In this document: positions 1-64,000 of the stretch, piece by piece | How the letters are laid out: every line of letters starts with the position of its first letter | Position numbering within the stretch: the stretch's first letter is position 1 | Assembly: GCA_001898035.1 (NCBI GenBank) | Contig: MKRX01000006.1 | Span: 248,436 to 312,435, forward strand | Length of the DNA: 64,000 bases | From: Armatimonadetes bacterium 55-13 | Lineage (GTDB): Bacteria > Armatimonadota > Fimbriimonadia > Fimbriimonadales > Fimbriimonadaceae | Direction: 5' to 3' | The notes under the pieces: generated by a model | Seen by the model: only the letters and a program-made list of their open reading frames with translations | Told to the model about the DNA's origin: nothing | Database searches by the model: none | Made by a program: the position numbers and the translations under genes

Positions 1-472
1 ACTCCTCATTCTTGGTGAAGTTCCCATAAATGCCGGCGAAGAGCTTTCCGCAACCTCGGGCGTTGTCCCCGGTGAGGGCGTTTGAGGGGAATGAGCCGGT
101 GAGAAGGGTTCCCGCATCGGCGCCGGTGAGGTTGTCCCACATGTGGCAGTTATCCGCCGCGGTGTAATTAACCATCTGCTTCTTGTTTGCGCCGGAAGAA
201 GGGTCGATGAAAATATCCCAGTTCTTGATATAGGGATTCAGGGGCACGTTCCAATCCCACCACGCGAGCACGTTGGCGTCGTCGTAGTCGTTGTTGTACA
301 TCTTCATGGCCAAGCCAATTTGCTTAGCATTCGACATGGCGGCCGCTTTTTTGGCAGCAGCCTTGGCCTGGGCAAAGACGGGGAAAAGGATGGCCGCGAG
401 GATCGCGATAATGGCAATGACCACGAGCAACTCAATGAGAGTAAACGCGGTTCTTTTTGGGTATCGATGCAT
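1..472 (-). CDS. Type IV pilin-like / DUF1559-type pseudopilin (3' end outside window)
   Basis: The protein starts [19 protein letters not shown], a classic class III prepilin signal: a short basic leader, then the [20 protein letters not shown] hydrophobic helix, which a prepilin peptidase should cut just before the Phe. After the helix comes an Ala/Lys-rich stretch and a globular part with aromatic and Cys residues (NCHMWDN, RGCGKLF). About 157 codons are visible and the frame is open at the left edge. The ATG at 472 is preceded by GGAGGA 10-12 nt upstream. The family forms pilus or type II secretion-like fibres. The gene is divergent from the oxidoreductase at 770 and has its own sigma-54 promoter. 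Whether it is a major pilin or one of many DUF1559-type proteins cannot be settled without the C-terminus. Confidence 0.9.
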
Positions 473-538
473 TTTATATGAAGTCCTCCATTGGAGATCG
501 AGCACCTAAGCTATCGTCGGCAATAGCGTCTCCCATGA

Positions 539-553
539 GCAATCTTTGTGCCA
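539..553 (-). promoter_or_regulatory. Sigma-54 (-24/-12) promoter of the pseudopilin gene
   Basis: Read on the minus strand this is TGGCACAAAGATTGC, an exact fit to the TGGCAC-N5-TTGC consensus with GG and GC ten bases apart. The predicted start is near 527, giving a leader of about 55 nt with a good Shine-Dalgarno before the ATG at 472. The rest of the 473-769 gap holds no gene that I can support; it must also carry the promoter of the divergent gene at 770. Confidence 0.75.
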
Positions 554-769
554 GTTTGCTCGCTCAATGCTTAATTCATTCATCCGGCTCACTGACCGGA
601 ATGGCGCGACACATCCTTGACGCGCCAAAACTGCAGGAAAGTTTCCCTTATTTGGGCTCTAATGTCAACTATCGATAAATCTATCTCGAAAATTCCATTT
701 CGTGGACTGAAATTATCAAAAAGTCGTTGCTTCCGATGAGCCGAGCCGGGGGAGGTCAAAATCTTAGCT

Positions 770-1900
770 ATGTCGATCCACCCCGACTTTCTTCCTACCG
801 GCATGCCAACGATTGGACACCGTCGCTCCTATGGCTTGGTCCCGGAGGATCAACGACTGGGCGTAGGAGTTATAGGGCTCCATGAGGGGCACACGTTATT
901 GGTTGCGTTGCGGGCATCTGGTTTGTGCCGAGCGGTGGCGGGTTGCGATCTCAGCGAGGAGAAGCGAAACTATGCCGCAGAGGCGGTGGAGGGACTTTTT
1001 GTCACGGACGATTACGACGCCCTCCTAGCGCGAGACGACGTTAAGATTGTTGCCATCTATACGCCCGACAGCTTTCACGCGGAGCACATCGAACGCGCGT
1101 TTCGAGCGGGAAAGGACGTGATCTGTACGAAGCCACTCATCAACAATCCGGAAGAAGCAGGCAAGCTTCGGGCGATCGCCGAGGAGACCGGTCGCAGTCT
1201 TCAGGTGGGACAATCGACGCGCTTCTACGAGACGTTTCAACGTCAACGCGAGCTTTTTGAGAAAGGTGCATTTGGAGAAATCGAAGTGGTGGACGCGCAT
1301 TACAACCACCGGATGGATTGGTATTACGAGAAGTCACCTTGGACGATTGCCGACACTCACTGGGCTTACTTGGGTTTGAGCCATCCGGTGGATTTAGTGA
1401 GATGGTATTTGGGGCCGATCAAGCAAGTTCAGGCGGTAGGGACGATTACGTCCCTGGGAACTCAATACGGCATGAAGACTCCGGACGCCATCTGCGTCAA
1501 CTTGGTTGGAGAGAACGGTCGCGTAGGGCGAGTTTTGGGGAACTACGGGTTCCACGAGTTGCCACGGGCTCGAGCCTTGATCGAGTGTCTCTTAATGGGC
1601 GCGGATGGAACATCTTTGGCGCGGTATCCCGACCTTCGCTTTACTTACCACGATGAGAACGGCGTTGAGATCGAGGAGGACTATCACCACGCGATGTCCG
1701 GCTACTACTATCGCCATGAGCTCAAGGGGATGCACTATGGCGAATTTTGCAATTACACCGACTACTTTGCGTCCAAGGTGCTCGCGGGCGAGCCGAACTC
1801 GCCCGACCTAGAAGAAGGTCTCTCCACGGTGATGACGATGCGAGCGATCGTAGAATCGCTTGAATCGGGCCGCGTCGTCGACGTTGAGCCGGTTCCCTAG
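770..1900 (+). CDS. Gfo/Idh/MocA family oxidoreductase
   Basis: This is a 376-residue predicted NAD(P)-dependent sugar or cyclitol dehydrogenase. The N-terminal Rossmann fold begins LGVGVIGLHEGHTLLVAL; the usual second glycine is replaced by His-Glu-Gly. It continues to the family Lys in CTKPLINNPEEA (the EKP-type motif). The C-terminal half has the typical Gfo/Idh beta-sheet domain, with HWAYLGLSHPVDLVRWYLG. The ATG at 770 has GGGGGAGG at 748-755, about 14 nt upstream, which is a long spacing; an ATG at 803 is an alternative start. Substrate is unknown. It overlaps the convergent gene on the minus strand by four bases sharing CTAG. Confidence 0.85.
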   Translation: MSIHPDFLPTGMPTIGHRRSYGLVPEDQRLGVGVIGLHEGHTLLVALRASGLCRAVAGCDLSEEKRNYAAEAVEGLFVTDDYDALLARDDVKIVAIYTPDSFHAEHIERAFRAGKDVICTKPLINNPEEAGKLRAIAEETGRSLQVGQSTRFYETFQRQRELFEKGAFGEIEVVDAHYNHRMDWYYEKSPWTIADTHWAYLGLSHPVDLVRWYLGPIKQVQAVGTITSLGTQYGMKTPDAICVNLVGENGRVGRVLGNYGFHELPRARALIECLLMGADGTSLARYPDLRFTYHDENGVEIEEDYHHAMSGYYYRHELKGMHYGEFCNYTDYFASKVLAGEPNSPDLEEGLSTVMTMRAIVESLESGRVVDVEPVP

Positions 1901-2673
1901 TTCTTGGGGGGCAAGAAGTATTTGTTTTCGAAACGCTTGGGGCCAGACCAAATGCAAGTCCAGGAATAAACCGTTCGGACGCCTTTGAGGGGGGTCTTGG
2001 TCATCTGGACCTGAAGCGGCAGCCACATGGTGGCGTCGAATGCCATCTCGATGGTTGCGGCGCCAAACTTCTTCGCAAGAGCAGGTTTACGGATGGCGAG
2101 GATGCGCCGTTGCGGAAACAATTTTCCGCCGTTCTGCATGGTGCGTTCTTCCACGCGAACATCGTAGCCATCTGTGCCTTTGAGGAGTTGGCTCACGACG
2201 GCTTGAAACATACCTTTGCCAGAAAGATAGGAATGAAAGATCAGTTCTCCGAAGGCGAACTCCCAAGTCCTTACGAGTCCGGTCCCTAAGTTCCATCCAC
2301 CCCAATTTCCGCCAGCGGGCACTTTGACCACGCCTTTGAGCGCGGTGAAGCTGTGGGCCACGCCGTTGTTTGAGACAACGAATTCGGTTGTGAACGGGTT
2401 AATGCTCTTGTAGTCGACGCGAACCGACTCGATTCGGAACGTTTTTCGGTCTCTAATCCGCACCAATTGATCGGCATTTCCTCTTCCCTTCGCGGTTTCC
2501 AAGTGAAATTTCACCTTTCCTTCCGCGTTTTTCAGGTTATAGAGGGCTTGGTCGACTTTCTTTGCAACGTCGAGCGCTTTGCTGGAGGACTTCTTCCAGT
2601 CGCTCTGTTTCTGAGCGGGAGCAACGACACACAGCGCCAGAACTGGCGTCAGCAAGAGACTTCTCATTCGCAT
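1897..2673 (-). CDS. Secreted LolA-like protein of unknown function
   Basis: This 258-residue protein opens with MRMRSLLLTPVLALCVVAPAQ, a probable Sec signal peptide. The mature part begins with a Lys-rich helix and then beta-rich sequence (KVKFHLETAKG, FRIESVRVDYKSINPFTTEFVVSNNGVAHSF), which resembles the curved sheet of LolA/LolB and outer-membrane lipoprotein-sorting proteins. I see no lipobox. It lies 6 nt downstream of the branching-enzyme gene on the same strand, so it is probably co-transcribed, although a glycogen role does not follow from that. The LolA comparison rests on overall pattern only; the safe call is secreted hypothetical protein. Confidence 0.7.
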   Translation of the reverse strand: MRMRSLLLTPVLALCVVAPAQKQSDWKKSSSKALDVAKKVDQALYNLKNAEGKVKFHLETAKGRGNADQLVRIRDRKTFRIESVRVDYKSINPFTTEFVVSNNGVAHSFTALKGVVKVPAGGNWGGWNLGTGLVRTWEFAFGELIFHSYLSGKGMFQAVVSQLLKGTDGYDVRVEERTMQNGGKLFPQRRILAIRKPALAKKFGAATIEMAFDATMWLPLQVQMTKTPLKGVRTVYSWTCIWSGPKRFENKYFLPPKN

Positions 2674-2679
2674 TGGATT

Positions 2680-4395
2680 CTACTTTCTTGTGAAGATGGG
2701 ACTGGGTTGAGAGACGTCGACGGGGGCCCACAAGTTCAGATCGAGGTTTGGGAATGGGGCGTCCTTTTGTCGGCAGTCATCGTAAAACGTTTGCTCGGCT
2801 TCGGTCATGGAGCCTCCGGTGGCAAGACGTTCGGCGATATCCGCCAAGCGGTCGAATCTTTCAATATGATCATTGAAACGTACTTCGGCGTAATCGCGTG
2901 CCGAAAAAGTTGAGATTAGGAACTGCCAGTCACTGGCTTCGGCCAGGAGGAGTTCTCGCGCAGCCTGCTCGATAACTTCTTGAGCGGGGCCCTTGCCAAA
3001 ATCTCGCACCAGCTTTCGGAGGCGACGTTCGCACGGATAGAGTTTTTCCCAAGTCCAAAGGTTGCCGTCGTTGATCCAGATGTAGTGGTAGCCGCCTTCG
3101 CCCCAAGAGCCTTCTGGGAGGGTGATGGAGTGGCGTGGGGGATCCTCGTCGATGAGAGTTCCGCCGGAGACGCACTCCAGGTCGGGGTCATTGTGCATTT
3201 GGCGTGCGACCTCATAGAGAAATTCCGGACCTTCCCACCACCAGTGACCAAAGAGTTCTGTATCGTACATGGCGACGAGGGTGCCAGTTCGATCGGACAA
3301 TCCGCGATAGTTGGCGAGAGCGCCCTTGACCGTCCGGATGAAGTCTTCCGCGTGGCCCTGGATCTTATCAAAAGCAGCATAGGGATCGTAGGGCTGTTTT
3401 TGTCCGAGGTCTTGTTTGTTCTGGCTGATCCTCCAGTAACGTAGCCTGCCCGGGTAAAGCTGTTTGTGGAATTCGAGGTAGTGCTCATCTCCAGGGTAGC
3501 CGCTATCACCCGACCAGACCTTGACCGTGGTTTGGGGGTCGCGGGACATGCAGACGACGCCATTTGGAAGTTCGTAGTGTTCGTACTCGCTTCGGTAGCC
3601 GATTTGTTCTTGGAAGTTCTTCTTGCTCCGAGCGAAGAGCTCGGCAAGTTGCGGAAAATTGGCGGCGTAGGTCCCGAGGGGCTCACCACCCCGGATCATG
3701 TGAGAGTCGACAAAGAAGTATTCGATGCCATTCTCAGCGAGAAATTCCTCAACTCCCTTTCGGGGCCAAGAGGTCTCGTTTTGCCCCACGGGGGCCTTCC
3801 AATCGTAGCGAGGACGGTAGGCGCACTCAGGCAGCCAGATTCCCCGGGGTTTGCGGCCAAAGTGGCGTTCGTAGGTTTGAACTCCGAGTTTGACTTGGGC
3901 AGAACAGCTTTCGTCGGTACCTAGCAGCGGCAGGTAGCCGTGGGTGGCGCCACAGGTGATGATCTCAATGGAACCGGTGTCTTGGAAGTGCTTGAAGCCT
4001 TCCACAATGCTCCTTCCCCACTTGTGCTTGAATTCGACGAGGGCGCGGGTGTATTGGCGTTGCCAGAACTCGGCCAAGCCCTGCATCCAGAGAGGTCCTT
4101 CTTTTTCGAATTGCTTGCCATCGGCGACGGCGGCATCGATTTTGGCTTGGCAATATTCTTCAAAACCGTCTTTAAAGGCGGGATCTTCCAGTTGCTCGGC
4201 GAGGATGGGGGTGACGTTGACCGTCCACCGGGGGTGAATCCCCTCGTGCTGGAGTTTGTCGAGCGCTCTCAGAAGTGGGAGATAGCACTCAGCGGCGGAC
4301 TCGTTAATCCAGTCGGTCCCGTGCGGACTCTTACCGTGACTGAGCACGTAAGGCATGTGGGAGTGGAGACAAAGAAGGAACCGACCGACCGGCAT
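2680..4395 (-). CDS. GH57 1,4-alpha-glucan branching enzyme (DUF1957 type)
   Basis: This 571-residue protein matches GH57 branching enzymes along its length: LCLHSHMPYVLSHG at the N-terminus, TVNVTPILAEQLE (motif 2-like), WLPECAYRP near residue 187 with the probable catalytic Glu, and MYDTELFGHWWWEGPEFL near residue 377 with the probable acid/base Asp. The C-terminal part is the DUF1957 helical domain. Such enzymes form alpha-1,6 branches in cytoplasmic glycogen, and no signal peptide is present. The length of about 570 is slightly longer than the best known family members. The next gene downstream follows after 6 nt. Divergent promoters should lie in the 48 nt before the lipoprotein gene at 4444. 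Confidence 0.88.
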   Translation of the reverse strand: MPVGRFLLCLHSHMPYVLSHGKSPHGTDWINESAAECYLPLLRALDKLQHEGIHPRWTVNVTPILAEQLEDPAFKDGFEEYCQAKIDAAVADGKQFEKEGPLWMQGLAEFWQRQYTRALVEFKHKWGRSIVEGFKHFQDTGSIEIITCGATHGYLPLLGTDESCSAQVKLGVQTYERHFGRKPRGIWLPECAYRPRYDWKAPVGQNETSWPRKGVEEFLAENGIEYFFVDSHMIRGGEPLGTYAANFPQLAELFARSKKNFQEQIGYRSEYEHYELPNGVVCMSRDPQTTVKVWSGDSGYPGDEHYLEFHKQLYPGRLRYWRISQNKQDLGQKQPYDPYAAFDKIQGHAEDFIRTVKGALANYRGLSDRTGTLVAMYDTELFGHWWWEGPEFLYEVARQMHNDPDLECVSGGTLIDEDPPRHSITLPEGSWGEGGYHYIWINDGNLWTWEKLYPCERRLRKLVRDFGKGPAQEVIEQAARELLLAEASDWQFLISTFSARDYAEVRFNDHIERFDRLADIAERLATGGSMTEAEQTFYDDCRQKDAPFPNLDLNLWAPVDVSQPSPIFTRK

Positions 4396-4443
4396 GAAGC
4401 GATTGTAGCTTCAAAAGGAGGCTATCGCATCTATACTGGCAGC

Positions 4444-5202
4444 ATGAAGCTCGGATCGTTCCTTTTAAGTATCTTTCTTGCGTCTGCATTGATTGGCTGC
4501 AAGGGTGGTTCCTCGCTTTCTCAGGGAAGCGAGCCCTCCGCCAAACTGAGCGAAGCCGACAGTAAGGAAGCGCTCAAGGATTTGATGGAATTGGTCAAGG
4601 GGGCCAAGGGCGGCGATCCGACTTCGGCGAACTTCGCCTATGAGCCCAAGACGGAGTTCGGGCGGGACTTCAAGGACTTGTTCAAACGCAGCGCGGCGAA
4701 CGAAACCAAGATGGCGGGCTATCTGGAGAAGTCGGGTCTGGAAACGCTCCTTTCGGCCAAACGGCTGGGAACGAAAGAAGGAATCGCGAAGTCTCGGTCG
4801 GACTTGAAAAACCTTGAAAAGGCGTTTAAGGAGTATTACGACGAGGGCGGACAGATTGCCGTCAAGATGATCGACATCATTCGCAAATACGTGAGCGACG
4901 TTCCAGACAGCGCGGTGACGGTGGTTCAAGAGACCCGACAAATGGCGAACAAGTCTCAGGGGCTGATCGACAGTGCGGGCAAGGTCATTGACGCGGCCGA
5001 AACAGGTCACGCGAAGTATGACAGCGCCAGCGATGTGATTCGATTCGCATCGGACAGCGGCCTCAACGCCTATAACAAGGCGAATCAAGAATTCAGTAAA
5101 GTGGCGACCGAACATGACGCCTTTATCCAAGGAATCTTGGTTCAACGTCAGGCCCGGTTCTCTAGCGGCTTGTCCAGGATGCAAACCTTAACGAAAGAAT
5201 AG
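4444..5202 (+). CDS. Putative lipoprotein, helical
   Basis: I place the start at the ATG at 4444 because it gives a clean lipoprotein signal, MKLGSFLLSIFLASALIGC, with Cys as the acylation site at about residue 19; the reading frame stays open far upstream but overlaps the branching-enzyme gene. The mature 233 residues are charged and look almost entirely alpha-helical (Lys/Asp/Glu/Ala rich, for example FKDLFKRSAANETKMAGYLEKSG), with no recognisable enzyme motif. It is followed after 37 nt by the FHA membrane protein, so the two may share a transcript. Function unknown. Confidence 0.75.
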   Translation: MKLGSFLLSIFLASALIGCKGGSSLSQGSEPSAKLSEADSKEALKDLMELVKGAKGGDPTSANFAYEPKTEFGRDFKDLFKRSAANETKMAGYLEKSGLETLLSAKRLGTKEGIAKSRSDLKNLEKAFKEYYDEGGQIAVKMIDIIRKYVSDVPDSAVTVVQETRQMANKSQGLIDSAGKVIDAAETGHAKYDSASDVIRFASDSGLNAYNKANQEFSKVATEHDAFIQGILVQRQARFSSGLSRMQTLTKE

Positions 5203-5239
5203 AACGCTTGTTTCCGTTCGTCCGTAATAGGCACGGCAA

Positions 5240-6244
5240 ATGTCATTTCGACTGAGGGCGATTGGGGGCGAGCGATCAGGGCAGACGATTCCACTGGAAT
5301 CGGATCTGGTTTCGTTTGGGCGCGACGGTGAGAACTGGGCGTCCTTCGTGAACGACTCAGCTATGAGCCGTCACCATGCGCACATTACCGCTGATCCGGG
5401 CGGTTTGGTGCTAGTGGACCTGGCGAGCACCAATGGCACCTTTGTGAATGGAGTCAAGATCGGCGCGCCTTATCCGCTGACGGTAGGCGATCAGATTCGG
5501 ATGGGAAGTCAAACTTTCATCGTGGAGTTGGAGGCATCCACTTCCGCTCCTCAGGCTCCGGCTGGCCGGGTCAAGAGAACGGAAGTTTCGCGGTACGGAT
5601 CGAGGAAGAAAGAGACTTCGGGGGCAATCGAGCCTCTTTACCGGGGCGATGGTTACGATCCTTTGGACCATTTGAAGGGGTGCTCGCTGCCTCAGATCGA
5701 CCTTTCGGGTTGCGTGCGAGTCTTGATCATTCTATTGATCATCATGATCGTCGCGGCCCTGCTTTTCTTTCTGGTTGGGCTTGTGGTGGGTTTTGGGACG
5801 ATGTTTGGCGCGGGAGTCGGCGGGGGAGCGGGAGCAGGAGGAACCGGGGGAGCGGCCGCCGGAGGTGGCGGCAACAGCGGGGGACAGGATCAACCACAGC
5901 AATCACCTCCTCCCCAAGAATCCCGAGCCGAGCAAGGGATCGAGATTCTTGACGTACGCATTGGATATGACAAGCGGGGAGGTTCTCTCCTCAAGCCCAT
6001 CGTTTTGGTGAAATGGCGTAACGCGACGAATCAGCCTGTGAGTCGAATCTACGGGCGCGTTCGGGTGTTGGACGCGGACGGGAAGTTGATGGTGGAGAAA
6101 CTTCGCGAGCCGATCTACGAGGGGGCGCCTATCGAGCCAGGGGAGATTCATGAGGACACGGTGGACAGCGGAGGAATCTTGTTGGAAAAGTTGCCCATGG
6201 GTCGTCCGACCACTGCGAAGGTAAACGTTGAGAAAGTCCAGTAG
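5240..6244 (+). CDS. FHA-domain membrane protein
   Basis: Residues about 1-100 form a forkhead-associated domain with the usual phosphothreonine-binding signature: SFGRDGENW, SRHHAHI, and DLASTNGTFVNGVKI followed by LTVGDQIRMG. A linker leads to a single transmembrane helix near residue 155-180 (VRVLIILLIIMIVAALLFFL), then a Gly-rich low-complexity stretch, then a beta-rich C-terminal domain (ILDVRIGYDKRGG, VLVKWRNATNQPVSRIYGRVRVLDADG). It probably links a phospho-dependent cytoplasmic interaction with an extracytoplasmic domain. No Ser/Thr kinase gene is in the window. It lies between a lipoprotein gene and an M42 peptidase gene in the same direction. Confidence 0.85.
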   Translation: MSFRLRAIGGERSGQTIPLESDLVSFGRDGENWASFVNDSAMSRHHAHITADPGGLVLVDLASTNGTFVNGVKIGAPYPLTVGDQIRMGSQTFIVELEASTSAPQAPAGRVKRTEVSRYGSRKKETSGAIEPLYRGDGYDPLDHLKGCSLPQIDLSGCVRVLIILLIIMIVAALLFFLVGLVVGFGTMFGAGVGGGAGAGGTGGAAAGGGGNSGGQDQPQQSPPPQESRAEQGIEILDVRIGYDKRGGSLLKPIVLVKWRNATNQPVSRIYGRVRVLDADGKLMVEKLREPIYEGAPIEPGEIHEDTVDSGGILLEKLPMGRPTTAKVNVEKVQ

Positions 6245-6266
6245 GGTTCGGTCTATTCTCTAAGGG

Positions 6267-7298
6267 ATGTTCGATCCGGTTACTCTCCTTCAGGAGCTTG
6301 TTTCGATTCCCGCCCCTCCGGGACAGGAAGGTTTGCTCATTCGCGTGATTCGCGACAAGGTCTCCGCCTTAGGATTGACGTCCGAGGTGGATGCCAAAGG
6401 AAACGTCTGGGTTCGACTTGGACCGCAGGATGAGCGGACGCCGATTGTGATCACCGCTCACATGGATGAATTGGGGCTGATGGTGAGCCGGGTCGAACCT
6501 GATGGGTCGTTGGCAGTCACGCCGTTGGGCGGAGTCGATCCTTGGAAATGGGGCGAAGGGCCAGTTGAGATCCTGTGCCGTGAACCCTTGCCGGGCATCT
6601 TGTCGTTTGGCTCCGTGCATACCGAGGACCCGAGTTCGGTGGCGGTGCAAGCCCGCGGCGGTGAGCTGACGTGGGATCATTCGCACGTCTTAACGGGCCT
6701 GGAGCCCGAAGATTTGGAGGCTCATGGTGTTCGGCCCGGTACGCGGGTGGCGATGGCACGCAGCCGACGAACGTTAACGAAGCTGGGCGATTGGGTTTCC
6801 GGGTACTTCTTGGATGACCGCGCCGACCTGGTTGCATGGTTCCTGATCCTCGAGCAACTTAAAGATGTGGAAGTGGACCACCCACTTCTCTTCGTGGCCT
6901 CGGCCAGTGAGGAAGTCGGTGGCGAAGGGGCGCTTTACCTGTTGAATCAAGTTCGGCCGGCGATCTGTGTGGCGCTGGAGTTAGGGCCGATTGTGCCGGA
7001 TACGCCGGCGGAGATTTGCGATATCCCGACGGTTTGGGCGAAGGACAGTTTTGCGGCGATGGATTCCCGCGATCTCGACTTGATCGGCGAATTGGGATTG
7101 GACGTCCAATGGCAGGTCTTGAGCCGTGGCGGCAGCGATGCGAGTTGCGCGGCATCTCATGGTCTTTGCGCGCGGCCGGTAACGTTTGGGATTCCGATGG
7201 AGAACAGTCACGGGTATGAGATCATCGATCCCGGCGCGATGGAAAGTTTGGCGGAATTGACGGTGGCCTACCTACGGGCCGTGACCAAATCACTTTAA
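6267..7298 (+). CDS. M42-family metallo-aminopeptidase
   Basis: The 343-residue protein has the M42 (PepA/FrvX-like) plan: metal ligand His in VITAHMDELGLMV, bridging Asp in YFLDDRADLVAW, catalytic Glu pair in SASEEVGGEGAL, and SRGGSDASCAASHG near the C-terminus with a final His in MENSHGYEII. Between the first two motifs lies the beta-barrel dimerisation/lid domain. Oddities are Glu instead of the usual Asp in the third metal-ligand region (VALELGPIVPD) and a rearranged last-His motif, so substrate range may differ. These are cytoplasmic peptidases trimming oligopeptides. It begins 22 nt after the FHA gene. Confidence 0.85.
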   Translation: MFDPVTLLQELVSIPAPPGQEGLLIRVIRDKVSALGLTSEVDAKGNVWVRLGPQDERTPIVITAHMDELGLMVSRVEPDGSLAVTPLGGVDPWKWGEGPVEILCREPLPGILSFGSVHTEDPSSVAVQARGGELTWDHSHVLTGLEPEDLEAHGVRPGTRVAMARSRRTLTKLGDWVSGYFLDDRADLVAWFLILEQLKDVEVDHPLLFVASASEEVGGEGALYLLNQVRPAICVALELGPIVPDTPAEICDIPTVWAKDSFAAMDSRDLDLIGELGLDVQWQVLSRGGSDASCAASHGLCARPVTFGIPMENSHGYEIIDPGAMESLAELTVAYLRAVTKSL

Positions 7299-7332
7299 GG
7301 AATACTGAGACTTCACTCAGGAGAGGAACAAC

Positions 7333-8445
7333 ATGGCGGTTGAAGGCAAAGCAAGCATTCTGAACAATCCGGGCGAACCGGCAGTCGTTGAAGAGATTTT
7401 GGTGGACTCACCCGGGCCGAATGAAGTTTTGATCAAACTCTCGGCGAGTGGCGTCTGCCACACCGACTTGACGGTCAAAAACTTGAACGGGAACGGAATG
7501 AGCTTCCCGATCGTGCTGGGGCACGAGGGTGCGGGCATCGTTCAGGAGGTCGGTGAAGGAGTGACGCACTTGGCTCCGGGCGATCCGGTTGTGATCGCAT
7601 ATCGCGCTCCTTGCGAGCAGTGTCCCGCCTGCCGACGCGGCGATCCTCGGCATTGCTACATGGCGCTTCGACCTCAGCAGCGGATTCACCGGAAGCGGGA
7701 CGGAGCGCTTTGTTCGCAGGTGCTGCGATGCGGCACGTTCTCGACGCATACGGTCGTTCATGCCAAGGCGGCGATCAAGATGCCGAAGGAGATGCCGCTC
7801 GACAAGGCTTGTCTGATCGCCTGCGGCGTGATTACCGGAGTCGGCGCGACGATGAACACCACGCCCGTCTTTGCCGGCTCTCGCGTGGCAGTCATTGGAT
7901 GCGGCGGCGTGGGGCTGAGCGTAATTCAAGGCGCGAAGCTTCAGCACGCTCGGCAGATCATCGCCGTCGATGTGAACCCGGTGAAGTTGGACTGGGCAAA
8001 GAAGTTCGGCGCGACCCATGTGGTGAACGCTAAAGAAGTGGACCCGGTGGTGGAAGTTCGCCGGATTACCGAGGACGGTTGGGATGGCGGCGTGGAGTAC
8101 GCATTCGAAGCCACGGGCATTCCGATGTGTACGGAGCAGGCAGTCAAGATGCTTTCATACGGAGGGACAGCAACCACTATTGGCTTCCCCGCTGCCCACG
8201 ATTCCGTGACGCTTAACCTTGGCGATATGGCCACGGGCGTTTATTGGAACAAGGCGGGACTCAACGTTTGCCACTGCGGCGATGCGCTTCCCTCTCACGA
8301 CTTCCCGCTTCTGGCTCAGCTTTATCTGGAAGGACAGCTGGATCTGGACGGGATGGTCACGCGGAAGATCGCGCTTGAGGACGTGGAGGACGCGTTCCAC
8401 GAAATGGAGACGGGCGACGTGATCCGCAGCGTTATCGTGTTCTAA
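7333..8445 (+). CDS. Zinc-dependent alcohol dehydrogenase, class III-like
   Basis: This 370-residue medium-chain dehydrogenase has catalytic zinc ligands in SGVCHTDL and LGHEGAG plus a Cys in IACGV. It has the four-Cys structural zinc lobe CEQCPACRRGDPRHC and the cofactor site VIGCGGVGLSVIQGA followed by VDVNPVKL, where the Asp favours NAD+. The closest groups are the class III/formaldehyde and NDMA-dependent alcohol dehydrogenases; the exact substrate cannot be read. GAGAGGAACAAC before the ATG at 7333 is a good ribosome site. It is the last gene of a same-strand series from 4444, with 34 nt after the peptidase gene. Confidence 0.88.
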   Translation: MAVEGKASILNNPGEPAVVEEILVDSPGPNEVLIKLSASGVCHTDLTVKNLNGNGMSFPIVLGHEGAGIVQEVGEGVTHLAPGDPVVIAYRAPCEQCPACRRGDPRHCYMALRPQQRIHRKRDGALCSQVLRCGTFSTHTVVHAKAAIKMPKEMPLDKACLIACGVITGVGATMNTTPVFAGSRVAVIGCGGVGLSVIQGAKLQHARQIIAVDVNPVKLDWAKKFGATHVVNAKEVDPVVEVRRITEDGWDGGVEYAFEATGIPMCTEQAVKMLSYGGTATTIGFPAAHDSVTLNLGDMATGVYWNKAGLNVCHCGDALPSHDFPLLAQLYLEGQLDLDGMVTRKIALEDVEDAFHEMETGDVIRSVIVF

Positions 8446-8509
8446 GGTAAAAATCGAAAACTCTGCCCATTGTGGATATTGCGGACGACCGGCTACCACG
8501 ATTGATCAC

Positions 8510-9172
8510 GTGGTAGCCAGGTGCCTTTTACTGGATAAAAAGACCCCAGTAACAATTCCCTGTTGCTCCGATTGTAACAACTCGAAAGCGCGTGAAGACG
8601 AATACCTTCGTGACACTTTTGCAGTAAGAATTGAGACTTCAGAGCTAACCGATCTTGCTGAAGTTAAGAGTTCTGCAATGAGATCTGCACTTCGTCCACA
8701 TAGTCCACCTATTGTGGGCTTTCTGGAGAAAATCGAGGCTTTCCCCAAGTTTGATGATCGAGGGAATTTTATTGGTCTAGGATACAGAACGAGAGCCAAT
8801 CCCGAAAGAATGTACAGAGCATTCACATGGATAGCAAGAGGGCTTTACTTCCACCATCTCGGAAGGAATATAGATGTTTCAGCTGAAGCGCACCTACATA
8901 GCAATGCAAATTTCCAAGCAATCTGGCACAAAATAGGGGGTAACGGGCCCTTTGATGTTGGTAACTCACTAAGCTACAAGTTTCTATTCGATGAAGCCAT
9001 ACCTTCTTTTTCTGAATGGCATTTCTACTTCTACAAAAGCGTTTACGTGATCCTGACGCTCAATCATCGAAGCTTAATTCGCTTCACTCGGGATATTGGG
9101 ATGATATCCCCGGAAGAGTGCGAACTTGAACTAAAGTCACTCCCTCCCGGGGCAATAATCCGAAACCTCTAG
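8510..9172 (+). CDS. HNH endonuclease-like protein with 5' end missing
   Basis: The frame encodes an HNH core: CGYCGRPATTIDHVV at 8471-8515, then IPCCSDCNNSKARED. This is the CxxC...DH...CxxC...N..K pattern of McrA-like nucleases. The first usable start is the GTG at 8510, inside the core and after both first cysteines and the catalytic His. Upstream the same frame runs open to an in-frame stop just before 8423 with no ATG, GTG or TTG between. The gene has therefore probably lost its start, or uses a rare ATC/ATT codon. Base composition is clearly more AT-rich than its neighbours. The C-terminal 150 residues have no motif I recognise. It sits alone after the dehydrogenase gene and is probably a transferred remnant. 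Confidence 0.6.
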   Translation: MVARCLLLDKKTPVTIPCCSDCNNSKAREDEYLRDTFAVRIETSELTDLAEVKSSAMRSALRPHSPPIVGFLEKIEAFPKFDDRGNFIGLGYRTRANPERMYRAFTWIARGLYFHHLGRNIDVSAEAHLHSNANFQAIWHKIGGNGPFDVGNSLSYKFLFDEAIPSFSEWHFYFYKSVYVILTLNHRSLIRFTRDIGMISPEECELELKSLPPGAIIRNL

Positions 9173-9214
9173 ATCTGCAGCCCTCTTCCGAACTTAGCAG
9201 ACCTTTGTGCCAAA

Positions 9215-10183
9215 TTAGAACTTGATGATCAACGTGCGGCCAGCGGTGCTGGTCAGCTTCAGGCGATCCGGGATGGAGCCCTTGGCGGCCCAGAAGAGAT
9301 ACTGACCACGAACGAACTCGCCGGGGGCGATCGCCTGGGCGATGTCTTTGCCGGATGACGGCGAGACGAGGCGGGAGCCCCAGTCCATGGTTTCGCCATT
9401 TACGTCGGTCAGCACCGGCTTGTAGTATTGGAAGCCGATGAACTCCTCCTTCAGCATGGAGTTCGTGAACTTAACGGTGACCGCGTACATATCTTGATCC
9501 GAGGTCGGCTTGAAAGGGCCAACGGAGTCCACCTTCACGACTTCTTGGACTTCAACGTCCAACGCACCGAACTCGACTGGAGTCTTCACCACACCCGGCG
9601 CTTCGTCACCGAGCGTGATGCCGTCCTTGCTAAACGCGGAGGTCATCTTGGTTGTGCCCGCGGTCAGATCGTAGCGAAGGACGCGGGAGTTACCGCGCTT
9701 CACGATCAGCTTCGCGACCGGGCCATCGGCGTAGATGGGGAAGACCGCGCAGGCTCGAACCTTCTGAGCCGGTTTGAGGGTTTGGGTGATGGGCGTCTTT
9801 CGGACGGGATCGTAAATGTCGGCCCGATTCTCAAAGTTCTTGTCGTCAGGAGAGACGGCGGTGAACTGGAGTGAACTGAAGGAAAATCTTTGCTCCGTCT
9901 TCAGCGGGTTTTGGACCGTGAAAGTAAGGACCAAGAGGCGTTCCTTGCTGCCCGCCGTCAAGTTCTTATCCGCAAGAGGATAGCGGGCGGCGACGGTGGC
10001 CGACTCAAGGACAAAGTGGACTTCAGAGCCCTTTTGACCAATCTGGTAGGTGGTCTTCAGTTTGCCGTTATCTCCCGGCATCTGGACCGTTCCTAGTGTT
10101 GGTTTGGTTGTGTTTTGCGCCGACGCTTGGCCAGCGAGGAACATGCTCCCACTTACAAACAAGGCAACTAAAACGGGTCTCAT
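9215..10183 (-). CDS. Secreted protein of unknown function
   Basis: From the ATG at 10183 the protein is 322 residues with the signal peptide MRPVLVALFVSGSMFLAGQASA. The mature part looks like two immunoglobulin-type or DUF4352-like beta-sandwich repeats: RLLVLTFTVQNPLKTEQRFSFSSLQF resembles the later MYAVTVKFTNSMLKEEFIGFQYY. The frame extends to a GTG at 10249 that would overlap the stop of the upstream gene as GTGA, adding 22 residues; coupling through that start is possible, and neither site has a strong Shine-Dalgarno. It is probably an operon with the gene ending at 10246. No function can be assigned. Confidence 0.65.
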   Translation of the reverse strand: MRPVLVALFVSGSMFLAGQASAQNTTKPTLGTVQMPGDNGKLKTTYQIGQKGSEVHFVLESATVAARYPLADKNLTAGSKERLLVLTFTVQNPLKTEQRFSFSSLQFTAVSPDDKNFENRADIYDPVRKTPITQTLKPAQKVRACAVFPIYADGPVAKLIVKRGNSRVLRYDLTAGTTKMTSAFSKDGITLGDEAPGVVKTPVEFGALDVEVQEVVKVDSVGPFKPTSDQDMYAVTVKFTNSMLKEEFIGFQYYKPVLTDVNGETMDWGSRLVSPSSGKDIAQAIAPGEFVRGQYLFWAAKGSIPDRLKLTSTAGRTLIIKF

Positions 10184-10245
10184 AGCACCGTTGAACATTC
10201 GGCAATCATACGGTCGGTTCATGCTTGGGCAATCCATCATTTCTT

Positions 10246-11826
10246 TCACTTTTTGGTCGAGTAGTAATCCGATTTATCCATCACGGTTAGGGCGTTAATG
10301 ACGAGTCTGAGATCCGGCTTAAAAACGCAGATCTTTTCGCCATCCGAATACTGGACGACGCCCGCAATGCGGAACTTGTCTTGCTTCCGTTTGTAGCCGT
10401 CCCCTTGGTCGTAACTGGTGTAGTCGAGCTGAAGAATGTCTCCAGAAACACTCCACTTTCCGGCGGCAACGATTTTGCCGAACTTCGCCGCGCCGATCTG
10501 GCCACTAGCGCTCTTGTAGGTGTAGTCGAACGTTCCGTTCGCCTTGAGGTTGAGCGTGCCACCATACGTCACGTAGGTCATGGTGACGGAGCCGGTGTAG
10601 ATGTTCTCCCACTGGGCATTGGCGCCGGTGCCGTAGTTGTAGTTGCCCACGAGCACGGCTTTGTCCACCAGCGGCTTCCCCTTTCCGGCGGGGCATTTGA
10701 AGCTGGCGAAGAACGATTCGGCGACACCGGCACTTTCCGGATAGGAGAACTGGACTTGATAGTCCGATCCCAGGATGTAAGTAGAGGTGGGATCGTCCAA
10801 GGTTTGGGCGAAGACCACCGGCTGCCATTGGGTTCCGCAGTCAATGAGGAAAACGGTGCAGAGCGTGGGAGCCTTTGCTCCGGCCTCCTTACCTTTGCCA
10901 AACATGAACTGCGACATGAGACCGTCGCCAATGTAGCGGCGATAGATCATGCCGCTCCCCGCGCCGACGAGTTCTTTGGGGGCGCCTTGCTTCCAGGCAG
11001 CCCGCAGGGCATCGGAGAAAGAACCCTTGGCGGGAACGGGTGGTAGGAAGCGAACGAGGGCGCTATCGACATTACTTCCGCGTTGGTGATTTCCTACGAA
11101 CCAGGAATTTGTTTTGGTCCAGCCTTGGGGAACGGTGTAGGAGAACCCGCTTGCGAGCGCGCCGGTTGAAGTGGTTGGCTTGGTTTCGGGGGCAACCTTG
11201 GCTTTGATGGAAACGTTCATGCCGGCAAAGCTGAGTTGATCGAGATCCGCACCAAGGAGTTCGATAAGTTGGGCGCGAGCGACGGTGGAGGTCTTGCCGG
11301 AATCGGCATTGGCGACAGCCGCGACCGCTCCCACCGTGCAAAGCGTCCATTCGTAGAAAATCTGCTTTTGGCGATCGGACGCGCCCTTGACGGCAGGAGT
11401 GTTTAGGGTTGCCTGGTAACGGTCAATGAGAGCGAGGAATGCCTCATCGTCTAACTCCGCCCCTTTGGCCAGGGAGTAGAGCAATGAGGTGGCAAAGGCC
11501 AGTGCGGAGGCTCCATCGTTTGAGAATCCGGACGACTTGGCTTGAGACTCAAAGTCGGTCATCACCTTCTCAATGAGTTGCGTGAGCGCCTGACGCTGTC
11601 CCTCGTCCTCGGCGATGGCGGTTACATATTCCTTCACGAAAATTCTTCCGCCCGATGGTTTGAATGCCGCCGGAGATGCGGTCGGCTTGGCAGCGGTGGC
11701 CAGCCCTTTCGTTCCAATCCCCTGACTAACGGCCACCAATGGGTTCTCTTTCGGGGTTTGGGCGACCGCCGCCCCCACCGCAGAAACCATTAACGCCATC
11801 CAAAAGCCTCGCAAATTCATACGCAT
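10246..11826 (-). CDS. Secreted protein with DUF6683-like N-terminal part, unknown function
   Basis: The ATG at 11826 has AGGAGAGG about 10 nt upstream and gives the signal peptide MRMNLRGFWMALMVSAVGAAVAQ. Of the 526 residues, the N-terminal 180 are helical (FKPSGGRIFVKEYV, ALAFATSLLYSLAKGAELDDEAFLALIDRYQ) and recall the DUF6683 group. The centre is beta-rich (SFADALRAAWKQGAPKEL-like), and the C-terminal 120 residues look like a lipocalin-type barrel (GGTLNLKANGTFDYTYKSASG, GKWSVSGDILQLDYTSYDQGDG). The domain names are from pattern memory and weakly supported. It is immediately followed by another secreted protein gene on the same strand. Confidence 0.65.
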   Translation of the reverse strand: MRMNLRGFWMALMVSAVGAAVAQTPKENPLVAVSQGIGTKGLATAAKPTASPAAFKPSGGRIFVKEYVTAIAEDEGQRQALTQLIEKVMTDFESQAKSSGFSNDGASALAFATSLLYSLAKGAELDDEAFLALIDRYQATLNTPAVKGASDRQKQIFYEWTLCTVGAVAAVANADSGKTSTVARAQLIELLGADLDQLSFAGMNVSIKAKVAPETKPTTSTGALASGFSYTVPQGWTKTNSWFVGNHQRGSNVDSALVRFLPPVPAKGSFSDALRAAWKQGAPKELVGAGSGMIYRRYIGDGLMSQFMFGKGKEAGAKAPTLCTVFLIDCGTQWQPVVFAQTLDDPTSTYILGSDYQVQFSYPESAGVAESFFASFKCPAGKGKPLVDKAVLVGNYNYGTGANAQWENIYTGSVTMTYVTYGGTLNLKANGTFDYTYKSASGQIGAAKFGKIVAAGKWSVSGDILQLDYTSYDQGDGYKRKQDKFRIAGVVQYSDGEKICVFKPDLRLVINALTVMDKSDYYSTKK

Positions 11827-11954
11827 AGTGGCAACCTCTCCTTGCCGCGACGCAGGTGCGTCGATCCACTCAATTTTTGGCGAGTATACGCTTGCCAATG
11901 GGCGGTTTGGATGGCATCGGTGAGGGGATTTATCTACCTTTCGTTAGTTGAGGC

Positions 11955-13418
11955 TTACAGTTCGATCACCTCGTCGGCAATGGTCTCGACAAAGGTCCGG
12001 TCGTGGCTGGTGAAGATGACGCAACCGGGATACTCCAGTAGCGCCTTCTCAAGGGCTTCTAGGGACTCCACGTCGAGGTGGTTGGTGGGTTCGTCCAGCA
12101 AAAGAACATTGGCCGGGGACAGGAGCATCTTGGTGAGTTCCACCTTCGTTCTCTCCCCCACCGACAAGACGCCAACGGGTTTATGCACGGCATCGCCACG
12201 GAACAGGAGTCGGCCCAAGAGGGTTCGAGCGAACTTCTCTTCTTCGGGGGTGATGGGATCGAGGGCCTCCAATACGGTGAGATCGTGAGGCAGCAAGCCT
12301 CGGCTTTGAGACAGGTAGCCCACGACGGCATCCGGCGACCAGACGATTTCTCCGGAATCGGGCGATTCTTGACCGAGGAGGATGCGCATGAGGGTGGTCT
12401 TGCCAGAGCCGTTTGCGCCGATCAGCGCGGTTCGATAGCCCTTTTCCAGGTTGAAATTCAGGCCATCGAAGAGGGGCCCTGTGTAGGATTTGGTTAGTTT
12501 TCGAACGGCGAGGGGGTAGTCAGAACGGAGGGGGCGACTGGGAAATTCCAGGGCGGCATCTTTAGGGAGAAATGGCTTTTCCGTGGCTTTTCGATTGAGG
12601 TGTTCGATGCGCGTCCGCATCGACTTCGCCTGTTTCTCGATCGCCTTAGCCCGTGCGTTGTAGTGGGGCTTGCCCTTGGGATCGTAGTCGCGGATTTTGG
12701 ACTTGTTGACGAGGTTTGAGGCCCGTTGGTGAGAGTGTTCTGCGGCCGTCTTAAGTCTTCTGGTTTCAGCCTGCTCTCGAGCGTGGGCGGCCCGATCTCG
12801 TTCGAAGCGCTCGTGCTTTTGGCGAAGCATATCGTCGTACCCGCCACCGTATTCGATGAGGCAGCCTTGGCGGAGGTCGAGTACGCGGGATACGACGGCG
12901 TTGATCATGGTTCGGTCGTGACAGACCATCAAAACGCCTTGTGGACAACGACGGAGGAACTCTTCTAGCCAGATCCTCGCTTCGAGATCGAGGTGGTTGG
13001 TGGGTTCGTCCAGGAGGAGGATGTCGGGATCAGTGACCAAGAGCTTGGCGAGGGCGGCCCGCATTCGTTCGCCCAGGCTGAGGGTGTCGTAGCGCTGTTC
13101 GAGTTTCTCGACTAAGCCAAATCGGCCCAGATAGCGAGCGAGAAGGGGATGGTCCCCCACCATCTCTTCCAAGGTCCCAGCGAATTCGAAGTCGAAGTCT
13201 TGGGGCAGGTAGCCGACGGACGTCTTCTTGGTCTGAATGACTTGACCTTGGGCAGTGGTAATCATGCCGGCAAGGATTTGCAAGAGTTTGGTCTTGCCCG
13301 CCCCGTTCGGCCCCATGAGGGCGACTTTCTCGCCTGGGAGGATGGACAAGGTGATGTCTTCAAATAGGGGACCAAAACGCAGGTCGGCGGTATAGGAAAG
13401 GCCAGTGGCCTGAAGCAT
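11955..13418 (-). CDS. ABC-F family ATP-binding protein
   Basis: I choose the ATG at 13418 (MLQATGLSY), with GGAGG eight bases upstream, over a longer frame start. The 487 residues contain two ABC ATPase modules and no membrane segment. The first has GPNGAGKTKLLQ, LSLGERMRAALAKLL and LLLDEPTNHLD; the second has GANGSGKTTLMR, LSVGERTKVELTKML and LLLDEPTNHLD. They are joined by a basic, helical linker near residues 225-300 of the type found in ABC-F proteins. These proteins act on the ribosome in translation rescue or antibiotic protection. Which ABC-F subgroup cannot be decided here. It is divergent from the hydrolase gene at 13589. Confidence 0.9.
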   Translation of the reverse strand: MLQATGLSYTADLRFGPLFEDITLSILPGEKVALMGPNGAGKTKLLQILAGMITTAQGQVIQTKKTSVGYLPQDFDFEFAGTLEEMVGDHPLLARYLGRFGLVEKLEQRYDTLSLGERMRAALAKLLVTDPDILLLDEPTNHLDLEARIWLEEFLRRCPQGVLMVCHDRTMINAVVSRVLDLRQGCLIEYGGGYDDMLRQKHERFERDRAAHAREQAETRRLKTAAEHSHQRASNLVNKSKIRDYDPKGKPHYNARAKAIEKQAKSMRTRIEHLNRKATEKPFLPKDAALEFPSRPLRSDYPLAVRKLTKSYTGPLFDGLNFNLEKGYRTALIGANGSGKTTLMRILLGQESPDSGEIVWSPDAVVGYLSQSRGLLPHDLTVLEALDPITPEEEKFARTLLGRLLFRGDAVHKPVGVLSVGERTKVELTKMLLSPANVLLLDEPTNHLDVESLEALEKALLEYPGCVIFTSHDRTFVETIADEVIEL

Positions 13419-13588
13419 GAAAGGACCTCCGAAGTCACGGAAAGGGCGCGCCAGAAAGGGCACGGGGAGCGAATACGGACTTAGCGGTGAACTTTCATAA
13501 CCGTCGCCGGGCGGCGACACATTAAGGATAACTCAACTTTTCGGCGAACCCCAATCCTGCGGGTCGAAAGGCGTATTCTAGAGGCAGG

Positions 13589-14335
13589 ATGGAACGAGTT
13601 CTTGCCACCGTCGCCACTCTCGGGATTTCGCTTTCATTGGCCCTTGGCCAAGGGAAACCAACCGAACTGACGCTGAAAGCCTCGGACGGCAAATCTGTGT
13701 TTGGCCGCCTGTTTCCGGCCAAAGGGACGGCAAAAGGCGTAGTCCTGATGTTTCATCAGGCGCGTTCTAACATGGAGGAATACGCGCCGATCGCGCCTAA
13801 AGTCGCGGAACTGGGATTTGACTGCCTGACCATCGACCAGCGTTCGGGTGGCGATATGTGGGGGGCGAAGAATCGCACGGCGGCCAGCTACTCCTCCGCG
13901 CAAGACTATCTCTCCGCCTATCCGGACCTCGAAGGGGCGCTGGACTGGGCGAAGGCCAAGTCATACGGGAAGATCGTAGCTTGGGGCAGCAGCTATAGCG
14001 CGGCGCTTTCCTTGAAGCTTGCCGCTGAGCACCCAGAAGTCAGCGCGGTGCTCTCTTTTTCTCCTGGCGAATACTTTGGCGAAAAGGGAACGGTGGCGGG
14101 ATGGAACGCAAAGATCAAGGCACCGGTCCTGATGGCCTTCAGTCGGCGAGAGTCAGGCAATGGCGGCTATGACTTGTTCAAGACCGCAGGCAAGTTCCCC
14201 GCCCGAAGCCACGATGCGATCATCGTTCATGCGGACGGGGTTCACGGGAGCTCGACGCTTCGGGCGGACAAGAATCCCAAGAGCAACGACTACTACTGGA
14301 AGGGTGTGGAGACGTTCCTCAAGCACGCCTTCTAA
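13589..14335 (+). CDS. Secreted alpha/beta hydrolase (dienelactone-hydrolase-like)
   Basis: The protein is 248 residues with an N-terminal signal MERVLATVATLGISLSLALGQ. The fold markers are VVLMFHQARSNMEEYAPIAPKVAELGFDCLTIDQRSGG (oxyanion-side strand and helix), nucleophile Ser in WGSSYSAALSL and a terminal His in HADGVHGSS. The acid residue is probably in the strand around APVLMAFSRRES. It resembles small dienelactone-hydrolase or BAAT-type esterases; substrate unknown. Its stop codon overlaps the convergent neighbour's stop by four bases (CTAA), so no terminator separates them. Confidence 0.82.
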   Translation: MERVLATVATLGISLSLALGQGKPTELTLKASDGKSVFGRLFPAKGTAKGVVLMFHQARSNMEEYAPIAPKVAELGFDCLTIDQRSGGDMWGAKNRTAASYSSAQDYLSAYPDLEGALDWAKAKSYGKIVAWGSSYSAALSLKLAAEHPEVSAVLSFSPGEYFGEKGTVAGWNAKIKAPVLMAFSRRESGNGGYDLFKTAGKFPARSHDAIIVHADGVHGSSTLRADKNPKSNDYYWKGVETFLKHAF

Positions 14336-15309
14336 AGGCCGTGCTCGTCGTAAGAATTGAAGTCATAGATGTACTTCCACCAATTTGCCTGGCGACCGTC
14401 GGCAGTCTTGCCCGCCGCCTTGGGAATGTGGCTAAACCACCATTTGATGTAGTTGCGTTGGTAGTCCGGCCCTCCCCACGTTTCTCGACTGACGGTCTTC
14501 TTGATTCCCTTTAACTTGGGATAGGAAAGCCAGTCGTCGGCATCGGATTGGACGGGGTTAGGGTTGTCATAGTCGTAGTCCTTCTCGGCATTGGGCGGGA
14601 AGTGGCAATTCCCGACACCGGCGAATCCGTTTGCCTTTTGATAGGCGGAGAATTTCTCCCAAGGATTGGGATCGGGCTGGTTGGCTTCCCAGCGACCATA
14701 GACTCGCTTGAGGTGGTTTTCGGTGCGATGGGCCAGGTTGTGAATCATCTCGGCAACCCCTCGTTCGTAGCTGAATCCCATGATGGCAAACCGCCGTTTG
14801 GTGGGATAGTCCGGGTAGGCGTCTCCGTTGATAAAGAACGCGCCGGGGCCCGCCATGTTTGACTCCCAGAATCCGAAGAAGGGGGCGTTATAGAACCAGA
14901 TTTCGTCGAACTTGCCTGAATCGATGGCTTCCTTGACTCGGTTTTCGTCAAGAGCTCGGATGTAGTCCACGCCATCGGGTTCGTGGTGCTTCTTCTTCTC
15001 ACGAAAGATGGCGAGGAACTCGTCCGGCTTATAGACGTAGCCGTCTTTTTTCGCCGGGAACTTGTTGATGTCCCTCCATTCTTTGACCTCATATTGGATG
15101 AAGCCGCCGCTGGCTTCCCGCACATCTGAGATGTAGCCGGCAGCTAGCACTTTGGGGTCGTTCCATTTGAGGACTTCGTGAAGTCGCTTTCCGCCCTCGC
15201 TGGCGATGATGGGATCGTAGTTGAGGACGAGAACCTTCACTCGGATGGGGGGTTCCGACGCCTGATGGGTCAGGAGTGTGAAAGCAACCAAAGCGGCAAC
15301 ACTGGTCAT
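14332..15309 (-). CDS. Secreted protein of unknown function
   Basis: Starting at the ATG at 15309 the protein is 325 residues with a hydrophobic start MTSVAALVAFTLLTHQA that may act as a signal peptide. Conserved-looking features are KVLVLNYDPIIASEGGKRLHEVL, DEIWFYNAPFFGFWESNMAGPGAFFINGD and a C-terminal Trp-rich segment (YIKWWFSHIPKAAGK, WWKYIYDF). AGGAAG directly precedes the ATG, which is unusually close, so the start is uncertain; the frame extends upstream. Similar large aromatic-rich secreted proteins occur next to carbohydrate genes in soil bacteria, but I do not recognise the family. It lies downstream of the dioxygenase gene on the same strand. Confidence 0.65.
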   Translation of the reverse strand: MTSVAALVAFTLLTHQASEPPIRVKVLVLNYDPIIASEGGKRLHEVLKWNDPKVLAAGYISDVREASGGFIQYEVKEWRDINKFPAKKDGYVYKPDEFLAIFREKKKHHEPDGVDYIRALDENRVKEAIDSGKFDEIWFYNAPFFGFWESNMAGPGAFFINGDAYPDYPTKRRFAIMGFSYERGVAEMIHNLAHRTENHLKRVYGRWEANQPDPNPWEKFSAYQKANGFAGVGNCHFPPNAEKDYDYDNPNPVQSDADDWLSYPKLKGIKKTVSRETWGGPDYQRNYIKWWFSHIPKAAGKTADGRQANWWKYIYDFNSYDEHGL

Positions 15310-15358
15310 CTTCCTACGATGGACGAAGACTTCCGATTCGCCAAGGGCGATGGTGAAC

Positions 15359-15391
15359 CCGGGGGAGAGATGGTGGAAATCTCTCCCGGAG
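15359..15391. other. Intergenic GC-rich hairpin
   Basis: GGGAGAGAT (15363-15371) pairs with ATCTCTCCC (15379-15387) around a 7-base loop. It sits between the dioxygenase stop and the next gene on the minus strand. There is no T-run on either side, so it is more likely an mRNA-stabilising or processing hairpin than a strong terminator. Confidence 0.45.
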
Positions 15392-15397
15392 TGTAAG

Positions 15398-16138
15398 TCA
15401 GTTCTCGTAGATGTTTCCGGCGTGATCCATGCCTCGGGCGAGCCAGATCTTGTGGCCCTGGTTTCGTTCGGGAAACACCTTGGAGGTGGTTGGGAAGAAG
15501 CGGATGGTGTAACCCGCTCGGCGAGTGTCCGAGGTGTTCGGCTTGGCGCCGTGGATGATTCGGCCCTCATGGAGGCTACAGCGATTGGGCTCTAGTTCGA
15601 GATAGACCGCCTTGGATTCGTCTATCTGAGTCGGGTCGATTTCGGTGGGAAAGATGTTCTGGTTTGTGTCCACCGGAATGTACTGAGAAAAGCCGTTGTC
15701 ATGGGTTCCGGGAATGACGGCCATGCAGCCGTTATCCTTGGTCGCCCGATCCAGCGCCAACCACACGGTGCAGATGCCCGCCATGGTGGAGACTCGGCCG
15801 TTCCAGTAGGTGGAATCCTCGTGCCAGGGCGTTGCCTTGCCGACTTTGGGCGGCTTGGCGATGAAGTGGGTGCTCCAAAGGCCGATGTCCGGGCCAACGA
15901 CGGGTTCGACGAGGTCGAGAATCTCGTCGCTGAGAACGATGTCCAAGAGCCGCTTGTCTCGGAAGTGGATGACGTCCAGACCGTCGTAGCCGTACTGGTC
16001 GAGGTCTTCTTCAAAGATCTCCAGAAGGCGATCGAAGGTGGCTTGGGGGAGGACAGGTTGATCGTAGACGATGTATCCCTCCCGATTGTAGGATTCGACT
16101 TGCGCCGGTGAGAGCCGAAGGGTCCTGGCGTTTGACAT
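15398..16138 (-). CDS. Phytanoyl-CoA dioxygenase (PhyH) family protein
   Basis: The 246-residue Fe(II)/2-oxoglutarate oxygenase carries the H-x-D iron motif in TPWHEDSTYW, the distal iron His in GRIIHGAKPN and the 2-oxoglutarate Arg in RRAGYTIRF. The sequence IVYDQPVLPQATFDRLLEIFEED is a typical PhyH N-terminus. I take the ATG at 16138; a TTG at 16171 would add 11 residues. It is divergent from an AraC regulator with only 69 nt between, which suggests that this regulator controls it. Bacterial PhyH proteins hydroxylate varied small molecules, so the substrate is unknown. Confidence 0.85.
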   Translation of the reverse strand: MSNARTLRLSPAQVESYNREGYIVYDQPVLPQATFDRLLEIFEEDLDQYGYDGLDVIHFRDKRLLDIVLSDEILDLVEPVVGPDIGLWSTHFIAKPPKVGKATPWHEDSTYWNGRVSTMAGICTVWLALDRATKDNGCMAVIPGTHDNGFSQYIPVDTNQNIFPTEIDPTQIDESKAVYLELEPNRCSLHEGRIIHGAKPNTSDTRRAGYTIRFFPTTSKVFPERNQGHKIWLARGMDHAGNIYEN

Positions 16139-16172
16139 GAGTCTATTTTCTTGTCTCTTGTTGATATTCAAT

Positions 16173-16183
16173 AACTCAGAGTT
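16173..16183. promoter_or_regulatory. Palindrome in the dioxygenase/AraC divergent promoter
   Basis: AACTC-A-GAGTT is a perfect 5+1+5 inverted repeat placed in the middle of the only 69 nt separating the two divergent genes. It is a plausible operator for the AraC protein or another regulator, although AraC proteins often use direct repeats. Confidence 0.35.
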
Positions 16184-16207
16184 GAGAAATTACTACACTG
16201 TATTGAT

Positions 16208-17023
16208 ATGACTCGCTGTTTACGGTTCGACCAGTTTGCCGCCACGAAGCCTTACCACGCGGCATTCGTGGGGGAGAACCGAGGTGGGATCAGGATTGAC
16301 CGGCACGACCATGACTTTGCCGAGTTGATGTTGATCTTGGATGGTGAAGGCGACCACTGGCTGAACGGCACTTCTCATCGGCTCACGCCGGGGCAAATAT
16401 GGTCGATTCGTCCGGAGGACATTCACTCTCTTCGCGCCAAGCCGGGATCGGGTCTGGCGTATGTGAATGTCGCCTTTCGAGAGGAATCTCTGAAGGAGTT
16501 TCTGACACTTTCGGGAGTTGCCGCAATTCCGCCCCTGAGGACGGTGGACGGAGACGGGTTGTCTCGGATCTCCCGTGCCGGGATGGCGATGGCGGAGGCA
16601 TACAGCCGCGATCCCTCGCCTCTGGACCTTGTCGAGTTCTTGACCCGGGTTTGCCGGGCTTCGTCAGGCGCCGGATCGTCTCAGGATCTTCCTCATTGGC
16701 TAGGTCAAGCGTTAGCCCAAATGAGGTCGGAGGTGAATCTGGCGGCGGGATTGCCTCGGCTTTTGGAACTGTGCTCGGTGAGCGATGCCCACTTGTCTCG
16801 TACCGTCCGGCAGCATTTGGGAGTCAGGCCGACGGATCTGGTGAACGAGATTCGGGTTGAACACGCCAAGGTGCTCTTGGCGACTACGCCCTTAGATGCC
16901 GAGACCATCGCCTTTCGCTGTGGTTGGCAGAACGCGTCCTACTTCTACCGACTCTTTCGCGGCGTTTGCGGAAAAACTCCGCGCGACTTTCGAAAGGGTC
17001 TCCGCATGGATGGGGACGGCTAA
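16208..17023 (+). CDS. AraC family transcriptional regulator
   Basis: The 271 residues comprise an N-terminal cupin-type ligand domain (HDHDFAELMLILDGEGDHWLNGTSHRLTPGQIWSIRPEDIHSL) and a C-terminal double helix-turn-helix. In the latter, LCSVSDAHLSRTVRQHLGVRPTDLVNEIRVEHAKVLL is the first half and ETIAFRCGWQNASYFYRLFRGVCGKTPRDFRK the second, with the usual G-x-P-x-x-FR ending. Its likely target is the divergent dioxygenase gene. Effector unknown, possibly a sugar or the dioxygenase substrate. The stop overlaps tgt's stop tail-to-tail by four bases. Confidence 0.9.
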   Translation: MTRCLRFDQFAATKPYHAAFVGENRGGIRIDRHDHDFAELMLILDGEGDHWLNGTSHRLTPGQIWSIRPEDIHSLRAKPGSGLAYVNVAFREESLKEFLTLSGVAAIPPLRTVDGDGLSRISRAGMAMAEAYSRDPSPLDLVEFLTRVCRASSGAGSSQDLPHWLGQALAQMRSEVNLAAGLPRLLELCSVSDAHLSRTVRQHLGVRPTDLVNEIRVEHAKVLLATTPLDAETIAFRCGWQNASYFYRLFRGVCGKTPRDFRKGLRMDGDG

Positions 17024-18129
17024 GCGTTGGCGTAGCGAGCCATCAGATCTGGCCAGGATTGCGTCTCGATCGCCTCTCGGATTTCTTGCATCAGGCGGGC
17101 ATAGAAGGCCAAGTTGTGGAGGGTGGCGAGGCGTCCGGCAAGCGGTTCCCCGGCCTTGAAGAGATGCCGCATGTACGCAGCTGAATAGCGTTCGGTGGCT
17201 GGGAAGACACTGCCCTCATCGACGGGGCCATCAAACTCTGCCCACTTCTTGCCCATGACGTTGACTCGGCCATTGAGCGTATAGAGCGCGTGGTGGCGGG
17301 CCATGCGGGTGGGGAGAACACAGTCGAACATGTCGATGCCGCAGCCCACCGCGTGGAGGATATCTTGGGGATGCCCCACGCCCATGAGGTAACGGGGCTT
17401 ATCGACGGGGAGCAAGGGGGCGGTGAACTTCACGACCGGGTATTGCATCTCGGTGGGTTCTCCTACGCTGACGCCGCCAACGGCGTAGCCATCGAACGGT
17501 TGATCGGAGATGAAGGCGGCAGATTCGCGGCGGAGGTCTTCATGAACGCCACCTTGTACGATGCCAAAGACGGCTTGATGCTCTCGCTTGGCGGCGATGT
17601 TTCGGGGGGCCCAAAGGTGGGTGAGGCGCATGGCTTCGGCGGCCTCTTCGCGAGTGCATGGGTAAGGCGGGCAGACGTCGAGGGCCATGCTGATATCCAC
17701 CCCGAGTTCTCCCTGGATTTGGATGGAGCGTTCGGGGGTAAGGAAGTGCTCTGAGCCGTCCAGGTGAGATTTAAATGAGACGCCTTCGTCCGAGATCTTT
17801 CTCATATGGGCAAGGCTCATGACTTGGTAGCCGCCAGAGTCGGTGAGAATCGCCCCCTTCCAACTCATGAACTTGTGGAGACCGCCCAATCGTTCGACAA
17901 GGTCGCTTCCGGGACGGAGGGAGAGGTGGTAGGTATTGGAGAGAATCAATTGAAAGCCGAGGGCTTCCAGATCTTCGCTGCCGATGGTTTTGACCGTGCC
18001 CTGGGTACCGACAGGCATGAAACAAGGGGTCTCGATGACTCCGTTCGGGGAGTGTATACGTCCGCGGCGCGCTCCGGTGTGCGGGCAGGTCGCGATCAAC
18101 TCGTATCGAATGGAGGTCATCCTCAACAT
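17020..18129 (-). CDS. tgt: tRNA-guanine transglycosylase lacking zinc cysteines
   Basis: Tgt exchanges guanine-34 for preQ1 in queuosine tRNAs. The 369-residue length, the catalytic Asp in LTDSGGYQVMSL, the nucleophile Asp in GIDMFDCVLPTR and the substrate loop FGIVQGGVHEDLR are all present. The zinc site is not: where the family has CxCxxC before SRAYLHHL, this protein has SVFPATERYSAAYMRHL, with Ser, Phe and Thr in the cysteine positions. The distal His is kept in LATLHNLAFY. A second possible start is the Met at 18120. It is divergent from serC across 32 nt. The family call is secure; zinc independence is inferred from sequence. Confidence 0.92.
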   Translation of the reverse strand: MLRMTSIRYELIATCPHTGARRGRIHSPNGVIETPCFMPVGTQGTVKTIGSEDLEALGFQLILSNTYHLSLRPGSDLVERLGGLHKFMSWKGAILTDSGGYQVMSLAHMRKISDEGVSFKSHLDGSEHFLTPERSIQIQGELGVDISMALDVCPPYPCTREEAAEAMRLTHLWAPRNIAAKREHQAVFGIVQGGVHEDLRRESAAFISDQPFDGYAVGGVSVGEPTEMQYPVVKFTAPLLPVDKPRYLMGVGHPQDILHAVGCGIDMFDCVLPTRMARHHALYTLNGRVNVMGKKWAEFDGPVDEGSVFPATERYSAAYMRHLFKAGEPLAGRLATLHNLAFYARLMQEIREAIETQSWPDLMARYANA

Positions 18130-18161
18130 TATGAAGTCGCGTGCCGGATAAACTTGGGGCC

Positions 18162-19256
18162 ATGAGTCAGCCCTACGATCGCATTTTTAACTTCTCGGCC
18201 GGTCCCTGTACCTTGCCGGTGGAAGTTCTTGAGGAAGCCAAGGAAGACCTGCTGAATTACAAAGGCACGGGTATGAGCGTGATGGAGATGAGTCATCGCT
18301 CCAAGGCTTACGAGGGCATTATCGCTGCCGCCGAGGCCGATCTGCGAACCTTAATGGGCGTACCGGACAACTACAAGGTCCTCTTCCTGCAAGGCGGGGC
18401 AAGCACTCAGTTTGCGACGATTCCAATGTCTTACTTGCCTGCCGGAAAGACGGCAGACTTCGTTCTGACAGGTACCTGGGGCAAAAAGGCGCTTGAGTCA
18501 GCAAAGATTTACGGCCAGACGAATGTGGTTTTCGATGCCAAGGCGGACAACTACAATCAAGTTCCGAACTTGGAGTCTTTGAGCTACTCTTCCGACGCGG
18601 CCTTCATGCACTTCACTTCAAACGAGACGATTCAGGGAGTTGAGTTTAAGTCCGATCCTTCGCTAAGCGTTCCGGTGATTTGCGACATGTCTTCGGACAT
18701 TCTCTCGCGCCCGGTAGACGTCTCCAAATACGCGCTCATTTACGCAGGCGCTCAGAAGAATATGGGGCCTGCTGGTGTTGCCGTGGTTATCATTCGCGAT
18801 GACTTGTTGGCTTCCGGCCCGGACGGACTTGCCCCGATGTTTGATTACAAGGTCCAGGCAGAAAATGGATCCATGTACAATACGCCTCCCTGCTGGAGCA
18901 TCTACATGTGTGGCCTGGTCTACAAGCACGTGCTCAAGCACGGTGGACTGGCAGGAGCCCAAGCCCGAAACCAGGCGAAAGCAGACGTTCTCTATTCGGC
19001 CATCGATGGCTCCAACGGCTTCTTCAAGGGACACGCCCATACGGATTGCCGTTCCATCATGAACGTGACGTTTACGTTGCCGGACGAGGATCTGACCAAG
19101 ACCTTCATCAAGGAAACCGAAGTGGCCGGTTTGGACGGCCTGAAGGGTCACCGATCGGTCGGCGGGTGCCGCGCCAGCATCTACAATGCGTTCCCGCAGG
19201 AAGGATGCGAAGCCTTGGCCGCCGCGATGAAGGAGTTCGCGGCCAAGCACGGCTAA
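18162..19256 (+). CDS. serC: Phosphoserine aminotransferase
   Basis: The 364-residue fold-type I aminotransferase makes phosphoserine from 3-phosphohydroxypyruvate for serine synthesis (and can serve vitamin B6 synthesis). Signatures are FNFSAGPCTLPVEVLEEAKEDLLNY, GMSVMEMSHRSKAYEGI, LFLQGGASTQFATIPMS and the PLP-binding Lys in YAGAQKNMGPAGV, plus GGCRASIYNAFP near the end. I use the ATG at 18162; an in-frame GTG at 18141 would add seven residues not seen in the family. Two membrane-protein genes follow closely, suggesting an operon. Confidence 0.95.
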   Translation: MSQPYDRIFNFSAGPCTLPVEVLEEAKEDLLNYKGTGMSVMEMSHRSKAYEGIIAAAEADLRTLMGVPDNYKVLFLQGGASTQFATIPMSYLPAGKTADFVLTGTWGKKALESAKIYGQTNVVFDAKADNYNQVPNLESLSYSSDAAFMHFTSNETIQGVEFKSDPSLSVPVICDMSSDILSRPVDVSKYALIYAGAQKNMGPAGVAVVIIRDDLLASGPDGLAPMFDYKVQAENGSMYNTPPCWSIYMCGLVYKHVLKHGGLAGAQARNQAKADVLYSAIDGSNGFFKGHAHTDCRSIMNVTFTLPDEDLTKTFIKETEVAGLDGLKGHRSVGGCRASIYNAFPQEGCEALAAAMKEFAAKHG

Positions 19257-19257
19257 A

Positions 19258-19965
19258 TTGTCGACGGTGTCGAACGCCGCTCCGGTTTGGACGTTTCGCG
19301 AGGCGATACGGCCAGGTGTGCTTGCGGTTCGGCACCACCTCCGTCCGTTTCTGCTGATCCAAGGGTGCGCGGTCGCAATTGTGATCGCGTACTACCAAAG
19401 CACGGCCTTGCATGGCTACGCCGCTCAATTAGCGGCGTGGAAAGCGAGCGGGGGCTACCTTTTCTCGATCCTTTCGACCGCCTTCGCGGGTGTGGTCTTA
19501 CCAGAAGTCTTCAAACTTATCACCCGTAACGGGGGGCACTACGGGGCACGGCAGTTGCTTTACAACGCGGTGGTCTTTGGATTCATTGGATTCACCGTGG
19601 ATGTTTTCTATCGGCTTCTGGCGGCGCTATTGGGCGACTCCAACTCGATCGGAGTCGTGACGACCAAGGTCTTGCTCGATCAGTTCGTCTACTCGCCCTT
19701 TCTCTCGATTCCTATTAGCTTGACTCTGTTTCTGTGGCGAGATCTCAACTTTGACATCCAGCGAACACGACAGGCCCTACGAGTGAACTTTGTCAAGGGT
19801 CGGCTGCTTCCCGCTCTGATCGTTTGTTGGGGATTTTGGGGGCCGGTGGTCACTTGCGTGTATGCTCTCCCGGCTCAGCTTCAGTTTTGTCTGTTCCTAT
19901 TTGCCCAGGCGGCTTGGAGCTTGCTGCTCATTCACGTGAGCAAGGGGCAGGCAGAGGGTTTATGA
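19258..19965 (+). CDS. Mpv17/PMP22-family membrane protein
   Basis: This 235-residue protein has about four hydrophobic segments and the hallmarks of the Mpv17/PMP22 family, best known from mitochondria and peroxisomes. FGFIGFTVDVFYRLL matches the GPxxHxWYxxL region, KVLLDQFVYSPF matches the KxxxDQxxxxP motif, and CWGFWGPVVTCVYALPAQLQF matches the W-x-P-x-x-Q-x-x-NF-x-x-VP region. It begins with TTG one base after the serC stop and overlaps the next gene by ATGA, so it is translated as part of the serC operon. Its role in bacteria is unknown; animal members affect small-solute channels. Confidence 0.75.
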   Translation: MSTVSNAAPVWTFREAIRPGVLAVRHHLRPFLLIQGCAVAIVIAYYQSTALHGYAAQLAAWKASGGYLFSILSTAFAGVVLPEVFKLITRNGGHYGARQLLYNAVVFGFIGFTVDVFYRLLAALLGDSNSIGVVTTKVLLDQFVYSPFLSIPISLTLFLWRDLNFDIQRTRQALRVNFVKGRLLPALIVCWGFWGPVVTCVYALPAQLQFCLFLFAQAAWSLLLIHVSKGQAEGL

Positions 19966-20690
19966 GAGGAACGCTACTCAATACGGCGACGGTAACGGTG
20001 GGCGCCACCGTTGGCTGGGCGGCGAGCACCCATATTCCCGAGGACTACAAGTCGTTCGTGCTCTCCGGGCTTGGGCTGGTGACGCTTGGTCTCGGCGTCA
20101 AACTGTTCCTTCAGTCTAAGAACGTGATGATCGTGGCGGCCAGTATTGCGCTTGGCGGGATCATCGGGATGGCGATGGGAATTCAGCACGGGATCGAAGC
20201 CGTCGCCGAATGGGCAAAAAGCAGTCTGGGTGGCGAAGGACGATTTGTCGAGGCGATCGTTACCCCGAGCGTTCTGTTTTGTATTGGCCCGACGACGCTC
20301 TTGGGGTGCATTCAGGACGGCATCGAGCGAAAGATCGAGTTGTTGGCACTGAAATCCACAATGGATATGTTCGCCGCCATGTTCCTCGCCGCTTCGCTCG
20401 GCTGGGGGGTCATTCTGAGCGCCATTGTCGTTCTTGTTTTTCAAGGCGCTTTGACGATGCTCGCCCGTCCCCTTCGACCCTTGGCCAACGATCCCGAGAT
20501 GTTGGCCGAAGTCTCCGGCACGGGTGGGGCGATGATGCTGGCGATTGGTTTTGGGCTACTTGAGATCAAGAGTCTTCCCACCGCCAACTACCTTCCGGCC
20601 ATTTTCTTGGCCCCTCTTTTCGTCTGGATCGGACGGCACCTGGCGGTGCGAAAGCTCCAGAAGGAATCACTTTCCGTTGAATCGAACTAA
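19962..20690 (+). CDS. DUF554 family membrane protein
   Basis: The ATG at 19962 overlaps the previous stop (ATGA) and starts a 242-residue polytopic protein. The sequence NTATVTVGATVGW, LVTLGLGVKLFLQSKNVMIVAASIALGGIIG and FCIGPTTLLGCIQDGIERKIELLALKSTMDMFAAMFLA match the DUF554 (YdfK/YqgA-like) family, which has six to seven helices and conserved Gly-rich ends. Function is unknown; a transport role has been proposed for the family. It is followed after 7 nt by the DPP-IV gene. Confidence 0.85.
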   Translation: MRGTLLNTATVTVGATVGWAASTHIPEDYKSFVLSGLGLVTLGLGVKLFLQSKNVMIVAASIALGGIIGMAMGIQHGIEAVAEWAKSSLGGEGRFVEAIVTPSVLFCIGPTTLLGCIQDGIERKIELLALKSTMDMFAAMFLAASLGWGVILSAIVVLVFQGALTMLARPLRPLANDPEMLAEVSGTGGAMMLAIGFGLLEIKSLPTANYLPAIFLAPLFVWIGRHLAVRKLQKESLSVESN

Positions 20691-20697
20691 ACACACC

Positions 20698-22857
20698 ATG
20701 AACCGAACCCTGCGACTTGGCTCCTCACTGGCCCTGCTCTCCATTGCCGCGCTTGGACTGAGTCAAGATCGCCTACCGACTATGCCACGTTACGACCGAT
20801 ACACCCGCCTTCGTAGTCAGATCTTCGGATCCGTTAAGTCCGGAACGCTTCAGGGCATCCGTTGGTCCGCCGACGGGAAGAGCCTGGGTTACGCATTTGA
20901 TGGGAAGAATTACGTATACGATCTGGCAAAACACACCAAGGAAGAAGGCACGCTTCCCGACGATGGCAATGGGTCACAAGGCAATCGTCGGCGACGGAAT
21001 CCAGAGCGCGGTCGGCAGTTCGATACAGTGTTCTCGGAGGATGGGTCACTCAAGGCATTTCATCGTGATCGCAATGTCTACATTAGCGATAAGGACGGAA
21101 AGGGCGAGTACGCGGTGACCACCGACGGCAATGCGAAGGATCGAACGAAGTACGGAATCGCAAGTTGGGTCTATGGCGAGGAGTTGAACGTTCGTGAGGC
21201 GATGTGGTTCTCGCCGGATGCGAAGACGCTCGCGTTCTACCGATTTGACGAAAGCAAGGTGATGGACTATTACCTTGCGATGGACCAAGGAAAAGTTCAG
21301 GACACTCTGGATACCGAAGCCTATCCCAAGGCGGGAGCTCCTAACCCTGTCGTGACGCTTTTCACTTACGATCTTGCGACAAAGAAAACGACGACGGTTG
21401 AAACGAGCTTTGACAGTGGGGTTCCCGATATTGGCGAATATGTTTATGACGTCCGCTGGTCGCCGGACGGAAAGGAGTTGTTTTTTAACCGGACCAATCG
21501 CAAGCAAAACGTGATGGAGTTTTGTGCGGCCGATCCGAAGACCGGCAAGTGCCGGACGATCATTCGCGAGAGTTGGCCGAAGAGTTGGGTCGAGAATCAT
21601 CCGCCGATCATGTATTTGGATGAGGATAAGCCGGGGCCGAAGCGGTTCCTTTGGATCTCGGAACGGAATGGGTTTAGCAATATCTACCTTTATGACCTCT
21701 CTGGAAAACTCATTAGCACCGTCACCAATAATAAGTTCGACCTCGTCCGCATCTTGAAGGTGGATGCCAAGGCGGGAACAATTTGGTACACGGCCCGGGA
21801 TGGCGAGACCACATATCGAGCCCAGCTTCACAAGGTGGGATTGGATGGCAAGGGGGACACCCGGTTGACTGATCCCAAGTGGCACCATACGGTGGACCTA
21901 TCGCCAGACGGAAAGTACTTCACGGATACGATTTCTCGCACGGACGAGGCCCCGGTCACTCGGATTTGCGACGGAAACGGGAAAGTGATCGAGGAATTGG
22001 TGCAAAGCGACCTCACCAAGTTCAACGAACTGGGGCTGAAGAAGACGGAGCGATTTAGCTTTACGGCGGCAGACGGGAAGACCAAGTGCTACGGCACCTT
22101 GAAGTTCCCTTCCGACTTCGATCCGAGCAAGAAATATCCGCTGATCGTCAGCGTTTACGGTGGACCGGAGTCAGGAGGAGGCTTTGATACGTTCGAGCTT
22201 CCCGATCCCATTACGGAGTTCGGATTCTTGGTCGCCTGGATCGATGGGCGAGGCACGAATGGGCGGGGTAAGGAGTTCCGTGACGCGGTTTACGGCAAGC
22301 TGGGCATCGTTGAGATGGACGACCAGGCGGCCGGAGTGAAGGAACTCGCGAAACGGGCTTATGTCGACGGCGCCAATGTGGGAATCAACGGGACATCTTA
22401 CGGCGGCTATTCGAGCCTGATGTGCGTTCTCCGGCATCCCGAAGTATTCAAGGCCGGTTCCTGCTCGTCTTCTGTCACCGACTGGCTGAACTACGACTCG
22501 ATCTACACGGAACGATTCATGGGCCTTCCCTGGGACAATGAGAACAAGGAAGGGTACGAGGCGGGAAGCGCGATGAAGTATGCGAAAGACCTCAAAGGGC
22601 GCCTGCTTCTTTATTTCGGCTCGGCGGACAACAACGTTCATCCCGCGAATACCTACCAGCTCATCCGCGCCCTGGATCGGGCTGGGAAGTCATATGAGAT
22701 GGCGGTTGGAACTGACGCCGGGCATACGGGCGTGAACTTTGGCCGGATGTTGGAGTTCTTCATGGATCACTTGGTTCTGGATGTCAAGAACGGAGCAAAG
22801 GTGGCCTGGGGCAAGCGGGAGTACCGACGAGCCCAGGCGCGGGCGGCCGCAAAGTAG
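20698..22857 (+). CDS. Secreted S9B dipeptidyl-peptidase IV-like peptidase
   Basis: The start at 20698 gives the signal peptide MNRTLRLGSSLALLSIAALGLSQ. The 719-residue protein has an N-terminal beta-propeller (repeated SPDGK/SADGK blades, for example FSPDAKTLAFYRFDES, the Glu-containing region typical of DPP-IV) and a C-terminal hydrolase domain. Catalytic residues are Ser in GTSYGGYSS (about 566), Asp in GSADNNVHP (about 643) and His in TDAGHTGVN (about 675). Such enzymes remove N-terminal X-Pro dipeptides. It is the last gene of the serC series and is followed by an intrinsic terminator. Confidence 0.9.
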   Translation: MNRTLRLGSSLALLSIAALGLSQDRLPTMPRYDRYTRLRSQIFGSVKSGTLQGIRWSADGKSLGYAFDGKNYVYDLAKHTKEEGTLPDDGNGSQGNRRRRNPERGRQFDTVFSEDGSLKAFHRDRNVYISDKDGKGEYAVTTDGNAKDRTKYGIASWVYGEELNVREAMWFSPDAKTLAFYRFDESKVMDYYLAMDQGKVQDTLDTEAYPKAGAPNPVVTLFTYDLATKKTTTVETSFDSGVPDIGEYVYDVRWSPDGKELFFNRTNRKQNVMEFCAADPKTGKCRTIIRESWPKSWVENHPPIMYLDEDKPGPKRFLWISERNGFSNIYLYDLSGKLISTVTNNKFDLVRILKVDAKAGTIWYTARDGETTYRAQLHKVGLDGKGDTRLTDPKWHHTVDLSPDGKYFTDTISRTDEAPVTRICDGNGKVIEELVQSDLTKFNELGLKKTERFSFTAADGKTKCYGTLKFPSDFDPSKKYPLIVSVYGGPESGGGFDTFELPDPITEFGFLVAWIDGRGTNGRGKEFRDAVYGKLGIVEMDDQAAGVKELAKRAYVDGANVGINGTSYGGYSSLMCVLRHPEVFKAGSCSSSVTDWLNYDSIYTERFMGLPWDNENKEGYEAGSAMKYAKDLKGRLLLYFGSADNNVHPANTYQLIRALDRAGKSYEMAVGTDAGHTGVNFGRMLEFFMDHLVLDVKNGAKVAWGKREYRRAQARAAAK

Positions 22858-22866
22858 AGCGATGAT

Positions 22867-22897
22867 CCGGGAGTCGAGATCCTTGACTCCCGGTTTT
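22867..22897 (+). terminator. Intrinsic terminator after the DPP-IV gene
   Basis: CCGGGAGTC (22867-22875) pairs with GACTCCCGG (22885-22893) around a 9-base loop and is followed by TTTT. It closes the serC-to-DPP-IV unit and faces the convergent gene ending at 22900. Confidence 0.8.
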
Positions 22898-22899
22898 CG

Positions 22900-23598
22900 T
22901 TAGGCGGTCATTTGGCGCATCTGCTCCAAAATCCGCTCCCGCTCTTCGGGCGTGATGTCAGGGTCGCTGAGGCGGGCAACCAGGTCCGCCAAACTCGGTC
23001 TGCCCGCCAGACTGGGTGGATTCTCTCCTTCGTTTGGCATGGGAATGGGCGTTGGTCCTGGATCTGCTTCTGGCTGCGATCCCGGCTCCGACGTCGGGCC
23101 GGGCCCAGATTCGGGTTCCGGATTTCTTGCCTTGGAAAGATTCTCTCGCAGAAGGGTTCCCAAGGTTCCTCGATCCATAAATGGAGCGAGGTGAGTTAGG
23201 TCTTCCAGATCAAGCGGTTGCCCCGATTTGAGATGTTCCCGGATCATCAGTCCTAAATCCGCCGCGTCTACGAAGGGGGCGAGTCGGATGAGGATGCCTG
23301 GTTCCGCTCTTCCTTTGCGATGATGCTTTTCAGCCTCCTTACCGCGGGTAGCGTACGACGCGAGCATGCGCGACTCAACGCCAATTTCTCCGAAGTCAGA
23401 GGAGTCAGGCAGGGGTTGGAAGAGTCCTTCCGGCACCGCGCCCAGTTGGATCAACCTCAGCAGCGTGGCATTGTAGCGGCTGGTGGTACGTCCGGCGCCG
23501 GTGCTGAGGCTGCCGGTGAGCGTGGCATGCTCGCACATTTCTGAGATCTCGCGGAGCAAGCCAACGCAAGACTGGATTTCATCGGTTCGGTCATTCAT
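22900..23598 (-). CDS. Sigma-factor-coupled protein with LAPF repeats, candidate anti-sigma
   Basis: The ATG at 23598 overlaps the sigma-factor stop as ATGA, with GAGGA just upstream, so translation is coupled. The 232-residue protein is soluble, without the Zn-finger or transmembrane helix of common anti-sigma factors. It has two copies of a short helical repeat, LAPFVDAADLGLMIREHL and LAPFMDRGTLGTLLRENL. A Pro/Glu/Gly-rich linker follows (PESGPGPTSEPGSQPEADPGP) and then a short C-terminal helix (SDPDITPEERERILEQMRQM). Related LAPF-type repeats occur in proteins encoded beside regulators in Firmicutes, as far as I recall. An anti-sigma role is inferred from position only. Confidence 0.7.
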   Translation of the reverse strand: MNDRTDEIQSCVGLLREISEMCEHATLTGSLSTGAGRTTSRYNATLLRLIQLGAVPEGLFQPLPDSSDFGEIGVESRMLASYATRGKEAEKHHRKGRAEPGILIRLAPFVDAADLGLMIREHLKSGQPLDLEDLTHLAPFMDRGTLGTLLRENLSKARNPEPESGPGPTSEPGSQPEADPGPTPIPMPNEGENPPSLAGRPSLADLVARLSDPDITPEERERILEQMRQMTA

Positions 23599-24149
23599 TT
23601 GATTTCCTCTAGCGGGTTTGAAAGGAGTGTTCGTAGTTGAATTCGGCTGGCATGGAGTCGCCATTTGACGGTGGTCTTGGGAAACCCAAGATACTGGGCG
23701 ATGGAGGCGATGCTCCATTCATGAAGGTAGTAGAGCTCGACGACAGTCTGAGACTCTGGGGGGAGCGTTTTGAGCGCGCAACGAATTTCGGCGAACTCCG
23801 CTCGTTCCTCGATTTTCTCGTGAAATGAGGGGAGATGGGCGGCAATGAGTTCATCGATCGGGAGGTGATGCTTGGTCTCTCCAGCACGAACTCGGAACGA
23901 TCGATTGCGGACAATGGCAAATATCCATCCGCCGAACCGCGTGGCATCGTCAAGTTGGGGGAGCGACTTGTAGGCGGAAATGAAAGCTTCCTGCACGGCA
24001 TCGTCGGCCAGTTCTCGCGAGGCCAGGATTCCGTTGGCGGTGAGGAATGCGGCGGGTCGATAGCGGCGAACGAGTTCGTCGAATGCGGTGAGATCGCCAA
24101 ATTTGGCGGCTTCTACCAACTCCTCTTCATCTCGTTCCCTTTCGATCAT
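23595..24149 (-). CDS. ECF-type RNA polymerase sigma factor
   Basis: The 184-residue protein has sigma region 2 (FDELVRRYRPAAFLTANGILASRELADDAVQEAFISAYKSLPQLDDATRFGGWIFAIVRNRSF) and region 4 (ALKTLPPESQTVVELYYLHEWSIASIAQYLGFPKTTVKWRLHASRIQLR) with no region 3, as in the ECF group. It is the first gene of a two-gene unit with the LAPF-repeat protein. The 61 nt upstream contain no clear repeated promoter motif, so autoregulation cannot be judged. Confidence 0.92.
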   Translation of the reverse strand: MIERERDEEELVEAAKFGDLTAFDELVRRYRPAAFLTANGILASRELADDAVQEAFISAYKSLPQLDDATRFGGWIFAIVRNRSFRVRAGETKHHLPIDELIAAHLPSFHEKIEERAEFAEIRCALKTLPPESQTVVELYYLHEWSIASIAQYLGFPKTTVKWRLHASRIQLRTLLSNPLEEIK

Positions 24150-24210
24150 TTCATTCCCTTTCCGTTAGTAATGAGTCACCTTGGAAGAGAACGGATAGTG
24201 GAATTTTCGC

Positions 24211-25293
24211 TTATTTTAGAAATTGGCCGATCAAGGTGTGAAAGTGGTGGGTCCCAATCTCTCGCTTGGGCGCAAACCGACCTCGGTCGTAGAAGCGGGA
24301 CTGCACTCCTTTTTGGACCAATTCCACCACCGCCTCATCTTCCCGCTCTACCCGGTCCAGCGCTCCGCCCGCACCTCGGTCCAGCTTGGATTCATCCCAC
24401 ACATAGCGGATAAAGCTTACGCGCGTTACATCGTTAGCCAAAGGCTTGACGACGTTGATGGAGAGGCCCCAGGGATAGAAATTAAACATGAGGTTCGGAA
24501 AGAACCAATAGTAGTAGGCGCTGATGGCTTGGCCGTAGTCGGGGGAGGACTCGGGCAGATCGAAAACGTCGTCCCCTCCCTTGCTGACGGCAAGTTGGAG
24601 GTTTCCGTGCTCGAAGAGTTCATAGGAATAGTTTTCGTAGTCGATGACGGCGTTGAGGTCGGCGTGAATGAAAGGGATGTGGAAGCCTTCCAGGTAGTTG
24701 TCACAGTAGAGCGCCCAGTTTGCCTTGACGAGATAATCGCGAGTTCCTTCCTGGGAAAAGCGGAATTCGTGGAGGGGGAGCCAGTCCAGGCGTTTCAACA
24801 TCGGCCCCATCCAATCCTCGAAACTAGCGGCCGGATCAACCGAGGTGAAGAGGAAGGGCCCCCACCAAGCGTGAGGGATTTTGGGCAGGTTGTCGGCTTC
24901 GGTCGGAAACCCGACGACATCTTCAAACTCCGGCATGTGTTGGAAGCCACCATCGAGCCCGAAGCGGCGGCCGTGGTATCGGCAGCGCAGAAACCGCTCA
25001 TTGCCGATGCCCTCGCAGACTTGCATGCCTCGGTGGGTGCAGACGTTGCTGAGCAGGTGGGTTTGGTCGTTGGCATCTCGGGTCAAGACCAGCGGTTCAT
25101 TGAGACAACCCTCGAGAAGGGTGAAGGGATAGACGGCGCCGGGGACCTTGGCCATGTCTTGGTGGGCGACCCATTGCCAGCTCTTGGCAAAGATGGCGTC
25201 CTTGCTCCGCTCGAACCAGGCCGGATCCTTGTAAAAGGTGGCGGGGAGGGTGGACGCGTGCTCGATTCGAGGGTCAACGTTGAGCTCGGGCAT
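24211..25293 (-). CDS. Rieske [2Fe-2S] ring-hydroxylating oxygenase, alpha subunit
   Basis: The 360-residue protein has a Rieske domain with CTHRGMQVCEG and CRYHGRRFGLDG supplying the two Cys and two His. Its catalytic domain has the mononuclear-iron motif NYLEGFHIPFIH and a later Asp-containing region. This is the large subunit type that hydroxylates aromatics, carnitine-like or choline-like compounds; KVPGAVYPFTLLEGCLNEPLVLTRD is typical. No small subunit, ferredoxin or reductase is adjacent, so electron donors must be elsewhere. It is divergent from the aldo/keto reductase with 52 nt between. The opposite strand has a long open frame, which I regard as a shadow. Confidence 0.88.
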   Translation of the reverse strand: MPELNVDPRIEHASTLPATFYKDPAWFERSKDAIFAKSWQWVAHQDMAKVPGAVYPFTLLEGCLNEPLVLTRDANDQTHLLSNVCTHRGMQVCEGIGNERFLRCRYHGRRFGLDGGFQHMPEFEDVVGFPTEADNLPKIPHAWWGPFLFTSVDPAASFEDWMGPMLKRLDWLPLHEFRFSQEGTRDYLVKANWALYCDNYLEGFHIPFIHADLNAVIDYENYSYELFEHGNLQLAVSKGGDDVFDLPESSPDYGQAISAYYYWFFPNLMFNFYPWGLSINVVKPLANDVTRVSFIRYVWDESKLDRGAGGALDRVEREDEAVVELVQKGVQSRFYDRGRFAPKREIGTHHFHTLIGQFLK

Positions 25294-25345
25294 GCGTCAT
25301 TTTAGACGCGGACAAATGGCGAGGGCGCTTCGTATACTCAAATCG

Positions 25346-26323
25346 ATGGAAATGCGTGAACTTGGGAAATCGGGGGTGAAAGTCTCCGAGATTGGATTAG
25401 GTTGCTGGACGATGGGCGGGCTCAACTGGGTCAATGGCAACCCTAACGGCTGGGCCAATGTAGACGAGGACGAGATTGTCAGTGCGATCAAGGTGGCGGT
25501 CGATAAGGGCGTTAACCACTTTGACAACGCCGACGTTTATGGCAACGGACGCGCAGAGCGGATGCTACGCCGAGCCTTTGACAAGTTAGGTCTGAAATCT
25601 GAAGACTATGTCATCGCCACGAAGGTGGGACACTTTCCGGGAACGGCGGAGCATGCTTACGAGGCGCTGCATATGCGACACCAGGCAGAACAGTCTCTAA
25701 AGAACTTGGGGCGAGACTATATCGACCTGTACTACTTCCACCACGGCGACTTTGGCCCTTCCGATATGTATCTGGACGATGCGGCGGCGGAGCTTGACAA
25801 GTTGGTGGCGGAGGGCAAGGTCCGGGTGAAAGGACAATCGGCTTACTCCTCTAACGACTTTCTCCGCGTGACGCCCCGCGTTCGACCGGCGGTGTTTCAA
25901 AGCTGGGCGCACGCGCTGGACGACCAGTTCATTCGGGAAGGATCTCCGGTAAGCAACCTCATGGCACAAGAAGGAATCACCTTCGTGGCGTTTAGTCCGC
26001 TGGCGCAGGCGCGGCTGCTTGACAAATACGATCCGTCCAAGCCACCAACCTTTGAGCCGGGCGATCACCGCCAGCACTCCAATGCGTTCTCGGCAGAGGA
26101 GATTGGGAAATTGAAGCCGAAGCTGGAGAAATTGAAGTCTCGGTTCGGCGACACGATCGAAGATTTGGCTTCGGTCGCCCTGAACTACCTTCTCGCACAC
26201 CCGCAGGTGGCTTCAGTGATTCCTGGGTTTAGAAATGAGAGGCAGGTCCGCGTGAACTTGGGCGCCGAAGGACGGGCGCTGAGTCAGGAGGACCTGGCCT
26301 TTATTCGCGAGGCGTTAGCCTAG
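25346..26323 (+). CDS. Aldo/keto reductase
   Basis: This 325-residue NADPH-dependent (beta/alpha)8 reductase starts at 25346 with MEMRELGKSGVKVSEIGLGCWTMGG. The catalytic tetrad is visible: Asp and Tyr in HFDNADVYGNGRAE, Lys in IATKVGHF and His in YYFHHGDFG. The cofactor segment is VALNYLLAHPQVASVIPGFRNERQV. It belongs to the group often called oxidoreductases of the Tas/YajO type; the substrate is unknown. The frame extends upstream but overlaps the divergent Rieske gene, so the later start is preferred. The stop overlaps the ThuA gene stop by CTAG. Confidence 0.9.
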   Translation: MEMRELGKSGVKVSEIGLGCWTMGGLNWVNGNPNGWANVDEDEIVSAIKVAVDKGVNHFDNADVYGNGRAERMLRRAFDKLGLKSEDYVIATKVGHFPGTAEHAYEALHMRHQAEQSLKNLGRDYIDLYYFHHGDFGPSDMYLDDAAAELDKLVAEGKVRVKGQSAYSSNDFLRVTPRVRPAVFQSWAHALDDQFIREGSPVSNLMAQEGITFVAFSPLAQARLLDKYDPSKPPTFEPGDHRQHSNAFSAEEIGKLKPKLEKLKSRFGDTIEDLASVALNYLLAHPQVASVIPGFRNERQVRVNLGAEGRALSQEDLAFIREALA

Positions 26324-27000
26324 AGACCGACGCCTTTGGCCGCCCAAAGGAAGCCGCGCCGCATGAGTTCGCGCGGGTGCTCGGCTTCAAGAATGTCGCA
26401 GTGGTGGCCGAGGGCGTTATAGAACACTCGACCCTTGCCGTACATCTTGGTGTAGACCTGGGGCATGCGGCAGGGGTTTTCGACGTGGGGGCCATCGACG
26501 CCCGCGGTCGGAAACTCCGTATAGGCAAGGCTGTTGTTACCTGGATCGACGTGGAGGTAGTACTGCTCACTGACGACCTCGAAATCGGGGATGCCCTCCG
26601 TGATGGGATGCGGATTCTCGCGGTCGATCTTGACCATGTAACGCACCCCGTCGTTGCCGGGATGGGCGACCCATTGCGAACCGGTCATGAACTGCCATTC
26701 GGTGTTGTTTCGGAATGCGTCGCACATGCCGCCGTGACACCCGGCAATGCCGATTCCGAGGTCTCGGACCGCTTCGTGAATAGGAGTGAACTGCTCGTTG
26801 GTGATCTCGCTCATCGTATAGATGGGGACCAACAAGCTTTGCGACTTCACTTTCTCCGCATCCGCGAATGTGTCGAGCGTATCGGAAACTTCGACGTCAA
26901 AGCCCTCGCCCTTGAGGAGATGCTCAAAGAAGTGGGCAACCTTATCAGGCTCGTGACCATCCCACCCGCCCCATACAATCAATGCCTTCCTATCTGCCAT
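26320..27000 (-). CDS. ThuA domain protein
   Basis: The 226-residue protein matches the ThuA/class I glutamine amidotransferase-like fold: ALIVWGGWDGHEPDKVAHFFEHLLKGEGFDVEVSD, LGIGIAGCHGGMCDAFRN, WVAHPGNDGVRYMVKI, HPITEGIPDFEVVSEQYYLHVDP and GKGRVFYNALGHHCDILE. ThuA proteins are linked to trehalose/sugar utilisation and often accompany Gfo/Idh oxidoreductases. It follows the HEAT-repeat gene by 12 nt on the same strand. The exact reaction is unknown. Confidence 0.9.
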   Translation of the reverse strand: MADRKALIVWGGWDGHEPDKVAHFFEHLLKGEGFDVEVSDTLDTFADAEKVKSQSLLVPIYTMSEITNEQFTPIHEAVRDLGIGIAGCHGGMCDAFRNNTEWQFMTGSQWVAHPGNDGVRYMVKIDRENPHPITEGIPDFEVVSEQYYLHVDPGNNSLAYTEFPTAGVDGPHVENPCRMPQVYTKMYGKGRVFYNALGHHCDILEAEHPRELMRRGFLWAAKGVGL

Positions 27001-27012
27001 TGCGGCGGCAGG

Positions 27013-27831
27013 TTACCCGGCGGCAAGGACCTTTAACGCCTCTTCGATGGCCGCTTTGGATTCCCTTTCTTTCTGGGGTGCATTTGCAGATTGAGGAGAT
27101 GTTTCGGCGAGGGCGATTTTGAGGGCTGGGACTGCACGAGGATCACCCAGCTTTGCCAGCGCGTTCGCCGAAGCGCAACGCACATCTGGGTAATCGTCTT
27201 TGAGACCGACGAGGAGGGCGTTCAGGCTCTGAGGGGCACGAATTTGACCGAGAGATTCTGCGGCGACCGCCCTTAACGCGTTGTAATGGGCGTGGAGAAG
27301 AACGTTCCGAATGGTGGGTTCGGAGGGTTTGTCCTTGAATTCGCCAAGCTTCCGCACGAGGGGAATCAGCATGGGCTCCTTCATTTTTGGAAAGAGCGCC
27401 CGAATTCCGGCGGCACTCGCTTTGTCATTGAGGTTTGCCAAAGCGTAGGCGGACGCGATGCGAGTACCCAGGATTTCATCCTTTAGGGTTTTTCGAAGGG
27501 CGGGAATCGCGGCAGGGTTACGTAGTCTTCCCAACGCGGAGATGGTGAGGGCCTGGAGCGTGCCTTTGATGTTTCGATCTTTGGCCGCTGGGTCGAGTTG
27601 TTTCGCCAAGACAGGAGCGGCCGATTTGAGTTTGCGATCCACGATTTCGCTCACCGCCGCGCCCCTCATTTCGGGTTGCAAAGATCCGGCGTATCCAAGC
27701 AGTTCCTTGTCAGTCGCACGCATCATGCGCTCCATGGTGGGGCTGAAGTAGGCGGCGTTATGCCGACGCGCTTCTATGTCGGCGTTCGACCTTTGACCAC
27801 CGACGCAGAGAATGGCAATCGCAAGAATCAT
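27013..27831 (-). CDS. HEAT-repeat protein, probably secreted
   Basis: The 272-residue protein begins with a short hydrophobic segment (MILAIAILCVGGQ) that may be a signal peptide. It is otherwise built of HEAT-type helical repeats, such as ALTISALGRLRNPAAIPALRKTLKD, RAVAAESLGQIRAPQSLNALLVGLKDD and RCASANALAKLGDPRAVPALKIAL. Such solenoids bind proteins or act as lyase scaffolds. GGGAG lies about 8-10 nt before the start; a GTG at 27834 is also in frame. It probably forms an operon with ThuA. Its promoter must share the gap with the two small RNA genes on the other strand. Confidence 0.78.
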   Translation of the reverse strand: MILAIAILCVGGQRSNADIEARRHNAAYFSPTMERMMRATDKELLGYAGSLQPEMRGAAVSEIVDRKLKSAAPVLAKQLDPAAKDRNIKGTLQALTISALGRLRNPAAIPALRKTLKDEILGTRIASAYALANLNDKASAAGIRALFPKMKEPMLIPLVRKLGEFKDKPSEPTIRNVLLHAHYNALRAVAAESLGQIRAPQSLNALLVGLKDDYPDVRCASANALAKLGDPRAVPALKIALAETSPQSANAPQKERESKAAIEEALKVLAAG

Positions 27832-27892
27832 CACGGAACTCCCTAGATTTGGAACGCGCCTCGCATCGGTTTGTTACGCTTTCTCATGGAAA

Positions 27893-27907
27893 TGGCACGG
27901 AAGTTGC
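27893..27907 (+). promoter_or_regulatory. Sigma-54 promoter of small RNA 1
   Basis: TGGCACGGAAGTTGC fits the TGGCAC-N5-TTGC consensus exactly; GG at 27894-27895 and GC at 27906-27907 are ten bases apart. The predicted transcription start is near 27919. A shared CGGTTTG lies 27 nt upstream of the GG in this copy and 29 nt upstream in copy 2. Confidence 0.75.
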
Positions 27908-27918
27908 GACGCTTGTTT

Positions 27919-27975
27919 TCAACAACTCCTCCTCCCCCAAAAATCCCCTCTCCATTGGCATGAGGGGATTTTTTT
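27919..27975 (+). ncRNA. Small RNA 1: C-rich anti-Shine-Dalgarno RNA
   Basis: The predicted transcript is about 57 nt. It has a short A/C-rich 5' end, then an unpaired CTCCTCCTCCCCC at 27926-27938, then a terminator hairpin. It contains no credible coding sequence; a 25-codon frame (ATG at 27885) starts upstream of the predicted transcript. The C-rich stretch is complementary to GGAGGAG and GGGGGAGG ribosome-binding sequences, as in other C-rich bacterial regulatory RNAs. A near-identical arrangement follows 119 bp downstream. Transcript ends are predicted from promoter spacing and the T-run, not observed. Confidence 0.7.
27941..27975 (+). terminator. Intrinsic terminator of small RNA 1
   Basis: AAATCCCCTC (27941-27950) pairs with GAGGGGATTT (27962-27971) around an 11-base loop, with seven consecutive T (27969-27975). 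The plus-strand T-run is longer than the minus-strand one, which supports plus-strand orientation. Confidence 0.85.
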
Positions 27976-28012
27976 GTTGCTCGGCGGTTTGATTTTTGAA
28001 CATGCGACGGAT

Positions 28013-28027
28013 GGGCACGAGAATTGC
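28013..28027 (+). promoter_or_regulatory. Sigma-54 promoter of small RNA 2
   Basis: GGGCACGAGAATTGC has GG (28014-28015) and GC (28026-28027) ten bases apart and an intact CAC and TTGC. The predicted start is near 28039. The distance from GC to the C-rich motif is 18 nt here and 19 nt in copy 1. Confidence 0.7.
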
Positions 28028-28038
28028 CTAGACTCTTC

Positions 28039-28095
28039 ATCAATCTCCTCCTCCCCCAAAAGATCCTCTCCAACCACCTGGAGAGGATCTTTTTT
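28039..28095 (+). ncRNA. Small RNA 2: tandem copy of the C-rich RNA
   Basis: The predicted transcript is also about 57 nt: A/T-rich 5' end, the identical CTCCTCCTCCCCC at 28045-28057, AAAA, then a terminator. The C-rich core is conserved exactly, while the hairpin stem has diverged in sequence but not in shape. Two parts kept and one part drifting is what selection on a functional RNA would produce. No open frame of note lies within it. It ends just before the hisI stop on the other strand. Confidence 0.7.
28058..28095 (+). terminator. Terminator of small RNA 2, possibly also used by hisI
   Basis: GATCCTCTCC (28062-28071) pairs perfectly with GGAGAGGATC (28080-28089), extended by A-T pairs, around an 8-base loop, with TTTTTT after it on the plus strand. 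On the minus strand it follows the hisI stop by a few bases with a shorter T-run, so it may work in both directions. Confidence 0.85.
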
Positions 28096-28097
28096 GT

Positions 28098-28457
28098 TTA
28101 TTCAGCGACGCGTTCAGCGTTAATTTTCAGTTCGCCTTCGGCGACATCGCGAAAGAAGCAGCTTCGGTAATTCTCGTGACAGGCAGCGCCGACTTGCTCG
28201 ACTTGAATGAGTAGGGTGTCTTGATCGCAATCGACAGCGATGCGTTTCACATGCTGAACATGTCCGCTGGTTTCGCCTTTGACCCAGAAGCTTTGTCGAG
28301 ACCGGCTCCAGTAGGTGCATCTCCCGGTTTCAATCGTTCGTTCCAGGGATTCTCGATTCATCCACGCCATCATGAGAACCTCACCATTCTGATGGTCTTG
28401 GATGATCGCGGGGATCAGACCATCGGCGTTGAACTTGAAATTATCGAGCGGGGACAT
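28098..28457 (-). CDS. hisI: Phosphoribosyl-AMP cyclohydrolase
   Basis: The 119-residue enzyme opens the purine ring of phosphoribosyl-AMP in histidine synthesis. Visible signatures are [59 protein letters not shown], the metal-binding [11 protein letters not shown] and the zinc cysteines in [15 protein letters not shown] use the ATG at 28457 (MSPLDN). No hisE domain is fused and no other his gene is in the window. It is divergent from the GT39 gene, with the small RNA terminator just past its 3' end. Confidence 0.95.
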
Positions 28458-28491
28458 GGGATAGATTTTACTTGGCGGGCGGCGGTCCTTC

Positions 28492-30171
28492 TTGGGCCAT
28501 CCTTTCAACGGGTACCTTCAACTCGGTTTGAATTCTCGCCGCCTTACTACGATCGCCCTTTGGATCGCCATTGTCCCGCTTTTGGGCTGGTGGATCACCG
28601 GTCTCTTCGATCTGGACGAAGGATTTTATGCGGCGGTGGTGGGGGAGATGAACCGCCGGGGCGAATGGGTGACACCGTTCTATAACGGGCAACCCTGGTT
28701 CGAGAAGCCGATTTTGCTCTACTGGATGGCCAAGCCCTGTTTAGCGATCTTCGGCGACATGATCGGCCCTCGGCTTCCTTCCGTGCTCTCGGCCATTGGA
28801 TGTTATGTTCTGGTCGCTCGCTATGCCCGGAGGTGGCTGAGCGAGAATGCGGCGACGTATAGCGTCATCGTGCTCTCCAGCAGTCTGCTGTTCGTGGCGA
28901 TTGGCCGGATGATGATGACGGACATGCCGTTGGTTTTGACCTTCAGCGCGGCGATGTTGACGTTTTGGGAGTCCTTGACAGGCAATCGGAAGATGCGGCT
29001 AGCGACGGCGGCTCTCCTGGGGTTGGCGGTCTTGGCGAAGGGTCCGGTCGCTTTGATCCTCTTCGTCCTGATTGCCGGATGGACCTTTTGGAAAGAGCCG
29101 GAATTGCGGCCCGCGTTTCGCGGTCAATGGCTTCTTGGCACGGTGATTCTGGTTGGCGTGATTGCGCTCTGGTACGTTCCGGCCTATCTGGCGAATGGGC
29201 AGCTCTTCGTTCAGAAGTTCTTGATCGAACAGAATGTAGGGCGGTTTACAGGGGGCGATAAGGCGCATACGATCAAGGCGGCTTGGGCTTATCCAATCTA
29301 TATTCCAATTCTCTTGCTGGGAATGACGCCATGGCTCTATTACCTTGTTCGAAATGGAAGATGGAGCCAAATTGCTGACTCGCAATCGCATAATGCCTCA
29401 AGTCAATTTCTGCGCTATTTATCGGCCTGGACCCTTGTTGTCCTATTGTTCTTTTCCATTAGTAGTGCAAAGCTCCCTCACTACGTCCTGCCTGCCTGTG
29501 TACCGCTTGCCATGCTTGTGCCCGCGGCGATCGATCGCTGGATCGTTTGGACAAAGCGAACCAATCTATGGGTAATTGCATTTGCTTCAACTACAATCTT
29601 GGTGGGCGTTATGCTTATTGGTTCCGTCAATAAGACTTCCCAGTTACTTGGAATTGCCGCTCTCATTAGCTCCATTGTGCTTTGGGGACTATTGCAGGCC
29701 AATGCGCTTGCGAAAGCGACAACAGAGAATCGAGTCAAGTGGAGTTTAATCTGGACAGTGTCGGTCGGCTTGCTAGCCAACGTCGGATTCTTGGCTTGGT
29801 ATGAGAAGAGCGGGCAACGTGAAGCGCATGAGCTTGCGCGCTATGTGCGAGAGAACAGCGTGTTTGGGGTGCCGGAAACGGTGGCGGTCTACCAGTTACC
29901 TCGCCGGAGCAAAGATCTTGGCACGGGTAAGCCCAAGTTGCAGGAGACGAGCCTGCCTTCAATGCTCCTTTATTTGAACACCACTGTAACCGAGGCGGAA
30001 ACGCCCGATGAGGTCATCAATGCGAAGTGCCATTGGCTCTTTACGCGCTCCGGTCGAATGACCGAACCTACCCAAGAGGCATTTGTCAACGCAGGCTTGA
30101 CGCTCCGCCGCGTGGGTCCGGCGACCGAGAACTTCGAGCTTTACGAACTCAAACCGGCTTCCGAGCAATAA
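28492..30171 (+). CDS. GT39 / ArnT-like membrane glycosyltransferase
   Basis: The 559-residue polytopic protein has the GT39 (PMT/ArnT) pattern: first loop [43 protein letters not shown] with the catalytic Asp-Glu, then [38 protein letters not shown], and about 11 hydrophobic segments. A C-terminal periplasmic domain of about 130 residues follows. Such enzymes use polyprenyl-phosphate sugars to modify lipid A or proteins. The start is uncertain: TTG at 28492 or 28528, neither with a clear Shine-Dalgarno. The 3' end overlaps the convergent methyltransferase gene by 23 bases. Confidence 0.85.
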
Positions 30172-30763
30172 CGTGGAAGACGTGCCAGTGCTTGGGCGAA
30201 CCCATGCTTACGAAGCCGTCCCGATCCACGTCTTCGCGATAGATCGTTTCGTATCGTGAGAGCAGTTCTGTCACCTGCTCGGCGGTGTGGGTGGTCATCT
30301 GATCCGCCCAATCATCGTTGACGCCGAGGAATTCGCCAAGAAAGTAACCGCCGGGCTTAAGGGCGGCGTAGATTCGGTTCCATACGACTTGGTGCTGTTC
30401 CGGCGTGAGAAAGAAGAGACTGTATGCGGCGATGATGAGATCGTATTGCCCGTGCGCGAGCGAGGCGTCTTGAAGAAGGCAATGGTGAGTAGCGACCTTT
30501 GATCGCGTCTCGGCGAAGAGTCTCTCCCCAAGACTTTTGAGCGCTTCTTCGTGCCCGTCGAAAGCATCGATATCCCAGCCTTTTTCGGCAAGCCACACGA
30601 CCGCGTGCCCCACGCCGCAGCCGAGGTCGGCGGCTCGCCCCGTCTGGGGCAGATATGGCTCTAACTCGCCAAAAAGGGGATGCAGGGGCATAGGTCGGGT
30701 GCTTTGGAAATACTCGTTCCACGTACTTACCGGATTGGGAGGAACTTGCGAGGTGGGGTTCAT
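30149..30763 (-). CDS. SAM-dependent class I methyltransferase
   Basis: The 204-residue protein has motif I in GRAADLGCGVGHAVVWLAEKGWDIDAFDGHEEAL, with the acidic residue for the SAM ribose at the end of the second strand. Motif post-II is YDLIIAAYSLFFLTPEQ and motif III region is ALKPGGYFLGEFLG. The ATG at 30763 (MNPTSQVPPNP) is preferred to an upstream extension. It resembles tellurite-resistance/TehB-like small-molecule methyltransferases, but substrate is unknown. It is divergent from the GH172 gene with 83 nt between. Confidence 0.85.
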   Translation of the reverse strand: MNPTSQVPPNPVSTWNEYFQSTRPMPLHPLFGELEPYLPQTGRAADLGCGVGHAVVWLAEKGWDIDAFDGHEEALKSLGERLFAETRSKVATHHCLLQDASLAHGQYDLIIAAYSLFFLTPEQHQVVWNRIYAALKPGGYFLGEFLGVNDDWADQMTTHTAEQVTELLSRYETIYREDVDRDGFVSMGSPKHWHVFHVIARKPV

Positions 30764-30846
30764 GAGGTCTATCTTCGTCTCAAGCGTGGGGTTAATGCGC
30801 AATGGTCTGGCATTATGCCTCTTTGCAAAGGGTAATTTGACGCGGT

Positions 30847-31980
30847 ATGTCACAGGGCCCGCTCTCAAACATTGCGAAGATCATCGACGCTCGCTCCAAA
30901 CGCATTTCTAGTTACGACCGAAAGGGCGGAAACGGAGACAATATTCAAATTCCTCAAGGCGAAACGGTGACGTTAGCTCAGATGGAAGGCGCCGGCATCG
31001 TCAAACATATCTGGATTACGATTTCATCCAAAGACGAAATGCATCGACGCAACCTAGTATTGCGCGCCTACTGGGACGGGCAAGAACATCCGAGCATCGA
31101 GAGCCCAATCGGGGAGTTTTTTGGACAGGGATGGGGGATGAAATACAACTTCATCTCTCTTCCTTTGGCGGCAGCCCCGGCAGGCGGGAACGCTTTGGTC
31201 TGCTATTTCCCCATGCCTTTTGGGAAAGGAGCCAAGTTCACGATCGAGAACCAGGGAACGGCCGATGTGGACGCTTTCTATTACTACATCGACTACGAAG
31301 AGCACGAGTCCATTCCCGACGACATGGGTCGGTTCCACGCGTGGTACCACCAGGAATTGACAGGGGCGGAGAGCGACATGGGAGACGTGGAGAACGAGTG
31401 GACCGTTTTTGGTCCTTTCGCGGATAACCCAAGCGATCAATTCAACTATCTCTTTTGCGAGCCGGAAGGGCAGGGCCACTTTGTGGGAGTCAACTACTAC
31501 ATCAACTCGCCGGGACCCATTTGGTACGGCGAGGGTGACGATATGTTCCTAGTGGATGGCGAGGCTTGGCCCGGGTCAGCCCACGGGACCGGCACGGAAG
31601 ACTACTTCAACCAGAGTTGGTGCCCTGACGAGCACTACTGTCATCCCTACTTCGGAACCGCTCGCGCACCGGGCCGCCTCAACGATTCTCCTCGATTTGG
31701 CTGGTTAGGACGAACGCATGTCTACCGATTCCATTTGGAGGATCCCATTCGATTCAAGAAGAGTTTGCGAGCGAGCATCGAGCATGGGCACGCGAACTGC
31801 TTGATTTTGGACTTGGCCAGCGTGGCCTATTGGTATCAAACCACGCCAAGCAAACCGTTCCCGCCTCTTCCGGCAGTGGATGAACGTCAACCAAGGCCGG
31901 AGATCGGGACGGTAGACGTCCACAAGTGGCGCGAGGCATGGCGGCAGGGCAAGGGCGGCGGCATCCAGTACGGAAAGTAG
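30847..31980 (+). CDS. DUF2961 / GH172 family protein
   Basis: This 377-residue protein matches DUF2961, now glycoside hydrolase family 172 (difructose dianhydride and arabinofuranose-active enzymes that form hexamers). Recognisable parts are RKGGNGDNIQIPQGETVTLAQMEGAGIVKHIWITISS, RNLVLRAYWDGQEHPSIESPIGEFFGQGWG, YYYIDYEEHESIPDDMGRFHAWYHQE and VDGEAWPGSAHGTGTEDYFNQSWCP, the last with acidic residues suitable for catalysis. It has no signal peptide, so it is probably cytoplasmic. Substrate cannot be deduced; D-arabinofuranose or fructose-based glycans are known for the family. Confidence 0.88.
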   Translation: MSQGPLSNIAKIIDARSKRISSYDRKGGNGDNIQIPQGETVTLAQMEGAGIVKHIWITISSKDEMHRRNLVLRAYWDGQEHPSIESPIGEFFGQGWGMKYNFISLPLAAAPAGGNALVCYFPMPFGKGAKFTIENQGTADVDAFYYYIDYEEHESIPDDMGRFHAWYHQELTGAESDMGDVENEWTVFGPFADNPSDQFNYLFCEPEGQGHFVGVNYYINSPGPIWYGEGDDMFLVDGEAWPGSAHGTGTEDYFNQSWCPDEHYCHPYFGTARAPGRLNDSPRFGWLGRTHVYRFHLEDPIRFKKSLRASIEHGHANCLILDLASVAYWYQTTPSKPFPPLPAVDERQPRPEIGTVDVHKWREAWRQGKGGGIQYGK

Positions 31981-31998
31981 CTGGCAACAAAGAAAATT

Positions 31999-32030
31999 CG
32001 CCCGGCTAAGTTATGAGACAGCGCCGGGCG
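31999..32030. other. GC-rich hairpin after the GH172 gene
   Basis: CGCCCGGC (31999-32006) pairs with GCCGGGCG (32023-32030). There is no T-run after it, so it is at best a weak terminator. The rest of the gap to 32269 shows a small CCTATC-TTTC-GATAGG hairpin and no gene that I can support. Confidence 0.4.
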
Positions 32031-32269
32031 AGGTCGCGCGTGTTTGGGACACACGACTTGGCTGGACATCCTCCAACCATCGAACGAAGATCATAGAGTC
32101 TTGATGCTCTCTCCTCTTCAAGCAATAGCAATCAACGATTAAGAGAATTCCTCAGGCGCCGGGTGGGGATATCCTATCTTTCGATAGGGTTAATGGACCC
32201 CTGATAGTCATTGCGGTGATTTAGCCGGTAATACTAGCTAACGGAACCTTAATCCAACGGAGGAGTAGT

Positions 32270-35200
32270 TTGATCTTACTAACCGCTACGGCCGCGCTGG
32301 CAATGACGGCGCAGTCCGGCGACGTGCCTGAAATGCGTATGATGCGCTGGCCGTCGATTCATGGAGACAATGTAGTCTTCACCTACGGAGCCGATCTATG
32401 GCTTGCGAAAACCGATGGCGGCTTCGCACGGCGCCTTACGTCTCATCCCGGTATCGAAGGCAATGCCCGGATTTCCCCTGACGGGAAGTGGCTCGCCTTT
32501 AGTGGCATGTACGACGGCAATATGGACGCCTACGTCATGCCCTTGGAGGGCGGCGAACCTAAGCGCCTGACTTTTGAGCCGAACACCGACAACGTCATAG
32601 GTTGGACGAAAGACGGCAAGGTGATGGTTGCATCCACGTCGGGCAACTTCCTGGCCAACCAACAACGCCTATGGCTCTTGAACCCGAACGGAGGTCCTCC
32701 TGAATCGACCAAAGTTTTGGAGATCACCCAAGGTTCATTCCTTCCGGACGGCCACACCTTGGCCTACACCCGAATGGCGTCCTATAACTTCAACTGGCGA
32801 CGCTACCGCGGCGGCACCCAAGGTCGCATTTCGCTGTTCGATCTGGAAGCGAACAAATACTCGGAGTTGCCGAGTGGGCGTGAGCAGAGCTACTTCCCCA
32901 TGTCGGTTGGAAACTCAATCTTCTACATCAGCGACAAGAAGTTGGGCACCCTTAACCTGTATCGATACGATCTGGGTTCCAAGAAGGACACTCAACTTAC
33001 ACAGTTCTCGGATGCGGACATTAAGTTTCCTTCTACCGACGGCAAGAAGATCGTTTTTGAACGCGATGGTTATTTGTGGACCTATGATATCGCCAGCAGC
33101 AAGATCGTCAAACTCAATCCGACGATCGCTAGCGATTTTGTGAGCGCTCGTCCCTATCTTCGCCGCGTATCGAGCGAAATCAGCAGCATCTCACTCTCGC
33201 CCAGCGGCTTACGAATCGCTGTCGAGGCTCGTGGCGATCTTTATAGTTTGCCCGCCCACAGTGGAGAGACCCGAAACTTTACGGGGACCTCGGGTTCTCG
33301 GGAGCGCTTCCCTGCTTGGTCGCCCGATGGAAAGACCATCGCTTACACTAGCGATGCCTCGGGAAGCTACGAGATCTACACGCAGCCTCAGATGGGTGGA
33401 AACCCGACGAAGCTGACGAGTTCGGGACTTGCGGTTAGCGGTGTCGATTGGACACCCGATTCCAAACAGATCGTTGTTTCAACCGAGACCAACGAGCTCT
33501 ATCTGCTCGATCCGGCCACGAAGAAGCTGACTCAGGTCTACAAGTCGCGACTGGGTAGTCCCGTGAGCTACGACGTGTCTCCCGATAGCAAGTGGATCGC
33601 CTATGTCGATCAGGCAAAGAACGGGTTTGGGCAAGTCTATCTTTACGAAATCGCCACCGGCAAATCGACGATGGTGACAGACGGTCGGTACGACGACAGC
33701 AGCCCAGCCTTCGACTTGAACGGCAAGTATCTGTACTTCGTTTCTCGCCGAACCTTTGCGCCTTCCTTTGGCGACTATGAGTTCAGTCTCAAGGTCGAGC
33801 AGACTCAGCGGCTTTATGTGATGCCCCTGACCAACGATCTTGAGAATCCCTGGATCGCCAAGGGTGAAGAAGAGCCCGCAGGTCAGCCGAAGAAGGGCGA
33901 GCCAAAGGAAGATAAGACGGTCAAGATCGACTTCGACGGCTTGGCGGAGCGTGCGCTTCCCCTCCCTCTGGGTAACGACAACTATCCTTTCCTTGTGGGT
34001 TTGAACGATGGCGTGCTGTTCTATCAAGGCGGGGCGCTGAAGAAGATGGACATCGGAGGTCGAGAACCTCAGGTTATCGCTCAGGGCATTGTGGGTTCCC
34101 TCTCGTTTAACGCAAACCGAACCAAGTTCGCCTATTACGCTCAGGGCATGCTCGGAATTATGCCGATTCAGCCCGGCGTTCAGGTTGGACAGGGTCGCGT
34201 GGATACCAGCAACGTGGAGACGATCGTCAAACCTCGCGAGGAGTGGACCCAGATGTTCTGGGATGCATGGCGCTGGGAAAAGAATCACTTCTACGATCCC
34301 AATATGGTTGGCCTCGATTGGAAGGCGATTGGCGACCGGTATGCGAAGTACCTGCCCTACGTGGCCACTCGCTACGATCTGAACTACGTCATGGGTCTGA
34401 TGATCGGCGAACTCGGAACGGGACACTCTTATGTTCAGGGCGGCGACTTCGGCAACATGGGCGCGTCGATCCCAGTTGGCCAACTCGGCGCCGACTATGA
34501 GGTTGCCGGAAACTACGTTCGGTTCAAGAAGGTCTACCGAGGCGCGAACTATGACGAATCCATGCGTGGACCGCTGGCCGATCCGGGCGTCAACGTCAAA
34601 GATGGCGACTACCTCCTTGAGATCGACGGTCAAGCCATCAACGCGAACACCAACCCGAACTCGCTCCTAATGAACAAGGTCGGCAAGGTGGTCACGATCA
34701 AGGTGAATGACCGACCATCTGAGACAGGCGCTCGCACCTACCGGGTCCGACCGGTTGGAAACGAAGGTCAGCTTCGATACACCGACTTCGTGGAAGGTAA
34801 CCGCAAGTGGGTCGAGAAGATGTCAGGTGGCCGAATTGGCTATATGCACATTCCGAATACAGCGGCCGAAGGTTCTCGCGAATTCGTTCGCGGTTATTGG
34901 AGCCAGACGGACAAGGACGCGGTCATTGTGGACGAGCGGTGGAACGGCGGCGGATACATCCAGCCGTGGTTCGTGGACACCCTTGCCCGAAAGATCAAAG
35001 CGGGAATTCAGGTTCGAAACTCCAAGGAAGATGGAAGCGATTCGGTCGCCATCGAAGGTCCGAAGGCGATGCTAATTAACGGCTACGCTGGTTCGGGCGG
35101 AGACTTCTTCCCGTGGATGTTCCGGCATGAGAAGGTTGGACCGCTGATCGGAAGCCGCACCTGGGGTGGATTGGTTGGTATCTCTGGAGGGGCTCCTCTA

Positions 35201-35452
35201 CTCGACGGCGGTAGCGTCACCGCTCCTGAGTTCAGCATCTTCGATCGAGACACGCAGGAGATCATCGCCGAGAATCAGGGCATCGCCCCGGATATCGAGG
35301 TCGATGCTCGTCCCGACCTGATCGCGGCGGGTCGCGATCCGCAATTGGAAAAGGCCGTGGAATACCTGATGGACCAACTCAAGAAGGCTCCGGCCAAGAA
35401 GAAGCGCAATGCGATTCCGAAGGTTGGAAAGAACGGAAGAATCGACAACTAA
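32270..35452 (+). CDS. Tricorn-like secreted S41 peptidase
   Basis: The 1060-residue protein follows the tricorn plan: signal peptide-like start MILLTATAALAMTAQ, six- and seven-bladed beta-propellers made of SPDGK/TDGGFARRLT-type blades (about residues 20-610), a helical cap (EEWTQMFWDAWRWEKNHFYDP), a PDZ domain (GPLADPGVNVKDGDYLLEIDGQAIN) and an S41 core. Catalytic His is in GELGTGHSYVQ (about 719) and nucleophile Ser in NGYAGSGGDFFPW (about 941). It starts at TTG with GGAGGAG just upstream. Tricorn enzymes degrade oligopeptides; here the peptide is probably exported. An acidic/Lys-rich linker lies before the second half. Confidence 0.92.
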   Translation: MILLTATAALAMTAQSGDVPEMRMMRWPSIHGDNVVFTYGADLWLAKTDGGFARRLTSHPGIEGNARISPDGKWLAFSGMYDGNMDAYVMPLEGGEPKRLTFEPNTDNVIGWTKDGKVMVASTSGNFLANQQRLWLLNPNGGPPESTKVLEITQGSFLPDGHTLAYTRMASYNFNWRRYRGGTQGRISLFDLEANKYSELPSGREQSYFPMSVGNSIFYISDKKLGTLNLYRYDLGSKKDTQLTQFSDADIKFPSTDGKKIVFERDGYLWTYDIASSKIVKLNPTIASDFVSARPYLRRVSSEISSISLSPSGLRIAVEARGDLYSLPAHSGETRNFTGTSGSRERFPAWSPDGKTIAYTSDASGSYEIYTQPQMGGNPTKLTSSGLAVSGVDWTPDSKQIVVSTETNELYLLDPATKKLTQVYKSRLGSPVSYDVSPDSKWIAYVDQAKNGFGQVYLYEIATGKSTMVTDGRYDDSSPAFDLNGKYLYFVSRRTFAPSFGDYEFSLKVEQTQRLYVMPLTNDLENPWIAKGEEEPAGQPKKGEPKEDKTVKIDFDGLAERALPLPLGNDNYPFLVGLNDGVLFYQGGALKKMDIGGREPQVIAQGIVGSLSFNANRTKFAYYAQGMLGIMPIQPGVQVGQGRVDTSNVETIVKPREEWTQMFWDAWRWEKNHFYDPNMVGLDWKAIGDRYAKYLPYVATRYDLNYVMGLMIGELGTGHSYVQGGDFGNMGASIPVGQLGADYEVAGNYVRFKKVYRGANYDESMRGPLADPGVNVKDGDYLLEIDGQAINANTNPNSLLMNKVGKVVTIKVNDRPSETGARTYRVRPVGNEGQLRYTDFVEGNRKWVEKMSGGRIGYMHIPNTAAEGSREFVRGYWSQTDKDAVIVDERWNGGGYIQPWFVDTLARKIKAGIQVRNSKEDGSDSVAIEGPKAMLINGYAGSGGDFFPWMFRHEKVGPLIGSRTWGGLVGISGGAPLLDGGSVTAPEFSIFDRDTQEIIAENQGIAPDIEVDARPDLIAAGRDPQLEKAVEYLMDQLKKAPAKKKRNAIPKVGKNGRIDN

Positions 35453-35476
35453 GGCGATTCTCTCGACGTGAGAAAA

Positions 35477-35503
35477 GGGTCAGGCACTTGCCTGGCCCTT
35501 TTT
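35477..35503 (+). terminator. Intrinsic terminator after the tricorn gene
   Basis: GGGTCAGG pairs with CCTGGCCC (one G-T pair) around a 6-base loop and is followed by TTTTT. It separates the tricorn gene from the convergent membrane-protein gene ending at 35503. Confidence 0.8.
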
Positions 35504-35949
35504 CATTCGTCTCGGCTTTGGGAAACGCGGCGTCGAATTTCCGCGATCATTCGGAGGACCATGAAGAAACCAACGAAGGCAGTAATCAGCAGGAATGGCG
35601 AGAAGATGAATAGCAGGGCCATGCTGTCTGTGACTTGGATGAAGTGAGCCACCAAGGCAACGATCACCAGCAAGACCACGCCATTCAGACCTTTCATCAA
35701 CACAAGACTAAGCGTTTCTGGCGCCTCCGACTCTTCGAGCTTTTTGGTCAGGCTTCGGTCGGCACTGGCGGATCGGACGATCCAATCAGCGAGGTTTTGG
35801 CTACAGCCTCGCTCGACGAGTCGCTCGGCGATGGTGACAGGGTCAATGCGATAGTAGTTCAACATCGCGGCGACCCGACGGAGCCGATGGTACTGAGGGC
35901 GTCCGAGGGTTTGAATTTCGGGTTTCAGATTCTCTGGCAGGGGTTCCAC
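35503..35949 (-). CDS. Small membrane protein, unknown function
   Basis: The 148-residue protein starts at GTG 35949, with AAAGGAG eight bases upstream. The N-terminal 85 residues are soluble and helical (RLRRVAAMLNYYRIDPVTIAERLVERGCSQNLADWIVRS, possibly a small helical domain). Two transmembrane helices follow (GLNGVVLLVIVALVAHFI and ALLFIFSPFLLITAFVGFFMVL) and a basic C-terminus. I do not recognise the family. It is divergent from rnhC and convergent with the tricorn gene, so it is a single-gene unit. Confidence 0.7.
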   Translation of the reverse strand: MEPLPENLKPEIQTLGRPQYHRLRRVAAMLNYYRIDPVTIAERLVERGCSQNLADWIVRSASADRSLTKKLEESEAPETLSLVLMKGLNGVVLLVIVALVAHFIQVTDSMALLFIFSPFLLITAFVGFFMVLRMIAEIRRRVSQSRDE

Positions 35950-36026
35950 TATTGCTCCTTTCTACGCTTTTGCCTTCTCGGACGATTTGCGGTCCCATTT
36001 TGGACCAATCACGTAAACTCTTGACG

Positions 36027-36668
36027 ATGGATGAAGGGCATATCGGTGTCGATGAGAGTGGAAAGGGAGATTTTTTTGGTCCTCTGGTGATTGCAGCCTG
36101 TTATGTGGGGCCGGAGCACTTGGCAGAATTGGAGGGAGTAAAGGACTCCAAGAAACTCACCGACCCGATGGCGCTGAAGCTTTCGGACCAGATCAAGCGA
36201 GTGTGTCCACATGCGGTGGTGGCAATAGGTCCGGCCAAATATAACGAGCTCTACGCCAAGTTCAAAAACTTGAACACGCTTTTGGCCTGGGGACATGCCC
36301 GAGCCATCGAGAATGTGCTTGAGCAACAACCAGCCACCAAGGTGATCTCGGACGAATTCGCGAAAGGTGGTCATGCCGTTAAACGTTCGTTGTTTGAGAA
36401 AGGGCGATCTCTGGAGTTTATTTCGGCGGTCCGGGCCGAGCAAGACATAGCGGTTGCGGCTGCTTCCGTTTTGGCGCGAGCCGAGTTCTTGCGACGTCTT
36501 AAACGGCTGGGCGAGGAATTTGGGATGACTCTTCCGAAGGGGGCTTCCACTCCGGTACTGGATGCGGGCGCCTCGTTCGTTCGCAAATTTGGGGCCGATA
36601 AGTTGGTGAACGTATCCAAAACCCACTTCAAAACGTTTGAGAACGTGAAGCAACGCGCGGGAGTTTAG
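36027..36668 (+). CDS. rnhC: Ribonuclease HIII-like
   Basis: The 213-residue enzyme cleaves RNA in RNA-DNA hybrids. Active-site signatures are GVDESGKGDFFGPLV (Asp-Glu), GVKDSKKLTD (Asp) and ISAVRAEQDIAVAAASVLARAEFL (downstream acidic residue). The GKGDFFGP form is specific to type HIII rather than HII. The N-terminal substrate-binding domain of about 80 residues usual for HIII is missing: the ATG at 36027 begins almost at the catalytic motif. The upstream frame gives no such domain. It is followed by the phosphorylase gene after 3 nt, so they are co-transcribed. Confidence 0.88.
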   Translation: MDEGHIGVDESGKGDFFGPLVIAACYVGPEHLAELEGVKDSKKLTDPMALKLSDQIKRVCPHAVVAIGPAKYNELYAKFKNLNTLLAWGHARAIENVLEQQPATKVISDEFAKGGHAVKRSLFEKGRSLEFISAVRAEQDIAVAAASVLARAEFLRRLKRLGEEFGMTLPKGASTPVLDAGASFVRKFGADKLVNVSKTHFKTFENVKQRAGV

Positions 36669-36671
36669 GAA

Positions 36672-37979
36672 GTGGACATTCTTTCGGTCATTGGGAAGCG
36701 CCGAGACGGGCTTGGCAATAGCGAAGCCGAACTTCGGTATTTGGCCAGCGGCGCGGGCGAGGGCTCGATTCCCGACTACCAACTCGCCGCTTGGCTCATG
36801 GCCGCCTTTCTACGTCCGCTGGATGAGCAAGAGACGGCGTGGCTTACGGTGGCGATGGCCGAGAGTGGCGACCGCATCGATCTTTCGGGGTTACCCAAAC
36901 CGTGGGTGGACAAGCATAGCACCGGCGGCGTCGGCGATAAGACTACGATCGCCCTTTTACCGATCCTGGCCGCATGCGGGCTCACGATCGTTAAGATGAG
37001 CGGGCGAGGGTTGGGAATCACGGGTGGAACCGTAGACAAGCTCGCTTCTATTCCTGGATTCCGACTCGACCTTTCACCTGATGAGATGAAACGGCAGGCC
37101 GCTCAGATCGGGCTGGCGCTTACGGGACAGACGCCGGATCTAGCGCCTGCGGATAAGGCATTGTATGCGCTCCGAGACGTTACCGGCACGGTTGGGTCCA
37201 TTCCGCTCATCGTTTCCAGCATTCTGAGTAAGAAGATTGCCGGGGGGGCAGATACGGTTGTGCTAGACGTTAAGTGCGGTTCTGGCGCTTTTATGACAAA
37301 CCTCGGGGACGCCCAGAAATTGGCGGCTCTGCTTGAGAAAACGGGAACCTTGGCGGGATTGAAAGTGAAAACCTCGATTTCCGATATGAATCAACCCTTG
37401 GGCGCGGCAGTTGGAAACGCGCTTGAAGTCTCGGAAGCCTTCGCAGTTCTGAGGGGGGATCGACTTTCTCCGCCGGTTCAGCGATTTAGAAGACTGTGCG
37501 TTCATTACGCGGCAGAAACCCTTGTTGCTTGCGGTTCGACAACTTCTGAAGCGGAGGGACTTGCGATCGCAGAAGAGGCTCTCATCTCGGGCAAAGCTCT
37601 CTTGAAAGCCAAAGACTGGGTGAAGGCTCAAGGCGGCGATCCTCGAGCGGTTCAGGATTCGAGTGTTCTGCCCCGATCGGCCGTCGTTCGAGAGGTGCGC
37701 GCGGAAGATTCTGGATGGGTTAAGGCCGTTTTAGCGGAAATGATTGGGAAGACGGTGATCAACCTGGGTGGGGGCCGACACCGGAAGGAGGACTTGATCG
37801 ATCCCGCAGTAGGAATCGTGCTTGCGGTTGGTGTGGGGGCGGCCCTGGGGGAAGGCGATCTGCTTGCGACGGTTCATGCGGCAACGGAAGAAATGGCCAA
37901 TTTGGCGGTTGCCGAAGTCCTAGGAGCGATCGAACTCTCCGAGACGCCCGTTGAGGAACCACCTCTTTTCCTCAGTTAG
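36672..37979 (+). CDS. Thymidine / pyrimidine-nucleoside phosphorylase
   Basis: The 435-residue GTG-started enzyme cleaves pyrimidine nucleosides with phosphate in nucleoside salvage. Its signatures are the phosphate/substrate motif VDKHSTGGVGDKTTI, MSGRGLGITGGTVDKLASIPGF, YALRDVTGTVGSIPLI and SKKIAGGADTVVLDVKCGSGAFM with Lys and Ser contacts. The C-terminal domain has LGGGRHRKEDLIDPAVGI. DeoA and Pdp cannot be separated by eye. It directly follows rnhC and overlaps the convergent gene by 8 bases. Confidence 0.92.
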   Translation: MDILSVIGKRRDGLGNSEAELRYLASGAGEGSIPDYQLAAWLMAAFLRPLDEQETAWLTVAMAESGDRIDLSGLPKPWVDKHSTGGVGDKTTIALLPILAACGLTIVKMSGRGLGITGGTVDKLASIPGFRLDLSPDEMKRQAAQIGLALTGQTPDLAPADKALYALRDVTGTVGSIPLIVSSILSKKIAGGADTVVLDVKCGSGAFMTNLGDAQKLAALLEKTGTLAGLKVKTSISDMNQPLGAAVGNALEVSEAFAVLRGDRLSPPVQRFRRLCVHYAAETLVACGSTTSEAEGLAIAEEALISGKALLKAKDWVKAQGGDPRAVQDSSVLPRSAVVREVRAEDSGWVKAVLAEMIGKTVINLGGGRHRKEDLIDPAVGIVLAVGVGAALGEGDLLATVHAATEEMANLAVAEVLGAIELSETPVEEPPLFLS

Positions 37980-38472
37980 ACTTCTTGGGCGGCTCAAAGA
38001 TGGCGATCTTTTTGAATACTGGCTCGCCGTTGTTCACAGAGTCGAACATTTGAATTTCGACTTTACGCTTGGGTTTGGGGAATATCCACATGGCAAACGA
38101 GTTGGAAAGCACCTGTCCGCCCGTGAAAAGATGCGGAACGATTTGAATGACGTTCCACTCTCCCTTGGTGTCCACTTTGTAGATCTGATACCCATCCACG
38201 CCGCGTCCTGAACCCCCGAAATAGCAGATAACGACGTTTTTTTGGAAATCCACGGTCGGCGCCGGGTCCAAGTTGGAGTTTCCGTATTGTTCTTTATGAG
38301 CTCGCCAAAGCACCCGCCACTCGCCTTCAGATGAGATCATGGCGGCGCGAGACTGCTCCACAAGGGTATCCGCGCCCGTCATTTGCGCTAGGGGCTTGAA
38401 GTCCTTGTCCATGGCCGCTTGCTGAGCGAGCATCGCCAGAACGGCGGCAACTATCTTGTTGAGCAGGAACAT
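37972..38472 (-). CDS. Secreted PrcB_C-like protein
   Basis: The 166-residue protein has an N-terminal signal-like segment (MFLLNKIVAAVLAMLAQQAAM). The region MISSEGEWRVLWRAHKEQ, TVDFQKNVVICYFGGSGRGVDGYQIYKV resembles the PrcB C-terminal domain, a small beta-rich protein-interaction domain that serves a surface protease complex in spirochaetes. Here no partner protease is adjacent. Its 3' end overlaps the phosphorylase gene tail-to-tail. Domain assignment is moderate; no function can be proven from position. Confidence 0.65.
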   Translation of the reverse strand: MFLLNKIVAAVLAMLAQQAAMDKDFKPLAQMTGADTLVEQSRAAMISSEGEWRVLWRAHKEQYGNSNLDPAPTVDFQKNVVICYFGGSGRGVDGYQIYKVDTKGEWNVIQIVPHLFTGGQVLSNSFAMWIFPKPKRKVEIQMFDSVNNGEPVFKKIAIFEPPKKSN

Positions 38473-38507
38473 CTATCCAGTACGACGCTACGATCTTGGC
38501 ACTTGTT

Positions 38508-38903
38508 CTAGACGACGAACCGGCGGATAGCCTTTTTCATCGAAACCGCATTAAAGTTAATTAACAGGCCCATTCGTTTCCCCGTCAGTTTCAGGTGGGT
38601 CATCATTTGCGCTTCGTGAATCGGAGCGATGGCGGGAACGGCTCGTATTTCTACGATGACATGGCCCTCGACCAAGAGATCGACATAGAAGGTCTCCTCA
38701 AGAGTTTCCCCGTCGTAGACCAAGGGAACGGGAACGCGACGCAAGACGTTCAGACCATGGTGCTCCAATTCCCGGACGAGGCAAGCCGTATAGACTCGCT
38801 CCAGGAGACCGGGCCCCATTTCCTTGTGGACGCGAGTCGCGCACTTAGCCACCAACTTGGCGGTGGAGTCGATCTTAGGTGGAACGGGGTCAAAGACCTT
38901 CAC
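38508..38903 (-). CDS. GxxExxY protein
   Basis: The 131-residue protein carries the name-giving motif in KEMGPGLLERVYTACLVRELEHHGL, followed by VPLVYDGETLEETFYVDLLVEGHVIVEIRAV and EAQMMTHLKLTGKRMGLLINFNA, all typical of this widespread family. The fold resembles a PD-(D/E)xK nuclease (E...D...ExK-like); here the expected Lys in VEIKAV is Arg. Function is unknown. The GTG start at 38903 lies inside one arm of a perfect 10-bp inverted repeat. It is 37 nt downstream of the ARC-type ATPase gene on the same strand. Confidence 0.88.
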   Translation of the reverse strand: MKVFDPVPPKIDSTAKLVAKCATRVHKEMGPGLLERVYTACLVRELEHHGLNVLRRVPVPLVYDGETLEETFYVDLLVEGHVIVEIRAVPAIAPIHEAQMMTHLKLTGKRMGLLINFNAVSMKKAIRRFVV

Positions 38904-38930
38904 CCAACTCTTTTACCTGGGAGTTGGGTG
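38901..38930 (-). repeat. Inverted repeat covering the GxxExxY start codon
   Basis: CACCCAACTC (38901-38910) and GAGTTGGGTG (38921-38930) are perfect 10-bp arms separated by ten bases. In mRNA the GTG start would be paired in the stem, so translation may be limited; it may also mark the end of the upstream gene's transcript, although there is no T-run. Confidence 0.6.
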
Positions 38931-38940
38931 AATTCTTGAA

Positions 38941-40605
38941 TCAAATAACGCTTTTTCGGGCGAACTCTTGGCCGCGATTCCGACCAATGGGTTTGACGGA
39001 GGCAACGTTTTCCGGTTCGTTGTCCAGGAGTTGGAGCCAATCCTCTTGAGTGTCGCTCTTGGGGAATATCTCGTTCTCTTTGTATTCCTGGCTGACGGCG
39101 GCGAAAAGATCGTCAAGCGACACTCCCGCTTGGTTTTGGGGATCTGCGATGGCTCGCTTGATGGCGTAGTCCTTGGCCCGATCAACGATGGACTTTAGGA
39201 GAGCACCGCTTACCAGATCTTTCCAGTAGAGGGTGTCAGTTTGACCATTTCGGAGATTGACCCGGAGGAACTCGGTCTCCTTGGACTTTCTCCAAATGAA
39301 CTCGGTGGTTTCTTCGATCAATTGCTTCCGAGCACAGTCGATCTCGCCCTTCCAGTTCTTCATGACTTCTGGATCCAGGGGGATGGTGTCGTGAAGATAG
39401 ATTCCCAGGATTTGCTGGGTGGCGTGCCGATCTGGTCGATTGATCTTGATCTTGCGGTCGATGCGTTCTGGACGGAGTACGGCGGGGTCAATGTAGTCCG
39501 GGCGGTTGGAGGTGAGCATCAGGACGACGTTCTCTAACGATTGGAGACCATCGAGTTCGGCACAGAATTGGGGCACGACAGTGTTAGAGATATTTAGCCA
39601 GCGACCGCTGGACCGTGTTCGCAAGACGGATTCGGCCTCATCCATGAAGATGAAGACCAGTCTTCCCTCTTTTGCCTTCTCTCGTGCCGTCTTAAATATC
39701 TCTCGGACCATGCGCTCGGTCTCGCCAAGCCACATGTTCAGAATCTTTGGACCTGAGATGGCCATGAAGTATTCCTTGACGGGCTTGCCCAGCCGCTTCG
39801 AATACTCTTGAGTCAAGTTGTGGGCAGTCGCTTTGCCAATCAGCGTCTTTCCGCAGCCGGGAGGGCCGTAGAGAAGGATGCCTTTAATCGGCTTCTTTTC
39901 GAATTTCTCGAATATCTCCGGGTAGAGCAACGGTTGCTCGATGGTGTCTCGGATCAGTTTGATGGCTTCTTGCTGGCCACCGACTTTTTCCCACGGGATA
40001 TCGGGAACGCTCTCAAGGAAGTAATCGCGGCTCTCCTGGCGGACGCTGTGCTCGATCGCAAAGCGGCCACTGCCATCGAGGCGCACCTCGTCTCCGGCGG
40101 TGATCTGGGTGTCCTTCAGGGCAGCGCTTCTCAGCACAATTCGACCTTCCGCTCCCGGCGTCTCCGATCCGACACGCAGCCGACCGTCCGCAAGGACGTC
40201 TCCCACCTTGAGCAGACCGCCAATGGGGCTATGGGCCACGACGCCGACGACGGCGTAAGCATCGTTGACTCTCACTCTGACTCCATCTTGGAGTAGGTCG
40301 GGATCGACATTGGGATCGACGTGGGCGACGAATTCGGTATCTCCGACAGCGATCATCGCAAATCGGGATTCTTGTTCATCGATCCAATTGAGGAAGACGC
40401 CAATCCGGTTAGCGGGGGCAGTGAGCTTGTTGTAGGCCTCTTCATATTCGGCCAGGAGGCGCTCTGACTCCTCTTTCTCCTTCGCCTCGGCCAGCAAGGC
40501 GCTTTCAAGGGCGGAAAGGCAATTCTGGGCTCGTGCGTCGTCTTTCGAAATCTGCTCACGGATCTTGTCGAGCAATTCCCGCGCACGGCTGGGTTGCGAA
40601 CTCAT
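38941..40605 (-). CDS. ARC/Mpa-type AAA ATPase (proteasomal ATPase family)
   Basis: The 554-residue protein (ATG at 40605; a TTG at 40653 is less likely) matches the ARC/Mpa plan. It has an N-terminal coiled coil (LLAEAKEKEESERLLAEYEEAYNKL), two OB folds (residues about 65-200), then the AAA module with Walker A GPPGCGKTLIGKA, Walker B FIFMDEAES, the ISGPKILNMWLGETERMVREIF pore region and RPERIDRKIKINRP. In actinobacteria this ring unfolds Pup-tagged proteins for the 20S proteasome. The C-terminus ends RKSVI and lacks the GQYL-type docking tail, and no pup, dop, pafA or proteasome gene is nearby. It is in a same-strand row with a GGDEF and a DnaA-like gene. Confidence 0.88.
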   Translation of the reverse strand: MSSQPSRARELLDKIREQISKDDARAQNCLSALESALLAEAKEKEESERLLAEYEEAYNKLTAPANRIGVFLNWIDEQESRFAMIAVGDTEFVAHVDPNVDPDLLQDGVRVRVNDAYAVVGVVAHSPIGGLLKVGDVLADGRLRVGSETPGAEGRIVLRSAALKDTQITAGDEVRLDGSGRFAIEHSVRQESRDYFLESVPDIPWEKVGGQQEAIKLIRDTIEQPLLYPEIFEKFEKKPIKGILLYGPPGCGKTLIGKATAHNLTQEYSKRLGKPVKEYFMAISGPKILNMWLGETERMVREIFKTAREKAKEGRLVFIFMDEAESVLRTRSSGRWLNISNTVVPQFCAELDGLQSLENVVLMLTSNRPDYIDPAVLRPERIDRKIKINRPDRHATQQILGIYLHDTIPLDPEVMKNWKGEIDCARKQLIEETTEFIWRKSKETEFLRVNLRNGQTDTLYWKDLVSGALLKSIVDRAKDYAIKRAIADPQNQAGVSLDDLFAAVSQEYKENEIFPKSDTQEDWLQLLDNEPENVASVKPIGRNRGQEFARKSVI

Positions 40606-40655
40606 AACTGATATTACGTCGCGAGTTTGCGAGTCGGCAGACCCGAAGATCAAAT

Positions 40656-41921
40656 TCAGCGATTTGAAGTGGGAGCAGACTGCTGAAAGGCCTGGAGGGT
40701 AGCGTTCGCCACATCTGTATACAGGTCGTTCTCAACCGTCATTACCCCGCCAACGGGTACCGCTTTTCCATCTGCGGTCACTTGGGCCGAGACGGTTACC
40801 ATTCGTCTTCCGTCTTGCGCTTGGGTCAGATGAATGTCGTTGATCTGCAGCGGTCGTTCTGGGTATCGGCGCTCCAGCGCCTTGGCGGTTGCCAATGCGA
40901 TGGACTCAATGACGGACTTGCCCATTCGGGCGCTCACACCACTTACCACTGCATCGCCCACGCTAATGATGACTTGGGTCAGAGAATTCGATGTGTGATC
41001 GTCGGCGAATACGCTGACGACCTTAATTCCGGCAGCAGCCTCAGGCTTCTTTTCCTCTACGCTGACCGCGGCGACGACAGAAAGGTCACGCTGAGCCATA
41101 ACGGTCTTAGCCGTCTTTTGTGCGATACAGTCCTTGGAAGCGAGATTGATCAAGTTATCAAGCGTCGCGGCGAAGTGGATATTCTCGCGCTCCTTGCTTC
41201 TCTTGCCACCGTGCATGCCGATGGTGAAGTCCACGCCTTCTTCCGTCTCGCCCACGAAAATCTCATGGACCTTCCGTTTCAGCACTGCGGCGAATATCTC
41301 AGCTTCACTACGCTCTCTTAGCGTGCCGATAGCAAATTCATCGCCACCATATCGAACCAAGACGTCTCTGTCTCGGTCGACACTTTCGAGCAACATGGCG
41401 GCGACGCGCTTCAGCACATGGTCGCCCACGATATGACCATATCGCTTGTTGTAGTGGCCGAAGTCGTCAAGATCGATGAACAGGATGGTGACTTCGTTGC
41501 CTCGTTTGAGGTTTTCGACGCCCCATTCTCGCAGTTGATCGCTCCACGAGAGGCCGGTGAGGGGATCCCAGGAACGGCCAAGTTCCCTTAGAAGCATGTT
41601 CGAGTTGATCATGCCGAGATAGCGGCCCTCAAATGCGACGGGAGCAAAGTCGACGTTTTCCCTTACGAAGAGGTCGGCGGCTTCTCTCACGGAAAGATCG
41701 CCATCCAGAACGACTTTGGGCTCCAGCATGGCGACCCGCACCTCGGCGAAGTCGGCCTCATTGACCAAGGAGTCTTGGCTGACCACCCCAACGATCTGAC
41801 CGTCTTCGATCACAGCCATGGTTCGGAGGTTATGGCCGGACAAAATGATGCGAGCCGTGGACACAAGATGATCGGGAGACACCCAAACTGGCAGGAGCTT
41901 TAACGCCCGAATCGATTGCAT
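40656..41921 (-). CDS. CBS-GGDEF protein (diguanylate cyclase)
   Basis: From ATG 41921 the protein has 421 residues: a CBS pair (about 1-115: AVIEDGQIVGVVSQDSLVNEADF and APVAFEGRYLGMINSN), then a GGDEF domain with DPLTGLSWSDQL, ILFIDLDDFGHYNKRYGHIVGDHVL and the active-site RYGGDEF. This suggests cyclic di-GMP synthesis controlled by a nucleotide binding to CBS. A further C-terminal domain of about 140 residues (VVSVFADDHTSNSLTQVIISVGDAVVSGVSARMGK...) is unknown to me. The longer TTG start at 41984 is possible. It follows the DnaA-like gene. Confidence 0.85.
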   Translation of the reverse strand: MQSIRALKLLPVWVSPDHLVSTARIILSGHNLRTMAVIEDGQIVGVVSQDSLVNEADFAEVRVAMLEPKVVLDGDLSVREAADLFVRENVDFAPVAFEGRYLGMINSNMLLRELGRSWDPLTGLSWSDQLREWGVENLKRGNEVTILFIDLDDFGHYNKRYGHIVGDHVLKRVAAMLLESVDRDRDVLVRYGGDEFAIGTLRERSEAEIFAAVLKRKVHEIFVGETEEGVDFTIGMHGGKRSKERENIHFAATLDNLINLASKDCIAQKTAKTVMAQRDLSVVAAVSVEEKKPEAAAGIKVVSVFADDHTSNSLTQVIISVGDAVVSGVSARMGKSVIESIALATAKALERRYPERPLQINDIHLTQAQDGRRMVTVSAQVTADGKAVPVGGVMTVENDLYTDVANATLQAFQQSAPTSNR

Positions 41922-42007
41922 GGTTCCACGACACGACCCGGTCACACGGGTTCCAGTCTCGACAGTAATCAAAGTGCGTGCCAATGGGGAATGTTATAAA
42001 TACGGGT

Positions 42008-43009
42008 TTAGTTGGATTGCAGGCTTTCCGCAATCGTTTCGACGAAATGATTGAGACAACTTTGCAATTCCGGCTTGGAATTGAGCTGTTTCTTAAAGGC
42101 TAACGACCGATCATGCACCTGACTCGGTTCGATTTGACAATGGCGGGCAATATCGGCTTCGCTGAGACGGGCCTCAAAAGACATGACATAGGGAACGATC
42201 TTTGCCCCTTCGACATTGGGGAACGTTGAGGCGATTCGATTCCAGGCCTGTTGGATTTTCTCTTTCAAATCCCAGTCCGGGTTATCAGCGAAGAATGGGT
42301 CGAGAATTCCGCATGCCTCTAGAACTTCGCTCGGGGTAATCCAACTGCGCCCGTAAGTTCGCAGGCGGTTGATGGCGCCGTGAAGCGTGTTCCCGTTGCC
42401 CCTCATTCGGGAGGCAAGGACGCGGGCGATGTATCGCGAGATTTGCAGTCCCTCAAACTTTGCCATCTGCTCAACCACGAAAACGCGCTCATCTGCTTTG
42501 GGGGTTGCGATCTCGTGAAGGGCCCACTCTCGAACGTTAGGAAGAAACGACAGATGCTGCCTGGTGAGCTTGTCGCTGGTAAAAGCGAGCATCGCGGGGC
42601 GACCGGTTCGGACACGCCTTTCCAGCGCAAGTTTGAGCTGGACCTTCGAGCGGGTTCTTAGAACCGCATCTTGAGCGTCATCGACAAGCAGGGGAAGTTT
42701 GGGATCGACGGTCGCTTGTCCGTTGAGCCAATCGACCGCACTGATGATGGGCGGGCGGTAGCCGTATTCTTGAGACAGTCGGTAGGAGACGCACTCAAGG
42801 AGGTGAGTCTTGCCCCAACCACTCGGACCGACAACCGCGACAAATGGGCTTGACCCAGTTGCGAATTGCAGCGCGGCGTCAATCGCCTCCACATTCGAAG
42901 GCAGCTCAGCCAAAGTTCCAAAGCGACGTTCCATTCCACCGAAAAGGACCTCGGATAACCGGGGCCTCGCCGCGCATGCAACATCCTGAAGAAACAATGA
43001 ACTGGTCAT
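42008..43009 (-). CDS. DnaA-like AAA+ ATPase, degenerate
   Basis: The 333-residue protein resembles DnaA domains III and IV without domain I. Walker A is GPSGWGKTHLLE at residues 61-68, Walker B is LLVDDAQDAVL near 107, and a sensor-like region RMRGNGNTLHGAINRLRTYGR corresponds to DnaA's NVRELEGALNRL. The last 70 residues (FEARLSEADIARHCQIEPSQVHDRSLAFKKQLNSKPELQSCLNHF) align with domain IV but lack the RDHSTV DNA-binding signature. It could be a DnaA paralogue or an Hda-type regulator. DnaA-box-like sequence lies in the gap upstream. A CBS-GGDEF gene follows 86 nt downstream. Confidence 0.7.
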   Translation of the reverse strand: MTSSLFLQDVACAARPRLSEVLFGGMERRFGTLAELPSNVEAIDAALQFATGSSPFVAVVGPSGWGKTHLLECVSYRLSQEYGYRPPIISAVDWLNGQATVDPKLPLLVDDAQDAVLRTRSKVQLKLALERRVRTGRPAMLAFTSDKLTRQHLSFLPNVREWALHEIATPKADERVFVVEQMAKFEGLQISRYIARVLASRMRGNGNTLHGAINRLRTYGRSWITPSEVLEACGILDPFFADNPDWDLKEKIQQAWNRIASTFPNVEGAKIVPYVMSFEARLSEADIARHCQIEPSQVHDRSLAFKKQLNSKPELQSCLNHFVETIAESLQSN

Positions 43010-43214
43010 AGGACATATCGCCTGGGCGGAGAGTTTCCTTTACCCGGCGATTTAGTACCTCCATTGTCTCGATAAGAAGATGAGCGGTCAACCGAGATTA
43101 TGGCCAAATAACGGCACAGGCCAGGTTCAAGCGGAGTCGTTTTTCTGCGATTTCCTCGTGTTTTTAAGGCTTTGCACCATTTTTTGACATTGTCTTAATC
43201 CACAGGTTTTCCAC
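43010..43214. promoter_or_regulatory. AT-rich gap with DnaA-box-like sequences
   Basis: This 205-bp region upstream of the DnaA-like gene contains T-rich runs (GTCGTTTTTCTGCG, CCATTTTTTGACATTG) and TAATCCACA near 43196-43204, one base off the TTATCCACA box. TTTTCCACC follows at 43207 and again, inverted, inside the end of the next gene (43242-43250). The two form 12-bp perfect inverted arms, TTTTCCACCTAT at 43207-43218 and ATAGGTGGAAAA at 43239-43250. It may be an operator or a replication-related site. Confidence 0.4.
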
Positions 43215-44270
43215 CTATTTGTGCTTAATCTTTGCCCAATAGGTGGAAAAGTCGAAGCGTGGACTGTTCTCGGGACGGTGACACGACATGCATGCTTTTT
43301 CGCCAATTTTTGGCATAGGATTGAGTTTAGGCGCGGCGCTATGAGCCTTGCCCGCCCCATGACAGCTCTCGCATCCGACCGATGCCAAGTCGGGCGTTTT
43401 CATTCGAGAAACGAATCCGTTAAGACTATCGAGACCGACCACGTGGCAACTCACGCAATCGGGATCGCGGTCATGTCCTTCGTGTTCAAGCGTGGCCAGA
43501 GCGCCGGCATGCTTTGAATGCTTCCAGACATCAGCCGCCTGGGCATGGCATGAAAAACACGCCTTGCTTCCAACATATTCGTCTTTTGAAGTTCGAGGGA
43601 GCTTTTCGAGGAGATGTTCGTCGGACACCCGCTTTAGGTATGCCTTGTAGAGCCGGGTGGCGTCGGGATCGTCTTTAAAGTTTGGGCCGAGATCGATGGG
43701 AAGGTAGGAACCGAATTTGCCGTCTTTCCAGGTGAGTTTGACCAGAACTTTGCCGCCATCTCCGGGTGTTACTAGCGCCGTATTCCCTTCCATTTCTAGT
43801 TTCTCCGGGGGGTGGCCCACCGATTTGTACTGGATGAGGGCGAGTGCGGGGAATTTCTGAGCGAGCCTGAGGGCAGCTTGTCGGTTACCGTCCAACATCA
43901 ACACCGGATAGAGCCCCTGTGCTTGAGCTTCGGAGACGAATTTCTCGACCGCTTGATTGATGGGGGTGGCCGATTCACCCAACGTCGCGGCGATGGCCTC
44001 GGCCTGTTCCGAAGCCCCGGCGATCGCGAAATTCCCTTTCTTGATCAACGGAGGAATATCGAGGACGGGTGACTTGGGAACGCTCAAACTCGTCAACCTC
44101 CCTTTACTGAGTTGGGACAGGGCGGCGAGGTTGCCCAAACCTAGTTTGGCTTCCGAAAAGCACAGATTGATGGCGGTCCCAACCATTGAATCGTGAAGTT
44201 GGGCGAACGTCTCCGACTTGATTTCGTCCTGCCGGCCGATATCTTTGATAAAGCCGCCATTCTCAAGCAC
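43215..44270 (-). CDS. Multihaem cytochrome c, C-terminal part of a gene split by TGA
   Basis: The 351-residue frame (GTG at 44270) has four CxxCH haem sites in its last 120 residues: KACFSCHAQ, PDCVSCHVV, VGCESCHGAG and KACMSCHRPE, as in c554-like cytochromes. The earlier part continues a metallophosphatase/5'-nucleotidase-like fold that begins in the frame ending at 44280. It has no signal peptide of its own, although c-type haem attachment needs export. The two parts are in the same frame, separated by one TGA at 44280-44282, so they are almost certainly one gene. The start at 44270 is therefore probably not used. Confidence 0.8.
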   Translation of the reverse strand: MLENGGFIKDIGRQDEIKSETFAQLHDSMVGTAINLCFSEAKLGLGNLAALSQLSKGRLTSLSVPKSPVLDIPPLIKKGNFAIAGASEQAEAIAATLGESATPINQAVEKFVSEAQAQGLYPVLMLDGNRQAALRLAQKFPALALIQYKSVGHPPEKLEMEGNTALVTPGDGGKVLVKLTWKDGKFGSYLPIDLGPNFKDDPDATRLYKAYLKRVSDEHLLEKLPRTSKDEYVGSKACFSCHAQAADVWKHSKHAGALATLEHEGHDRDPDCVSCHVVGLDSLNGFVSRMKTPDLASVGCESCHGAGKAHSAAPKLNPMPKIGEKACMSCHRPENSPRFDFSTYWAKIKHK

Positions 44271-44279
44271 GATCGTTCG

Positions 44280-44477
44280 TCATTTTTCACCAAGATCGCG
44301 AATAGCGGTTGCGCGGCGCTTGGCACCCCCCATCATTGGATAGGAACAGCCGCACGGGGCCAAATAGCCATTGGCGTCTCCGGTGACGAAGAATGTGTAG
44401 GCCGGTTCCGCAGCGGGTGGCTTGGCCAGACTGGCGGCGATGCCACCGATCCCGAGGATACCGACCCACAGTTTCAT
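44280..44477 (-). CDS. N-terminal part of the split phosphoesterase-cytochrome gene
   Basis: These 65 codons supply the signal peptide MKLWVGILGIGGIAASLA, and AYTFFVTGDANGYLAPCGCSYPMMGGAKRRATAIRDLG, typical of the secreted UshA-like/cytochrome fusion proteins (the PCGCS...GGAKRRA motif). The frame ends at TGA, but the same frame continues without another stop as RTIVLENGGFIKD into the 351-codon part. It overlaps the DUF1573 gene upstream by ATGA, so the two are translationally coupled. Confidence 0.75.
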   Translation of the reverse strand: MKLWVGILGIGGIAASLAKPPAAEPAYTFFVTGDANGYLAPCGCSYPMMGGAKRRATAIRDLGEK

Positions 44478-46075
44478 CTCACTGTGCCCATCACGGGAAT
44501 TCGAACCGTTTTCTGCTTAGGTTCATTGGTCGTTACGGTGATCATCGCTCTCAGGTCGCCGATGGGGGCTTTTCCGTTGTAGACGATTTTGAGGATGTAC
44601 TCGGTTTCATCCTTTATCGGCTCAGCGGTCACGGAGATATAAGCCGAATCGCATTCCGCCTTCTCGATCTTGAAGGGCCGCGTCGGGCGTGAAAGCACCA
44701 TGGAGGCCTTACGTTCAGATTGTCCCAGTTCTCCCAGATAGGCGGAGGCGGGCAGGACAGCGATTCCCTTCTGCGCGAAGATGGTGTAGCGAAGTTCAGG
44801 ATATTTCTCGTCATCGGTTTTGAGAACGAGGGTGGCGGCTGAGCGGCCGCTGACCTGGGGCTCATCAAGGTGCAACTTGATTCGGTGCCCTTGGCGCGGT
44901 TTTACCGGTTCGTTGTACTCGGGATCCGCCAGCTCGCCCTTCCATGGCTCGATGGTTGCCGCGCCTGGATTTCCAACGACCTCGACGCTGTTGACTTGGA
45001 ATGGGTATTCGGCGGGAGTGACCAGGAAGAGGTCGACATCTAGCCCGCCTTCATCAACGATCAAGACCGATCCTTTGGGTGAGATAAACCGATAGCGAGG
45101 AATCGTTCGGATATGGAGGGGAACGCGGAAATAGGGTCGATCGGGGTCGTTAGTCACCACGATCAGGTGCTTTTCAAAATCGTTCGCAATATCGGCGGTG
45201 TTGATGATGAGCTTGACGAGCGACGAACCGCCGGGCGGCGTCAATCCGCCGGGAGTAGCAGCAATGCAGCTACAGTCGGGGATGGCGCGGAATGAAACGG
45301 GAGCATTGCCCACGTTGTTCAGTTGAACGCTGAGATCGACGGGCGTTCCCTGAAGCACGGGTCCGCGTTCAATCTTATCGGGATCGTAGGTGACCTTCGG
45401 GCGGGCTGGAGTTAACCTTTGTTTCTTCTCAACCGCCTTTCGAAGCTGGTCTTCTGCGCTTTTGACCGAACCTACGAGGTTGATCTCATGAACTTGAATC
45501 ATGGATCGGACTGGCATCTGGAAGTCGTGCCGTCCCGATGCGCTGTTCGGGAATGGACTTGCGGCGAGGCCCAGATAATTCCCCACCGTGAAAACGATTT
45601 CATTAAAGAGGGAGATATTGGAGATGTTCTCGGCGGGATTACCGCGAGTGAGACCGATCACCGATTCTAATCTTGGTTCAGCAGGATTTTCGGAAAAAAA
45701 GAGGGCGATTCCTCGGGGAGCGTCGCTATCTGGCAGCTTCGCCAATTCCTTTTCGAAAGAGAACTTGATTTGGGGCTTCGCTCCCTCCACAAGTTTGATT
45801 TCAGGAATGCGCTCGTTCCACAGCTTAAATGCTGCCTCTCGCGTCGATCTGAATTCTGGCCTCAAGTTCGCGGGCACTTTGGAATCGTCCCACGAGAACA
45901 CGATATCTGTGCGCGGCAAGAGCGCCAATTTGGCCTTGGCCTCGTCGAATTGTCCCTTTTCCAGGGCCTCTTCAACCAGCACAAATGCACGATGAAGATC
46001 GGCGTTGACGCCAGCGGGGAGAATGGGAGCAGCCGTAGACTGGCCCATCGCGAGGAGACAAGCGAGTGCGAGCAT
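44474..46075 (-). CDS. Secreted DUF1573 protein with a degenerate peptidase-like N-terminal part
   Basis: The 533-residue protein starts with MLALACLLAMGQSTAA, a signal peptide. The C-terminal half contains DUF1573-type repeats of ASH/Ig-like sheets (VQLNNVGNAPVSFRAIPDCSCIAATPGGLTPPGGSSLVKLIINT is the hallmark with CSC). Before it, residues about 100-200 resemble a matrixin-type metallopeptidase, but the helix that should hold HExxH reads NEIVFTVGNYLGL, so it would be inactive. The gene overlaps the cytochrome gene by four bases; DUF1573 and cytochrome/phosphoesterase pairs are common in planctomycete-like genomes as far as I know. Confidence 0.8.
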   Translation of the reverse strand: MLALACLLAMGQSTAAPILPAGVNADLHRAFVLVEEALEKGQFDEAKAKLALLPRTDIVFSWDDSKVPANLRPEFRSTREAAFKLWNERIPEIKLVEGAKPQIKFSFEKELAKLPDSDAPRGIALFFSENPAEPRLESVIGLTRGNPAENISNISLFNEIVFTVGNYLGLAASPFPNSASGRHDFQMPVRSMIQVHEINLVGSVKSAEDQLRKAVEKKQRLTPARPKVTYDPDKIERGPVLQGTPVDLSVQLNNVGNAPVSFRAIPDCSCIAATPGGLTPPGGSSLVKLIINTADIANDFEKHLIVVTNDPDRPYFRVPLHIRTIPRYRFISPKGSVLIVDEGGLDVDLFLVTPAEYPFQVNSVEVVGNPGAATIEPWKGELADPEYNEPVKPRQGHRIKLHLDEPQVSGRSAATLVLKTDDEKYPELRYTIFAQKGIAVLPASAYLGELGQSERKASMVLSRPTRPFKIEKAECDSAYISVTAEPIKDETEYILKIVYNGKAPIGDLRAMITVTTNEPKQKTVRIPVMGTVR

Positions 46076-46244
46076 TCTTCCGAGAACCTACCTTATCCAT
46101 TACGCCAAGGAGACGGTTCTTTACGCGTAGAAGTTGAAATCGAACTGAGGCCTCCAGTGCCGCAAAGGGGAGAGCAAATCAGCACGGGGCCTCAATTCAA
46201 GTTTTCATATTATGCGATGAATTTACACGAATAACCTCAATCGG

Positions 46245-47358
46245 TCACTCGATAAACGCATCGTCGCTTGGTTTTTGCTTTAGGTAAGCCTCGATGAAGC
46301 CATCGATGTCACCATCCAAGACTCCAAGGACGTTACCCGTTTCGTAGCCCGTCCGATGGTCTTTCACCATCGTGTAGGGCTGCATGACATAGGAACGAAT
46401 CTGTCTGCCCCACTCTGCGGGACCTGACACCATCAGCGACTTCATCTTCTGCTCACTGCTTCGACGTTCCAATTCGGAAAGTCTCGCGAGCAATACCAGC
46501 ATGGCACTTGCCCGATTCGCGTGCTGGCTACGTTCGTTCTGGCACGTCACGACGATGCCAGTCGGAATGTGGGTGATACGCACGGCGCTTTCGGTCTTAT
46601 TGACGTGTTGCCCGCCCGCTCCCCCAGCACGCAAGGTTTCGACCTTAAGATCGTCGGGATCAATGTTAACTTCCGCCTCTTCGATTTCCGGCAAAACTTC
46701 CACCTTCGCAAACGACGTGTGTCGCCGCGCGGCCGAATCGAAAGGCGAAATGCGGACAAGGCGGTGAACGCCGTTTTCCGCTTTGAGATAGCCGTAAGCG
46801 TTTTCTCCCGAGATCATGACCTGCACCGAACGGTAACCGGTCACGTCTCCGGGCGTTTCGCTCAAGATTTCCAGTTTGTATCCGCTGGTTTGAGCCCATC
46901 GGGAGTACATCCGGAAGAGGATAGAAGCCCAGTCGCACGCTTCAGATCCGCCGGCGCCGGCATTGATTTCAAGCAATGCGTTGCGCCCATCGTGCTCGCC
47001 ACTCAAGAGAGTTTTGAGTTCATATTTGTCGAGTTCTTTGAGAAACTCGATCGCCATGTGGTCAGCTTCCTTTTCAAGCTCCTCGCTGGGGTCCTCTCGC
47101 AACATCTCGTACAACTCGGCGATGTCTCGCTCCGTCTTATTGAGATCTTTGAGTGGGGCCACGAAATTCTTGATTCGGGATAGCTTTTGAAGGGTCTTGT
47201 TTGCTGAGGCCGGATCGTTCCAGAACTCAGGTTGGGAGGAAATTTCCTCTAGTTCAGATATTTGAGATTGCAGCGAAGGTAGGTCAAAGATGACCTCCGA
47301 TAGCGTCCAATCTCCCACGAGCCTTGGACAGCGCTTCATGCTGCTCAATGTTCAGCAT
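46245..47358 (-). CDS. prfB: Peptide chain release factor 2, with programmed +1 frameshift
   Basis: RF2 ends translation at UGA and UAA. The main frame has the GGQ motif in [18 protein letters not shown], the stop-codon-reading SPF motif in [16 protein letters not shown] and [18 protein letters not shown]. The protein begins in another frame: ATG at 47358 encodes [20 protein letters not shown] and runs into CTT TGA C at 47283-47289. A +1 shift gives the normal RF2 continuation [17 protein letters not shown] and a 370-residue product. GGAGG lies three bases upstream of the slippery codon, as in E. coli. An apparent start inside the main frame would lack the conserved N-terminus. Confidence 0.95.
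47283..47298 (-). promoter_or_regulatory. RF2 programmed frameshift site
   Basis: On the minus strand the bases are GGAGG-TCAT-CTTTGAC: an internal Shine-Dalgarno, then slippery CTT followed by TGA C. RF2 shortage makes the ribosome pause at TGA and slip by +1, which is the known autoregulation of prfB. Confidence 0.92.
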
Positions 47359-47879
47359 GGCGGAAAGATACCTCAGCTTCCGTTAAGTTAAATGAAATTT
47401 TTCGTCAACACTCGCCATATGTTGCGAAAGCGTGTAATCTGGTTTTCGAGTGGGACCGGAGGCGATCGTAAGTCGGCTCCAATCGGCGCCCCCTCGGCGT
47501 ATCCGTCTTTCTCCTTGATTGACGGGTTGTCTGACGCTTGAATGTATTTGCGGCGATCCATCTATATCGATGATCGTGCAGACCGAAATCTAAACGGCAG
47601 CATCGATCAAAAAAGCCCGTGTCTGGGAGGATCGTTTGCACCCGCCTCGTACCTCGAACTTTTGGGAGAGGTCTTGCGTCCAACCTCTCGGACCAGGGTA
47701 GCGCTCACCATGCCATTTTTCACGCGAGGCTTACTCGTTTTTGGTCATCCCTTGGGTGACTTATTCCCGCACGGCGCGGGCCCTTGTCTTGCCGACTACA
47801 CTGACCATCACGGCTTCTCCGATGCGAGGGGCGCAGGAAGTCACCAAAACCTTATCACCCCTCTAAAGGAGGTCTTTCA
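47359..47879 (+). other. 521-bp gap with possible structured leader of the S53 protease gene
   Basis: I find no credible gene here. On the plus strand several pairings suggest folded RNA. GCCTCG near 47643 may pair with CGAGGC near 47724 and encloses GAGAGGT/ACCTCTC (about 47666-47689); further on are GTCATCC/GGGTGAC (about 47743-47760) and CCCGC/GCGGG near 47770. It ends in AAAGGAGGTC before the TTG at 47880. It does not match a riboswitch class that I know. Confidence 0.3.
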
Positions 47880-50114
47880 TTGAGTCCTAATCGAGCAACG
47901 AAAATCAGCCGTTCGGGCGATTCGTTTGCCTCATCGAAAGCGTTTGGATTCCAGGTGCGAGCCGGTTTTTCGGTCTTAGCCTTGGCCATCTGCGTTGGGT
48001 CCGCTCATGCGGTCCGCCGAGAGCAAATGAAGAGCATGCCGGACACGGTGCTACCCGTCCTTCGCGAATCCCGAGAGGTCGCGGCTACACGCGCCGCGGA
48101 TCGGATCGAGGTCGCGGTCAGCCTCCGGCCCCTGCGCCAGGAAGCGCTGGAAGCTTTTTGCGATGCCGTGAGCGACCGCCGGTCACCACAGTATCGTCGA
48201 TTCCTGTCTCCGGATCAGGTAGGAACGCGGTTTGGCGCTTCCGCATCCCAGCAGAGCGCGGTCATCAAATACCTCAAATCCAAAGGTTTAACGATTACTC
48301 TCGCCGCTCCAAATCGCATGGCGATTCTGGCTTCCGGAACCGTGGGACAAGTTGCATCCGCTTTCAATACAACCATCAAGGAATTTGTCGGCCCGGCGGC
48401 GGATCGAAGCGGCGAGATTCGGTTCCGAGCCAACACCACGCCAATCCAGGTTCCCAACAACATTTCGAGCTACGTCATCGACGTCTCGGGTGTGGAGACT
48501 TACACCCGGCCGAAGGCCCGAAACACAACGACTCTGACCCCGCCTCTGGTCCGTGCCCTGTACAACGCGAAGCCGATTTACAACGCACTTTTCCAAGGCC
48601 AAGGGCGAACGATCGGTATCTCGAGCTGGGATGGATTCCGACTTACGGACGCCGCTTCCTACATCTCGCAGTACAACTTGCCGACTCCGATTGGCGGTGC
48701 CACCTCGAATATTCAGGTCATCGCGATTGATGGCGGATCGGGGAGCGGAGCTCCTTCCGGCGAAGGCGATTTGGACATCCAAATGGTGCTCGGCATGGCT
48801 CCATTGGCCAACATCATCATCTATGACGGTGGGGCGGGGCTGCTCAATGTATTGACCCGAGAAGCTACGGATAACAAGGCTGACATCATCACTGAGAGCT
48901 ACGGTTGGAACCTCTCAGTTCCGGGAGCAAACGCGGCCCATAACCAACACTTGGCGATGACCGCACAAGGCATCACTTATATGTGCGCTTCGGGCGACTT
49001 CGGCACGGACTTCGGTGGTTTTGACTATCCGAACTACGATCCGGAAGTGTTGATGGTCGGCGGAACGGTGGCTACGGTTAACGATACAACTGGCGCTCGA
49101 GTTCAAGAAGTCGGTTGGTCGGGCAGCGGTGGCGGTTGGAGTCTGGTCAATGCCAGCTTCAACGTGTTGCCTGCATGGCAGGTCGGCAATGGTGTTCCCA
49201 CTTCCATTAACAAGCGTCTGGTTCCAGATATCTCCGTTCATGCCGACGGCAGCGGAGCTGGCGGATACTTCATCTTCAACCAAGGTTCCTTAATCTCGAT
49301 TTCGGGCACCAGCGCCTCGTCGCCGACCTTTGCCGGTGGTCTTGGGTTGGTCGAGCAGAAGCTCTTGAGTTTGGGACGATTGCCAACCTTTGGCGCAAAG
49401 AATCGACTGGGGCGAATTCAGAACGTTATTTATCAGCAGAACGGCCGCTCAGATGTGTATTTGGACATTACATCAGGCGCAAACGGGACGCTGCCTAACG
49501 GTCAATCTTCGACCTGTACTCCAGGTTGGGACTTCGTGACGGGCTTTGGCGTCATCGACTTCGACAAATTCTGCGATTCCTTCGCAAGTTCGTTTGGCGT
49601 CGATGTGCCGCCGACATCGGCGACGACGGTTCAGGGGACCTATCAAGATGGTGACCTTAACAGCATTCTGGATGAGGATGGAGACGACTTCATTCTCGAT
49701 TCCTACATGATCGACAATACGGGCAACCCGGTCTCTGGCAATGCAAAACCCAGTGCCCAGGTGGCATCGATGTCTTCCGACTTTACGGTCGATCTGAGCT
49801 CGGGCACTTTGAGCGATCTCAAGGCGGAGATCACCGGCTCCTGCTCCGTTTCGGGAGTATCCGGTCAGGTGTTCGGATACAACTGGTCGACAGGAAACTA
49901 TGAACTGGCCACGTCCTTCGGGCTTTACACATCCCAGAAGACGGTCAAAGTCAACATTTCCAAGTCGAAGTTCAGCAAGTTCGTGGATGGTTCGGGCAAT
50001 ATCCGACTTCTTATTCGCGGAATCAGCGCGGTTCGAGGAATCAGTGGCAAGGTACCGCCTCAGTTCGAACTGAGTTTCGACAAGATTGAGCTGAAGGCAT
50101 CTTTCAGCAACTAA
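47880..50114 (+). CDS. Secreted S53 (sedolisin/kumamolisin-like) serine protease
   Basis: The TTG start has AAAGGAGGTC five bases upstream. After the signal sequence (GFSVLALAICVGSAHA) comes a pro-kumamolisin activation domain (RRSPQYRRFLSPDQVGTRFGASASQQSAVIKYLKSKGLTI). The S53 catalytic domain has Glu and Asp in GEGDLDIQMVLG (about 295-299) and Ser in SISGTSASSPTFAGGLG (about 478). The Ca-site region is GWDFVTGFGVIDF. The last 150 residues form a beta-rich domain shared with the two downstream subtilisins (VFGYNWSTGNYELATSF...). At 744 residues it is longer than typical family members. A strong terminator follows. Confidence 0.9.
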   Translation: MSPNRATKISRSGDSFASSKAFGFQVRAGFSVLALAICVGSAHAVRREQMKSMPDTVLPVLRESREVAATRAADRIEVAVSLRPLRQEALEAFCDAVSDRRSPQYRRFLSPDQVGTRFGASASQQSAVIKYLKSKGLTITLAAPNRMAILASGTVGQVASAFNTTIKEFVGPAADRSGEIRFRANTTPIQVPNNISSYVIDVSGVETYTRPKARNTTTLTPPLVRALYNAKPIYNALFQGQGRTIGISSWDGFRLTDAASYISQYNLPTPIGGATSNIQVIAIDGGSGSGAPSGEGDLDIQMVLGMAPLANIIIYDGGAGLLNVLTREATDNKADIITESYGWNLSVPGANAAHNQHLAMTAQGITYMCASGDFGTDFGGFDYPNYDPEVLMVGGTVATVNDTTGARVQEVGWSGSGGGWSLVNASFNVLPAWQVGNGVPTSINKRLVPDISVHADGSGAGGYFIFNQGSLISISGTSASSPTFAGGLGLVEQKLLSLGRLPTFGAKNRLGRIQNVIYQQNGRSDVYLDITSGANGTLPNGQSSTCTPGWDFVTGFGVIDFDKFCDSFASSFGVDVPPTSATTVQGTYQDGDLNSILDEDGDDFILDSYMIDNTGNPVSGNAKPSAQVASMSSDFTVDLSSGTLSDLKAEITGSCSVSGVSGQVFGYNWSTGNYELATSFGLYTSQKTVKVNISKSKFSKFVDGSGNIRLLIRGISAVRGISGKVPPQFELSFDKIELKASFSN

Positions 50115-50128
50115 TCGTTCCTTTCTCA

Positions 50129-50164
50129 AGCGGGCGCTCAACTCTGAGCGCCCGCTCTTTTTTT
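50129..50164 (+). terminator. Intrinsic terminator after the S53 gene
   Basis: AGCGGGCGCTCA pairs with TGAGCGCCCGCT, a perfect 12-bp stem with a 4-base loop, followed by C and seven T. One of the strongest terminators in the window. Confidence 0.92.
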
Positions 50165-50258
50165 GATTTCGTGAAAATACACAGGTCTTCAGAATCGTGC
50201 TATAGTCCACTTTCAACTATCTGGGAAGGCTTCCCTTTGCAGGTCAGGAGTTTGATAC

Positions 50259-51893
50259 ATGATTCGTACAATTCGAGCCGCCACGGCTCTCGCATTCCTT
50301 ATCACGGGCGCCATTGCTTCAGCGCAGGTGGCCGAATATGTACCTGGCGAGATTCTCGTCAAGTTCCGCAGTAATACTTCTCGAGCAGGACTTCTTGAGA
50401 ACTTGGCGGTCCGCGCCAAGAGGCTCTTGACGATTCCTCGGCTTGATGTTCAACAGATCAAGCTGCCAGCTGGAATGTCGGTCATGGATGGTGTTGCCTA
50501 CTACAGCAACATGTCCACCGTCGTCTATGCCGAACCGAACTACAAGAAGAGCCTCGATTTCGTTCCTAACGATCCTCGCTACAGCAGTCAGTGGGGACAG
50601 AAGAAGATTCAGTGCCCGCAGGCTTGGGACCTGACTCAAGGTTCCGGTGCGGTAACTATCGCGGTGATTGACTCTGGCTGCGACGTCAACCATGAAGACC
50701 TCAAGAACAAGCTCGTGCCCGGTTACGACTTTTCAGACGACGATCCCGACGTGACTCCGGACGGCGATCACGGCGTACACACGGCGGGCATTGCAGCAGC
50801 GGACACGAACAACAATCGGGGAGTTGCGGGAACCGGTTTCAACTGCAAGATCATGCCGCTCAAAATCTTCCCGAATGCCACGGACGCGGTTTCGGCAGCG
50901 GCGATTATTCACGCTGCCGACAACGGCGCGAAAGTAATCACCATGAGCTACGGCTCCTATGGCGAGTCCCAGACTGAAAAGAACGCGGTCAACTATGCCT
51001 GGGGTAAAGGAGTCGTTCTCTTTGCTTCCGCCGGCAATCTTAATACCGACGCCGCCCACTTCCCTTCCGACTTCGAAAACGTTATCAGCGTTGGCTCCAC
51101 CAACACGAACGATCAAAAGTCTGACTTCAGCAACTTCGGCGCGGACCGCGTCGATATCGCGGCTCCCGGCGAAAACATCATGAGCACCGTCACCGGTGGC
51201 TATGCCAACGAGACGGGTACTTCTATGGCCTGTCCGATGGCGGCAGGCGTGGCTGGCCTCTTGTGGGGCATCGCTCCAGCGGGAACGACTAATGTCGAAA
51301 TTCGTGAGGCCATCGAGTCCACCACCGATCCGATTCCGAACAACAACAACTTCGTGAAATACGGTCGCATCAACGCCTATAAAGCGGCGAAGAAGTTCGA
51401 GTCTTCGATCGTCGCCATCGAGAGTAAGCCCTCGGCGGTGACCCACTGGTACGGCACCAATCCCGACGGCGACGAATCGGATCTACTCGCTTCGGATACA
51501 GACTTCTACACGGTGAGCTCTACCATCGATTCCCTAGGACAAGTGGGAGGGGTGATTGTGGACCTGGACTACGCAGGAAACGTCACCACTGGCTTGCGAA
51601 CCGCTGATCTCATCGTTGAAGCTAACGCTCCGTCCGGCACCTCTCATCAGGTCTTCTTCTGGAATTACACGACCAATCGATTCCAGTTGATGCGTTCGAT
51701 CGCCCTTCGCCCCTCGGGTACGAACCGCCAGAAAGCTTCTTTGCCAAAGAACCTGACGCCGTTCATCTCCGCCGGCAAGCTTAGGGTCGGTCTCAAAGCG
51801 ATCGCCCCGAGGCGGAGCCTGCGCGGGACGTCGGCTTCTCCGTTCGACCTCAACATCAACTACGTAGTCCTCGAAACTCGCGAAAGTAACTAA
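50259..51893 (+). CDS. Secreted subtilisin-like S8 protease, paralogue 1
   Basis: The 544-residue preproprotein has the signal MIRTIRAATALAFLITGAIASA and a fervidolysin-like propeptide (YVPGEILVKFRSN, VYAEPNYKKSLDFVPNDPRYSSQWGQKKI). In the S8 domain, Asp is in VIDSGCDVNHEDL (about 137), His in DHGVHTAGI (about 170) and Ser in NETGTSMACPMAAG (about 322), with the oxyanion Asn in FASAGN. The C-terminal 120 residues are a beta-rich domain (HQVFFWNYTTNRFQLMRSIAL, LRGTSASPFDLNINYVVLE) shared with its neighbours. The leader contains CAGGTCAGGAGT, identical to that of the next paralogue. It has its own terminator. Confidence 0.93.
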   Translation: MIRTIRAATALAFLITGAIASAQVAEYVPGEILVKFRSNTSRAGLLENLAVRAKRLLTIPRLDVQQIKLPAGMSVMDGVAYYSNMSTVVYAEPNYKKSLDFVPNDPRYSSQWGQKKIQCPQAWDLTQGSGAVTIAVIDSGCDVNHEDLKNKLVPGYDFSDDDPDVTPDGDHGVHTAGIAAADTNNNRGVAGTGFNCKIMPLKIFPNATDAVSAAAIIHAADNGAKVITMSYGSYGESQTEKNAVNYAWGKGVVLFASAGNLNTDAAHFPSDFENVISVGSTNTNDQKSDFSNFGADRVDIAAPGENIMSTVTGGYANETGTSMACPMAAGVAGLLWGIAPAGTTNVEIREAIESTTDPIPNNNNFVKYGRINAYKAAKKFESSIVAIESKPSAVTHWYGTNPDGDESDLLASDTDFYTVSSTIDSLGQVGGVIVDLDYAGNVTTGLRTADLIVEANAPSGTSHQVFFWNYTTNRFQLMRSIALRPSGTNRQKASLPKNLTPFISAGKLRVGLKAIAPRRSLRGTSASPFDLNINYVVLETRESN

Positions 51894-51911
51894 AATCGCG
51901 AGAATTTGCTC

Positions 51912-51949
51912 AACGGCCCGGTAACAGTTACCGGGCCGTTTCCTTTTTG
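51912..51949 (+). terminator. Intrinsic terminator after subtilisin paralogue 1
   Basis: AACGGCCCGGTAAC pairs with GTTACCGGGCCGTT around a tight loop and is followed by TCC and TTTTT. Confidence 0.85.
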
Positions 51950-52032
51950 TCGAACTAAGCGGTTTGCAAGCGCGGTCGATTCGTGTACCCTAGTGGGCGA
52001 AGAACTACCTACCAGGTCAGGAGTCCAGATTA

Positions 52033-53673
52033 ATGAATCATTTGACAAGAGCGTTATCCGCGCTCCTTTTGATTTCAGGGGCCGCTCTCGCCTCTGCTCA
52101 AGTCGCCGATTTTAAACAGGGTGAAGTTCTCGTTAAATTCAGAAGTCAGTCGCGCGCTGGCCTGATCGAGAACTTGGCCATTCGCGCGAAGAAGGTTGGC
52201 ACCATTAGCCGACTGGATGTGCAGCAACTTAAGTTGCCGTCCGGGATGTCTACGATGGACGCGGTGAACTACTATCGCGGCCTTTCCTCAGTCGAATATG
52301 CTGAGCCCAACTACATTAAGCACCTCACGTACATACCCAATGACCCGCGCTATACGGGCAATCAGCAATGGGGTCAGAAGAAGATCGACTGCGAAGGCGC
52401 TTGGGGCATCACCAAGGGCAAGGGAACGGTCATCGTCGCGGTCATCGATACGGGCATCGACCTCAATCACGAAGACCTCAAGAACAAGTTAGTCCCTGGT
52501 TACGACTTCTCGGACAACGACAGCGATCCGACCTTTGACGGAGATCATGGCGTTCACTGCGCCGGAATCGTGGGCGCGGACACCGACAACGGTAAGGGAG
52601 TTGCCGGCACGGGCTTTAACTGCAAGATCATGCCGCTCAAGATCTTCCCGAATGCCACCGCCTCGGCTTCTGCCAACGCAATGATCTACGCCGCCGACCA
52701 TGGCGCAAAGGTCATTTCGATGAGCTACATTTCTTACGGCGAGTCCATCACGGAGAAAAACGCCGTGAACTATGCTTGGAACAAGGGTTTGGTTCTTCTG
52801 GCCGGCGCGGGCAATGACAATACAGATACGCTCGGCTACCCGAACGCCTATCCGAACGTCATCTCCGTTGGCTCCACCAATACCTCCGACCAGAAGTCCG
52901 GCTTCAGCAACTGGGGCGCCGATCATGTCGACGTAGCTGCTCCCGGCGAGGACATTATGAGCACGCTTCCTGGCGGCTATGGAAACGCCACCGGCACCTC
53001 CATGGCATGTCCGATGGCGGCTGGTGTAGTGGGTCTGCTCTGGAGCGTGGCCGCCCCTGGCACCACCAATACCGAGATTCGCGAAGCCCTGGAGAGCACC
53101 TGCGATCCAGTCGTTGGCGCGAACAACTTCGTGGCCTTTGGTCGAGTGAATGCGTTCAAGGCCGTGAAAAAGCTGGATGCCAGTGCAGTCGTTATTCCTA
53201 GCCCGCCCACATCGATCGACCCTTGGATGGGCAACGATCCTTCGGGCGGTGTGAACGATGTCCAGGTTTCTGATGGCAACACCTATTTGATTCGGAGCCA
53301 GAGCGACGCATTGGGGCAAGTCGCTGGCATCGAGGTGAACCTGGCCTATGGCGGGACCGTGACATCCGGCTTGAGATCGGCCGAGCTCATTGTTGAAGCG
53401 AACGCGGTATCCGGTGCAAGCAACCAGGTGTTCTTCTGGAATTACAACACCAATCGATACCAATTGATGAAATCGCTAGCGCTTCGCCCGACGGGCGCCA
53501 ATCGGCAAGTCGCGAAGCTGACGACAAATCTCACGCCATTCGTCTCTGGTGGCGCGCTCAAGGTTGCCTTCCGGGCAATACTTCCGAAGCGAAGTCTGCG
53601 GGGACTTGCTCCCTCCGCCTTTGACTTCACCATCAACTACATTCAGCTCGAGACCCGAGAAAACTCGAACTGA
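52033..53673 (+). CDS. Secreted subtilisin-like S8 protease, paralogue 2
   Basis: This 546-residue protein is collinear with the previous protease: signal MNHLTRALSALLLISGAALASA, propeptide DFKQGEVLVKFRSQSRAGL, Asp in VIDTGIDLNHEDL, His in DHGVHCAGI, oxyanion Asn in LAGAGND, and Ser in NATGTSMACPMAAG, then the same C-terminal domain (NQVFFWNYNTNRYQLMKSLAL). The pair clearly arose by tandem duplication and has diverged mainly in surface residues and in the linker before the C-terminal domain. The ATG has GGTCAGGAG upstream. Each copy has its own leader and terminator, so they can be expressed separately. Confidence 0.93.
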   Translation: MNHLTRALSALLLISGAALASAQVADFKQGEVLVKFRSQSRAGLIENLAIRAKKVGTISRLDVQQLKLPSGMSTMDAVNYYRGLSSVEYAEPNYIKHLTYIPNDPRYTGNQQWGQKKIDCEGAWGITKGKGTVIVAVIDTGIDLNHEDLKNKLVPGYDFSDNDSDPTFDGDHGVHCAGIVGADTDNGKGVAGTGFNCKIMPLKIFPNATASASANAMIYAADHGAKVISMSYISYGESITEKNAVNYAWNKGLVLLAGAGNDNTDTLGYPNAYPNVISVGSTNTSDQKSGFSNWGADHVDVAAPGEDIMSTLPGGYGNATGTSMACPMAAGVVGLLWSVAAPGTTNTEIREALESTCDPVVGANNFVAFGRVNAFKAVKKLDASAVVIPSPPTSIDPWMGNDPSGGVNDVQVSDGNTYLIRSQSDALGQVAGIEVNLAYGGTVTSGLRSAELIVEANAVSGASNQVFFWNYNTNRYQLMKSLALRPTGANRQVAKLTTNLTPFVSGGALKVAFRAILPKRSLRGLAPSAFDFTINYIQLETRENSN

Positions 53674-53684
53674 CATCAAAAAAG

Positions 53685-53723
53685 AACCGGGGGCGAGAAA
53701 TATCTCGCCCCCGGTTTCTTTTT
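53685..53723. terminator. Bidirectional terminator between convergent genes
   Basis: AACCGGGGGCGAGA pairs with TCTCGCCCCCGGTT around a 4-base loop (AATA), with TTTCTTTTT after it on the plus strand and a matching A-run before it, so it can stop transcription from both sides. Confidence 0.9.
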
Positions 53724-53725
53724 GC

Positions 53726-54058
53726 CTAGCTTGCTCGATCAAATGCGGACTGCGTCTTTTGGGGTGCGTAGGCTCGGTAAAAGTTGCCCGTTGCAACTCC
53801 CGTTCGAATCTGCATTGTGATCTGAGAACTCATTCGCTTCAATCCACCCACGAGCCGTTGTTCCACGCGTTGGATTTCGGCAAGATCTTCGGCTGAGAAC
53901 CTGGCGCCTGCTTTCTCAAATTCGGCGAGCAGATTATCTCGTTCGTTAATCAGACTCGAAGCGACTTCCCAGGCCTCTCGCTCAAGTTCCTGCTCAAGGC
54001 TCAGTGTTAAGAGCAGGTACCGATCCAGCTCCTTTCGGCTGGAAGCATTAAGCGGCAA
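53726..54058 (-). CDS. Small helical protein downstream of fliS (FlgN/FliT-like candidate)
   Basis: The 110-residue protein is almost all alpha-helical (KELDRYLLLTLSLEQELEREAWEVASSLINERDNLLAEFEKAG, LAEIQRVEQRLVGGLKRMSSQI). It starts within the last 11 bases of fliS, so translation is coupled. Size, helical content and position fit a flagellar export chaperone such as FliT or FlgN, but similarity is too weak to name it. Confidence 0.65.
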   Translation of the reverse strand: MPLNASSRKELDRYLLLTLSLEQELEREAWEVASSLINERDNLLAEFEKAGARFSAEDLAEIQRVEQRLVGGLKRMSSQITMQIRTGVATGNFYRAYAPQKTQSAFDRAS

Positions 54059-54461
54059 GCGGGACCTCGTTCAATTCCGACTGAGGTCTCGTCATCTTGT
54101 CGATTTCAACCCAACTCTCTCTCAAATCGGAAAGAATCTTGATACATCGATCGATGGGTTCAACCTTGTCGCCAACGTTCGCCTCGACCAGTTCGCCAAT
54201 GACATAGGTGTAGAGCGCCAGGAGATTCTTGGAGACTTCTCCTCCTTTTTCCATGTCCAAGCACGAAGTGAGTTCCATCACGATCTTCTGGGCTTTCTGA
54301 AGATTGGTGTTCTGAAGCTCGAGGTCGGCGGTTTCGATTCCTCGTTTTCCGACGTTCATGAAGCGGATCGCCCCATCATAGAGCATGATCACAAGCTGAA
54401 GTGGTGAGGCTCCGTTCACGGCGCCTTTCTGATATTCCTGTACAAACCTTCCGTATGCCAA
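54048..54461 (-). CDS. fliS: Flagellar export chaperone FliS
   Basis: The 137-residue protein, starting at TTG 54461 with GAGGA upstream, matches FliS: RFVQEYQKGAVNGASPLQLVIMLYDGAIRFMNVGKRGIE, LQKAQKIVMELTSCLDMEKGGEVSKNLLALYTYVIGELVEAN. FliS binds newly made flagellin and prevents early polymerisation. No flagellin, fliD or other flagellar gene is in the window, so it is separated from its usual partners. It is followed with overlap by a small helical protein. Confidence 0.92.
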   Translation of the reverse strand: MAYGRFVQEYQKGAVNGASPLQLVIMLYDGAIRFMNVGKRGIETADLELQNTNLQKAQKIVMELTSCLDMEKGGEVSKNLLALYTYVIGELVEANVGDKVEPIDRCIKILSDLRESWVEIDKMTRPQSELNEVPLAA

Positions 54462-54532
54462 CGTGTCGTGTCCTCGAAAATGTAATGGCTACAACACGAT
54501 TGTCGGCACGTTTTTCCAGTAACTCCATGGGG

Positions 54533-55003
54533 TTATGGTCTTTCTGTTCCCTTTGATTCTTCCTTCACAAAGACAAGGCAAATGAGAAGGGAAAATAGAA
54601 TGGTCGCCAAAGGCGCCACGAATTGAAGGGTTCGAGGATATTCGGGTTCGGGAACTTGACGGGCCACCGCGCCGACGAACGCTTGCTCGATTCGGAGGTA
54701 GAGAAAGATGGATGCGGTGAAGACTCCACCCATGAATCCAGCCGCCCCGGCCAGACCAACTTTTCGGCAGACAATGGCCCCACAAACCGCGGCAACTCCA
54801 AATCCTGCGGCAAAATCCCCAGCGAAAACGATCAATCGGTGAATTTCGAGCCAAACGAGGAATGGCCAAACAGCGAGAAAGTAAACAAAAAATGCGATAG
54901 TCGCAAAACCACTACACCCCAGGATCATCTGGGTGTCCATGTCCCTTTCCTTCTTAACCGGCGCCTCTAGTTTTTCATCAGTTTTGAGCCGATTCATACT
55001 CAT
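54533..55003 (-). CDS. Small polytopic membrane protein, unknown
   Basis: From ATG 55003 the protein has 156 residues: a charged N-terminus (KTDEKLEAPVKKERDMD), then four hydrophobic helices (GFATIAFFVYFLAVWPFLVWL, FAAGFGVAAVCGAIVC, GAAGFMGGVFTASIFLYL, FVAPLATILFSLLICLVFV). No known family is recognised. TTG at 55009 and ATG at 54997 are alternative starts; none has a strong Shine-Dalgarno. It lies upstream of fliS on the same strand with a 71-nt gap. Confidence 0.6.
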   Translation of the reverse strand: MSMNRLKTDEKLEAPVKKERDMDTQMILGCSGFATIAFFVYFLAVWPFLVWLEIHRLIVFAGDFAAGFGVAAVCGAIVCRKVGLAGAAGFMGGVFTASIFLYLRIEQAFVGAVARQVPEPEYPRTLQFVAPLATILFSLLICLVFVKEESKGTERP

Positions 55004-55217
55004 ATCCAATCACTTTTACGAGGGATAGTTGCAGCTACAGTTGCCATTCTAGACCACTTCAGGTTCCGTTCAATTCCAAGAAACTTAACACAGCGTATGA
55101 GGTTTTGAATTTAAAACCCTCTAGTTCACCCGTGGAAATACCAGTATCATTGGTATGGCTCGTTGGCGTGCATGGATGTGTCTGCGAACGCTACGGGCAA
55201 GCTAGTGGAGGAAACAT

Positions 55218-57110
55218 ATGCGCAAAGCAGGATTGCTAGTGACCATCGCAGTTGCAGCGACAATGCTCGTCGGCTGCGGCGGTGGCGGCGGTGGTTCGAA
55301 CAGTCAGAAGACGATGCGAACCGTTGCCGGTTTTGTTTATGTAAAGGGAACGGGCGGTGGTACGCCCCAAGTTGCTATTTTGCCTACGGCGAACCCGCCA
55401 TCCGGCTACTTCCCAGCAACGGGCGGCACGATCCGACTCGCGGTTGCTGATGGTGAGATCAGCCGAGCTCCTGACCAAGAAGATTTCTCGATGGCCACGA
55501 GCAACGCGATTGTTGCTACGGTTAAGGGTCCCATCAACAGCTCGGTCAGCGTCAGCGCGCTCACGACGATCACGGGTACGGACGGCTCAAACGCTCTCTC
55601 CGGCACCATGAGTTCGTTTAATGGCAACCTCGGCCCCAAGGCCAACGAGGGCACTGTTCTGACTCTCAACAACGGTCCGGCAACTTATACGCCGGGGGCT
55701 ACCGCTTCGATTAAGTACACCATCGATGGCGCCGTACCGACCGATCCCACGGTTGACTTCATTCTTGGCGATGCCGATCGAAGTCTTGCGGTGATCGGTC
55801 TTGACGCCAGCGGCGTTGTCACGACTCAGTCGTTCACGGCTACCGCCTCGACCGACGGCGCAAGCGTTACCGGTTCAGGCAATGCGTTCACTCTTACTGC
55901 CGGTGGTCCGGCGGCGACGGTTGGACCGTTCACCGTAGACATCGATGCAACCGGCGTGAACCTTCAGGCCTCGATCGACTCTACGTTCAGCCTCGGCACG
56001 GTCACTTCGATCACGTTGACTTCCGCGACGGGAACAACCCCGCTCGTTTGGGGAACGACATCGGTTCCGGCAGCTATCGCGAACACCACTTCGGTGATCA
56101 CGGCTACGGTTCTCAACGAGAATGGCGTCGCGATGCAGGGTCAAAACGTAACTCTGACGACCGACAAGGCTCCGGCCAACGACTGGACCGGCGCGCCTGG
56201 CGTATCTGGTTCCGTTACGGGCACGATCTTCACCGCCACTAACACGGGCGCTACCAATGGCAGCGGTCAGTTTGCGGCCACGTTCAACCCGCCAGCAGCC
56301 GTCGACGGTCCTTTGACCGGCGCCGACCTGGATATCAAGGGCACCAACGTCATCACGGCGACTTGCGGTTCCGTCACCCAGACGGTTAACGTAACGGTTG
56401 AGCGACCCTTCGGTTCGTTCACCATCGCAGGTCCGACCTCGATGAACATCAGCAGCTCTTCAGCGGCTAACTTCACCAGCGGCTATCGAATCACTTCCGC
56501 CACTGACGTGGACAACGAAGCGATCGTGAGCCCGCGTCTGGATCCGTTCCAGTCTGTTGCCGTCTACTCTGACGCGAATGCCGCTTCATTGCCGGCTCAG
56601 GTTGGTAACACGGGCGATTCGTCCGCTCCGACCGATGCTTCGCTCGCCTCTTCCTTCTCGGGCAACGTCCTGACGTCCGGCAGCGTGCCTGGTCGACTTG
56701 ACGTCACCGCGACGGTTAACGGCATCACTTCGTCCAACACCCTCGTGGTTGCGGTCCTCGGTCAGCCGTCCAAGATCGTTCTGACTCCAGACACGGCCTT
56801 GGCCACCGGAAGCTACACCGGTCCGGCGACGAACAACGTCTATGCGGGAACCGCGAACACGGCTCTTGGCAACGTTTCGATCAGCCTGATCGACGCCGGT
56901 GGTAACGACGTGACCGGTTCCACGTCTGGCCTTGCCAGCACCGTGAGCGTGGTCTCCGGTTCGGGCGCCACTCTTCTGTCCTCGCCGAGTTCGAATCCGT
57001 TTAACGTCCAGGCAGGTACTGCCGATGGCGCGTTCGACGTAGTCGTGACCGGTACCGGACTGACGGGTGCATTCAACATCAACCGACGAATCGGCATCGA
57101 CCTTCCGTAA
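55218..57110 (+). CDS. Large Ig-like repeat lipoprotein
   Basis: The ATG at 55218 has GGAGGA nearby. The signal ends in a lipobox (VAATMLVGC, Cys about residue 20) followed by GGGGGGSN, a flexible tether. The remaining 600 residues are Thr/Ser/Gly/Val-rich and contain bacterial Ig-like (Big_1/invasin-type) sheets, such as NTTSVITATVLNENGVAMQGQNVTLTTDKAPANDW and LGNVSISLIDAGGNDVTG, with almost no Cys or charge. It is probably a surface or periplasmic lipoprotein. Its codon use is strongly biased to preferred codons like the following ribosomal genes, which hints at high expression. A terminator follows. Confidence 0.85.
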   Translation: MRKAGLLVTIAVAATMLVGCGGGGGGSNSQKTMRTVAGFVYVKGTGGGTPQVAILPTANPPSGYFPATGGTIRLAVADGEISRAPDQEDFSMATSNAIVATVKGPINSSVSVSALTTITGTDGSNALSGTMSSFNGNLGPKANEGTVLTLNNGPATYTPGATASIKYTIDGAVPTDPTVDFILGDADRSLAVIGLDASGVVTTQSFTATASTDGASVTGSGNAFTLTAGGPAATVGPFTVDIDATGVNLQASIDSTFSLGTVTSITLTSATGTTPLVWGTTSVPAAIANTTSVITATVLNENGVAMQGQNVTLTTDKAPANDWTGAPGVSGSVTGTIFTATNTGATNGSGQFAATFNPPAAVDGPLTGADLDIKGTNVITATCGSVTQTVNVTVERPFGSFTIAGPTSMNISSSSAANFTSGYRITSATDVDNEAIVSPRLDPFQSVAVYSDANAASLPAQVGNTGDSSAPTDASLASSFSGNVLTSGSVPGRLDVTATVNGITSSNTLVVAVLGQPSKIVLTPDTALATGSYTGPATNNVYAGTANTALGNVSISLIDAGGNDVTGSTSGLASTVSVVSGSGATLLSSPSSNPFNVQAGTADGAFDVVVTGTGLTGAFNINRRIGIDLP

Positions 57111-57134
57111 GGAATATCTCGATTCACGTCTCAG

Positions 57135-57172
57135 ACGGTCCGGGCGAGCAATCGCCCGGACCGTTTCTATTT
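57135..57172 (+). terminator. Intrinsic terminator after the Ig-repeat lipoprotein gene
   Basis: ACGGTCCGGGCGA pairs perfectly with TCGCCCGGACCGT around GCAA, followed by TTCTATTT. It isolates the ribosomal block downstream, which must have its own promoter in the gap to 57358. Confidence 0.9.
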
Positions 57173-57358
57173 GTCCAGGTATTCCTTGGGTAATTGGCAC
57201 TAGGGGTTCTGAATGTGGCCCCGGTTCCTTGGGAACCTAGCGGAGATGAGGTATCCTTCGCTCTCAGTCGAAAGACTAAATGAAAATCTAGCCACAGATC
57301 AGGCACGCCGACCCTGCCAAGGCGACGCTGGACCGATCTGATAACGGCGGGAGAAACT

Positions 57359-57544
57359 ATGGCAAAAACAGCGCTTATTGAAAAACAGCAGCGGAAGCCG
57401 AAGTTCCAGGTGCGGTCGTACAACCGATGCACCATTTGTGGACGAGCAAGCGGATACATTCGCTTCTTTGGCATCTGTCGTATCTGCCTTCGAGAGAAGG
57501 CTCACCTCGGTCAACTGCCGGGCGTGAAGAAATCGAGCTGGTAA
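57359..57544 (+). CDS. rpsN: Ribosomal protein S14, zinc type
   Basis: The 61-residue short form has the two CxxC zinc pairs ([24 protein letters not shown]) and the rest of the S14 type Z signature. It begins the ribosomal block here instead of following rplE as in most spc operons. The ATG has GGGAG nearby. The gap before it (57173-57358) has small hairpins (AGTC-GAAA-GACT, GGTTCC-TTG-GGAACC) and presumably the promoter. Confidence 0.95.
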
Positions 57545-57562
57545 GGAACAGGAGGTCATTCA

Positions 57563-57958
57563 ATGCACAGCGATCCCATCGCGGACCTTCTGACGAGGAT
57601 TCGCAACGGAGCTCAGGCTCGACTTGCGACCGTCGACGTTCCGCACAGCAAAATCAAAGTTGAAATCGTAAAGATTCTTGAGGCCGAGGGTTACCTGACC
57701 GGTCACGAGATCACCACCGAGAGCAAGTTCCCGACCATCAAGGTGCACCTGCGCTACGATGCGAAGCGAAAGCCTCTCATTAACCACCTTGCCCGCGTGA
57801 GCAAGCCGGGTCTTCGCGTTTACAAGATGTGCGACGAGCTTAAGCCGATTCGCAACGGTCTCGCGACCCGAATTCTCACCACGTCTCAAGGACTCATGAC
57901 TGATCGAGAAGCCCGAAAGCGAAAGATCGGCGGTGAGATTCTTTGCGAGGTGTATTAA
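57563..57958 (+). CDS. rpsH: Ribosomal protein S8
   Basis: 131 residues with the S8 start MHSDPIADLLTRIRNGAQARLATVDVPHSKIKVEIVKILEAEGYL and the C-terminal STVGIMTD-like end TSQGLMTDREARKRKIGGEILCEVY. In many bacteria S8 also regulates its operon by binding spc mRNA; no matching site is proven here. It follows rpsN by 18 nt with AGGAGG upstream. Confidence 0.97.
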   Translation: MHSDPIADLLTRIRNGAQARLATVDVPHSKIKVEIVKILEAEGYLTGHEITTESKFPTIKVHLRYDAKRKPLINHLARVSKPGLRVYKMCDELKPIRNGLATRILTTSQGLMTDREARKRKIGGEILCEVY

Positions 57959-57961
57959 GAC

Positions 57962-58528
57962 ATGTCACGAATTGGAACTAAACCGATCACAGTCCCGAAC
58001 GGCGTCACCATCTCGGTAGACGAAGCGACCAACGTCGTGACCGTAAAGGGCCCCAAGGGTGAACTTACTCAGCCGATCTCTCGACTTCTTTCCTTGACGC
58101 AAGAAGACGGCAAGGTTGAAATTACTCGCCCGAACAACCTGCGCGAGGCGCGAAGCCAGCACGGGCTTGCTCGCACGCTGATCAGCAACATGGTCGACGG
58201 CGTCACCAAGGGACACACCAAGACCCTTGAGATCGTCGGTGTCGGTTACCGCGCTCAGCTCGAAGGCAAGAACCTTCTTCTCAACATGGGTTATTCGCAC
58301 CCGGTGCGAATCTCCGCGGAGAACGGGGTTTCTTTCGAGATCGTCGCCGATGACAAGACCCGTACGCAGAAGATCAACGTTTCGGGAATCGACAAACAAG
58401 CGGTGGGTCAGATCGCCGCCGACATTCGCAAGGTACGAAAGCCTGAGCCTTATAAGGGTAAGGGTATTCGCTACAGCGGCGAGGTCGTGAAGCTCAAGGC
58501 CGGTAAGCGAGCGGCCGCGAAGAAGTAA
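57962..58528 (+). CDS. rplF: Ribosomal protein L6
   Basis: 188 residues: SRIGTKPITVPNGVTISVDE at the start and the L6 C-terminal signature IRKVRKPEPYKGKGIRYSGEVVKLKAGK. It starts 3 nt after rpsH, in standard spc order. Confidence 0.97.
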   Translation: MSRIGTKPITVPNGVTISVDEATNVVTVKGPKGELTQPISRLLSLTQEDGKVEITRPNNLREARSQHGLARTLISNMVDGVTKGHTKTLEIVGVGYRAQLEGKNLLLNMGYSHPVRISAENGVSFEIVADDKTRTQKINVSGIDKQAVGQIAADIRKVRKPEPYKGKGIRYSGEVVKLKAGKRAAAKK

Positions 58529-58541
58529 GGAGTTTTAAGCA

Positions 58542-58895
58542 ATGTCAATCAAAACTACTGCTCAGCTGCGCAAAGCCCGCCACGTCCGGCTCCGCAAGCG
58601 AATTTCGGGAACCACCGAGCGACCCCGCTTGGCCGTTTTCCGCAGCCTGCACCACATCTATGCGCAGATCATCGATGACAGCACGGGAACGACTCTGGCC
58701 GCCGCAAGCAGCCAAGAGAAGGGCCTGGAAGTCACCGGCAACGCAGAAGGTGCGAAGAAGATCGGCATCGCCCTGGCGGAGCGCGCCAAGGCAAAGGGAA
58801 TCAACGCGGTGGTGTTCGATCGCGGCGGTTTCCGCTATCACGGTCGCGTGGCGAGTCTCGCCGACGGCGCTCGTGAAGGTGGATTGGAGTTTTAA
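58542..58895 (+). CDS. rplR: Ribosomal protein L18
   Basis: 117 residues with [37 protein letters not shown] and [24 protein letters not shown], which are diagnostic of L18, the 5S rRNA binder. AAGGAG precedes the start. Confidence 0.97.
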
Positions 58896-58898
58896 GCG

Positions 58899-59474
58899 AT
58901 GAGAATGATGAACCGCTTGAGCGGCAAGCGAGAAAGCCGCAACACCGAAGGCCCGCAGCTCGACGTTCGCGTCGTGCGCACCAACAAGGTGTTTAAGACC
59001 CACAAGGGTGGTAAGACCGCGAGCTGGTCGATCCTCGTCGTTGTCGGCGACAACAAGGGACAGGTCGGTGTTGGACTCGGTAAGGCCCGAGGCATCCCGG
59101 ATGCGATTCGAAAGGCTGAAGAAGCCGCCCGAAAGAGCATGTTCACCGTTCCGATGATCGGTTCCACCATCCCGCACGAGATTCGAGCGACTTCGGGCAC
59201 GGCCCAGGTCATGCTTCGACCGGCAGCGGCTGGTACCGGCGTTAAGGCCGGTGGCGCCGTCCGAGCTTGCTTGGAAGCGGCCGGTATCCACGACGTCCTC
59301 GCGAAGTCTCTCGGCTCCCGCAACGCCATCAACATGGCCTATGCGACCATCGAAGCGTTCAAGAGCTTGAACGTTCCGGAGAAGGCAGCGGAGAAGCGCG
59401 GACTCGAAGTCAGCGAGCTTGTTCCTTGGTTGGAAAAGGCTCGAAAGGAGGAAGCGGATAATGCTGCGTATTAA
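58899..59474 (+). CDS. rpsE: Ribosomal protein S5
   Basis: 191 residues with the S5 dsRBD region (GGKTASWSILVVVGDNKGQVGVGLGKARGIPDAIRKAEEAARKSM) and the C-terminal GVKAGGAVRACLEAAGIHDVLAKSLGSRNAINMAYATIEAF. The second or third Met (within MRMMNRL) is also a possible start. It overlaps rpmD by 14 nt. Confidence 0.96.
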   Translation: MRMMNRLSGKRESRNTEGPQLDVRVVRTNKVFKTHKGGKTASWSILVVVGDNKGQVGVGLGKARGIPDAIRKAEEAARKSMFTVPMIGSTIPHEIRATSGTAQVMLRPAAAGTGVKAGGAVRACLEAAGIHDVLAKSLGSRNAINMAYATIEAFKSLNVPEKAAEKRGLEVSELVPWLEKARKEEADNAAY

Positions 59475-59814
59475 GCTGGTTAAGAGCCCCATTGGCAACA
59501 AGCCCGGCAACCGCAAGACGATTGCCGCCCTGGGACTTCGCAAGATGCACCAGGTTGTCGAGCATGCCGATACTCCGACGATTCGCGGCATGATTCATCA
59601 CGCCAAGCACATGCTTGAAGTGACGGAAGTGGAAGGCGAGCCGACGAAGAAGGCTTCGGCTAAGAAGGCTGCCGCCGCTCCCGCCGCCCCGGCTAAGGAA
59701 AAGGCCCCAAAGGCCGCTAAGCCGAAGGCAGAGAAGGCGTCTGAAGAGTCCGAACCCGCAGCTGAGGCCAAGCCGAAGCGCACGACCAAGAAGAAGACCG
59801 AAGAGGAAAAGTAA
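59461..59814 (+). CDS. rpmD: Ribosomal protein L30 with long C-terminal tail
   Basis: Residues 1-60 are a normal L30: MLRIKLVKSPIGNKPGNRKTIAALGLRKMHQVVEHADTPTIRGMIHHAKHMLEVTEV. The family usually ends there, but this protein runs to 117 residues with a low-complexity Lys/Ala/Pro/Glu tail (KKASAKKAAAAPAAPAKEKAPKAAKPKAEK...KKKTEEEK). The frame and overlap with rpsE and rplO show that the tail is really coded, not a shadow. The tail is probably disordered. Confidence 0.92.
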   Translation: MLRIKLVKSPIGNKPGNRKTIAALGLRKMHQVVEHADTPTIRGMIHHAKHMLEVTEVEGEPTKKASAKKAAAAPAAPAKEKAPKAAKPKAEKASEESEPAAEAKPKRTTKKKTEEEK

Positions 59815-60255
59815 GTGGGACTGCACGATATTCAACCACCGGCGGGCAGCTCGTTTAAGAAGCGTCGCGTTGGCCGAGGCATCGGCAGCGGCATGGGCAA
59901 AACGGCAACCCGCGGAACCAAGGGCCAGAAGGCTCGACGACAGATTCACCCCAACTTTGAGGGTGGTCAGTCGCCGATCTTCCGACGCCTTCCTGTAAAG
60001 AAGGGGTTCCGAAACATCAACCATAAGGAATTTGCGATCGTCAACCTGGACGATCTTGAGAAGCTGTTCAATGCGGGCGACGAGGTCACTCCTGAGTCGC
60101 TTGAGAAGACCGGCATCGTCACGCTGAACAAAGATGGCGTGAAGATTCTGGCTTTCGGAACGCTCACCAAGAAGCTCACGGTTAAGGCTCACAAGTTCAG
60201 CAAGTCTGCCACCGAAGCGATTACGAAGAACGGCGGCGAGGCGATTATCCTGTGA
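59815..60255 (+). CDS. rplO: Ribosomal protein L15
   Basis: 146 residues beginning at GTG directly after the rpmD stop. L15 features are the Gly/Arg-rich N-terminus [50 protein letters not shown] and the C-terminal globular part. Overlaps secY by GTGA. Confidence 0.96.
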
Positions 60256-61619
60256 GCTCCATGGCGGGACTAGGCGGCGGTTACAGCGGCAGTCGAGGGG
60301 ACAAGGGCCTCTCGATGCCTCTCGTCGAAACGATCAGGCTTGCCTGGGCCGATCCCGATCTCCGATCGCGGATCCAATTCGTCCTGCTGATGTTCGCCGT
60401 GTTCGCCTTGGGCGTCCACATTCCCGTGCCTATCCCCGGCATCGACTCCAGTTCGGTAGTCGACCGCTTGAAGGGTTTGCCCGCATTTGACTATCTCAAC
60501 ACCTTTGGTGGAGGCGCCCTGAAGAAGGTTTCGATCTTCTCCTTAGGCTTGAACCCCTACATCACTGCCTCCATCATCATGCAGGTTCTGACCAACGCGT
60601 TTCCGACGTGGAAGAAGGAGCTGCAGGAGGGAGGAGAGTACGCGCGCAAGCAGCAGAACAAGCGCACGCGCTTCCTGACGTTGTTCCTCTGTATCTTCCA
60701 GGGCTGGGGCCTTTTGAAGTTGCTGGGACCGGCCATGCCGGCGACAGCGACGTGGGTCACGACCGTCACGATTGTGACTTTCTGGACCGCAGGCGCGATG
60801 TTCATGCTCTGGCTGGGTGAGCAGATTAGTGAAAAGGGTATCGGCAACGGAACCTCGCTCCTGATCTTCGCGGGCATTATCCTTTCCTTGCCGAATACGG
60901 TTGAAGGGTTGGGACGCGGTCTTAAGGATGGCGCCATCCAGTGGTGGAGCATTGTCCTCGTTCTCGCGATCTTCCTTGCCGTAACTTGGTTGGTCGTCTA
61001 CTTCACCACGGCTCAGCGCCGCATTCCGGTGCAGCACATGCGCCGCATGGTGGGAACTAAGATGATGGGTGGTCAAACCAGCTATCTTCCGTTCCCGGTG
61101 AACTCAGTTGGCGTTATCCCCATTATCTTTGCGGTCGCGTTGCTCGGAATTCCGAGTCAGCTGGCTCTGATGGTGGGACCGACAACTCCGGTAGGTAACT
61201 TCCTCCAGACGGCGGGCCTGTATTTGCATCCTGCCCTCAGTTTCCCTGAGGGTTTGATCGGCATCGTGCTCTATACGGCGATGATCTTCTTCTTCAGCTA
61301 CTTCTGGACGGCGATTCAGTTCAACGTCGAGGATATTAGCAATAACCTTAAGCGCGGTAACTCCTACATTCCGGGCGTTCGCCCTGGAAAGCAAACCAAG
61401 GAGTTCTTGGATGGCGTCATCTCACGAATCACCGTGGTCGGCGCTCTCTTCATCGCGTTCGTCGCGATCTTGCAGTACCTCTCGCCTAGCCTAACGGGCG
61501 TTAACGCGAGGTACGTCAGCATGATCGGCGGCACCTCACTTCTCATCTTGGTTAGCGTCGCTCTTGAAACGATGCGCCAGATCGAAGCCAACCTGCTCAT
61601 GAAGCAGTACGGTCAATAG
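60252..61619 (+). CDS. secY: Sec translocase channel subunit SecY
   Basis: The 455-residue polytopic protein has about ten helices and the SecY marks [16 protein letters not shown]-like [34 protein letters not shown] region and [21 protein letters not shown]-like [19 protein letters not shown]. It is the export channel for the many signal-peptide proteins of this window. GTG start overlapping the rplO stop (GTGA) indicates coupling. Confidence 0.97.
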
Positions 61620-61627
61620 TCGGGCTA

Positions 61628-61667
61628 GGGGTGCGGGGTTCTACTCAGCGCCCCCACCCCGCACCCC
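61628..61667 (+). other. GC-rich hairpin between secY and adk
   Basis: GGGGTGCGGGG (61628-61638) pairs perfectly with CCCCGCACCCC (61657-61667) around an 18-base loop. It ends six bases before the adk ATG, occupies the place of a Shine-Dalgarno and has no T-run. It may affect adk translation or protect upstream mRNA. Confidence 0.6.
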
Positions 61668-61673
61668 CAAACT

Positions 61674-62321
61674 ATGCGACTTATTCTGATTGGCCCCCCT
61701 GGGGTCGGCAAAGGGACTCAAGCGGCGTTGCTTGAATCAAGACTCGGCGTGAAGCCACTCTCCTCTGGCGTGATTTTTCGCGCAGAGATTGAGGCTGAAA
61801 CGGACTTGGGCCGTCTCGCCAAACGATATATCGAACACGGCGAGCTTGTTCCCAACGGCGTGACCATCGAAATGATGGCCAAGCGAATCCGACGCGACGA
61901 AGTCCGCAAACATGGATTTGTATTGGACGGTTTTCCCCGTACAATCCGCCAGGCGGAGGCCCTCGAAGAAATTTTGGACGAAATGGGGATGCCCCTGGAC
62001 AAGGTGGTCTCCATCGAAGTCGACGACGAAGTCGTTCTTTCCCGGCTGGCGGGTCGGATCGGATGTACCAAGTGTGGCGAGATTTACCACAGCGTCAATA
62101 AGCCGCCCAAGCGAGAAGGGATTTGCGACAAGTGCAACAGCCCACTTTTTGTCCGAACCGACGATCAGCCTGAGACCATTTTAGAGAGACTTCGCGTCTT
62201 TCGAGAAAACACTGCCCCTGTGCGCGACTACTACCGGGAAAAGGGACTGCTTCAAGTAGTCGATGGTCGACACGAGCCAGAAGAGGTGTATCAAGAGATC
62301 GTGGCGGGAGTTGAAGCTTGA
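61674..62321 (+). CDS. adk: Adenylate kinase
   Basis: The 215-residue enzyme equilibrates ATP, ADP and AMP. P-loop GPPGVGKGTQAALLE, AMP-site SSGVIFRAEI, DGFPRTIRQAEALEE and a LID domain with four cysteines (IGCTKCGEIYH...GICDKCNSPLFVRTDDQPE) show the zinc-containing LID form of Gram-positive-type enzymes. No Shine-Dalgarno is seen before the ATG; the hairpin ending at 61667 lies there. Overlaps map by TTGA. Confidence 0.96.
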   Translation: MRLILIGPPGVGKGTQAALLESRLGVKPLSSGVIFRAEIEAETDLGRLAKRYIEHGELVPNGVTIEMMAKRIRRDEVRKHGFVLDGFPRTIRQAEALEEILDEMGMPLDKVVSIEVDDEVVLSRLAGRIGCTKCGEIYHSVNKPPKREGICDKCNSPLFVRTDDQPETILERLRVFRENTAPVRDYYREKGLLQVVDGRHEPEEVYQEIVAGVEA

Positions 62322-63070
62322 TCTATCTGAAATCAAGATCCGAAATCGAGATGATGCGGAAGTCTGGCAAAATCGTTGCCAAGGCGATCCGCGAGTGTTA
62401 TGAAGCAATCGTCCCCGGAAAGACGACAACTCGAGACTTGGACGCACTAGCCGAACGGATAATCAAGGAAGCAGGAGCCGTTCCCTCGTTTATGAACTAT
62501 CGAGGCTACAGCGCGAATACCTGCATCTCCGTCAACGATGTCGTCATTCACGGCATGCCAACCGATGACCCGATCATGGAAGGCGATATCGTGGATATCG
62601 ACATTGGCGCATGCCTAGACGGTTGGCATGCAGATAGCGCTTGGACCTTCGGCATCGGCAAGATCTCACCCGAAGCGCAGCGACTTTTGAACGTCACGAA
62701 AGAATCGCTGATGCAAGGCATTGCCCAGGCAAAGGTCGGGAATCGAATTGGAGATATCTCCGCCGCCGTTCAAAAATACGTAGAAAAGAATGGGTACGGA
62801 GTCGTGCGAGACCTCGTGGGCCACGGCATTGGTCGCAAACTGCATGAAGAGCCGCACTCGGTCCCCAATTTTGGCAAGGCGGGGAAAGGCGAAGTTCTGC
62901 GCGAAGGATGCACGATTTGTATCGAGCCAATGGTGAATGAAGGCACTTATCGGGTGAAGACGTTAGAAGATGGCTGGACAGTCAAGACGGCCGACGGAAA
63001 GCTTTCCGCCCACTTCGAACACACCATCGCCATCACGAAAGACGGTCCCGAACTTTTGACCCTGGAATAG
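62318..63070 (+). CDS. map: Methionine aminopeptidase, type I
   Basis: The 250-residue enzyme removes initiator Met. Metal ligands are visible: Asp pair in GDIVDIDIGACLDGWHADSAWTF, His in VGHGIGRKLHEEP, Glu in CIEPMVNEG and Glu in AHFEHTIAIT. The His of VIHGMP is also conserved. The TTG start overlaps the adk stop (TTGA). Standard spc-alpha order. Confidence 0.96.
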   Translation: MIYLKSRSEIEMMRKSGKIVAKAIRECYEAIVPGKTTTRDLDALAERIIKEAGAVPSFMNYRGYSANTCISVNDVVIHGMPTDDPIMEGDIVDIDIGACLDGWHADSAWTFGIGKISPEAQRLLNVTKESLMQGIAQAKVGNRIGDISAAVQKYVEKNGYGVVRDLVGHGIGRKLHEEPHSVPNFGKAGKGEVLREGCTICIEPMVNEGTYRVKTLEDGWTVKTADGKLSAHFEHTIAITKDGPELLTLE

Positions 63071-63138
63071 TTCAGAGTCCCGAGGCCATCGGCCACAAAG
63101 GTTGACAAACCGTCTACAATATTGGATATAGGAGATTT

Positions 63139-63396
63139 ATGGGCAGAAGAAGACCGCAGTACAAGCCACAGGACGATAAAGAAAAAGGTATCGAAGTAGA
63201 GGGAACGGTTCTGGAGAACCTTCCTAATGCACGTTTTCGCGTGAAGCTCGAAGAGGGCGACGGTATGGAGCTTCTCGCTCACGTTAGCGGAAAGATGCGC
63301 ATGAACTACATTCGAATCCTGCCTGGGGATCGTGTACGCGTCGAGCTCTCGCCCTATGACCTTACGCGCGGTCGCATCGTCTACCGCTACAAGTAA
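63139..63396 (+). CDS. infA: Translation initiation factor IF-1
   Basis: The 85-residue protein has the IF-1 OB fold: [68 protein letters not shown]. The N-terminus ([16 protein letters not shown]) is longer and more basic than usual. AGGAGA precedes the ATG. A TTGACA lies at 63102 but no convincing -10 follows at the right spacing. Confidence 0.96.
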
Positions 63397-63670
63397 GTCG
63401 AAGCCGTCAACAGTGTGGGATGCCGCGCTGGAATTCCACCGGAATTCGTTCAAGACGGATGATGTGTGTCGGAAGATTCAAAATCACATCGGCAACCATC
63501 GAAATGGCATCAAAGACCTAGCGCAACTTAGACAACGATAGGTATAATCCCTCCTTGCGTCAGTCGCCTCCGGCGGGAGTGTGCGTATTCCAACGCCACT
63601 TGAATGAGTAGACGGAGCGGATTAGCGAAAAGCTTCAGGCTGAAACCGGAAGCAAAGAGTGTGAACTTTA
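63397..63670 (+). promoter_or_regulatory. Gap with a TATAAT element before rpmJ
   Basis: No gene is supported here. A perfect TATAAT lies at 63543-63548, but the matching -35 region is poor. It may drive rpmJ-rpsM as a separate alpha-operon unit. The remaining sequence shows nothing clear. Confidence 0.3.
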
Positions 63671-63784
63671 ATGAAAGTCAGGGCCAGTGTAAAAAAGATT
63701 TGCGACAAGTGCAAGATCATCAAGCGCGAAGGCGTGGTACGTGTGATCTGCGAGAACAAGAAGCACAAGCAACGACAGGGCTAA
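63671..63784 (+). CDS. rpmJ: Ribosomal protein L36
   Basis: This 37-residue protein, [18 protein letters not shown] and onward to HKQRQG, has the zinc ligands Cys-x2-Cys near 11-14, Cys 27 and the C-terminal His. It is the zinc-binding form of L36. Confidence 0.95.
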
Positions 63785-63814
63785 TCGGCTGACGGGAGAA
63801 ACGGAACGAACTAG

Positions 63815-64000
63815 ATGGCACGTATCGCAGGTATCGACCTCCCCCGAGACAAGACGGCACAGTACGCGTTGCCCTTGATCTACGGGATCGGTAAGCATAA
63901 TGTTCTCGACCTTCTGGAGAAGGCGGGCGTGGACCCGCGCAAGAAGGTACGGGACCTCACCGAAACCGAGATTGGGCGTCTTCGCGAAGTATTGGACCGC
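63815..64000 (+). CDS. rpsM: Ribosomal protein S13 (3' end outside window)
   Basis: The visible 62 codons begin MARIAGIDLPRDKTAQYALPLIYGIGKHNV and continue through the helix-two-turn-helix region (KKVRDLTETEIGRLREVLDR), diagnostic of S13. It follows rpmJ after 30 nt and runs off the right edge. Confidence 0.95.
   Translation, partial: MARIAGIDLPRDKTAQYALPLIYGIGKHNVLDLLEKAGVDPRKKVRDLTETEIGRLREVLDR

Follow-up and report, generated by a model that had tools for sequence, protein, structure and literature searches.

Two tandem units, each composed of a sigma-54 promoter, a C-rich core, and an intrinsic terminator, lie on the plus strand of the window (the whole 64,000-nucleotide stretch analyzed), and the same arrangement occupies the syntenic place in the two genus relatives that were compared, the Fimbriimonadaceae MAGs ES-bin-173 (G001) and SJ693 (G002), which are 74-75% complete. 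RpoN and a sigma-54 activator are encoded in the window genome (G000, 4.5 Mb). These findings strengthen the claim of an earlier sequence-only reading that the units are tandem sigma-54 small RNAs, and we consider it very likely that they are genuine. The explanation that we favor as a whole, and hold to be reasonably probable, is that paralogous sigma-54 small RNAs pair through a C-rich core with a limited set of mRNAs and lower their translation. If expressed, they would be the first small RNAs reported for the Armatimonadota as far as our literature search shows (no report was found for this phylum, an absence that is not proof of novelty) and would represent an apparently independent case of a C-rich antisense core placed under sigma-54 control.

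Layout of the two units

The locus is organized as follows, with the basis for each feature in brackets.

27893..27907, plus strand: sigma-54 promoter of unit 1, TGGCACGGAAGTTGC (sequence; counterpart at the syntenic position in G001 and G002)
27919..27977, plus strand: predicted small RNA 1, 5' UCAACA... (inferred start 12 nt past the GC; YCAA at the +1 region; fold)
27926..27942, plus strand: C-rich core CTCCTCCTCCCCC and AAAA of unit 1 (repeat search, sequence reading)
27932-27942, plus strand: genus-invariant part of the unit 1 core, CTCCCCCAAAA (four-copy comparison)
27939..27975, plus strand: intrinsic terminator of unit 1, stem AAAAATCCCCTC/GAGGGGATTTTT, then a T-run (repeat search, fold)
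28013..28027, plus strand: sigma-54 promoter of unit 2, GGGCACGAGAATTGC (sequence)
28039..28097, plus strand: predicted small RNA 2, 5' AUCAAU... (inferred start; fold, z -6.9)
28045..28061, plus strand: C-rich core and AAAA of unit 2, 17 nt identical to unit 1 (repeat search)
28058..28097, plus strand: intrinsic terminator of unit 2, which may also end the convergent hisI (repeat search, fold)
28098..28475, minus strand: hisI (phosphoribosyl-AMP cyclohydrolase), convergent with the RNAs (Pfam PRA-CH; synteny)

By direct reading, the GG of promoter 1 is at 27894-27895, its GC ends at 27907, and the core begins at 27926, 19 nt past the GC, and is followed by AAAA; in unit 2, the GG is at 28014, the GC ends at 28027, and the core begins at 28045, 18 nt past the GC, again followed by AAAA. 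The places and spacings first described for the two units, running from the promoter to a start 12 nt past the GC, the core, AAAA, and the terminator, held up. A repeat search of the window returned the perfect 17-nt direct repeat CTCCTCCTCCCCCAAAA, shared by the units 119 nt apart, and two hairpin stems, both perfect. Each predicted RNA carries one core, has its own promoter and terminator, and is predicted to fold into a single-stranded core and a stable terminator (z -3.1 and -6.9 for the window units). Both window promoters are close to the sigma-54 consensus. The promoters of both units and both relatives have the GG-N10-GC form with a TGGCAC/TTGC consensus, CTGC replacing TTGC in G002, and no sigma-70-type promoter was found at the locus. 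We infer that the units are transcribed, that the RNAs start at the positions listed, and that this transcription depends on sigma-54.

The heptamer CGGTTTG, which had been counted as part of the shared layout, is present upstream of both units, at 27867 and 27985. Given that no copy was seen in the upstream DNA read from G001 and G002, it is probably not a functional part, and we rejected it as an enhancer. We likewise rejected the unit as a peptide gene, with no open reading frame seen that fits both units. Promoter 2 (CACGAGAATTGCC, window 28016-28028) also agrees at 12 of 13 positions with the hisI coding strand over the CHENY codons (28166-28178), a likeness that may have arisen by duplication or by chance.

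Conservation in the genus and distribution beyond it

Conservation of the promoter and core in close relatives had been set beforehand as a test of the small-RNA claim, and a syntenic promoter-core-terminator was found in both other genus genomes, where a hisI search led to one copy each. The G001 copy has the promoter TTGGCACAGGGTTTGC, TCAAGCCTTACCTCTCCCCCAAAAC from the inferred start, and the hairpin GACCCCGC...GCGGGGTC; the G002 copy has the promoter TTGGCACGGGTTCTGC, then CCAACCTTATATCTCCTCCCCCAAAA, and then the hairpin AAGCCTCGCCAG...CTGGTGGGGCTT. The only neighbor common to all three genomes is hisI, and the element points at its 3' end in each, the unit 2 hairpin abutting the hisI stop codon. 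The upstream neighbor varies: the window has a HEAT-repeat gene, and inspection by eye suggests a ThuA-like gene for G001 and an amidase-like one for G002.

In all four copies, CTCCCCCAAAA lies 23-26 nt from the -12 C, with differing spacer letters, and the inferred first bases are UCAA, AUCAA, UCAA, and CCAA, such that YCAA is found in the +1 region of every copy. Terminator sequences are unrelated among the genomes, but all copies are predicted to fold (z -3.1 to -6.9). What the four copies share without change is CUCCCCCAAAA. In G001 and G002, the AAAA lies outside the terminator, and the core, single-stranded in the window units, lies within the loop of an additional short hairpin with differing stem letters. 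The G001 core has CCUCUCCCCC and lacks CCUCC.

In 0.8 Mb of the window genome, searched on both strands (the sample behind the target and promoter counts), the combination of a sigma-54-like site, a downstream C-rich run, and a terminator occurred at the two units alone, and it was absent from ten 400-kb first-order Markov-shuffled sequences (4 Mb). Of the three copies of the core 13-mer in the genome, the one outside the two units lies inside an ABC-transporter-like gene. Among the 113 genomes of the order, a pattern scan matched all three genus genomes and two others with a single match each, compared to four matches for the reversed control, and the element was found in no genome outside the genus. 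A four-copy profile run over the order gave E values below 1e-9 for the genus, its own members scoring well by construction, and 0.049 for the next best; those of the weak order-wide matches that were read lack the core and come from promoters or fragments of other genes. When the profile was built from the two window units alone and run over 55 kb, the G002 site came first, though with a weak score (E 0.026), and the G001 site was third, not above noise (E 2.1).

Matches to the CTCCTCC pattern in the family that were read outside the genus were coding-like sequence or lacked the layout, and matches to the CTCCTCCCC pattern in the phylum were rejected, judged from the matched letters only. A pattern scan of 85,000 species returned the two genus MAGs and two others, an Armatimonadetes MAG and a Planctomycetaceae MAG, that look like chance, as do the weak Rfam matches up to E 10; no Rfam family reached the gathering threshold in the window. 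The element therefore looks like a real but genus-restricted regulatory RNA, and this restriction makes the evidence from conservation shallow. In a member of another family of the order, TTTTGGCACGGGATTTGC lies upstream of a short secreted-looking protein (G174:C20:23226, L061), with a second weak match 1.1 kb on.

Probable sigma-54 control

RpoN is encoded in the genome (E 7.9e-36), and one strong match to a sigma-54 activator was found (E 3e-72), an NtrC-type response regulator located outside the window (L152:1078-2256, G000:C27). This protein has receiver (REC), AAA+, and lid domains and ends with the lid; no DNA-binding (HTH) domain was detected. A gene for a GAF/PAS-type histidine kinase, its GAF part judged by eye, precedes the activator gene. 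The genome's remaining matches to sigma-54 activators score weakly and probably represent other kinds of AAA+ protein. Given that the activator lacks a detected DNA-binding domain, sigma-54 control here may be enhancer-independent and proceed without a nearby enhancer, and such an activator fits the short upstream regions at this locus, although this fit is not proof. Activators of like shape, FlgR and CtcC, have been described without a DNA-binding domain (PMC3162934).

Other intergenic sigma-54-like sites in the 0.8-Mb sample lie 63-164 nt upstream of genes. One downstream gene was classified as a sigma-70-family factor, and others, judged by eye from protein starts, are prepilin-like, MscL-like (a channel), DnaJ-like, and CoA-transferase-like, which gives the impression of a possible stress or envelope regulon under sigma-54. 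At the window's left edge, the site TGGCACAAAGATTGC (538-553, minus strand; G000:C6:248973) lies 67 nt upstream of a prepilin-like gene. The strong site TTGGCACGAGGTTTGC (G000:C15:88726; L052:1500-1600), 64 nt upstream of the sigma-70-family factor gene, suggests a sigma-factor cascade. The site before the MscL-like gene (G000:C15:132499, outside the window) has TCAACAA at +1, a heptamer with which small RNA 1 is also predicted to begin.

Small RNAs under sigma-54 or two-component response-regulator control include Qrr, GlmY, and NrsZ (PMC7602753, PMC3162934). The parallel with Qrr drawn by the sequence-only reading stands as regards the sigma-54 control predicted here, and the likeness of Qrr and GlmY to the element is confined to that control. 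Vibrio Qrr1-5 form a set of paralogous small RNAs under activation by LuxO, an NtrC-type response regulator; they are longer and Hfq-dependent, and Qrr gave no Rfam match at the gathering threshold in the window and was not among the weak matches. GlmY/GlmZ, CrcZ, and NrsZ have two-component response-regulator control, with GlmY being sigma-54-dependent, and differ from the element in sequence and role. Their activators are enhancer-bound, and the activator here, with no detected DNA-binding domain, resembles FlgR and CtcC.

Proposed core pairing and competing explanations

Among described RNAs, the alpha-r14/cuckoo/CcsR group and C-rich RNAs such as RoxS come closest to the element. The precedents offered earlier were incomplete, given that the cuckoo/alpha-r14/CcsR RNAs with CCUCCUCCC in their loops had been missed, although those have RpoD- or RpoH-type promoters. 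In the alphaproteobacterial alpha-r14/cuckoo RNAs (NfeR1, SmelA075/SmelA099), each hairpin carries CCUCCUCCC and the stems are variable (PMC10746234, PMC3927594), and CcsR1-4 arise by processing of a ccaF1 precursor that is expressed from an RpoHI/RpoHII promoter (PMC8625941, PMC10253847). Like these, the predicted RNAs are short and have unpaired C-rich, anti-Shine-Dalgarno-like segments, variable stems, and repeated units. The CcsR name stands for the CCUCCUCCC motif, which lies within both window units, has the counterpart CUCCUCCCCC in G002, and is absent in G001. Differences are also apparent: the alphaproteobacterial RNAs have several loops per transcript or are released by RNase E from one precursor, whereas one core is present per predicted RNA here; the NfeR1 promoter is RpoD-type and that of CcsR RpoHI/HII, in contrast to a sigma-54 promoter per unit; the link to a DUF1127 gene is a feature of CcsR; the hosts are Alphaproteobacteria rather than Fimbriimonadaceae; and the invariant core here is CUCCCCCAAAA, unlike CCUCCUCCC. 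Given that the units are separate and that the promoters and invariant core differ, we do not claim membership in that group, but if the element works, it would by analogy act like a single-unit cuckoo RNA under sigma-54 control. RoxS, FsrA, and other Firmicutes C-rich RNAs resemble the element in having C-rich regions that bind mRNA targets; they have other promoters, and their sequence relation, compared via Rfam alone, gave no match. RoxS/FsrA-type RNAs are longer and structured.

The core had been read as anti-Shine-Dalgarno. GGAGG lies within 20 nt of the start in 39 of 606 genes compared to 13 of 606 control positions, making it about three times as common. However, it is near only 6% of predicted starts, strong Shine-Dalgarno sites being uncommon in this genome, and thus few mRNAs would be open to broad Shine-Dalgarno binding. 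The best duplexes at start codons had energies no better than those with shuffled cores, pairing runs of at least 7 nt numbered 19 at starts and 21 at control positions (about 606 genes), and core complementarity at start codons was not enriched. The anti-Shine-Dalgarno reading is therefore only partly supported: the core is unpaired and C-rich and GGAGG sites exist, though few, whereas the invariant piece is CUCCCCCAAAA, one copy (G001) lacks CCUCC, and complementarity at starts is unenriched.

This lack of enrichment would also agree with genuine sigma-54 small RNAs whose core binds another small RNA, as a sponge, or an RNA-binding protein instead of ribosome-binding sites, as would the invariance of CUCCCCCAAAA, including an AAAA outside the terminator in G001 and G002, when CCUCC is not invariant. 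We regard this as unlikely, with similar C-rich unpaired parts in alpha-r14/cuckoo RNAs and in RoxS/FsrA predicted or shown to pair with mRNAs. It is more improbable still that the RNAs damp translation globally by mimicking the 16S tail and binding Shine-Dalgarno sites broadly. The scarcity of GGAGG would leave few mRNAs affected and CCUCC is missing in G001, even though the CTCCTCC core resembles the 16S anti-Shine-Dalgarno tail and GGAGG is about threefold commoner near starts than at control positions. We give the least credence to the terminators simply serving hisI and the upstream genes, with promoter-like and C-rich motifs that are chance or yield non-functional transcripts. The abutting unit 2 hairpin and the convergence of all copies with hisI would suit such a role, but unit 1 carries a separate hairpin not adjoining hisI, promoter and core persist across three genomes in which flanks and spacer have changed, and the full layout is absent from shuffled sequence.

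In the explanation that we prefer, two paralogous free-standing RNAs of about 57-60 nt would be made, with sigma-54 RNA polymerase transcribing each unit from its own promoter as far as an intrinsic terminator belonging to that unit. They are probably activated by the NtrC-type protein, the single clear sigma-54 activator of the genome, which is partnered with the GAF/PAS-type histidine kinase and may work without a nearby enhancer. The unpaired C-rich segment, with its genus-invariant CUCCCCCAAAA, would most likely pair in trans with G-rich stretches, mainly at the ribosome-binding sites of a limited set of mRNAs, such that an active kinase would lower translation of the targets. We lean toward antisense action through the core and see the case for Shine-Dalgarno blocking specifically as evenly balanced; the targets and the translation block are conjectural. 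There is perhaps an even chance that the units represent a lineage-specific Fimbriimonadaceae family of tandem C-rich antisense RNAs turned on by a lone sigma-54 activator that has no DNA-binding domain, combining sigma-54 two-component control with a cuckoo/RoxS-like core.

The regulon can be tested directly by way of the invariant CUCCCCCAAAA and the single activator. If expressed, the RNAs would also be informative about target choice by such RNAs in a bacterium in which strong Shine-Dalgarno sites are rare. Autoregulation through the activator gene was rejected, only a weak duplex (-12 kcal/mol) being found at its start. No target stood out convincingly. Perfect 10-mer complements of the invariant core numbered 20 in the three genomes compared to 15 for the reversed control, with RNA genes set aside, which is not a clear excess, and most of them fall within open frames. 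Only one is placed shortly before the start of a plausible gene, 21 nt upstream of a multi-PAS sensor gene (G000:C2:220624).
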